Origin: Nostoc linckia FACHB-104
GTDB taxonomy: Bacteria > Cyanobacteriota > Cyanobacteriia > Cyanobacteriales > Nostocaceae
Assembly: GCF_014696615.1 (NCBI RefSeq)
Contig: NZ_JACJQJ010000089.1
Span: forward strand, 1 to 32,444
Reading direction: 5' to 3'
DNA length: 32,444 nucleotides
The translations under genes were made by a program, and so were the position numbers. The notes under the pieces are model-generated. The model was not told the origin of the DNA. It worked only from the letters and a program-made list of their open reading frames with translations, and made no database searches. Of this stretch, positions 1-32,444 are shown piece after piece (the first letter of the stretch is position 1; every line of letters begins with the position of its first letter).

Positions 1-104
1 GTTGACTGTTGACTGTTGACTGTTGACTGTTGACTGTTGACTGTTGACTGTTGACTGTTGACTGTTGACTGTTGACTGTTGACTGTTGACTGTTGACTGT
101 TGAC
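1..104. repeat. STRR heptamer array (GTTGACT)n
   Basis: The window opens inside a perfect tandem array of the heptamer GTTGACT, with 14 full copies plus six bases; the true left end lies outside. Heptameric short tandem repeats of this kind are typical of heterocystous cyanobacteria. A degenerate relative of the same heptamer lies at 29531-29572, and both arrays are followed within a few bases by the same 38-bp repeat. Confidence 0.97.
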
Positions 105-109
105 AAACT

Positions 110-147
110 CCACGAGTAGTTATGCAATTTAAAGGTGTATTAGCTTA
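110..147 (+). repeat. 38-bp dispersed repeat, copy 1
   Basis: The 38 bases starting CCACGAGTAGTTATGC and ending TATTAGCTTA are identical to 29577-29614, in the same orientation. Both copies lie immediately downstream of a GTTGAC-type heptamer array. The repeat contains an ATG (122-124) that opens a frame reading MQFKGVLA before a stop; in the other copy the same frame runs on for 33 codons. The function is unknown. It could be a mobile-element end, a shared 5' leader, or a conserved mini-ORF start. Confidence 0.9.
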
Positions 148-171
148 AATCTTAAAGTGTAGGATAGCTAG

Positions 172-202
172 TGCTTTGTAGTGAGACAGATGCTACAAAG
201 CA
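172..202. other. Hairpin, 10-bp stem
   Basis: TGCTTTGTAG (172-181) and CTACAAAGCA (193-202) form a perfect 10-bp stem with an 11-nt loop. There is no T-tract on either side, so it is not a clear intrinsic terminator. It lies between the 38-bp repeat and the decayed MgtC-like gene. Confidence 0.6.
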
Positions 203-263
203 AAACTCTGCTGCAAGCTTAATATATCCTCTGGCTGTTTCCAGCTAGAAGCTCATGTGGTAA

Positions 264-491
264 ATTATACGAGGCTTAACCACAGCCACCTGTATTTGGA
301 CTTCGGCAGGATTGGGTGCAGCAATTGGCTGTGGTTGATGGCAAATGGGATTATTAGGAGGGTTGCTAACGCTGATTACGCTGAGTGGAGTTAAAAAGCT
401 CAATCGCTCATTCGTTAGCCTGGGTAGTCAAAATAAAAAGGGCAAAAGTCAGGAGTTAATCACCACTGAAGAACATGATGATGATGATTAA
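264..491 (+). pseudogene. Decayed MgtC/SapB-family membrane protein, C-terminal remnant
   Basis: From 267 one frame reads IRGLTTATCIWTSAGLGAAI, then GCG, an in-frame TGA at 336-338, and WQMGLLGGLLTLITLSGVKK onward to an acidic end (EEHDDDD) and TAA at 489-491. The RGLTTA-x-x-IW block followed by glycine-rich membrane helices and LTLxTL is the hallmark of MgtC/SapB-family membrane proteins. A TAA at 261-263 closes the frame upstream, and the expected N-terminal two-thirds of an MgtC protein is absent. This is therefore a truncated copy broken by a stop codon. The last part (345-491) could still encode a 48-residue peptide, but I see no good ribosome-binding site. The family call rests on the short conserved block; that the gene is dead is an inference from the two stops and the missing N-terminus. 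Confidence 0.65.
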
Positions 492-574
492 CATTTAGTT
501 ACAGCATGAAAACTGATGTATGCAAAAAATTTTGATTTTTGACTCATTCATAGGACATCTTTCACTGCTGACAT

Positions 575-913
575 CTAACTTTCACTTTTTTCCCAAGGTG
601 AAGTTGGTAATTGATTGACTGATTTGACAATACAACTCTCTAGATATATGGGAACTTGTCCACAATTAGGGCATTGCGCTCTATTATCTGGTTTACTGTC
701 GGTTTTACCTTTGGGACGAGGCTTTGAGTTTTGCGGTGTCATAAAAACCACTTCAATAGACAGTGGTGCCAAGCATTTCTGACATTCGCAAATTAATAGT
801 TGCTCTGTAGGGCTTGTTTGGTAGACTTTGAGATGTTGAGCAGGAAAGAACTGTTCTGGTGGTTCAGGCTGGTAGTGGGATTCATCAAAATTCTCAGAAA
901 TAGGTTTGGTCAT
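575..913 (-). CDS. Small zinc-ribbon-like protein, function unknown
   Basis: This gene encodes a 112-residue soluble protein with no signal peptide or membrane segment. It has two Cys pairs: CECQKC near residues 43-48 and CPNC near residues 81-84. Together they could bind one zinc ion as a zinc ribbon. Between them lies a basic, proline- and lysine-rich stretch, and the N-terminus is acidic with several prolines. The start ATG at 911-913 has only a weak upstream purine stretch. I do not recognise a named family. The Cys layout suggests a structural zinc site, perhaps for protein or nucleic-acid contacts, but this is inference. The gene stands alone between the MgtC remnant and a repeat-rich gap. 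Confidence 0.65.
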   Translation of the reverse strand: MTKPISENFDESHYQPEPPEQFFPAQHLKVYQTSPTEQLLICECQKCLAPLSIEVVFMTPQNSKPRPKGKTDSKPDNRAQCPNCGQVPIYLESCIVKSVNQLPTSPWEKSES

Positions 914-1067
914 GATTACTCGGGTATTTGTTGCCAGTAGCTAATGGTAGTGACCTGCAATGCTAACTCTCTTATATGATTTTGACCTGAAATATTGGAT
1001 ATGCGTTAGCTGCATCTTCGTAAAATCATAAATTTATCAGCTTTTTTGTCAAGTTGCAGCCGCGATA

Positions 1068-1090
1068 CCTGCGGCAGGCTACGCCAACGC
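1068..1090. repeat. Dispersed palindromic repeat (GGCAGGCTACGCC type)
   Basis: CCTGCGGCAGG (1068-1078) is palindromic and is followed by CTACGCCAACGC. This is a short GC-rich repeat of a kind often seen between, and sometimes inside, genes of Nostocales. A related sequence is embedded in the phytochrome gene at 16005-16036. Confidence 0.7.
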
Positions 1091-1149
1091 ATTTGTTAAG
1101 TTGTTACACCCAGAAATGATCCATCTCGCATTTAAGCTGATGGTATCTC

Positions 1150-1273
1150 AATACTGCTCGGTTAAGGATTTTCAACTCGGAATTTGGTTTGGGGAAAAGG
1201 TGAAAGGGTAAGGGTTAAAGGTTTTTTCTTGCCTCTTTTCCCCTTCCCCTTTTCCCCTTAACCGACCAGTATT
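1150..1273. mobile_element. MITE-like element with 17-bp terminal inverted repeats
   Basis: The left end AATACTGCTCGGTTAAG (1150-1166) and right end CTTAACCGACCAGTATT (1257-1273) are inverted repeats with one mismatch. The element is flanked by an 11-bp direct repeat, GATGGTATCTC, at 1139-1149 and 1275-1285, with one extra base on the right, as expected for a target-site duplication. The 124-bp interior encodes nothing and is a purine-rich stretch followed by its pyrimidine-rich counterpart, so the whole can fold into a long hairpin. An internal 61-bp stretch (1173-1233) is repeated exactly at 30915-30975. It looks like a non-autonomous element mobilised by a transposase elsewhere. Confidence 0.75.
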
Positions 1274-1332
1274 AGATGGTATCTCCGCGATCGCAATTTC
1301 TTTATTAAGAATTTTGGCGCTTCACATCTCGT

Positions 1333-1361
1333 AAAAATGGGATAGGCAATTGCCCATCCCA
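1333..1361 (-). terminator. Intrinsic terminator of ahcY
   Basis: Read on the minus strand, TGGGATGGGCAATTGCCTATCCCA forms a hairpin centred on the palindrome GGCAATTGCC with one G-T type mismatch. It is followed at once by TTTTT. It lies about 50 bases beyond the ahcY stop codon and has the right orientation to end that transcript. Confidence 0.8.
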
Positions 1362-1408
1362 CAACAAACCTAAGTTATGCTCATCACTCTAAAAGTTGAG
1401 GGTGCGCT

Positions 1409-3167
<1,759 letters not shown>

Positions 3168-4784
3168 GTGCGCTATCAATTTGTGGCGCTAATGAGTTCA
3201 ATGGCGATCGCCGTTGTCTCTGTACCCAAAGCTACAGCCCAAATTCCCTTTTTACCTAGCTTGCCAACTCCTAGTAGTGTAAGTAAAGATTCAGACAATA
3301 GAATTGTCACAGGCTGGATCTATTTAGACGGTCGCAGGTTGTTTCAAATAGCAGCAACCAGAATAAATTTCCCAGAGCGATCGCAAAATATTCAACAAAA
3401 CTTGGATGAAATTAGCCAAAATTACCTGCGTTCAGCTGCACAATCAGTCAATGTCCAGGTAGAAAAAGTTAACGATGTACCTGTAATTACCATTAACGGT
3501 CAATACCTGATGACCGTGACTTCCGAAGACGCGAGACTGCGTGAGGAAGATGCCACACTTTCAGCCAATCAAATAGTAGATACATTACAAGAAGCCTTAC
3601 AAAGGGCAAAACAAGAGCGAAACACGCAATTTTTAATTGACCAAGGGAAAATAGCAGCTGCGATCGCCCTGGCAATGATGGCTGCTAGTTGGGGTATATA
3701 TCGTTGGCAACGTCGTTCTCAACATGGGGTCATACAGCCTACTTTCCCAACTTCTCAACAAACCCAACCAATTACCACTCAACTAAATCAACAACAACAT
3801 CGGCATTTACACGAAGTCAAAAAACGCCTGTTTCAGCTAACTCAAGCTGGAATTTGGGGCGGTGGTACATTCATGATTTTGGGGCTATTTCCCTACACCA
3901 GAGTTCTGCAGTTAGGAATTCTCTCAGCTGCTCAAATTCCTCTGAGATTGGGAATTGTCGCATTGGGCACTTACGTAGTGATTCGTTTTAGTTATGCCCT
4001 GATTGACCGTTTTACCTCTACTCTCATCAGCAGCGGAGCTTTATTCGCCTCCGAAACTTCTGAAAGGTTACAACTACGGGTTTCTACTTTTTCGGGTGTA
4101 ACGAAAAGTATTGCCACAATTACCTGTGTGGCAGTTGGCTTCTTGTTAGGACTAATCGCTTTGGGAATAGATATCCTACCCTTATTAGCTGGTGCTAGTT
4201 TAGTGGGTGTCGCAGTTTCCCTAGCGTCGCAAAACCTGATCAAAGATGCGATTAACGGATTTTTGATTATTTTAGAAGACCAATATGCCTTAGGCGATGT
4301 GATTAACGTTGGCACAGTGGGCGGCTTAGTAGAGAATTTAAATTTGCGGATGACCCAAGTTCGCGACTCCGAAGGACGCTTAATCACCATTCCCAACAGT
4401 GAAATTAAAATTGTCGCCAATCTTTCTAGCCGTTGGTCAAGGGCAGATTTAACCATCCCCGTAGATTACCAAGCTGATATTGACGAAGTTTTGAAATTAA
4501 TTACTACTGTTGCCTTAGAGATGGATGAAGATCCACTATGGAAACATCAGATAGTAGAAACACCAAAAGTTTTAGGAGTTGATAACTTTGGCGATCGCGG
4601 TTTAATTATTCGTGTTTGGATTAAAACACAACCCCTGAAACAATGGGATGTAGCGCGAGAATACCGCCGCCGTCTCAAAATCGCCTTCGACCAAGCGGGA
4701 ATTTTTATTCCTGTTCCCCAACAGGCAATTTGGATCAACGATGTGCAATTGCAGCAACACCATGAGAATGGTAAAGCTAATTAA
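3168..4784 (+). CDS. MscS-family mechanosensitive ion channel with signal peptide
   Basis: This is a membrane channel of the small-conductance mechanosensitive type, expected to relieve turgor under hypo-osmotic shock. I chose GTG at 3168-3170, which sits 7 bases after a perfect AGGAGG. It gives a 538-residue protein starting with a clear signal peptide (MRYQFVALMSSMAIAVVSVP, cleavage near ATA-Q). An earlier TTG at 3135 would bury that signal. A periplasmic region of about 130 residues follows, then one membrane helix (IAAAIALAMMAASWGIY), then at least three more. The last is the pore-lining helix: LPLLAGASLVGVAVSLASQN continuing into LIKDAINGFLIILEDQYALGD. The cytoplasmic beta and alpha/beta domains (VENLNLRMTQVRDSEGRLITIPN) complete the MscS core. 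It is longer than E. coli MscS (286 residues) because of the N-terminal extension, as in many cyanobacterial homologues. It stands alone on its strand. Confidence 0.92.
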   Translation: MRYQFVALMSSMAIAVVSVPKATAQIPFLPSLPTPSSVSKDSDNRIVTGWIYLDGRRLFQIAATRINFPERSQNIQQNLDEISQNYLRSAAQSVNVQVEKVNDVPVITINGQYLMTVTSEDARLREEDATLSANQIVDTLQEALQRAKQERNTQFLIDQGKIAAAIALAMMAASWGIYRWQRRSQHGVIQPTFPTSQQTQPITTQLNQQQHRHLHEVKKRLFQLTQAGIWGGGTFMILGLFPYTRVLQLGILSAAQIPLRLGIVALGTYVVIRFSYALIDRFTSTLISSGALFASETSERLQLRVSTFSGVTKSIATITCVAVGFLLGLIALGIDILPLLAGASLVGVAVSLASQNLIKDAINGFLIILEDQYALGDVINVGTVGGLVENLNLRMTQVRDSEGRLITIPNSEIKIVANLSSRWSRADLTIPVDYQADIDEVLKLITTVALEMDEDPLWKHQIVETPKVLGVDNFGDRGLIIRVWIKTQPLKQWDVAREYRRRLKIAFDQAGIFIPVPQQAIWINDVQLQQHHENGKAN

Positions 4785-4787
4785 TTA

Positions 4788-4850
4788 GGGCATGGGGCAT
4801 GGGGCATTGGGCATGGGGCATTGAGAGTGCTGAGTTCTGAGTTCTGAGTC
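4788..4850. repeat. STRR heptamers (GGGGCAT)n and (GAGTTCT)n
   Basis: Between the MscS gene and trmFO lie imperfect tandem heptamers GGGCATG/GGGCATT (4788-4823), then GAGTTCT repeats (about 4832-4850). They are followed by a pyrimidine-rich CCCCATT/CCCCAGT stretch up to the trmFO start. These are typical heterocystous-cyanobacterial short tandem repeats; no function is evident. Confidence 0.85.
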
Positions 4851-4929
4851 AAGAGTTAAAAGTTATTTTCCTCATCTCCCTCATCCCCAGTCCCCATTAC
4901 CCAGTCCCCAATCCCCTTATAATCAAAAT

Positions 4930-6243
4930 ATGGAAAAACAACCGATACAAGTAATTGGAGGTGGACTAGCTGGGACAGAAGCAGCTTGGCAAATTGCCCA
5001 GGCTGGTGTGCCGGTGATTTTGCATGAAATGCGTCCAAGTCGCTTTAGCCCTGCCCACCATACAGAACACGTGGCAGAATTAGTATGTAGTAATTCCTTT
5101 GGTGCAATGGCAAGCGATCGCGCTACGGGATTATTACATGAAGAATTGAGGCAGCTAAATTCGATTGTCATCGCCAAAGCTGATGAACACTCCGTTCCCG
5201 CAGGTGGGGCGCTGGCTGTAGATAGAGGACAATTTAGCCAAGATTTAACAGAAACCTTATCTCATCATCCTTTAATTGAATTTCGCCGGGGTGAAGTTCC
5301 TGCCATTCCTGAAGGTATTGTGGTTTTGGCAACTGGGCCTTTAACTAGTCCCGATTTGGCAGAAGATATCCGTCGCTTAACAGGGATGGAATATCTCAGC
5401 TTTTTTGATGCTGCTAGCCCAATTGTTGTGGGAGAATCGATTAACCGCGATATTGCTTTTATGGCTTCTCGCTATGACAAAGGCGAAGCGGCTTATCTCA
5501 ACTGTCCCATGAATAAAGAGCAATATCTGCATTTTTGGGAAGAACTCCGCAAAGCTGAACAAACAGAATTGAAGGATTTTGAACGAGAAACAGCGAAATT
5601 TTTTGAAGCCTGTCTCCCCATCGAAGAACAAGCTTTGCGGGGGGAAGACACAATGCGCTATGGCCCCCTTAAACCTGTGGGGTTATCTGATAGCCGCACC
5701 GGAGAACGCCCTTACGCTGTGGTGCAGTTGCGACAAGAAGATAAAGCCGGTCAACTGTGGAACATGGTAGGCTTCCAAACAAATCTGCGTTGGGGTGAGC
5801 AAAAGCGAGTATTTAAACTAATTCCTGGTTTAGAAAATGCCGAATTTGTGCGCTTGGGAGTGATGCACCGCAACACCTTTATTAATGCGCCTCAACTCAT
5901 GTATCCCACTCTGCAATTTAAACAGCGTCCCACTTTACTAGCGGCCGGACAATTAATTGGTACTGAAGGCTACACCGCCGCGGCTGCGGGTGGGTGCTTG
6001 GCGGGAATTAATGCTGCAAGATTGGCTTTAGGCAAAGAAACTTTAAGTCTACCACCCACAACCATGATGGGCGCGCTGTTTGAATTTATCAGTTCCGCCT
6101 CCCCCAAACACTTTCAACCTATGCCGCCTAACTTCGGTATTTTCCCGGAATTGGGTGTAAAAATAAAAAACAAACAGGAGCGCTACGGACGTTACCGTGA
6201 TCGCTCTTTGACTGACTTAGTAAACTGGAAGCTTGCAATGTGA
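4930..6243 (+). CDS. trmFO: Methylenetetrahydrofolate-tRNA-(uracil-54-C5)-methyltransferase (FADH2-oxidizing)
   Basis: TrmFO makes ribothymidine at position 54 of the T-loop of tRNAs, using methylene-tetrahydrofolate as carbon donor and FAD/NAD(P)H as reductant; it acts in the cytoplasm. The 437-residue protein has the family length. It begins with the FAD-binding motif [12 protein letters not shown] (residues 9-20). [13 protein letters not shown] places Cys53 at the position known to be catalytic in Bacillus TrmFO, and Cys228 in [10 protein letters not shown] matches the second conserved cysteine. The conserved [11 protein letters not shown] and [23 protein letters not shown] blocks are also present. 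The ATG lacks an obvious Shine-Dalgarno sequence and follows directly on low-complexity DNA. A strong terminator follows, so the gene is probably transcribed alone. Confidence 0.97.
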
Positions 6244-6289
6244 AGAGCAATGTATAGATGACATCTTCATCACTGTAATGTTCTCTGTT

Positions 6290-6328
6290 AAGGGTTTAGG
6301 AAGTTGAGCGTTCCTAAACCCTTTTCTT
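6290..6328 (+). terminator. Intrinsic terminator of trmFO
   Basis: AAGGGTTTAGGAA (6290-6302) and TTCCTAAACCCTT (6311-6323) form a perfect 13-bp stem with an 8-nt loop, followed by TTCTT. It lies about 50 bases after the trmFO stop and separates it from the AT-rich acyltransferase gene. The rest of the gap (6329-6548) is AT-rich and shows no further clear element. Confidence 0.9.
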
Positions 6329-6548
6329 AGCCTGAAGCTTGTCTTTATGAATTCTTTACATAAATCACTGTTTTTTCTATAGAAGTTTAATTTAAAGTTT
6401 GATACTATCCTATCGACAGTACTGATACTGATATTTTTTTTGACCGAGAGTAAGAAATCCTCTCAGTTATTTTTCAGGGGAATAGCTATCAGAAGCATCT
6501 AACACTAATCATTACTGATAGTTGAGACTATTCGCTATTAAAAATAAC

Positions 6549-7832
6549 ATGCAGCATAATTTAGCTACTACATGGTTTTTGAACCATGATATCACAAAAC
6601 TTGTAGTTGATAACCCTCTAAGCTTGAATGGACTGTTATTTGCTGTCTTTACAGCTTTAACTATAAATACTTTTAGAAAAACTTTAGATGATAAACCTCT
6701 TTCAATTTTGCAAACTAATCAAATGAAAGGTTTATCGATGATCATTATTATTATTCATCATTTAAGTATTCACAGTATTACGAATCCTTCAGACCTATTA
6801 ATTTTTAGGAATACTGGTTTTATTGGCGTAACATTATTTTTAATACTTTCGGGATTTGGTCTATGTTTATCTATGCAAAAAAAAGGAATAGAAAACTTTT
6901 TCAAGAGAAGACTATCTAAAATATACCTACCTTTTTTATTCGCCATGTTATTGGAAGTTGTTTTAAGAAAACTTGTTTTATATAATGCGAATAATATATT
7001 TACAGAACTATCTAATCTTGTTTTTAATGTAACTAGCGTAGATAGAAATATGTGGTTTATAATCTTTATCCTCTTTTGGTATGGTATAACTTATTTAATA
7101 TTTCGCCTTAATCTATCAACAAAATTAAAAATATTTTTTTTATGTTTCGTATCTATAGCCATTCTCTTGATACCGCAAATCCCAGAATTCTGGAAAATTA
7201 ATGCTTTTAGTTTTCCATTAGGTTGTTGGATAGGGTTGAATTATCAAGATATTTCACCAAAAATTCAAAAGGTTGTAAGTCAACGTTTGGGAATTCTGTG
7301 GGCTATGATAATTGGCTTTTTCATTTTATCTATAGTTCACTTATTTTTAGCATACATATCATATGAATATGGGGCAATTGCAACTGATTTATTATTTATA
7401 ATAATTGCAATAATTCTCTTGTTATTCTTAGCTAAGAAAAAAGTAGGGGTTAATAGCTATATAGAAACTATATGTGGATTATTAACAACTGCTATAGTAG
7501 GACTAAATTACTTAAATATATCTTCTGATTATAATATTGCTGGGCATATATTAAGAAATATGTCAGGCATATTTTCGGCTGGTGCGATATTCTTACTTGT
7601 ATCTTTAATGGTTAAATTTAACACATATTCTGTGTTTCTCAATTGGATTGGAGATATTGCTTTTGAGCTTTATCTTCTCCACGGTATGTTTATGTATTCT
7701 TTTGATTTTATTCTTTTTAGAGGAAACATTAGCATAACTTTTTTCATATATTTTATTGTAATTTGCCTAGCTAGCATAATTTTCAAAAAGTTAAACTCGG
7801 TTTTCTATAGTTCAATATTAAATAAACTATAG
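6549..7832 (+). CDS. Acyltransferase-3 family membrane protein, probably horizontally acquired
   Basis: This is a polytopic inner-membrane protein of the acyltransferase-3 (OafA/NolL-like) family, which usually O-acylates sugars of exopolysaccharide, lipopolysaccharide or other glycans. Evidence: a membrane helix ending in IIIIHHLSIHS with the conserved His, FIGVTLFLILSGFGL, and the basic FFKRRLSKIYLPFLF block. About ten hydrophobic helices follow to the end. I prefer ATG at 6549 (427 residues); a TTG at 6522 would add nine residues, and neither has a good ribosome-binding site. The gene is much more AT-rich than its neighbours, has no HIP1 site and sits alone, which suggests recent transfer. 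The substrate cannot be told from sequence, and no polysaccharide genes are adjacent. Confidence 0.85.
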   Translation: MQHNLATTWFLNHDITKLVVDNPLSLNGLLFAVFTALTINTFRKTLDDKPLSILQTNQMKGLSMIIIIIHHLSIHSITNPSDLLIFRNTGFIGVTLFLILSGFGLCLSMQKKGIENFFKRRLSKIYLPFLFAMLLEVVLRKLVLYNANNIFTELSNLVFNVTSVDRNMWFIIFILFWYGITYLIFRLNLSTKLKIFFLCFVSIAILLIPQIPEFWKINAFSFPLGCWIGLNYQDISPKIQKVVSQRLGILWAMIIGFFILSIVHLFLAYISYEYGAIATDLLFIIIAIILLLFLAKKKVGVNSYIETICGLLTTAIVGLNYLNISSDYNIAGHILRNMSGIFSAGAIFLLVSLMVKFNTYSVFLNWIGDIAFELYLLHGMFMYSFDFILFRGNISITFFIYFIVICLASIIFKKLNSVFYSSILNKL

Positions 7833-7911
7833 GAATCTGGAACGACAAGCTGTGCAAATGCTCACTTGCTCGCTCAAAGATTCAGGGGATTCTATATTCA
7901 CAGACTCGCTG

Positions 7912-8244
7912 TTAAGATTTATCTAACTCTGCAACTGATTTTTCTCTGCTCCGGTTTTGATTGGGAAGAGTTGCTAATCCATGTATACCTAATCCCGTAA
8001 TTACTCCGCCAAGTAATCCCCAAGTTCCATCAGCAAATACATTAATGCGATGCGCTAAAGTCCGATGATAGGCATAATCTAACTGCCTATCACTTACTTT
8101 GCCTGTTTTTGCTAGCCTTTCTATGTTGTTTTCAGCTTTTCCTAGCGCGTCATAATCCAAAACAAACCAATACAGCGATATTCCTACCACTGCTAAACCG
8201 GGAATAACTAAAGTTAGTAGAAGAATTGCTTTGCGAATATTCAT
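7912..8244 (-). CDS. Small two-helix membrane protein, function unknown
   Basis: I place the start at the ATG at 8242-8244 (MNIRKAILLLTLVIP), giving 110 residues. The frame is open further upstream to an ATG at 8350-8352, but those 36 extra residues (SNYQLPITNYPLPITKHQ) are a translation of a heptamer repeat array and are unlikely to be made. The protein has an N-terminal helix (about residues 6-28), a polar middle with a basic/acidic stretch (ENNIERLAKTGKVSDRQLDY), a second hydrophobic, glycine-rich segment (GTWGLLGGVITGLGIHGLA), and a charged tail. No family is recognised. It converges on the acyltransferase gene and is divergent from the M23 peptidase gene. Confidence 0.6.
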   Translation of the reverse strand: MNIRKAILLLTLVIPGLAVVGISLYWFVLDYDALGKAENNIERLAKTGKVSDRQLDYAYHRTLAHRINVFADGTWGLLGGVITGLGIHGLATLPNQNRSREKSVAELDKS

Positions 8245-8258
8245 ATAAATTAATTTGG

Positions 8259-8321
8259 GGTTTGGTATTTGGTGTTTGGTGATAGGTAATGGGTAATTGG
8301 TAATTGGTAATTGGTAATTGC
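8259..8321. repeat. STRR heptamers (TTTGGTG/TAATTGG)n
   Basis: An imperfect run of TTTGGTA/TTTGGTG units passes into about four tandem TAATTGG heptamers (about 8293-8321). It lies directly upstream of the small membrane protein gene and creates the spurious N-terminal extension of its reading frame. Confidence 0.85.
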
Positions 8322-8420
8322 TTCTAGCCTCCCTCCTCTCCCCAATCCCCATGACATTACCATGAGTCTGTGTTAAAACTTGGCTGACAAAGTTGACACA
8401 TATTGATTGCGTTTGAGTAG

Positions 8421-9674
8421 ATGGGTCGGATTTTGAAAATCATCCTCATGGTGTTGGGTTGGAGTCATAGATTTTGGCAATTTCACACCATGAACAAGAG
8501 ATTTTGCGGTTGGTGGCAGATGTCATTGGCTGGGATTTTTAGTGTCATTTTTTTGATATTCATTCTAGCTTTGCCAATGTATGGAGCTGCGACACCATCA
8601 ATTGACACCCTCAAGCAGCAACAGCAACAAGTTCAGCAGCAACGTCAGGATGTAGTTAAAGAACGCGATCGCTTAACTAATCTGCAAAAAGCAGCTGAAA
8701 ATCGCCTCGATGGATTACAGCGAAATCTACAAACCACTGATAGCTATATTCAAGACTCTGAATTGCGATTAAGCCAAGCTAATCAACGCCTACAAGAGTT
8801 AGAGACTGATTTAGCTATGGCCGAAGTTTCCTATGAAGAGAAACAAGTCGCCACAGTTGCACGATTGCGCTTTCTTCAACGATCGCCTGCGAATCAAGGA
8901 TGGGGAATTTTACTGCAAAGTGAAAATATTAGTGATTTTATTAGCCGTCGTCATCAGCTAAAGTTAGTCTACCAAGCAGATCGGCAAATTTTGACCAAAC
9001 TTAATCAACAAGCAAAGTTAATTAATCAACAAAAAACCGCAGTAGAGCAGCAAAAAAACCAAATTGACCTGATTCGTCAACAATTGCTAGGGCAAAAAGC
9101 CGATTACCAAGCGCAAGCACAGTCACAATCAGACTTAATTCAACGCCTCAATAGCGATCGCTTGGCTTTAGAAGCAGCACAAAACCAACTAGAACAAGAT
9201 TCCAAAAATTTAGAAGTCCTGATTCAACAAAAGGTTGCAGAAGCTCACTCGAAAGCCAATAGCAATAGTAAAAGTGTGATTATTCGTGGTACGGGGATGT
9301 TCGCATATCCCAGTGATGCAGCTACTAGCAGTCCTTTTGGTTGGCGAATCCACCCAATTCTCGGCTATCGTCGCTTTCATGCTGGACTAGACTTTGCTGC
9401 TAGTTATGGGAGTACAATTCGCGCCGCTGATTCAGGAACAGTAATTTTTGCTGGTTGGTATGGGGGTTATGGTAAAGCTGTAATTATTGACCACGGTAAC
9501 GGCATTACTACACTTTACGGTCATACCAGCGAATTGTTCGTTACGGAAGGACAAGGAGTACAACGCGGACAAGCGATCTCATCTGTGGGTTCCACTGGTC
9601 TATCTACTGGGCCTCATCTGCATTTTGAAGTACGACGTGATGGTACACCTGTCGACCCTGCCAGTTATCTTTAA
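8421..9674 (+). CDS. Murein hydrolase activator / M23 (LytM) peptidase with coiled coil
   Basis: This is an EnvC/NlpD-like cell-wall protein expected in the periplasm, where it cleaves peptidoglycan peptides or activates amidases during septation and growth. The 417-residue product has an N-terminal hydrophobic anchor or signal (MSLAGIFSVIFLIFILALPM). A long glutamine-rich coiled coil follows (about residues 60-285, IDTLKQQQQQVQQQRQDVVK and later heptads), then a C-terminal M23 domain. That domain shows SPFGWRIHPILG, HAGLDFAA (metal ligands His and Asp) and HLHFEVR (HxH ligand), so the zinc site looks intact, unlike in many EnvC proteins. ATG at 8421 and ATG at 8490 (MNKRFCGWWQ) are both possible; neither has a strong ribosome-binding site, and the later one gives a more usual signal peptide. 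It is followed by the tRNA-Arg gene. Confidence 0.92.
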   Translation: MGRILKIILMVLGWSHRFWQFHTMNKRFCGWWQMSLAGIFSVIFLIFILALPMYGAATPSIDTLKQQQQQVQQQRQDVVKERDRLTNLQKAAENRLDGLQRNLQTTDSYIQDSELRLSQANQRLQELETDLAMAEVSYEEKQVATVARLRFLQRSPANQGWGILLQSENISDFISRRHQLKLVYQADRQILTKLNQQAKLINQQKTAVEQQKNQIDLIRQQLLGQKADYQAQAQSQSDLIQRLNSDRLALEAAQNQLEQDSKNLEVLIQQKVAEAHSKANSNSKSVIIRGTGMFAYPSDAATSSPFGWRIHPILGYRRFHAGLDFAASYGSTIRAADSGTVIFAGWYGGYGKAVIIDHGNGITTLYGHTSELFVTEGQGVQRGQAISSVGSTGLSTGPHLHFEVRRDGTPVDPASYL

Positions 9675-9702
9675 AACTAGAGAAGTGCGATCGCCAACTA
9701 AG

Positions 9703-9731
9703 CTGCAATTCCATCCTCGGCGTGTTATAAT
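9703..9731 (+). promoter_or_regulatory. Sigma-70-type promoter of tRNA-Arg
   Basis: A perfect TATAAT (9726-9731) lies 17 bases after CTGCAA (9703-9708), a weak match to TTGACA. This would start transcription near 9738, a few bases before the tRNA begins at 9744. Confidence 0.65.
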
Positions 9732-9743
9732 CGAAAAGGTTAA

Positions 9744-9816
9744 GGGCGCGTGGCTCAGTGGATAGAGCAACAGATTCCGGTTCTGTGGGTCGGGGGTTCA
9801 AATCCCTCCGCGCTCG
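9744..9816 (+). tRNA. tRNA-Arg (anticodon CCG)
   Basis: A complete 73-nt cloverleaf. The acceptor GGGCGCG (9744-9750) pairs with CGCGCTC (9809-9815), including one G-U. The D-arm is GCTCAGTGGATAGAGC. The anticodon stem ACAGA/TCTGT holds the loop TTCCGGT, giving anticodon CCG, which reads CGG (Arg). The T-arm GGGGG-TTCAAAT-CCCTC ends at 9808, and the discriminator is G. CCA is not encoded and must be added enzymatically. Confidence 0.95.
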
Positions 9817-9962
9817 TTGCAATGTACAGTGACTAATTATTTGTCCGCGTTGACAAATTATCTCGTACAAAAAGCTTTCGCTGTATATTACAGTATCGCA
9901 GAACTATTTGTAAGGAAACATTTCTATTTCCTAAGATAGGAATACTATTTTCTGCATTAATT

Positions 9963-10946
9963 ATGCGTGCAATGATACTAGAGGCACCACGCCAACCCCT
10001 GCGATTAGCTGACTTGCCAGTGCCAACACCCAATCCTGAGCAAGTATTAATTCGCATCCAAGCCTGTGCTGTTTGCCGCACAGACTTGCACATAGTTGAT
10101 GGAGAATTGACTCATCCCAAATTACCTTTAATCCCAGGGCATCAAATAGTCGGTACTATAGAAGCAAAAGGCGATCGCGTTGAGCAATTTTCTATTGGAC
10201 AACGGGTCGGTGTTCCTTGGTTAGGTCACACTTGCGATCGCTGTCGTTATTGCCTTGCTCATCGTGAAAATCTCTGCGATTATGCTGAGTTCACAGGTTA
10301 CAATATTGACGGCGGTTATGCAGAGTATACCGTCGCAGATCATCGCTTTTGCTTTCCCTTAGACCCCAGCTTCCCTGATCTGCAAGCTGCACCGCTATTA
10401 TGTGGTGGCTTAATTGGTTATCGCGCTTATCGCATGACTGGCGATGCAGAAAAAATTGGCTTTTATGGCTTTGGTTCTGCTGCCCACATATTGATTCAAC
10501 TAGCTCGCTATCAACAGCGTCAAGTATTTGCCTTTACCCGTGGTGGAGATGCACAAGGGCAAGAATTTGCCCGTCAGTTAGGTGCAACTTGGGCTGGAGA
10601 CTCAGAGGAATTACCCCCAGAACCCTTAGATGCGGCAATTATTTTTGCCCCCATAGGTAAATTAGTTCCCGCTGCTTTACGGGCAGTAGCTAAAGGCGGT
10701 ACGGTAGTTTGTGCAGGTATACACATGAGTGATATTCCAGCCTTTCCTTACGAAATTTTATGGGAAGAACGAGTATTGAGGTCTGTTGCTAACCTTACTC
10801 GCCAAGACGGCGAAGAGTTTCTGGCTTTAGCACCCAAAATCCCCATCCGCACAGAAATTAATACCTTTCCTCTAACTCAAGCAAATGAGGCTTTAGATGC
10901 CTTGCGATGTGGCAAAATTACAGGGTCGGCTGTATTAGTAATTTGA
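9963..10946 (+). CDS. Zinc-dependent alcohol dehydrogenase family protein
   Basis: This is a medium-chain (MDR) alcohol dehydrogenase-type enzyme, a cytoplasmic NAD(P)-dependent oxidoreductase for alcohols and aldehydes. The 327 residues show the catalytic-zinc site C38 (ACAVCRTDLH) and H60 (PGHQIVG). All four structural-zinc cysteines are present: C91, C94, C97 and C105 (CDRCRYCLAHRENLC). The dinucleotide-binding turn is YGFGSAAHILIQLARYQ. The usual Glu after the second ligand His is Gln, a variant I associate with this subfamily. The specific substrate is not predictable. A PNPOx-like gene starts 17 bases downstream on the same strand and is probably co-transcribed. The start ATG follows an AT-rich leader without a strong ribosome-binding site. 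Confidence 0.92.
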   Translation: MRAMILEAPRQPLRLADLPVPTPNPEQVLIRIQACAVCRTDLHIVDGELTHPKLPLIPGHQIVGTIEAKGDRVEQFSIGQRVGVPWLGHTCDRCRYCLAHRENLCDYAEFTGYNIDGGYAEYTVADHRFCFPLDPSFPDLQAAPLLCGGLIGYRAYRMTGDAEKIGFYGFGSAAHILIQLARYQQRQVFAFTRGGDAQGQEFARQLGATWAGDSEELPPEPLDAAIIFAPIGKLVPAALRAVAKGGTVVCAGIHMSDIPAFPYEILWEERVLRSVANLTRQDGEEFLALAPKIPIRTEINTFPLTQANEALDALRCGKITGSAVLVI

Positions 10947-10963
10947 AAAATTACCAATTTCCC

Positions 10964-11494
10964 ATGCTCGAACCAGCAAGCCCCACTAACAGATGGGTAA
11001 ATACAATCGATTCTGAAAATCCTGAAGTTATCGCTCAAGCATCTCGGATTATCGTCAAGAATATTTATTGCACTTTGTCTACTTGTTCGGCTGATGGTTA
11101 TCCTTGGGTGTCTCCTTTATTGTTTGCCTATGATCAGGACTGGAATATTTATTGGAGTTCCGCGATCGCATCTCAGCATTCGCAGCACATATACAATAAT
11201 CATGGCAGAGTTGCGATCGCTATTTTTGATTCCAGCATTTCTGAAGGTGCAGTAGAAGGTTTATATATTACTGGAACTGCATCAGAATTAAACCCAGATG
11301 CAGCCGAAAATGTATTGCAGTTGCTTTTACAGCGAGCAACTAAAAAGCACAATCGCACAGCATTAGACTATTTAAATGATTCACCCCGTAGATTTTATCA
11401 ATGTCAACCTCAAGAGGTTTGGATCACTGGTCAACGAGTAGCAGTTGGTAATCAATTAGTCGATACGAAAATTAAATTAAATTTGTCAAATTAA
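10964..11494 (+). CDS. Pyridoxamine 5'-phosphate oxidase-related FMN-binding protein
   Basis: This 176-residue soluble protein probably has the split-barrel fold that binds FMN or F420-like cofactors. The N-terminal half reads NIYCTLSTCSADGYPWVSPL, then FAYDQDWNIYWSSAIASQHS, then GRVAIAIFD, the usual order of strands in the family. The C-terminal part (RRFYQCQPQEVWITGQR) matches PNPOx-related proteins of general-stress type. True PNPOx activity cannot be inferred. I place the start at ATG 10964 (MLEPASPTN), 17 bases after the dehydrogenase stop. An in-frame ATG at 10907 would overlap the dehydrogenase gene by 40 bases. The close spacing suggests an operon with the dehydrogenase. Confidence 0.85.
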   Translation: MLEPASPTNRWVNTIDSENPEVIAQASRIIVKNIYCTLSTCSADGYPWVSPLLFAYDQDWNIYWSSAIASQHSQHIYNNHGRVAIAIFDSSISEGAVEGLYITGTASELNPDAAENVLQLLLQRATKKHNRTALDYLNDSPRRFYQCQPQEVWITGQRVAVGNQLVDTKIKLNLSN

Positions 11495-11550
11495 AAAAAA
11501 AGAATTCATAGTCAGTAATTTCGCTCCAGCTTTCAGGATTCAAATTCTCG

Positions 11551-13221
11551 CTAAAAGTGTTTGGCATAACAAACTTTGGGTTGCTTGGGTAAGGTGACTG
11601 TCACAGTAGTTCCTTGATCAACTTGACTTGACAATGTAATCTTTCCGCCATGTAACTCCACACAAGATTTAGCGATCGCTAATCCTAAACCTGTACCCGG
11701 AATTGTCCCGACGTTACTTCCCCTACCAAAGGATTGAAATAAGTGTTCTTGGTCTGCTATTGGTATGCCAATGCCTTGGTCTTTGATGGAAAACATCACT
11801 TCTGATTCTTTTCCCATCAAGTGAACTTCTACACTACCCCCTTGGGGAGAATACTTAACTGCATTAGACATTAAATTCACAAATATCTGCTGCAACAGTC
11901 CGCGATCGCCCCAAAAATCTTGGTAATTTCCGCTGCTATGAAAAATTAATTCATGGCGATCGCTAATTATTTCTTGCTCTTGTTCCATCAAATCGCTGAA
12001 AAATTGCAGCAGATTCAGGGGGATGGGTTGAAATCTGGTTTTGTCCAGTTCGATTTGGTTGACCATCAGCATATTATCCACGAGTTTGGCCATGGATCTG
12101 GCTTTGTGTTCAATAATTCCTAATAACTTCTGCTTTTTAGGATCGTCTAACTGCTGGCCATGTTTAATTACAGTTGATGCTGCTGCCAAAATCGACGTTA
12201 ATGGGGTGCGATATTCGTGGGAAACTGTGGCGACAATTTGAGATTTAAATGCATTGAGTTGCTTTTCTTTGGCTAATGCAGCTTGAGTTTGGGCGAGTAA
12301 TTCTGCTTGTTGAATTGCGATCGCTAATTGTACCGACAATTCATTGAGCATTTCCTCTTCATCAGGTTGCCAACCTCGCTCTCCGGAACTGTGGTGAGCA
12401 ATCAACAAGCCCCAAATCTGATCTTCCTGCTGATCATTGTTACTCAAATGAATAGGAGCTACTAAATTTTCCTCGTTTTTAAATTGTTCTAACAACTGCA
12501 AATAAAAATTACTCCAGCCAGCATTGTAGAAATCAGACATGGGTAATTTACATCCCCAATGTTGGTTTTCACCCCCCACCTTATTACAGACATTTTGGAT
12601 GTTATTGTATGCTTGGGTAGCTCCGCAACACTCAATTGAACAAGCTACAGTTTTACCCTCAATCTCGGAGGTGAACTGATAAACCATAACGCGATCGCAC
12701 TTGAGAAGTTGCTGTACTTCTACCACCGCTGTGTTTAAAATCTGCTCTAAATCAAGAGACTGACGGATTCGCAGCGCTGTTGTGGCAATTAAACGCTGTC
12801 GTTCTCGATGTTTGTAGAGTTGGGCTTGCAAATAGGATTGCTTGATGGCATTGCGAACAGCTAGTTGCAGTACCTCTGGTTTGAGATATTGCTTCACTAA
12901 ATAATCTTGGGCACCCAGTTTCATGGCTTGGACGGCCACCTCTTCGTCACCGCGTCCCGTCAGCATAATTACTGATACACAAGTATCAAAGGTTGTCTGT
13001 TTTAACTTATCAAAAAAATCCAAGCCACTCATATCAGGCAGACAAAAATCCAGCAGAATGACATCACAGCCAAATTCTTGACATAATGCCAGGCCCCTCT
13101 CTGCACAGTCTGCCTCTAAAATTTGGTAGGACTGATAGGGATCTTGTAAAAGATATCGACGATAGATTTTCCGATCCGCTGCACAATCATCAATGATCAG
13201 TAGCGTCGATGTGTCCAACAT
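11551..13221 (-). CDS. Hybrid receiver-GAF-histidine kinase
   Basis: A 556-residue cytoplasmic signalling protein. Residues 1-125 form a receiver domain with the phospho-acceptor Asp58 (VILLDFCLPDMSG), Thr88 (MLTGRG) and Lys110. Residues 145-310 are a cyanobacterial GAF domain (RVMVYQF...WGLLIAHHSSGERGWQ). From 320 comes a HisKA domain with His335 (VSHEYRTPL) and a HATPase with N box (FVNLMSNAVKYSP), G1 (DQGIGIP) and G2 (GTGLGLAIAK). The Cys-His pair that holds bilin in cyanobacteriochrome GAFs appears as Trp-Ser before FYLQLLEQF, so covalent bilin binding is unlikely. It has no transmembrane segment. It lies about 410 bases downstream of the Rcp1-like regulator on the same strand, so it may work with the phytochrome pair or have its own promoter. 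Its partner is unknown. Confidence 0.93.
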   Translation of the reverse strand: MLDTSTLLIIDDCAADRKIYRRYLLQDPYQSYQILEADCAERGLALCQEFGCDVILLDFCLPDMSGLDFFDKLKQTTFDTCVSVIMLTGRGDEEVAVQAMKLGAQDYLVKQYLKPEVLQLAVRNAIKQSYLQAQLYKHRERQRLIATTALRIRQSLDLEQILNTAVVEVQQLLKCDRVMVYQFTSEIEGKTVACSIECCGATQAYNNIQNVCNKVGGENQHWGCKLPMSDFYNAGWSNFYLQLLEQFKNEENLVAPIHLSNNDQQEDQIWGLLIAHHSSGERGWQPDEEEMLNELSVQLAIAIQQAELLAQTQAALAKEKQLNAFKSQIVATVSHEYRTPLTSILAAASTVIKHGQQLDDPKKQKLLGIIEHKARSMAKLVDNMLMVNQIELDKTRFQPIPLNLLQFFSDLMEQEQEIISDRHELIFHSSGNYQDFWGDRGLLQQIFVNLMSNAVKYSPQGGSVEVHLMGKESEVMFSIKDQGIGIPIADQEHLFQSFGRGSNVGTIPGTGLGLAIAKSCVELHGGKITLSSQVDQGTTVTVTLPKQPKVCYAKHF

Positions 13222-13634
13222 AAAAGTATGAGGATCTGGGAGATTAATAGAGTTTTTGGGAATCAGGTTGTGAGCTATTGCATAATTCTAAAAATAATCT
13301 AAAATAAATATAAATAAAAGCTAAAATTTGTTGAAGAAACTTAAAGCGATCGGCTAACTTGCCGGAAACATCACTCCAGTATTTAGTTATCAGCATTTAG
13401 TTGTCAGCAACTAGTGGGTAAATCCTAGAAATAGCCACTGAGAGGGGGAAACGACGTGACGCGAAGAACAATGCGATCGCGCAGACATAGAAACTGCGAC
13501 ACACTGAGAACTGCAATTCAGTGTGAATATCCAACGCCAGCACTAACTGATGGATACAATGTACTGCTGTATCCCGTTTCGCATCCTGACTTTCTACCTA
13601 GTTTTTCAGCAATCAAAAATACCCAAGGTTACTC
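13222..13634. other. Intergenic region with hairpin
   Basis: This gap separates two minus-strand signalling genes. It contains CACACTGA (13500-13507) and TCAGTGTG (13518-13525), an 8-bp stem with a 10-nt loop and no T-tract. A short plus-strand open frame (13456-13668) runs antisense into the receiver gene and looks spurious. No clear promoter could be assigned. Confidence 0.4.
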
Positions 13635-14078
13635 TCAGACTGGCGGAGTATTAGCTTCCAGCCAATAAGCGACAAACGCTTGAATCGTCTTTTGGAGTTC
13701 TTGTGCATCCATCGGCTTGACTAAATAGCCATTTGCCCCCTTTTGGTAACACAATTCAATATCTTTAGGATTTGATGATGTGGTAAAAACCACTATCGGG
13801 ATTTCTTTAAAACAGGTGTCTTGCTTAAGCCGTTCTAAGATGTCACGACCATCAATCCCAGGTAAATTGAGGTCAAGCAGGATCACAGAAGGTTTAATAC
13901 CTACAGAAGATTTTTCATTATTGCCCTCTTGATACAGTAAATCTAAGACCTCGTCTCCATTGGTACAGCGATAAATAGGGTTCTGAACAGCCATGCGTCG
14001 CATGAGCCGTTGCAGCATCCTAAAATCTTCATTGCTGTCCTCAACCACGAGTAGAGGTTCATGAAGTTTCGTCGTCAT
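13635..14078 (-). CDS. Rcp1-like response regulator (phytochrome partner)
   Basis: A single-domain receiver of 147 residues with no output domain, of the Rcp1 type that takes phosphate from cyanobacterial phytochromes. Features: acidic pocket (VVEDSNEDF), phospho-acceptor Asp69 in VILLDLNLPGIDGRDIL, the Thr in VVFTTSS, and the Lys in GYLVKPMD. The C-terminal helix AFVAYWLEAN resembles the dimerising tail of Rcp1. I use ATG at 14076-14078; an in-frame TTG five codons upstream is possible, and neither has a clear ribosome-binding site. The gene starts 53 bases after the phytochrome stop on the same strand, the classic cph1-rcp1 arrangement, so the two are probably one operon and one phosphorelay. 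Confidence 0.93.
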   Translation of the reverse strand: MTTKLHEPLLVVEDSNEDFRMLQRLMRRMAVQNPIYRCTNGDEVLDLLYQEGNNEKSSVGIKPSVILLDLNLPGIDGRDILERLKQDTCFKEIPIVVFTTSSNPKDIELCYQKGANGYLVKPMDAQELQKTIQAFVAYWLEANTPPV

Positions 14079-14131
14079 CAGTTGTCTTAACAAAATGTAA
14101 TTGTTAAACGATTTTTGTTACTTATCTTAAA

Positions 14132-16399
14132 CTATTCCAGCGTAAAATAAAACGTTGAGCCAACGCCAACAGTAGACTCAACCCAAATTTGCCCGTTATG
14201 CAGCTCGATAATCTTCTTTACAATTGCTAATCCGGCACCAACTCCGCCGCCAAATTTTTCTTGAGAGTGGAGTCGCTTAAATAATCGGAAGATAGTTTCT
14301 CGATGATGATCGGGAATGCCAATCCCGTTATCTCGCACATAAAATACAGGTGCAGAGTTTTCTCCTGTGCCATAGCCAATCTCCACCCATTGTTCTGGTT
14401 TATCATTGTATTTCAACGCATTGCCAATCAAGTTACTAAAAACTTCGTTCACCAACACAGCATCACATGAAATTGTTGGTAAAGGTTGAGGAATGCGAAT
14501 ATCTAAAACCTGAGAGTATTGGCGGCTGGCATGAAATATATCAATTACTTGGGTGATTAATTCGTTAATATCAGTGGCTTTGGTGCGTAGTTGTGCCTTT
14601 CCTAACTGCGCCAGTCGTAACAAAGCATTAATTAAAGCTTCCATCCGCACTGATAAGGTGACTACTGTTTCTAGATACTCAGTTGCTTCAGTATCAAGTA
14701 GATGGGCGTAGTCTTCTAAAAGCACAGTTGAGTAATTATAGATACCTCGCAAAGGTTCCTTTAAATCGTGAGATGCAGCGTAGGCAAAGGAACTGAGTTC
14801 GCGGTTACTGCGTTCTAACTCTAGGTTAATTTTGGCTAACTCATCGGCTTTAGAAAGTACAATCCCCACGATCGCATTTCTGAGTGCGATCGCACTATCA
14901 AGTTCCGATTGTTTCCAGGGTAGAGATGTTAATTGCACCGTCTCCTGCCATTTGGCAAAGGATTTTCGCGGCCCCAAGGTAACAGTACCATCAGCATCCA
15001 GGTGAATAGATGTATTGGGGTTGCCTGCCCAATTTACCGTTTGCATCACTTCCGGGCGAAACCAGAGAATGTAATAACGCCGCACTTGCGAAATCCGCAG
15101 TAGTAGCAAGCCGCTAGCAGTATCTTTAAATACAATACCATCGGGGTAAAGCTTGGCTAAAGAATCGGTATAAAATAAATTTTCCCTCGCCTGAGTATCT
15201 GCCCATTCAATTAACGCCCGAACTTGCTCAAGATTGGGTGTTGCACCCACCAGCGTAATTTCACGATCCAAACAAACTGCTGCACCAGAAGCACTGGCAA
15301 CATCCAGCAAACGAATTTCTGGTTTAATCAAAGCATCAATAAAATTATCAGCTTGGGAAATAGAGGCTAAGAAATCAGACTGTAAAGATTTCAGCTTTAC
15401 TTCATAGTCCCATTCTGAGTGACTAACCTTGTGGGCTAACTCTGAGGAGACAATTTGTCCGATAAATTCACAGATTTTTCGCACTTCGTAAGGCAGATAC
15501 TTTGGTGTGTGATGATGGCAAGATATTAAGCCCCAAAGCTTCCCCTCTTGCATCAGCGAGATTGCCATTAGTGCCCTCACACCCATATTTTGATGGAATT
15601 CTACACAGCAAGCATCAACACTCCTAAATACTGACAAGCTTAAATCTAGAGGTTGATGGGTTATTGAGCGATCGCTTGATACTAAATCAACTGCTTGAGC
15701 GCTGAAATCTGGAATAAACCGGAGTTTGCAGCGAGTATATAAATCTCTACTTTGGGCAGGAATATCTGTCGCGGGATAATGCAGCCCTAAATATGGTGGT
15801 AAATCCTCCCGTTTGGCTTCCGCAACGACAGCACCAGAAGCTTGCTCGTCAAATCGATACGCCATCACTCGGTCAAAGTCTGTAATTTTGCGTAGTTCTG
15901 TAACCACTAAATCCAAGAATTCCGTGAGATTAGCAGTGCTTTGCATTTGCGCGATCGCATCACTTACCAAAGCATGAAAACTCAAGAAACTGATTTCTGA
16001 ACTAGATGCGTAGGCGTAGCCTGTCGTAGACATCGCTTCTAACTCGACAATCAAAACATCTGCTATGCGATGCACAATGCAATCAAAGAATTGCTCTTGA
16101 TAGTTAGTAATGATTGATACTTTATAGTTGCTAACACTACCAATATTTTTTTCCCAGCACTGCTTAATAGCTGCAACTTGTCGCTCATCGAGTAAGCAGT
16201 CCAAAGTTTGACCAAGCAAATCTTCGGTAGCTTGGCCAAAGTATTGCTGTGTATTGTTACTAACTTGCAGAATCTCTAACTGGGAACTCAGTGCTAGTAA
16301 AACGCCATGAGGTTGGATTGAGCCAGGTAGATGAATCGCTCTGCGATCGTGGTTAGTCAAAAAAGGATTTTGGGCTGTGGTCTCTTCTGACTGGCTCAT
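14132..16399 (-). CDS. Cyanobacterial phytochrome histidine kinase (Cph1/CphA type)
   Basis: A 755-residue red/far-red photoreceptor kinase. The order is PAS (about 15-125, IHLPGSIQPHGVLL), GAF (about 135-320), PHY (about 335-520) and HisKA/HATPase (about 525-755, His544 in AASHDLKEPL). The bilin pocket shows PATDIP (Asp212), Tyr181 (RVMAYRFD) and ISCHHHTPK. The PHY tongue has the GPRKSF motif. Aligned to Cph1 (RSAYHCHLTYL), this protein reads RSVDACCVEFH. The chromophore Cys is kept as Cys264, but the neighbouring conserved His is Cys265, and Cph1 Tyr263 is Phe. There is no N-terminal Cys of the bacteriophytochrome type. A short linker at residues 122-131 is encoded by a dispersed repeat. 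The Rcp1-like regulator follows at once. Confidence 0.96.
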   Translation of the reverse strand: MSQSEETTAQNPFLTNHDRRAIHLPGSIQPHGVLLALSSQLEILQVSNNTQQYFGQATEDLLGQTLDCLLDERQVAAIKQCWEKNIGSVSNYKVSIITNYQEQFFDCIVHRIADVLIVELEAMSTTGYAYASSSEISFLSFHALVSDAIAQMQSTANLTEFLDLVVTELRKITDFDRVMAYRFDEQASGAVVAEAKREDLPPYLGLHYPATDIPAQSRDLYTRCKLRFIPDFSAQAVDLVSSDRSITHQPLDLSLSVFRSVDACCVEFHQNMGVRALMAISLMQEGKLWGLISCHHHTPKYLPYEVRKICEFIGQIVSSELAHKVSHSEWDYEVKLKSLQSDFLASISQADNFIDALIKPEIRLLDVASASGAAVCLDREITLVGATPNLEQVRALIEWADTQARENLFYTDSLAKLYPDGIVFKDTASGLLLLRISQVRRYYILWFRPEVMQTVNWAGNPNTSIHLDADGTVTLGPRKSFAKWQETVQLTSLPWKQSELDSAIALRNAIVGIVLSKADELAKINLELERSNRELSSFAYAASHDLKEPLRGIYNYSTVLLEDYAHLLDTEATEYLETVVTLSVRMEALINALLRLAQLGKAQLRTKATDINELITQVIDIFHASRQYSQVLDIRIPQPLPTISCDAVLVNEVFSNLIGNALKYNDKPEQWVEIGYGTGENSAPVFYVRDNGIGIPDHHRETIFRLFKRLHSQEKFGGGVGAGLAIVKKIIELHNGQIWVESTVGVGSTFYFTLE
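16005..16036 (-). repeat. Dispersed repeat inserted in frame in the phytochrome gene
   Basis: The stretch GATGCGTAGGCGTAGCC-TGTCGTAGACATCGC belongs to the GGCTACGCCTACGC repeat family of Nostocales. On the coding strand it encodes about ten residues (AMSTTGYAYA) in the linker between the PAS and GAF domains. It keeps frame and contains no stop codon. Confidence 0.7.
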
Positions 16400-16523
16400 A
16401 AATTTAGTTTAGTGGCAAGCTTATTTTTGCAATGCCGCAATTAAATTTTACATTTCTTTAAACCATAACAGAAAAATACATATATACCGCAAGACAGCGC
16501 GCTTAAAAGCAAAGCAAAGTTAT

Positions 16524-16584
16524 TTAGGGTGGGTACTGCCAAATAATTGGCTCAAAACCCGATGAGAACTAGTACTCACCCTAA
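16524..16584. repeat. Nested palindromic element 3' of the peroxiredoxin gene
   Basis: TTAGGGTGGGTACT (16524-16537) and AGTACTCACCCTAA (16571-16584) are 14-bp inverted repeats with one mismatch. Inside is a second inverted repeat, GCCAA-ATAA-TTGGC (16538-16551). This resembles the TTAGGGTGGG(C/T)A family of small palindromic repeats in cyanobacteria. It lies about 25 bases beyond the peroxiredoxin-glutaredoxin stop and may also act in 3'-end formation. Confidence 0.7.
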
Positions 16585-16609
16585 GCTTGACTTAGATAAT
16601 CAAAAAAAT

Positions 16610-17344
16610 CTATTTTTCGCCAAAGTAAGAAGCTAGAGCTTCAGAACCACCAATAAGTTGTGCATCGATAAATACTTGGGGAACTGTGGTTGCACCTGTA
16701 ACCGCTTTTAAAGTGTGAGTAGTAATATCTTTACCCAAGACAATTTCCTCATAACCCAAACCATGTTCGTGAAGCAATTCTTTTGCACGGGCGCAGTAAG
16801 GACAACCTACTTTAGTAAACAGGGAAACTAGCTTTGGTTTTACTGCTTCAGGGTTAATGTATCGCAGCATTGTCTCCGCATCGGATACCTTAAAGGGATC
16901 GCCTGGCTCTTCTGGCTCAATGAACATGTTGTCAATTACACCATCTTTGACAAGCATAGAATAGCGCCATGAGCGTTTACCAAATCCCAAGTCTGATTTA
17001 TCTACCAGCATTCCCATACCTTGAGTAAATTCCCCGTTACCATCAGGTATCAGAGTAATATTAGTGGCTTCTTGGTCTTTAGCCCATTCATTCATGACAA
17101 AGGTATCATTGACGGAAATACAAACAATATCATCCACACCATTTTCTTTAAATACATTAGCCAATTGGTTATAGCCAGGTAGGTGAGTGGAAGAACAAGT
17201 GGGTGTAAAAGCACCTGGTAAAGAGAAGACAATCACTGTCTTATCAGCAAACAGGTCATCAGTGGTGACGTTAACCCACTGATTGTTTTTGCGGGTGCGA
17301 AAAGTAACATTAGGAACTCGTTGCCCTCGGCGATTTGATAGCAT
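16610..17344 (-). CDS. Peroxiredoxin-glutaredoxin fusion (hybrid Prx5/Grx)
   Basis: A 244-residue cytoplasmic peroxidase with its own reductase. Residues 1-165 are a Prx5-type peroxiredoxin with the peroxidatic Cys50 in [17 protein letters not shown], which reduces hydrogen peroxide and alkyl hydroperoxides. Residues 172-244 are a glutaredoxin with the redox site CPYC (181-184), the TVPQVFI cis-proline loop and [10 protein letters not shown] glutathione-binding end. The fusion lets glutathione regenerate the peroxidase directly; the architecture is known in cyanobacteria and some pathogens such as Haemophilus. A good AGGAG site lies just upstream of ATG 17344. It is monocistronic on the minus strand. 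A separate glutathione peroxidase lies at 27766-28251. Confidence 0.96.
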
Positions 17345-17565
17345 AAGGACTCCTTTAATAATCTATTTTTTGAGAGTGTCAACAGTCAAAAGGCTTAGAT
17401 TCTAAGCTGTTGTACAGTTGTGGATTAGGTTTTATTTCTGACGGGATATACTAGTATAATTGTCAACTTGAAAGCAACTTTCCTGAGTAATAAAAGCTAG
17501 GGAATTGAGTATGGATAATTGGTAATGGGAATTTATTATTGATTCTTTCCCCCTCATCCCCCACC

Positions 17566-17613
17566 CTGCGGGTACTCCTTAGGAGAACTCGCAGAGTAGA
17601 CGCGTAGCGTCTA
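17566..17613. repeat. Two adjacent palindromic repeats
   Basis: An imperfect palindrome from CTGCGGGTACTCC to GGAGAACTCGCAG (17566-17594) is followed by a perfect one, TAGACGC-GTA-GCGTCTA (17597-17613). They are embedded in pyrimidine-rich repetitive DNA just beyond the 3' end of the alpha/beta-hydrolase gene. They are likely dispersed repeats and may help terminate transcription. Confidence 0.65.
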
Positions 17614-17628
17614 AATCCCCTTCATCCC

Positions 17629-18525
17629 TCACGTTCCTAAACTGATAAAGGGTGCGATCGCAGCTACAAATTCTGCTGTAGATTCGTATGGTAGGACATT
17701 GCGCCCAGTCAATTTAACTCCTTGTCCTTGCGGTAAATAAGCGAGGTAGTTAGCTAAACGTTCGTCTGGTGTTTCGGCTTGTCCTTCTTTGCTAATATTT
17801 GATGCTTTGTCGCCAACAACTACTAATGTTGGTTGTTGAATAGCGGCGATATCATGACTATAATCCTGTCGCCAAAACCCTGCTAAAAAAGAAAAAACTG
17901 CATAACGATTGGCAGTATTTTCTGCACCTTTAACTAAAGCATTTAACCACTCTTGATCAGCAGTTTCACTGCTAGCAAATAGTTGGCGAGTAGAAAAAGA
18001 ACGCAAAAACTTGGGGGTGCGTGCATAAAGATAAAAAGCATTCCCTAGAGGTGAATCAAAAAGATTCCAAGCTAGCTTTTGCTGCCAATTTGGTGATTGT
18101 TTCGTCATAATCTTCCAAGCTGGAGGACTAGCAAATATTAGGGAGTGAATCAAGTTTGGCTCTATTTGCACTAATTTAGTGGCAATGCTCAATAAAGCAC
18201 CTTGCACTATAACAATTACAGGTTTTTGCACCACTGTTTTTAAGAAGTAATGTAGCTGTTCTGCCCAATCCCTAGGAGTATAAGCGACGTGAGGCATATC
18301 ACTTTCACCACATCCTAATAAATCAGGGTTATAAATTAGATTCCGATGCCCTGCTTCATACCATTCACGACAGAATCGTTGCCAAAATTGCCGTGATAAT
18401 CCCACACCTATAGGATGAATTAATAATATGGGGATAGCTTCAGAATTTGAATTATTCGGTTGATGAACTTCGTAGGCGCAGCGATAATTGTGCGAAGTAT
18501 AAAAATCTGTATAATTTATTGCCAT
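17629..18525 (-). CDS. Alpha/beta-hydrolase-fold protein, catalytic serine not evident
   Basis: This 298-residue soluble protein has the alpha/beta-hydrolase fold: an oxyanion-hole strand with HPIGVG (IPILLIHPIGVGLSRQFW), NLIYNPDLLGCGESD, and a late strand with PTLVVVGDKASN. The nucleophile-elbow position, normally G-x-S-x-G, reads IVIVQGALLSIAT, so the usual serine appears to be Gly. It may therefore be non-hydrolytic, use another residue, or belong to a divergent cyanobacterial group. A late acid or His is not obvious either. No signal peptide is present. It is divergent from the histidine kinase gene at 18617, with a 91-bp shared promoter region. The fold call is reasonably sure; function is unknown. 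Confidence 0.8.
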   Translation of the reverse strand: MAINYTDFYTSHNYRCAYEVHQPNNSNSEAIPILLIHPIGVGLSRQFWQRFCREWYEAGHRNLIYNPDLLGCGESDMPHVAYTPRDWAEQLHYFLKTVVQKPVIVIVQGALLSIATKLVQIEPNLIHSLIFASPPAWKIMTKQSPNWQQKLAWNLFDSPLGNAFYLYARTPKFLRSFSTRQLFASSETADQEWLNALVKGAENTANRYAVFSFLAGFWRQDYSHDIAAIQQPTLVVVGDKASNISKEGQAETPDERLANYLAYLPQGQGVKLTGRNVLPYESTAEFVAAIAPFISLGT

Positions 18526-18616
18526 ACGTTCATATCTTTACTTAAAAATCATTTTTATCATATAATTTACCGCTATATTTGGGCATCTTATTAATAAATC
18601 TACTTAGATATGCAAA

Positions 18617-19735
18617 ATGCAAAAATCTCCTTGGTTTTTCTTGAGCAGGATGGCATTATCAATATTCTGCGCCGAGACATTTGTGATGCTACTATTCCTG
18701 GTTTTACCAAAAATACCGGATTTGCTTGAGACTTTTTTAGATTCCACGCTACTGACAATCCTGATTACACCATCGTTATATTTTTTCCTTTACCGTCCAT
18801 TGAATCTTCAAATGTCAGAGCAATTACTGATAGAAAAAGAATTAAGAAAATCAGAAATTCATTTAAAACAACAGACTCAAAATTTAGAGCAGATAACACA
18901 AAAGCTTCAGCAAGCACCTCAATTGCTCCTCGCTGAAAAGATGTCTAGTCTGGGACGGTTAGTAGCTGGTATTGCACATGAAATTAATAATCCTGTAAAT
19001 TTTATTTTGGCTAACCTCTCTCATCTCAGTGAATATTTTCAAGCCCTTGTAGCTATTCATCAAATTTATCAGCAACATTATCCTCAGATGGATTCTGAAA
19101 TTCAAGCTTTGAATCAACAATATGATCTGGAATTTGTAATTAATGATATCCCAAAGCTTTTAGAGTCGATGCAAAGAGGCGCAATACGTATTCATAAAAT
19201 TGTATTGGCACTGCGTAATTTTTCTCGGCTTGATGAAGCAGAGATAAAATCTGTAGATATTCATGATGGTATTGATAGTACTTTGTTACTTCTCCAACAT
19301 CGACTGAACCCTCAAAAGGATAATTCTGGTATTCAAGTTATCAAACACTATGGTGAATTACCCAATGTGGAATGTTATCCAGACCAGTTAAATCAAGTAT
19401 TTATGAATATTTTGAGCAATGCTATTGATATTTTAGAAATTCATAGTTCAAAAGATGACCGCATTATTGAAATTCGCACCCTTTTTTTTCATGAAAATGT
19501 AGTTGTCATTAGTATTAAAGATAATGGGCAGGGAATGAATGCAGAGATTCAGAGACAATTGTTTGAACCTTTTTTTACAACTAAAGAAGTAGGAAAGGGA
19601 ACAGGTTTGGGATTATCTATTAGTTATCAAATTATTGTCAACACACACAAAGGTTCCTTGAAATGTATTTCCGAACTAGGCAAAGGGGCAGAATTCGTCA
19701 TTGAAATTCCATTATTTATAGATGCTAAAAATTGA
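18617..19735 (+). CDS. Membrane-anchored sensor histidine kinase
   Basis: A 372-residue kinase. Two N-terminal hydrophobic segments (about 7-30 and 41-60) form a short membrane anchor with almost no periplasmic loop. A coiled coil follows (about 66-105, SEQLLIEKELRKSEIHLKQQ), then a HisKA-type dimerisation helix with His121 in GRLVAGIAHEINNPVNFI. The HATPase has N box QVFMNILSNAIDILE, G1 KDNGQGMN and G2 GTGLGLSISYQI. This AHEINNP type is common among cyanobacterial orphan kinases. No receiver gene is adjacent, so the partner is unknown. The short anchor suggests it senses membrane or cytoplasmic signals rather than a periplasmic ligand. Confidence 0.9.
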   Translation: MQKSPWFFLSRMALSIFCAETFVMLLFLVLPKIPDLLETFLDSTLLTILITPSLYFFLYRPLNLQMSEQLLIEKELRKSEIHLKQQTQNLEQITQKLQQAPQLLLAEKMSSLGRLVAGIAHEINNPVNFILANLSHLSEYFQALVAIHQIYQQHYPQMDSEIQALNQQYDLEFVINDIPKLLESMQRGAIRIHKIVLALRNFSRLDEAEIKSVDIHDGIDSTLLLLQHRLNPQKDNSGIQVIKHYGELPNVECYPDQLNQVFMNILSNAIDILEIHSSKDDRIIEIRTLFFHENVVVISIKDNGQGMNAEIQRQLFEPFFTTKEVGKGTGLGLSISYQIIVNTHKGSLKCISELGKGAEFVIEIPLFIDAKN

Positions 19736-20462
19736 TGTAGGTATAATGGTCAAGTATAGTATTGTTTTGATTTCATACCCAGGGTATAGATGTTTGATGG
19801 TGATTTAATTATATCAATGAATCAGAGCTAGATTGTCTATTGTTAGCAAATTTTAAACAATGAAAGAATCACAGAATCTGCATATAAAATATATTTCTAT
19901 CTTAAGAAGTAGAAACTTATATAACACAAGTATTTTTTTATAAAAAATCATAATACATCTTACTGAAGTATGAAATTATTTGACAATAATTGTTAATTAT
20001 GAATGTGAACTGATTTACGGACAAGCTATTACTAAGTAACAAATTAAATTTGATGCTTGATTCTTAAAATATAGGTCAGCAGCATAAAGACCTGATATTG
20101 TAGTCAGTCATGCCTACAATATTAGCTGATGTGGAAATTCATATATTAATCTCTATATTAATTTTGATAATAAAATTTTATAATTTTGTTAAAAACAAGC
20201 CACTGATTTCGCTGTAAATCATCCCTAAGATAGTAGTTTTATACCTGTCTTTTATATATCAATTATTTAGTAATTATTTATTTTTGGCAGTATTGCATAA
20301 TTTAGATTGCTTAAATAGCTAATACTGAATGCGGTAATTACCTCAATAAAATTAATTACACATCCTCTATTCCTTTGCCTTCACCTGGAACTTTAATTTT
20401 GCTGAAGCACTGGGTTACTAACTTTCAGTAATTACAGCGCTGGATATGCCAAGGAAAAAGTG
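19736..20462. other. AT-rich intergenic region upstream of the cox operon
   Basis: This 727-bp stretch is AT-rich with no convincing gene. It contains a hairpin ATATTGTAG (20095-20103) / CTACAATAT (20114-20122) with a 10-nt loop and several weak AT-rich inverted repeats. A 27-codon open frame at 19860 has no ribosome-binding site and no recognisable content. The region presumably carries the promoter and control sites of the operon starting at 20463, but none can be named with confidence. Confidence 0.5.
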
Positions 20463-20957
20463 ATGTCTGCTTTACCTCTCAATAGTCAGAATCTCCCGTA
20501 CCCCGATCCACTACATCCCATCATTGTTCACTTTGTGATTGCGATGGTGTTTTTCTCCTTCTTCTGCGATGTTGTGGGCTATTTCACCCGCAATGTGCGT
20601 TTGTTGGAGGTGAGTTTCTGGAATATGTTTGTGGCTGCGATCGCTATTTTTATCGCGGTAATCTTTGGTCAGTTTGAAGCGGGTTTAGCCAATATTTACG
20701 CAGCTGCACAGCCAACGCTGAATTTTCATACTGTCATGGGTTGGTCGTTAGCGGCGATTGTCGTAGCGATCGCCGCTTGGCGATTGGTAATTCGCAACCG
20801 CAGCCCCCAGAAAATACCACCTGCTTATTTAGGTGCGACAACGTTCTTGATTTGTCTGATGTTCTTGCAAGTGTATCTGGGAAGCAAGCTTTTCTGGGTA
20901 TATGGCTTCCATGTAGAGCCAGTTGTGCAAGCGATGAAGCAGGGAGTCTCGCGATGA
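20463..20957 (+). CDS. DUF2231-type membrane protein, first gene of the ARTO operon
   Basis: A 164-residue membrane protein with four hydrophobic helices. The conserved HPxxVHF motif appears as DPLHPIIVHFVIAMVFF. Further His residues sit at helix ends (NFHTVMGWS, GFHVEP), a pattern of the DUF2231 family. I use ATG at 20463, with AAGGA 7 bases upstream; a GTG directly before it is less likely. The stop overlaps the start of the next gene (ATGA), so the two are translationally coupled. It begins an operon leading into coxBAC. The paired His in membrane helices could bind heme or contact quinol, but that is inference. Confidence 0.85.
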   Translation: MSALPLNSQNLPYPDPLHPIIVHFVIAMVFFSFFCDVVGYFTRNVRLLEVSFWNMFVAAIAIFIAVIFGQFEAGLANIYAAAQPTLNFHTVMGWSLAAIVVAIAAWRLVIRNRSPQKIPPAYLGATTFLICLMFLQVYLGSKLFWVYGFHVEPVVQAMKQGVSR

Positions 20958-21559
20958 ACTCGCAGCTTATCGATCAGTTGGGATTAAAACTGGCTGCTAA
21001 CGGACTACCCTACGAAATTCCCATACATCCCCAACTGGTACATTTAACACTGGGTTTATTCATTATTGCCATCCTCTTTGATATAGCAGGCACATTCTTT
21101 CTTCTAGAAAAACCGATTTTCAAATTTTTAGGTCTTCGTGCCATCCGTGCAGGTTTCTTCGATGTCGGTTGGTACAATCTACTCGCAGCCGCAACTGTGA
21201 CTTTTTTCACCGTGGCGGCGGGATTTTTTGAGCTACTGCTAGCAAACCCACCAGTTAATGAAAACAGTGCTTGGGGGTTAAGTGCCCCTTTGACAATGCT
21301 GTTGCATGGTTTAGGTGGCGTGTTGCTATTGGCGATAATCGTGGCAATGACTGTGTGGAGAGGCTTACAGCGCTACCGTTGGCGCAAAGATTCACCAAGG
21401 CAGGTGCAGTGGAGTTACTTGTTTCTAGGGATTGTGATCCTCGGCATTTTATATGTTCACGGAACATTGGGGGCGCAATTAGGAGAAGAGTTTGGTATTC
21501 ACGTGACTGCTGCACAATTACTCCAACAGGGCACAAATCCTGATTTGTTGCCCAAATAA
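20954..21559 (+). CDS. Second DUF2231-type membrane protein of the ARTO operon
   Basis: A 201-residue paralogue-like membrane protein with four helices. It carries the HPxxVH motif as IPIHPQLVHLTLGLFII, a second His in a helix (LLHGLGGVLLLAI), and a C-terminal GIHVTAAQLL that parallels GFHVEPVVQAM in the preceding protein. The start ATG at 20954 overlaps the previous stop by four bases. The frame is open further upstream but those residues are a shadow of the first gene. coxB starts 24 bases downstream. The shared layout with its neighbour suggests an ancient tandem duplication or a heterodimer. Function is unknown; position suggests a role in assembly or electron supply of the oxidase. Confidence 0.85.
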   Translation: MNSQLIDQLGLKLAANGLPYEIPIHPQLVHLTLGLFIIAILFDIAGTFFLLEKPIFKFLGLRAIRAGFFDVGWYNLLAAATVTFFTVAAGFFELLLANPPVNENSAWGLSAPLTMLLHGLGGVLLLAIIVAMTVWRGLQRYRWRKDSPRQVQWSYLFLGIVILGILYVHGTLGAQLGEEFGIHVTAAQLLQQGTNPDLLPK

Positions 21560-21583
21560 TCAAACGAGAAGCATTTTGATTCT

Positions 21584-22504
21584 ATGTTTAAATTTTTGGA
21601 ATATTTACTAATAGCTGCTTATATCGCAGTGCTACTCGTTATCAGCCATTGGATTGGACAGCAAGCTTATTCGTGGATGCCTGCGGAAGCCACCGCCGAG
21701 GCACAAAAAGTAGATGATTTGTTTAGCTTCTTAGTATCAATTGGAGCTTTTATACTACTTGGGCTGGTGGGCATGATGGTGTATTCGGTAATTTTCTTTC
21801 GGGCATCGAAGGACGACTATAGCGAAGGACACCCTTCTCGAGGCGATGCGAGGTTAGAAATTCTCTGGACAGCAACCCCGACTCTGCTGGTGTTGTGGAT
21901 TGCTTTTCAAAGCTTCAATATTTATCAGCAATTAAATATTCTGGGTTTGGGACAAATTGTGCATTTGCATCTACCCATAGAATCACAACCCGCTAATGCG
22001 GCAGCAATCATTGATGTGCCTAAACCTGCTGCTGAGACTATTGATGTTTTTGCTAAACAATGGGAGTGGTCTTTCCGTTATCCCAATAATATTGTTAGTG
22101 ACGAATTACACCTCAGAGTCAATAGCAGCACCCGCCTCAACTTGAACGCCCAGGATGTAATTCATGGTTTTTACATCCCTGAGTTCCGTTTAAAACAGGA
22201 TTTGATTCCCAACCGCGATATTTATATTGTCCTCACACCAATTCGCACAGGCAAATATAAGCTCAAAGATTCTCAATTTAGCGGGACTTACTTTGCCTTG
22301 ATGGAAGCGGATGTCTATGTTGAATCTGCCACAGCCTATAACCAGTGGCTCACCCAAGTGGCTAAAAAACCTAAAACTATCAAAAATCAGGCAGTTGCCG
22401 AACATATAGAACCCCCAAAAACATTATTTAACAGTGGTTGGTATACCGGAGTGCCCAGCCAAAGCGCCGTAGCCAATGAAAGGAAGGTAATTAATGACAC
22501 ATGA
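21584..22504 (+). CDS. coxB: Cytochrome oxidase subunit II lacking the CuA site (ARTO type)
   Basis: A 306-residue subunit II of a heme-copper oxidase. It has an N-terminal hydrophobic segment (6-22), two membrane helices (47-72 and 92-112), and an extracytoplasmic cupredoxin domain (IDVFAKQWEWSFRYP onward). In normal CoxB the CuA ligands are His plus C-x-x-x-C-x-x-x-H-x-x-M. Here the first His is kept (H194 in DVIHGFYIPEFRLKQD), but the later block reads DSQFSGTYFALM. The positions of the two Cys are Asp229 and Ser233, the Glu is Gln231, the His is Phe237, and only Met240 remains. CuA cannot form, so the enzyme should take electrons from quinol rather than cytochrome c, as proposed for cyanobacterial ARTO. 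The gene overlaps coxA by 11 bases. Confidence 0.95.
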   Translation: MFKFLEYLLIAAYIAVLLVISHWIGQQAYSWMPAEATAEAQKVDDLFSFLVSIGAFILLGLVGMMVYSVIFFRASKDDYSEGHPSRGDARLEILWTATPTLLVLWIAFQSFNIYQQLNILGLGQIVHLHLPIESQPANAAAIIDVPKPAAETIDVFAKQWEWSFRYPNNIVSDELHLRVNSSTRLNLNAQDVIHGFYIPEFRLKQDLIPNRDIYIVLTPIRTGKYKLKDSQFSGTYFALMEADVYVESATAYNQWLTQVAKKPKTIKNQAVAEHIEPPKTLFNSGWYTGVPSQSAVANERKVINDT

Positions 22505-24146
22505 TTTTAATGAAGCGATCGCCCCACAGCAAAAGCCTAGTGATGGCTGGCGGCAATATTTCAGCTTCAGCACCGATCACAAGGTGATTGGTGTGCAGTA
22601 CATGGTGATGACGTTTATTTTCTTCCTGATTGGCGGTTTGTTAGCGATGATTATTCGTGCCGAACTGCTCACCCCAGAATCAAATGTGGTTGACCGTCCG
22701 CTTTACAACGGCTTGTTCACCATGCACGGCACGATCATGATTTTTCTGTGGATTATCCCGTTCAATGCTGGTTTGTCTAATTACCTAGTGCCGTTAATGA
22801 TTGGCGCGCGGGATATGGCGTTTCCTCTACTGAATGCTATCTCTTTTTGGATTTTGCCACCCGCAGGTCTTTTGCTAATATCCAGCTTTTTGCTACCTAG
22901 CGGTTCTGCACAGGCGGGTTGGTGGTCTTATCCGCCAGTCAGCTTGCAATTTCCGCCCGGTCAATTGATTAACGGTGAATTATTTTGGATTGTCAGTCTG
23001 ATATTGATTGGCATTTCCTCAATTATGGGAGCGGTCAACTTTGTCACCACCATCTTTTGGATGCGATCGCCTGGAATGACATTTTTCCGGATGCCTGTGT
23101 TTGTTTGGTCGGTTCTCAGCGCCCAGTTGTTGCAGCTGATTAATTTACCAGCGCTCACAGGTGCATTGATACTGCTGTTACTTGACCTTGCTGCTGGTAC
23201 GCACTTCTTCAAACCCTTAGAAAATGGCGACCCCATCATCTACCAGCATTTATTTTGGTTTTACTCTCACCCTGCAGTGTATATCATGGCGCTACCTGCC
23301 TTCGGTATTATTGCGGAAGTATTGCCAGCCTTTTCTCGCAATCCGTTATTTGGTTATCGGTCAGTAGCGATCGCTTCCTTAGGTATCGCTGTTGTTAGCA
23401 TCTTTGTTTGGGTACATCATATGTTCACCAGTGCTACCCCTGGCTGGATGCGGATGACTTTCATGGCCACTTCCATGTTAGTTGCCATACCCACAGGGGT
23501 GAAGGCATTTGCTTGGACTGCCACTATCTGGAAAAGCAAGCTGCATTTAGAAACACCGATGTTATTTGCGATGGGAGGTGCAGCCATGTTTATTTTCGGT
23601 GGCGTTACGGGCGTGATGCTGGCGGCTACACCCTTTGATATTCACGTCAACAATACTTACTTTGTGGTGGGTCACTTCCATTACATCGTGTTCAACACCA
23701 TCACAATGGCAATCTTCGCAGCCATTTACTTCTGGTTTCCCAAAATCACTGGCAGAATGTATGCGGAAGGCTGGGGCAAACTACATTTTTGGCTAACATT
23801 TATTCCGGCGAATATTACCTTCTTCGCTATGCATCCTTTGGGTTTGCAGGGGATGCTACGCCGAATTTCTTCCTACGATCCCCAGTATCAAGGATGGAAT
23901 GTAATTGCTAGTTTAGCGGCATTCGTGTTGGGGGTATCGACTCTGCCCTTTATTGCCAATATAGTTGGTTCTTGGCTTTATGGGCCAAGGGCAGTGGATA
24001 ATCCTTGGCACGCTACAGGATTGGAATGGACAACATCTTCACCACCTCCGCGGGGTAACTTTGCAGAGATTCCGGTTGTGAGAAGGCCCCCTTATGACTA
24101 CGGCGATCCTAAATACTCAGTGGTAGAACATTCTGATAATTCGTAA
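22494..24146 (+). CDS. coxA: Cytochrome oxidase subunit I (ARTO type, A2-like heme-copper oxidase)
   Basis: This is the 550-residue catalytic subunit with twelve predicted helices, which reduces oxygen at the heme-CuB centre. Visible ligands: His79 (MHGTIM) and His396 for the low-spin heme, His394 for the high-spin heme (VVGHFHYIVFN), and CuB ligands His259 (SHPAVY), His308 and His309 (VHHMF). The cross-linked Tyr263 is present. The usual GHPEVY Glu of A1-type oxidases is replaced: the sequence is FYSHPAVY, with the Tyr-Ser pair at 257-258 typical of A2-type proton channels. The ATG at 22494 lies inside the coxB end, indicating translational coupling. Together with the coxB changes this points to a quinol-oxidising ARTO, which in heterocystous species is often heterocyst-linked. 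Confidence 0.97.
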   Translation: MTHDFNEAIAPQQKPSDGWRQYFSFSTDHKVIGVQYMVMTFIFFLIGGLLAMIIRAELLTPESNVVDRPLYNGLFTMHGTIMIFLWIIPFNAGLSNYLVPLMIGARDMAFPLLNAISFWILPPAGLLLISSFLLPSGSAQAGWWSYPPVSLQFPPGQLINGELFWIVSLILIGISSIMGAVNFVTTIFWMRSPGMTFFRMPVFVWSVLSAQLLQLINLPALTGALILLLLDLAAGTHFFKPLENGDPIIYQHLFWFYSHPAVYIMALPAFGIIAEVLPAFSRNPLFGYRSVAIASLGIAVVSIFVWVHHMFTSATPGWMRMTFMATSMLVAIPTGVKAFAWTATIWKSKLHLETPMLFAMGGAAMFIFGGVTGVMLAATPFDIHVNNTYFVVGHFHYIVFNTITMAIFAAIYFWFPKITGRMYAEGWGKLHFWLTFIPANITFFAMHPLGLQGMLRRISSYDPQYQGWNVIASLAAFVLGVSTLPFIANIVGSWLYGPRAVDNPWHATGLEWTTSSPPPRGNFAEIPVVRRPPYDYGDPKYSVVEHSDNS

Positions 24147-24238
24147 TTCGTAATTACGAAAGCACCACATAATTCTAGTGCAGCACAGCGTAAATAAATC
24201 TGACATTGCAAACAGTCACAAGCATTTATGTATGAACC

Positions 24239-24268
24239 TTTTGACTTTTGACTTTTGACTTTTGACTT
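24239..24268. repeat. STRR heptamers (TTTTGAC)4 inside the cox operon
   Basis: Four TTTTGAC units plus TT lie in the 179-bp gap between coxA and coxC. Just downstream of coxA is the palindrome TTCGTAATTACGAA. These repeats interrupt what is otherwise a tight operon and could separate coxBA from coxC transcription or have inserted neutrally. Confidence 0.85.
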
Positions 24269-24325
24269 CCACTTACCTTACTAGTTTTAATTTTTGAATC
24301 TGTAGCCTAATTGTAGAGAATTGGT

Positions 24326-24994
24326 ATGATGCAACGTCGCATAATTCATATAGATGAAAGTCCTATTCGTTTTGAAAAGTGGCGGCGACGCTTACCAAAT
24401 TGGTTGCAGCGCTTTCTGCCCAGTGGTGGTGGCAGTCATGAGGATCATCATGGTAAAGGAATGTTTGGATTTACCATATTTCTACTATCAGAAAGTATCA
24501 TCTTTTTGAGCTTTATCTTTACCTATGTTGGTCTAAGATTAACTACATCAAACTGGTTACTACCTGGTATTTCTAGTCCGAAATTGTCTACTTTTGTGAT
24601 AATCAACACTGTGGTGTTGCTTTCTAGTAGCTTTGTTATTCAACCAGCCGAAAATGCTCTCAAAAATCACAGATTAAATAAATTTCGCTGGCTATGGTTG
24701 ATGACAATTCTTATGGGAAGCTACTTTTTAATCGGGCAGATAATTGAGTGGCAAAATCTCGATTTTCAGCTAACTACAGGGCTAGTGGGTTCTACATTCT
24801 ATGTGTTAACAGGCTTCCATAGTCTGCACGTTTTTGCGGGTGTTGTTCTGCAAATAATTATGCTTGTCCGTTCTTTTATTCCAGGTAACTACAGCAAGGG
24901 TCACTTTGGTGTGAGTTCAGCTACTTTATTTTGGCATTTTGTTGATGTAATGTGGGTGTTTTTATTCTCACTGCTTTACATTTGGCAAGCATAA
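24326..24994 (+). CDS. coxC: Cytochrome oxidase subunit III
   Basis: A 222-residue integral membrane protein with about five helices after a basic, His-rich N-terminus (LPSGGGSHEDHHGKGMFGF). The family signatures are LLSESIIFLSFIFTYVGLR, IIEWQ, TGFHSLHVFAGVVLQI and the C-terminal HFVDVMWVFLFSLLY, which together identify subunit III of heme-copper oxidases. It stabilises subunit I and supports proton uptake. Two adjacent ATG codons (24326 and 24329) could start it. It belongs with coxBA although a 179-bp repeat-bearing gap separates it from coxA. A small membrane protein gene follows after 39 bases. Confidence 0.95.
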   Translation: MMQRRIIHIDESPIRFEKWRRRLPNWLQRFLPSGGGSHEDHHGKGMFGFTIFLLSESIIFLSFIFTYVGLRLTTSNWLLPGISSPKLSTFVIINTVVLLSSSFVIQPAENALKNHRLNKFRWLWLMTILMGSYFLIGQIIEWQNLDFQLTTGLVGSTFYVLTGFHSLHVFAGVVLQIIMLVRSFIPGNYSKGHFGVSSATLFWHFVDVMWVFLFSLLYIWQA

Positions 24995-25033
24995 AATTGT
25001 TCAAAAAATATAGTTGTTTTTCAGGAGTATTCC

Positions 25034-25285
25034 ATGAACTTGTTATTACAACAATTACCAGGCTCAGAGCTTGCACCTAAAACTCTTCAAGAAACTCCAT
25101 CACCAGGCACAGCACAAGACCCACTGATTGCCAAAAATCTCCAAAAGGAACAGTATGTGGGGATTGTTGGGTTAGCGATCGCTCTGGTTGCTGCTGTAGG
25201 ATTTTTTAGTCGCAGAGTTGAATATGCAATTTTGCTAGCTGTTATTCTCAGCTTGGGGCTAATAGCCTTTTTCTTATTTATCTAA
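25034..25285 (+). CDS. Small two-helix membrane protein at the end of the cox operon
   Basis: An 83-residue protein with a polar, proline-containing N-terminal half (residues 1-40) and two closely spaced hydrophobic helices (about 42-57 and 63-82) separated by FSRRVEY. A clear AGGAG ribosome-binding site precedes ATG 25034. It starts 39 bases after coxC and is followed by a hairpin, so it is probably the last gene of the ARTO operon. I recognise no family. By position and size it could be an accessory subunit like subunit IV of other oxidases; this is inference only. Confidence 0.8.
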   Translation: MNLLLQQLPGSELAPKTLQETPSPGTAQDPLIAKNLQKEQYVGIVGLAIALVAAVGFFSRRVEYAILLAVILSLGLIAFFLFI

Positions 25286-25293
25286 GCAGGTTT

Positions 25294-25329
25294 ATCAAAG
25301 GTCATTTGTATTAACAAATGACCTTTGAT
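25294..25329 (+). terminator. 16-bp perfect hairpin closing the cox operon
   Basis: ATCAAAGGTCATTTGT (25294-25309) and ACAAATGACCTTTGAT (25314-25329) form a perfect 16-bp stem with a 4-nt loop. The T-tract is poor (TCCGGTTT), so it may act as a weak bidirectional terminator or an mRNA-stabilising end. The rest of the gap to 25487 holds a short repeat of the kind CGCAGATGxACGCTGAT (about 25370-25410). Confidence 0.7.
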
Positions 25330-25487
25330 TCCGGTTTATATATTGGTGAGTTATAGGAATTAAAATTAACCGCAGATGGAAGAGGATAAACGCAGATGCA
25401 CGCTGATAAATTGTTATTTCAGCAGATTGATTATGTGTGAAAAATAGCAATTTTAATTTCTAAAACTTTTGCGAGGAAAGAGATTTT

Positions 25488-26855
25488 ATGAGCAGCACAG
25501 TTCATCAAACTGTAATTTTAGGCGGTGGCTTTACAGGGCTATTTACAGCCTTACATTTAGCTCACGAACATTACCCTCGCTCTGTGATATTGATTGATAA
25601 AAATGAGCGTTTTTGTTTTAAGCCATTACTTTATGAATATTTCGATGGCGAAATGGATAGCTTTCAAGTAGTACCACGCTTTGCGGAATTACTTCAAGGT
25701 AGCGGTGTAATTTTTGTTCAAGATACAGTCGATTCTATAGACCTGCATCAACGAGAAGTAAAATTAGCTTCGGGAAATTCCTACAGCTACAGTAATTTAG
25801 TCTTAGCTTTGGGTAGTGTGACTGGCTATCATCAGATTAAAGGTGCGAAAGAAAATGCTTTCCCTTTTTGGACACAAGCAGATGCGATCGCACTCGATAA
25901 ACATTTGCGCGACTGTTTACAAAGAGCCTTAAAAACTGAAGATGCAGAACAACGCCGACAATTGTTAACTGTAGTCATAGTTGGTGGTGGTGCTTCTGGC
26001 GTAGAAATGGTAGCAACTTTGGCAGATTTTCTCCCACTTTGGTATAGCGCTTTAGGAGGAAATCCTCAAGAAATCCATGTGGTTCTGCTCAATCACGGTG
26101 ACAAAATTCTCGACGGCGATATTAACGATCCACTCCGTCCAAACGCCGAAAAAGAATTACAAAAACGCACTGTACCAATTGAAATTCTGATGGGAGCAGA
26201 AGCCATTGCGATTGACTCCAACTGTATTGAATATAAAACTAGCGAGCAAGTTAAAACATTACCAACCTACACTACAATCTGGACAGCCGGAACTTCCAAC
26301 CATCCCTTGATTCAAGACTTACCAATTCCCAAAGAACACCGCGATCGCCATAATCATCCCCTAGTTACGCCTACTATGCAACTGCTCGACTTTCCCGAAG
26401 TCTTTGCAGGTGGTGATTGTGTAGCTGTTCAGGGTAATTCCTTACCACCTACAGCCCAAGTTGCTTATCAACAAGGTGCTACTATTGCTCGAAATTTAAA
26501 AGCGATCGCTCTCGGAGATGAACTCAAACCTGTGAAAGTTAATATCCGAGGAACTCTCTTAAAGTTGGGCTTAAATGATGCGGCTGCTAACCTTTTTAAT
26601 GTTTTTGAAGTTGCAGGCGAACCCGCGCACTTAATTCGTCAAAGCACTTATTTAACACTCTTACCCACGCCAATTCATGACTTTAAAGCTACTACTGAAT
26701 GGGTACATGATGAGATTTTCCACCATCACCTAGACAATCAAGATGTCGGTAAAAAAGTTGTACAAGCGGTGGAATTAGTTGGTGCTGGAGTTGTAGGTGT
26801 TTTAGCTGCTAGAAGATTATTAAAAATGCTGGGTGATGACGACAAAAATCAGTAG
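25488..26855 (+). CDS. Type II NADH dehydrogenase (NDH-2)
   Basis: A 455-residue flavoprotein that oxidises NAD(P)H and reduces membrane quinone without pumping protons. The N-terminal FAD site is VILGGGFTGLFTALHLA (residues 9-25). The second, NAD(P)H-binding motif is VVIVGGGASGVEMVATLADF (about 164-183). The FAD-closing block is VFAGGDCVAVQ, followed by PPTAQVAYQQG. The C-terminal VVQAVELVGAGVVGVLAARRLLK is an amphipathic or hydrophobic membrane-contact segment. A GAGGAAAGAG ribosome-binding site precedes the ATG. It lies 200 bases after the cox operon on the same strand. NDH-2 would supply the reduced quinone that a CuA-less ARTO oxidises, so the two make functional sense together. Which of the Ndb paralogues it is cannot be told here. 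Confidence 0.93.
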   Translation: MSSTVHQTVILGGGFTGLFTALHLAHEHYPRSVILIDKNERFCFKPLLYEYFDGEMDSFQVVPRFAELLQGSGVIFVQDTVDSIDLHQREVKLASGNSYSYSNLVLALGSVTGYHQIKGAKENAFPFWTQADAIALDKHLRDCLQRALKTEDAEQRRQLLTVVIVGGGASGVEMVATLADFLPLWYSALGGNPQEIHVVLLNHGDKILDGDINDPLRPNAEKELQKRTVPIEILMGAEAIAIDSNCIEYKTSEQVKTLPTYTTIWTAGTSNHPLIQDLPIPKEHRDRHNHPLVTPTMQLLDFPEVFAGGDCVAVQGNSLPPTAQVAYQQGATIARNLKAIALGDELKPVKVNIRGTLLKLGLNDAAANLFNVFEVAGEPAHLIRQSTYLTLLPTPIHDFKATTEWVHDEIFHHHLDNQDVGKKVVQAVELVGAGVVGVLAARRLLKMLGDDDKNQ

Positions 26856-26863
26856 AATGCGTT

Positions 26864-26892
26864 TGTAGGATGCGTTACTAACGCATCCTACA
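26864..26892. terminator. Palindromic repeat acting as bidirectional terminator between convergent genes
   Basis: TGTAGGATGCGTTA-C-TAACGCATCCTACA is a perfect 14-bp inverted repeat around one base. It lies between the convergent NDH-2 and SDR genes. This GTAGGATGCGTTA sequence is a widespread cyanobacterial dispersed palindrome, here probably also serving as a transcription stop for both sides. Confidence 0.7.
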
Positions 26893-26908
26893 ATCTCGGC
26901 TAAAATAT

Positions 26909-27736
26909 TTACTTAAATATCATCTGCGGATGAATCAATTGATATCCAGCATCCTTAATTTTTTGATTTGATACCCAGGCATTATATGGACGGTTACTTG
27001 GCAGCGAAGCATCCCAATTAATCTGAGGTAAATTGTGTGTTGTTAGCAAAGTTTCAAAGAATTCACGACTAATGAGATGTGCATCGTCAACTACATTATA
27101 AATTCCTTGCCAATTGTGTTGGCGAGCAAACTCAATTACACCCACAATATCATCAAGATGAATCCAATTGGCGACATCCTCGCCATTACCAGGACGGCTA
27201 GTACCAGCAAGGCGACCAAATATTTTGATTAGTTCTCTACCTGGGCCATAAATGCCACCTAATCGCAAAATACAAACTCGAAGATAATCGCTAGCTGCTG
27301 ATAGCAAAACATCTTCAGTTTCCTTCATGATTTTACCATTGCTAGTGCTAGGGTTAGCTGTAGTTTCTTCATCTACAAACTCACCATTTTTGTTACCATA
27401 AACAGAATAACTACCTGTGTATATGAGTTGCCGGATATTAGGAAATGCTGGCAAAATAGAGGCTAAAGTTTTGGCAGTTTGCAAATAAGCTTCTTCATAA
27501 AAATCAGCACCTTTTGCACCCACACTTAACAGCACTACATCTTGATTTGCTAATACTGCTTTTAGCCCAGTTGCATCATTACCTTTAACGACTACAACTT
27601 TATGGGCTACTTGTTCTAATGCGGATACACGTGTTGGTGTAGTCGTGGTTGCAGTCACGACAAAATTCATTTTTTGCTGCCAATATTGGGCAACTGCAGA
27701 ACCTACATAACCACAACCAATAATTGCTATGTTCAT
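26909..27736 (-). CDS. YeeZ-like atypical SDR (NAD-dependent epimerase/dehydratase fold)
   Basis: A 275-residue Rossmann-fold protein starting with the dinucleotide-binding motif IAIIGCGYVGSAVAQYW. The extended-SDR blocks follow as LIYTGSYSVYG and ILRLGGIYGPGR. The catalytic YxxxK normally between them is replaced (SNGKIMKETE, with Gly where Tyr is expected), which matches the atypical YeeZ-like SDR subgroup rather than a recent loss. Its reaction is unknown, and it may be a binding or regulatory protein. It lies 29 bases downstream of the glutathione peroxidase gene on the same strand and is probably co-transcribed with it. It converges on NDH-2. Confidence 0.88.
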   Translation of the reverse strand: MNIAIIGCGYVGSAVAQYWQQKMNFVVTATTTTPTRVSALEQVAHKVVVVKGNDATGLKAVLANQDVVLLSVGAKGADFYEEAYLQTAKTLASILPAFPNIRQLIYTGSYSVYGNKNGEFVDEETTANPSTSNGKIMKETEDVLLSAASDYLRVCILRLGGIYGPGRELIKIFGRLAGTSRPGNGEDVANWIHLDDIVGVIEFARQHNWQGIYNVVDDAHLISREFFETLLTTHNLPQINWDASLPSNRPYNAWVSNQKIKDAGYQLIHPQMIFK

Positions 27737-27765
27737 GATTTCTCACAACAAATTCATTTATATAA

Positions 27766-28251
27766 CTATTTAGCTAATTCGCTTTCAATTGTGGCAATTA
27801 ATTCTGGTGAATATGGTTTGACACTGCTCTTAAAACGAGCCACAACTTCACCTTGCTTATTCACTAAAAATTTTTCAAAGTTCCAAGCAACAGGCCCCGT
27901 AGGCTCAACTGCATTGGTAAGACGAGTATAGAGTGGGTGCTGTTGCGAATCTTTAGCATGAACTTTATCAAACAGTTCAAAGGTAACAGCGTACTTGCTC
28001 GTACAGAATTGTACAATTTCTTCGTTGCTGCCCGGTTCCTGTGCGCCAAAGTCATTGCTAGGAAATGCCAAAATCCGTAAGCCAGCGTCTCTATATTCTC
28101 GGTTCAACCTTTCTAATCCCTCATATTGAGGCGTATAACCACAGTAGGAAGCCACATTCACAATCAAGAGTACTTTACCAGCATACTCACTCAGTAACTT
28201 ATCCTCACCGTTGATGGTTTTGACTGCAATGTCAGAAATGTTGGTACTCAT
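27766..28251 (-). CDS. Glutathione peroxidase (Cys type)
   Basis: A 161-residue thiol peroxidase with the family's usual length. The active-site block VNVASYCGYTPQYEGL carries Cys37 in place of selenocysteine. LAFPSNDFGAQEPGSNEEI gives the conserved Gln, and VAWNFEKFLVNKQGEV the conserved Trp and Asn of the catalytic tetrad. It reduces lipid and other hydroperoxides, in cyanobacteria probably with NADPH or thioredoxin rather than glutathione. No signal peptide is present, so it acts in the cytoplasm or at the membrane face. The SDR gene follows after 29 bases, suggesting a two-gene operon. Confidence 0.95.
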   Translation of the reverse strand: MSTNISDIAVKTINGEDKLLSEYAGKVLLIVNVASYCGYTPQYEGLERLNREYRDAGLRILAFPSNDFGAQEPGSNEEIVQFCTSKYAVTFELFDKVHAKDSQQHPLYTRLTNAVEPTGPVAWNFEKFLVNKQGEVVARFKSSVKPYSPELIATIESELAK

Positions 28252-28404
28252 CTTAAATTGATTTTTTGATAACTATTGCCAAGTTTCCCACATTGCAGGC
28301 AAAGTTTTTTGATTAAAAAGGGATTGGGGATTGGGAAAAGGCAGGGGGGCAGGGGGCAGGGAGCAGGGGGAGAAATACCCATTACCAATGCCCAATGCCC
28401 CAAC
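28252..28404. repeat. G-rich low-complexity intergenic repeat
   Basis: The gap contains a G-rich tract built of GGGGGCAGGGAGCAGG-type units (about 28318-28371), followed by CCCATTACCAATGCCCAATG. It resembles the other intergenic low-complexity tracts of the window. No gene is seen. Confidence 0.6.
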
Positions 28405-29088
28405 TTATTGATGAACAGAACCATCAGGCATAATAGCGCCGGCGAGGTTAGCTCCTATCAATTTAACCAGAAGGCGCTCGCCTGAGCGAATCCGCGCTCC
28501 TGTTAAGTCAGCGCCTCGCAAATCAGCACCACTCAAATCTGCTCCGATTAAGTTGGCTGAGCGTAAATTCGCTTCTCTCATATCTGCTAATAAGAGGTTA
28601 GCTCTAAATAAATTGGCTTCCGATAAATTTGCACCTCTAAGATTAACTTTGTGCATAAAAGTATCGCTGAGGTTTGCACCACTCAAGTTGGCAAAACTCA
28701 GATTTCTCCCCGATAAATCTTTGTTGCTCAAGTTGGCTCGACTAAAGTCTTTACCACTCAAATCTGTATTTTTAGATGATGGTTCATAACCAGTTTGAGG
28801 TGGCTTTTTTGGTTGAGGCGGCGGCGGTGAGTATGTTGTTTGTTGATGCTGATGTGGCGGTGAGTATGTTGTTTGTTGATGTTTGACTTTGATAGAACGC
28901 AATTTGTCTCGCGCTTCATTAATTGCTTTTAGCTTGTCTTGCGCCTTTTGTTGTAAACGGAGATTGTCTTGGGGAATGCGATCGGGATGCCATACAAAAA
29001 CCAAATCTTTATAAGCCTGGTTCACTTCTTCAAGTGTTGCTCCAGGCTCTAATTCCAAGACTCTATAATACCGCTCCAACTCGCTCAT
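28405..29088 (-). CDS. J-domain protein with pentapeptide repeats
   Basis: A 227-residue fusion. Residues 1-65 are a DnaJ J-domain with the essential HPD at 34-36 (DLVFVWHPDRIPQDN), which would stimulate the ATPase of an Hsp70. Residues 66-105 form a Pro/Gln/Tyr-rich linker with a tandem HQQTTYSPP unit. Residues about 106-220 are pentapeptide repeats of the A(D/N)LxG type (LSGANLSDTF, LRGANLSEANL, LIGADLSGADLRGADLTGA), which fold into a right-handed quadrilateral beta-helix. There is a short gap in the repeat rhythm near RSGERLLVKL. The combination suggests an Hsp70 cochaperone with a protein-binding helix, and it is found in cyanobacteria. It sits upstream of the glutathione peroxidase on the same strand, but the G-rich gap argues against tight coupling. 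Confidence 0.92.
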   Translation of the reverse strand: MSELERYYRVLELEPGATLEEVNQAYKDLVFVWHPDRIPQDNLRLQQKAQDKLKAINEARDKLRSIKVKHQQTTYSPPHQHQQTTYSPPPPQPKKPPQTGYEPSSKNTDLSGKDFSRANLSNKDLSGRNLSFANLSGANLSDTFMHKVNLRGANLSEANLFRANLLLADMREANLRSANLIGADLSGADLRGADLTGARIRSGERLLVKLIGANLAGAIMPDGSVHQ

Positions 29089-29530
29089 AAGGTGTTTTCG
29101 TGGACAATCAAGTTAATTATTTAGTGATGCATCCGTCTGTTGGCTTAATTCTTTATTAAATTTCTGCTTTTTAGGAATATTTCTATCTCATATAATTTAA
29201 GATAGCGTATTAAAATATTCTATCTAATAGAGTAGGGGAATTTTATCAGGTACTTTAGTAATTGTAAAAGCTACCTGCAAGTTATTTTTGTGCTTAATGA
29301 TTTGCTCTTTTGACATTGTCTAAAAATGGTAACAAATTTTTTGTTGCTTGACTTAAAAATCAATTCTTAGTAACACTCCTATTATTGTAGATAATCTCAC
29401 TATATAGAATACTGGCTGCTGATTATGGGCTTAAGTTCATAGCAAGCCAAATTGACCCTTTCTCCAAATTTGAGATGAGAGACTGGGTAAGCTGTTCCAC
29501 ATTTAACTTGCACATTGACTTGATTAGGCT

Positions 29531-29572
29531 GTCGACCGTTGACCGTTGACAGTCAACAGTTAACAGTCAACA
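29531..29572. repeat. Degenerate heptamer array switching strand sense
   Basis: Six consecutive heptamers read GTCGACC, GTTGACC, GTTGACA, GTCAACA, GTTAACA, GTCAACA. The first three are GTTGAC-like and the last three its complement, so the array can fold on itself (GTTGAC-A-GTCAAC in the middle). It directly precedes the second 38-bp repeat, as the perfect array at 1-104 precedes the first. Confidence 0.85.
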
Positions 29573-29576
29573 ATCA

Positions 29577-29614
29577 CCACGAGTAGTTATGCAATTTAAA
29601 GGTGTATTAGCTTA
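29577..29614 (+). repeat. 38-bp dispersed repeat, copy 2
   Basis: Identical over all 38 bases to 110-147 and in the same orientation. Downstream, TTTCTGTAG (29615-29623) and CTACAGAAA (29646-29654) form a 9-bp stem; copy 1 also has a hairpin soon after it. The two copies lie about 29.5 kb apart. Confidence 0.9.
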
Positions 29615-29690
29615 TTTCTGTAGCAACTACTTGTATAGTCAAGTCCTACAGAAAAAGTTTCACATACGTTATTATACAAGCCAAGAGTGA
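29589..29690 (+). CDS. Possible 33-residue micro-ORF starting in the 38-bp repeat
   Basis: From the ATG inside the repeat, the frame reads MQFKGVLAYFCSNYLYSQVL and then 13 more residues to TGA at 29688-29690. The peptide is rich in Tyr, Phe and Lys. A GAG lies 8 bases before the ATG, a weak ribosome-binding site. In copy 1 of the repeat the same frame stops after eight codons. Shared sequence runs from 12 bases upstream of the ATG through codon 8, which would suit a conserved start region, but chance is quite possible. Confidence 0.25.
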   Translation: MQFKGVLAYFCSNYLYSQVLQKKFHIRYYTSQE

Positions 29691-30132
29691 CTAACTCAGT
29701 CCATTAATAACCTTTCTGTTGTCTAAAGGGCTATTATATCGGCCACCATGAACTGGCTACAGTTAGAGGCAATATAATAATTCTTCATCTCTCTTGGTGT
29801 AAATACTTCATAATAGAAGATTGCGAACTAGGGACTAGGGACTAGAGAAGAAAAATTTTCCTGCTTGGTTGTGGACTTTTACCCTAATTGACTGACTGGT
29901 AAATAAGTAATAGGGACTGAAAATTGGGAATTACAAGGAAGACAAACTAGACAAATAATTTATAATCTGTTCCTTAAGAAATCTACTTGAAACTTGACTT
30001 TTGAGTCTTGACAAGAAATTTTTCTTCATTTTGTCATACCCAGTTTATTCATGGTTACTTAGTTGTTGGCAAAATAGATAGTTAGGAGTCAATAGTTATT
30101 ATTCATTTTTCTCCATCTGTCTATCTTGTGAT

Positions 30133-30618
30133 TTATCCATTTCGCCAACGATTTATAGCTCTTAAATATGCTGCAATTGGAATTTGATAAACCTCAATAC
30201 AAATCCAAAGAATAATTGCTAAATGTAACAAAAAAGTTAATATAGTCCAGATATATGGCAACCAGGTAATAAATTCATGGGGAGTAGGGGGAAAATTGTA
30301 AGCGACTATGCCAATTAAAGTGGTAGGTAGGAAGATAAAAGCGATCGCAGCTAGCCCATAGCCCCAACCAAGTTCCACACCTTCTAATTGTGCTTCTGTC
30401 CAACTAAAACCATTCCAACGCCAAATCAATGGTGGTTGTCTAGAAGGCATTTTGAGTTGCTGCTGTTCTAGATTGACAGTAAAAATTTCTTGGCAGAAGT
30501 CACAAGCCATAGCTTCCATCAATGGCATACGAGTAATTTTACCAACTCGACAGACTGGGCAAGGGTAAGCGCCTTGGTAGTCGAAAGATGTAGCTAAAAT
30601 TTTGGAACGAGGCATCAT
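30133..30618 (-). CDS. Zinc-ribbon protein with two membrane helices, function unknown
   Basis: I place the start at one of two adjacent ATGs (30618 or 30615; MMPRSKILATSFDYQG), giving about 161 residues. The frame extends to 30753, but the extra residues overlap low-complexity sequence. Near the N-terminus CPVC (about residues 20-23) and CDFC (about 39-42) form a probable zinc ribbon. PPLIWRWNGFSW follows, then two hydrophobic helices (GYGLAAIAFIFLPTTLIGIVAY and WTILTFLLHLAIILWICIEVY) and a short basic end. No named family is recognised. It stands alone between repeat-rich regions and reads away from aroF. Confidence 0.75.
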   Translation of the reverse strand: MMPRSKILATSFDYQGAYPCPVCRVGKITRMPLMEAMACDFCQEIFTVNLEQQQLKMPSRQPPLIWRWNGFSWTEAQLEGVELGWGYGLAAIAFIFLPTTLIGIVAYNFPPTPHEFITWLPYIWTILTFLLHLAIILWICIEVYQIPIAAYLRAINRWRNG

Positions 30619-30914
30619 AAAACAGAAGTAGGCTAGTAATGTAATTGAGTTGCTGCAACAGTTAGAGTGGTCACAAGAGGTATGGGAGCAGGGTGCAAGG
30701 GGGAAGGCTGGGACGGAGCTTGTACCTTTTCCTCTTTTGATTATTACCTCCATAGCAGAATAATATATTTGCCAGTTTTGAAAGTCGCGGAATTGTCAAA
30801 TTTTTGAGACTGCAGCAATTCCCATACCCATTACCTAAAAATATTTGTTGGCTTATCTAAATCTTAATAGTTACAAGTCGGTGACAGGAAAACCCATAAC
30901 CAAGGGATGAGTTG

Positions 30915-30975
30915 CAACTCGGAATTTGGTTTGGGGAAAAGGTGAAAGGGTAAGGGTTAAAGGTTTTTTCTTGCC
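30915..30975 (+). repeat. 61-bp dispersed repeat, copy 2 (copy 1 inside the MITE at 1173-1233)
   Basis: CAACTCGGAATTTGGTTTGG through TTTTTTCTTGCC is identical over 61 bases to 1173-1233, in the same orientation. Here the terminal inverted repeats of the complete element are not clearly present; only CTTAACCAGCAG at 30993-31004 resembles its right end. It is probably a truncated or diverged copy. Confidence 0.85.
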
Positions 30976-30985
30976 CCTTGTCCCC

Positions 30986-31004
30986 CTGCTGGCTTAACCA
31001 GCAG
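30986..31004. other. Small hairpin
   Basis: CTGCTGG (30986-30992) and CCAGCAG (30998-31004) form a 7-bp stem with a 5-nt loop, followed by CTTTT. It lies at the right end of the repeat copy and upstream of the aroF leader region. It could be a weak terminator on the plus strand. Confidence 0.45.
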
Positions 31005-31120
31005 CTTTTAACCGCACACGACGAGACCAGGTCTTGACGCAAAGAACTGTGTCTGTTATTGTGACTCTTATATTAGGTTTACATCGGTTTACATCAAAAA
31101 TTATCTAGTTAAGTACTGTA

Positions 31121-31180
31121 ATGATTTCCAGCAATAAATCCTATTTTTATTTTTGGCAAAAGGCGGTTCACCGGCGGTGA
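31121..31180 (+). CDS. Aromatic-rich leader peptide 1 of aroF
   Basis: A 19-codon ORF encodes MISSNKSYFYFWQKAVHRR and ends at TGA 31178-31180. Five consecutive codons (31142-31156) are Tyr-Phe-Tyr-Phe-Trp. It lies about 310 bases upstream of a DAHP synthase, the entry enzyme of aromatic amino acid synthesis, so the codons match the pathway products. Between the Trp codon and the stop codon lies segment 31163-31172, which is the 5' arm of an antiterminator helix. A ribosome stalled on the aromatic codons would leave that segment free; a ribosome reaching the stop would cover it. No strong ribosome-binding site is visible, and a TATATT at 31069-31074 is a possible -10. The role as an attenuation leader is inferred from sequence, not shown. 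Confidence 0.82.
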   Translation: MISSNKSYFYFWQKAVHRR

Positions 31181-31242
31181 ATAGTTTCCTAATGGAAACC
31201 GCCAGGTGAACCGCAGAGCAACCTCTGCGGTTTTTGTTTTTT
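31163..31242 (+). terminator. Attenuator 1: competing antiterminator and intrinsic terminator
   Basis: GCGGTTCACC (31163-31172) pairs perfectly with GGTGAACCGC (31205-31214), enclosing GGCGGT/ACCGCC (31173-31178 with 31198-31203). Alternatively AACCGCAGAG (31209-31218) pairs perfectly with CTCTGCGGTT (31223-31232) around a 4-nt loop, followed by TTTTTGTTTTTT, an intrinsic terminator. The two structures share 31209-31214 and exclude each other. The first arm of the antiterminator is coding sequence of leader peptide 1, so ribosome position can decide which forms. Confidence 0.88.
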
Positions 31243-31260
31243 CAGGAGTATTTCGTCGTC

Positions 31261-31323
31261 ATGATCTATTGCGGTAGCTGGTTTTATAGCTTTTACTTTT
31301 GGCCCAGAGCAAGTTCCGGGTAA
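31261..31323 (+). CDS. Aromatic-rich leader peptide 2 of aroF
   Basis: A 20-codon ORF encodes MIYCGSWFYSFYFWPRASSG and ends at TAA 31321-31323. Eight of its residues are aromatic: three Tyr, three Phe and two Trp, seven of them clustered at codons 31279-31302. AGGAG (31244-31248) lies 12 bases before the ATG. It starts 19 bases after the T-tract of attenuator 1. The core SFYFW-P-R-A parallels YFYFW-Q-K-A of leader 1. Codons for Ser-Ser-Gly and the first T of the stop form the 5' arm (31312-31321) of the second antiterminator helix. The layout therefore repeats that of leader 1 with unrelated helix sequences. Function as a ribosome-stalling leader is a strong inference. Confidence 0.87.
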   Translation: MIYCGSWFYSFYFWPRASSG

Positions 31324-31386
31324 ATAGCGTCATGTCGATTAATCACAACGCACCCGGAACTCACAAGATGAGATTCCGGGTTTTTT
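31312..31386 (+). terminator. Attenuator 2: competing antiterminator and intrinsic terminator
   Basis: AGTTCCGGGT (31312-31321) pairs perfectly with ACCCGGAACT (31352-31361). Alternatively ACCCGGAA (31352-31359) pairs with TTCCGGGT (31374-31381), extended by CTC/GAG (31360-31362 with 31370-31372) past one bulged A, and followed by a run of T to 31386. The terminator is 44 bases before the aroF ATG. The shared middle segment makes the two structures exclusive. The first arm overlaps the stop codon of leader peptide 2, where a terminating ribosome would hide it. Confidence 0.9.
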
Positions 31387-31429
31387 GTTATCCATTAACC
31401 TCATTTCCCAATACAAAGAGAATTTCACC

Positions 31430-32296
31430 ATGATTAATGCTCAACTCGCCGCGCAATCCCATCCTAGCCACCAAACAATTGTCAAACTCTCAGAAACAGT
31501 CAGCTTCGGTGGTGAAGAATTAGTGATTATTGGTGGCCCCTGTACAGTAGAAAGCTTAGAACAAATGGAAACAGTAGCCCAAAAGTTAGCGGCTGTACCT
31601 GTACAAGCTTTGCGTGGCGGTGTCTACAAACCCCGCACATCTCCCTATGCTTTCCAAGGTATGGGAGAAGCAGGATTAGAAGTTTTGGCAAAAGTGCGAT
31701 CGCGTTACAATATCCCAGTTGTGACAGAAGTAATGTCAATTGCTCAAATTGAAGTAGTCGCTGCTCATGCTGATATGCTGCAAGTTGGTAGCCGCAATAT
31801 GCAAAACTTCGACTTACTTAAAGCTTTGGGACAAGCTGGGAAGCCAATATTACTCAAGCGCGGACTAGCGGCGACAATTGAAGAATTCGTTATGGCTGCT
31901 GAATATATTTTGAGTCACGGTAATCCTGATGTGGTGCTGTGCGAACGAGGTATCCGCAGCTTCGATAATTACACCCGCAATGTGCTGGACTTAGGCGCAG
32001 TAGCAGCTCTCAAGCAAATTACTCACCTACCCGTGATTGTAGATCCATCCCATGCCGTAGGTAAACGGGAATTAGTAGCACCTATGGCTAAGGCGGCTAT
32101 AGCTTGTGGTGCAGATGGCTTAATTATTGAGTGTCACCCAGAACCAGAAAAATCTGTATCTGATGCACGCCAAGCTTTGTCTTTAGAAGACATGGTGAAT
32201 TTGGTTGCAAGTCTCAAGCCTTTAGCCACAGCAGTTGGACGCAATATTTCAGACTTAGGGGTGGGTGTAAAATCATTGGCATTGGTGTCAACTTAA
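31430..32296 (+). CDS. aroF: 3-deoxy-7-phosphoheptulonate (DAHP) synthase, type I-beta, core only
   Basis: It condenses phosphoenolpyruvate and erythrose-4-phosphate to DAHP, the first step of the shikimate pathway, in the cytoplasm. The 288 residues contain all family blocks: [55 protein letters not shown] and [10 protein letters not shown]. Metal ligands fall at Cys38, His208, Glu234 and Asp245, with the same spacing as recalled for Thermotoga DAHP synthase (102, 272, 298, 309). The N-terminal regulatory domain of that enzyme (about 64 residues) is therefore absent, and no chorismate-mutase domain is fused, which predicts little allosteric feedback. ATG 31430 follows AAAGAG with 9-base spacing. 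An in-frame TTG at 31385 lies in the terminator T-tract and is rejected. Two attenuators precede the gene. Confidence 0.96.
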
Positions 32297-32324
32297 CACC
32301 AAACCCGCTTTGTGCAAAGGTTTT

Positions 32325-32417
32325 GCCCTCACCCCCAGCCCCTCTCCCTCAGGGAGATGGGAGCAAGAGATTCAATTCCCCTTCTCCCTGAGGGAGAAGG
32401 GGTTAGGGGATGAGGGC
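32325..32417. repeat. Large imperfect palindromic repeat (CCCTCACCCCCAGCCCCT type)
   Basis: GCCCTCACCCCCAGCCCCTC with TCCCTCAGGGAGA on the left is mirrored by TCTCCCTGAGGGAGAAGGGG and TTAGGGGATGAGGGC on the right. The whole can fold into a long imperfect stem. This is a very common intergenic repeat in filamentous cyanobacteria. It lies 3' of aroF and may end its transcript. Confidence 0.8.
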
Positions 32418-32444
32418 GCGAGGGTTTTTGTACAACACCCGCCG

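Follow-up and report, generated by a model that had tools for sequence, protein, structure and literature searches.

Two candidate aromatic leader-peptide attenuators in series upstream of a core-type DAHP synthase gene in cyanobacteria

Introduction

How might a cyanobacterium match the first enzyme of the shared aromatic pathway to the supply of aromatic amino acids when that enzyme carries no regulatory domain? The question is raised by the 3' end of the window, that is, the whole stretch of 32,444 nucleotides analysed here (Nostoc linckia FACHB-104, contig NZ_JACJQJ010000089.1, positions 1 to 32,444 of the forward strand; own-genome assembly of 9.39 Mb in 181 contigs), which is occupied by a gene lying downstream of two leader units:

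31430-32296, + strand: aroF, core-type DAHP synthase of 288 amino acids (Pfam DAHP_synth_1)

An earlier note on this DNA had placed both units upstream of a DAHP synthase gene, and the Pfam match bears out that identity. The aroF product matched the catalytic DAHP_synth_1 model and the related NeuB model and no other Pfam model, and a domain search for the ferredoxin-like regulatory domain did not find it there. Its top match among solved structures is chain 1zco (262 residues), which we take to be an unregulated Pyrococcus enzyme. Leader-peptide (ribosome-mediated) attenuation is a classical mechanism by which such a gene could be controlled, and the features upstream of aroF are examined here with this mechanism in mind.

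Results

Both units show clustered codons for the pathway's end products, a predicted terminator between the ORF and the gene, and helices that are mutually exclusive. The features of unit 1 are:

31121-31180, + strand: leader ORF 1, translated as MISSNKSYFYFWQKAVHRR and ending in a stop codon
31163-31172, + strand: antiterminator 1, 5' arm GCGGTTCACC, inside leader ORF 1 between the aromatic codons and the stop
31205-31214, + strand: antiterminator 1, 3' arm GGTGAACCGC, a perfect 10 bp with 31163-31172, overlapping terminator 1
31209-31218 with 31223-31232, + strand: predicted terminator 1 stem, AACCGCAGAG with CTCTGCGGTT, T-rich to 31242
31167-31181, + strand: candidate pause-like hairpin TTCAC/GTGAA, containing the TGA stop of leader 1

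Those of unit 2 are:

31261-31323, + strand: leader ORF 2, translated as MIYCGSWFYSFYFWPRASSG and ending in a stop codon
31312-31321, + strand: antiterminator 2, 5' arm AGTTCCGGGT, at the end of leader ORF 2, its last base being the first base of the stop codon
31352-31361, + strand: antiterminator 2, 3' arm ACCCGGAACT, a perfect 10 bp with 31312-31321, doubling as the 5' arm of terminator 2
31352-31359 with 31374-31381, + strand: predicted terminator 2 stem, ACCCGGAA with TTCCGGGT, T-rich to 31389

The earlier note had described each unit as an aromatic ORF followed by a perfect 10-bp helix that competes with a T-tailed terminator, the 5' arm of the antiterminator lying between the aromatic codons and the stop. 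The re-checked coordinates agree with that description to within a few bases, the folds of both units hold, and the arm lies where it was said to lie, reaching the first base of the stop in unit 2. When each fold was compared with 200 dinucleotide shuffles, the z-scores were -4.4 and -5.8 for unit 1, where no shuffle did as well in either comparison, and -3.0 and -2.6 for unit 2, where 2 and 1 shuffles did. A simple terminator scan of the window listed terminator 1 and missed terminator 2, the stem of which is interrupted. Within the loop of antiterminator 2 (31324-31351), the stretch GCGTCATG...GATGAATC is conserved in the own family, with GCGTCATG at the apex; class-wide, the conservation of this apical stretch is far lower. 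On the other side of aroF lies a palindromic repeat (32325-32417), the source of chance microRNA-family matches in Rfam: a cmscan of 30000-32444 returned 18 such matches on this palindrome and one sub-threshold STnc70 match.

Could two such units arise by chance? A fixed detector was applied that looks for an aromatic ORF, then a terminator and then a competing helix starting near the end of the ORF, with helices limited to 12 bp. In 228 regions upstream of aroF it found two units in 191, one in 35 and none in 2, whereas in 456 dinucleotide shuffles (two per region) it found none in 454, one in 2 and two in 0. It detected no unit in 228 reverse complements and none in 25 distal regions. The 228 regions include some genomes twice, as the named set (78 of 80 regions used; L185 and L187 were too short) overlaps the family and class sets; with duplicates removed, 196 unique regions remain, and the detector finds two units in 167 of them, one in 27 and none in 2. 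The two regions without a detected unit are an assembly gap (L217) and a locus in which unit 2 is visible by eye (L243). One unit missed by the detector was recognised by peptide pattern or by eye in 6 family loci and in 12 class loci outside family f20. The observation of two tandem units is real and far from chance.

The earlier note had proposed asking whether homologous loci that keep aroF also keep the aromatic leader ORFs, and they do: across the orthologous loci of 14 families, leader 1 is present in 150 of 150 assessable loci and leader 2 in 146 of 150. In the own family both leaders occur in 85/85 assessable loci, six leaders 2 having been added by eye. These derive from 96 listed orthologues, of which 90 were used (G076, G060, G138, G127, G033 and G074 were left out), less four with too little upstream sequence (L014, L017, L018, L048) and one with an assembly gap (L049). 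In 13 other families of the class, leader 1 is found in 65/65 loci and leader 2 in 61/65, and the four loci without it are all four loci of family f20. Here 67 orthologues at no less than 63% identity were listed and 65 were used, G203 and G147 being partial matches; a 55% paralogue (L159) is excluded from the orthologue counts. One own-family locus counted as present (L074, genome G032) carries a tandem-repeat insertion that splits leader 2 between its original start and its aromatic codons; an in-frame ATG nevertheless leaves a 40-aa ORF there.

Among named records, both units were found by the detector in Nostoc carneum (L181), Scytonema sp. NIES-4073 (L219), Calothrix sp. NIES-4105 (L228), Spirulina subsalsa (L232) and Phormidesmis priestleyi (L246), and the pair of units occurs also outside Nostocales. 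In a phylum sample of 244 genomes, searched with stricter filters under which weak matches are lost, the unit-1 model matches 26 genomes and an orthologue (at least 72% identity) is present in 26, with an overlap of 25; the unit-2 model gives 25 strong matches (E<1e-7), every one in an orthologue-bearing genome. The sole match of the unit-1 model in the own genome at E <= 10 is unit 1 of the window. Weak unit-2 model matches were seen at 27 places (E 1e-4 to 1e-2), and 16 of the 17 inspected were judged by eye to be chance or plain terminators.

Also among those 17 is a locus from another class of the phylum (G494, L318:487-1469), where a single aromatic leader, read by eye as MQKPNFSFFWFYFNPQGSD and a stop codon, is accompanied by a terminator and a competing helix and precedes a core-type DAHP synthase of 275 aa. 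This single attenuator suggests a wider or older distribution. Further loci with one unit exist, with unit 1 only in f20 (4/4) and G408 and unit 2 only in G429 and L243, so the pair is not indispensable. A scan upstream of 8 DAHP synthases from other parts of the phylum (L339-L346) found no aromatic leader. In genome G028 (L315) unit 1 is joined to what remains of a truncated aroF, and in L326 (G074) aroF is likewise reduced to remnants. On a contig labelled Candidatus Obscuribacter (L254), possibly misbinned, both units accompany an aroF of cyanobacterial type (73% identity).

Are the competing helices themselves maintained by selection on pairing? In class-wide alignments (82 rows for unit 1 and 76 for unit 2; 500 shuffles plus slid controls per helix), 0 of 500 shuffles reached the observed covariation score for any of the four helices and all slid controls lay below it, counts that are not probabilities because the shuffles ignore relatedness and related sequences may exceed such shuffles without structure. 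The observed scores against shuffled means are 0.272 versus 0.122 for antiterminator 1, 0.170 versus 0.086 for terminator 1, 0.225 versus 0.160 for antiterminator 2 and 0.287 versus 0.181 for terminator 2. Compensatory changes in both helix pairs, which the earlier note had named as a check, are thus present in the class set. Within the own family terminator 1 covaries weakly, 15 of 500 shuffles reaching its score. In the class set antiterminator 2 reaches 84.1% pairing, and its two outermost pairs are broken in 41 and 30 of 75 rows. Plain counts of pairs or of pair types do not lift the class-set unit-2 helices above shuffles: equally high values came from 276 and 167 of 500 shuffles for antiterminator 2, and from 354 and 455 for terminator 2.

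The arm shared between helices is the most telling part of each unit. At columns 48-100-117 of unit 2, the 76 rows read T-A-T in 27, C-G-C in 15 and C-G-T in 10, the other 24 being mixed; a shared arm that varies with both of its predicted partners in this way is the signature of mutually exclusive helices. The shared arm of unit 1 varies little, and its changes are mostly compensated in one partner and accommodated by a G-U pair in the other; a three-way C-G-C was seen at two column sets, each time in a single row out of 82. In three loci (L023, L037, L069) the antiterminator-1 arm changes from CACCG to CACTG, which replaces Arg by Trp in the leader, while the partner arm becomes CAGTG. For this reason, the predicted RNA pairing is read as overriding the peptide where the antiterminator arm of unit 1 is coding. 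A pause hairpin (1:2) would keep polymerase and ribosome in step in an attenuator of this kind; the candidate for it in unit 1, TTCAC/GTGAA, is paired in 100% of cells in the own-family set and in 94.4% in the class set, with no two-sided changes. The stop codon within this hairpin, TGA, is used in 122/128 leaders 1 versus 22/128 leaders 2, a preference that hints at a role for the hairpin without proving one.

Which amino acids would the leaders report, and from where would they be transcribed? Phe, Tyr and Trp codons are all present in 127/128 leaders 1 and 125/128 leaders 2, and Phe and Tyr interchange at aligned positions of leader 1 (YYYYW, YFYYW, YFYFW). On these grounds the leaders fit a sensor of general aromatic supply placed on the first enzyme of the shared pathway. 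Upstream of leader 1 the window contains:

31034-31062, + strand: predicted sigma-70-like promoter by consensus match, TTGACG, 17 nt, TATTGT

The -10 box of this site starts 64 nt before the leader-1 ATG, and the number of sites found by the promoter scan of the window is not above that in shuffles. When loci are compared, the top-scoring promoter-like sequence ahead of leader 1 reaches at least 9/12 in 85/147 versus 12% of mononucleotide shuffles, and its -10 box lies 41-60 nt before the ATG in 96/147. The same scan upstream of leader 2 reached a score of 9 in 0/79 family loci. A promoter-like site that recurs upstream of leader 1, and none ahead of leader 2, suggests that a single transcript spans the two units.

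The geometry of the arms relative to the codons was measured, and folding modelled, in those 128 loci of the family and class sets for which the detector reported the complete pair; 99/128 antiterminators 1 reach the detector's 12-bp helix limit. The unit-1 arm starts 6-10 nt past the first base of the last clustered aromatic codon in 125/128 loci and ends 2-7 nt ahead of the first base of the stop in 124/128. The unit-2 arm starts 11-15 nt past the corresponding base in 104/128 and ends between 1 nt past and 2 nt before the first base of the stop in 118/128. The modelled ribosome was assumed to mask 12 nt past the first base of the codon in its A site, in line with a reported coverage of about 12 nt downstream of the translated codon (PMC4833913). 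When the ribosome stalls at the first clustered aromatic codon, the model predicts that the antiterminator forms before the terminator 3' arm (>0.5) in 127/128 loci for unit 1 and 125/128 for unit 2. With the ribosome at the stop, the antiterminator comes first in 0/128 for both units, an outcome that follows in part from the construction of the model, in which the mask lies over the arm. In the model the arms are thus covered at the stop and free at the regulatory codons, only partially so for stalls of unit 1 at the last aromatic codon, where the antiterminator exceeds 0.5 in 34/128 loci versus 116/128 for unit 2. At equilibrium, the terminator is still favoured (>0.5) after an early stall in 109/128 for unit 1 and 74/128 for unit 2, so that antitermination must rest on the order of folding. 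The stall-and-mask logic put forward in the earlier note therefore stands as far as geometry and the folding model go, and is limited at equilibrium and for late stalls in unit 1.

Is this arrangement common to DAHP synthase genes or peculiar to one type? The own genome's second DAHP synthase (L002) has the ferredoxin-like domain, and inspection by eye of its upstream region found no such leader. In other genomes, 0/20 regions upstream of ferredoxin-domain paralogues, hand-picked from listings and so not random, carry a unit; 20/20 of those paralogues start with the same kind of N-terminal extension, and 10/10 tested match the ferredoxin-like domain. The tandem pair goes with the core-type enzyme rather than with the ferredoxin-domain paralogue. 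From this we infer a division of control in which the core enzyme would be regulated at the RNA level and the long enzyme allosterically.

Discussion

How, then, could the end products of the pathway reach a DAHP synthase that lacks a regulatory domain? Very probably, through two ribosome-mediated transcription attenuators in series, with aroF read only if both gates open. Comparison among loci establishes the basis of this proposal, namely conserved aromatic ORFs, covarying competing helices, the position of the arms and linkage to the gene; translation of the leaders, stalling, termination in vivo and the way in which both gates combine are what we infer from it. RNA polymerase would start upstream of leader 1, and a ribosome would translate that leader. 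When charged tRNA for Tyr, Phe or Trp runs low, the ribosome would stall on the aromatic codons and leave the 5' antiterminator arm exposed, the antiterminator would form ahead of synthesis of the terminator 3' arm, and the polymerase would pass terminator 1. With ample supply, a ribosome at the stop codon would cover the antiterminator arm and terminator 1 would form. A polymerase past terminator 1 would meet a second, separately translated leader of like logic, and both gates would have to be open for aroF to be read. Two gates would be expected to sharpen the response. We also lean, with some reserve, towards a broader view of the locus as an ancient two-stage gate, in which two independent attenuators in series, each with codons for all three aromatics, act on a DAHP synthase without an allosteric domain; RNA feedback would replace allosteric feedback at the entry to the shikimate pathway, the product of two read-through probabilities would give a steep response, and this would be the first leader-peptide attenuation described in the phylum.

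An alternative hypothesis is that only one unit works, probably the second and nearer to the gene, with the other a relic or a passive insulating terminator. The natural single-unit loci, in which one or the other unit stands alone, agree with this, as does the weaker response of unit 1 to a stall at the last aromatic codon in the folding model. A relic would decay, however, yet both units keep aromatic codons and covarying helices across 13-14 families, and we regard a single working unit as unlikely. A different possibility is that the leaders are arrest peptides which sense free aromatics in the exit tunnel, on the model of TnaC, a stall at or near the stop then masking the antiterminator arm. 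Non-aromatic residues are indeed conserved in the own family (VVHRE, WPRxSSG), but they lie largely within the antiterminator arms and change when the arm changes, and the interchange of Phe and Tyr fits tRNA charging better than one specific peptide; arrest peptides are in our judgement very unlikely.

It is extremely improbable that a riboswitch, a T-box or an RNA-binding protein controls the terminators and the ORFs are incidental. The cmscan of 30000-32444 gave no riboswitch or T-box match in Rfam up to E 1, and in 14 families the arms of both units adjoin leader ORFs whose aromatic codons are conserved. The apical GCGTCATG stretch of unit 2, conserved in the own family, would speak for such a factor, but class-wide it is far less conserved.

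If the two serial attenuators are real regulators, coupled transcription-translation governs a central biosynthetic gene in cyanobacteria. With the two gates retained in 14 families and single-gate variants found in nature, it becomes possible to test what serial attenuation contributes, be it gain, noise or the filtering of brief shortages. The attenuated core enzyme beside a leaderless ferredoxin-domain enzyme would show RNA-level feedback exchanged for feedback at the protein level, and this split offers a handle for engineering aromatic output in cyanobacteria.

How does the pair compare with known systems? The E. coli trp and pheA leaders are ribosome-mediated attenuators, and the multivalent leader of E. 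coli ilvGMEDA reads several amino acids of one pathway family. Like trp and pheA, the cyanobacterial units would combine a leader rich in the regulated amino acid with a competing antiterminator and an intrinsic terminator, under the same sign of control; unlike the pair, trp and pheA have a single attenuator, one amino acid and terminal-branch genes, in Proteobacteria. The ilvGMEDA leader shares the multivalent reading and differs in its branched-chain amino acids and single attenuator. Attenuation at the E. coli trp leader is described in PMC7858274, and PMC8632094 records that attenuation was earlier hypothesised for E. coli aroF. The latter paper also presents uORFC-13-1, an attenuator candidate upstream of aroF in Acholeplasma with 24 representatives, described in its account from Acholeplasma and environmental sequences only. 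As described there, this motif likewise has a Phe-containing leader ORF and a terminator ahead of the DAHP synthase gene, with ribosome control proposed, and differs in organism and sequence, in having one unit, and in a U run that specifies one or more Phe. PMC6429828 mentions two uORF candidates that contain Phe and Tyr and are linked to shikimate genes; they are likewise aromatic, and the main text of that source does not contain the stem cyanobacteri-. Two elements in one leader are described for the rimP-leader with its second tandem terminator (PMC2965389), for the tandem attenuators of Mg transporters (PMC4974804) and for ermB with two leader peptides (PMC8274638), which as described respond to other signals and are not paired amino-acid leader attenuators for one biosynthetic gene. 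The earlier note did not recall the mechanism from cyanobacteria or as two units in series; in agreement with it, searches of open-access literature, outside which most subscription journals lie, yielded no report of leader-peptide attenuation from a cyanobacterium, nor of any gene with two serial leader attenuators that respond to amino acids. Apparently new, therefore, are the presence of such attenuators in cyanobacteria, their conservation as a pair, and their coupling to a DAHP synthase without a regulatory domain.
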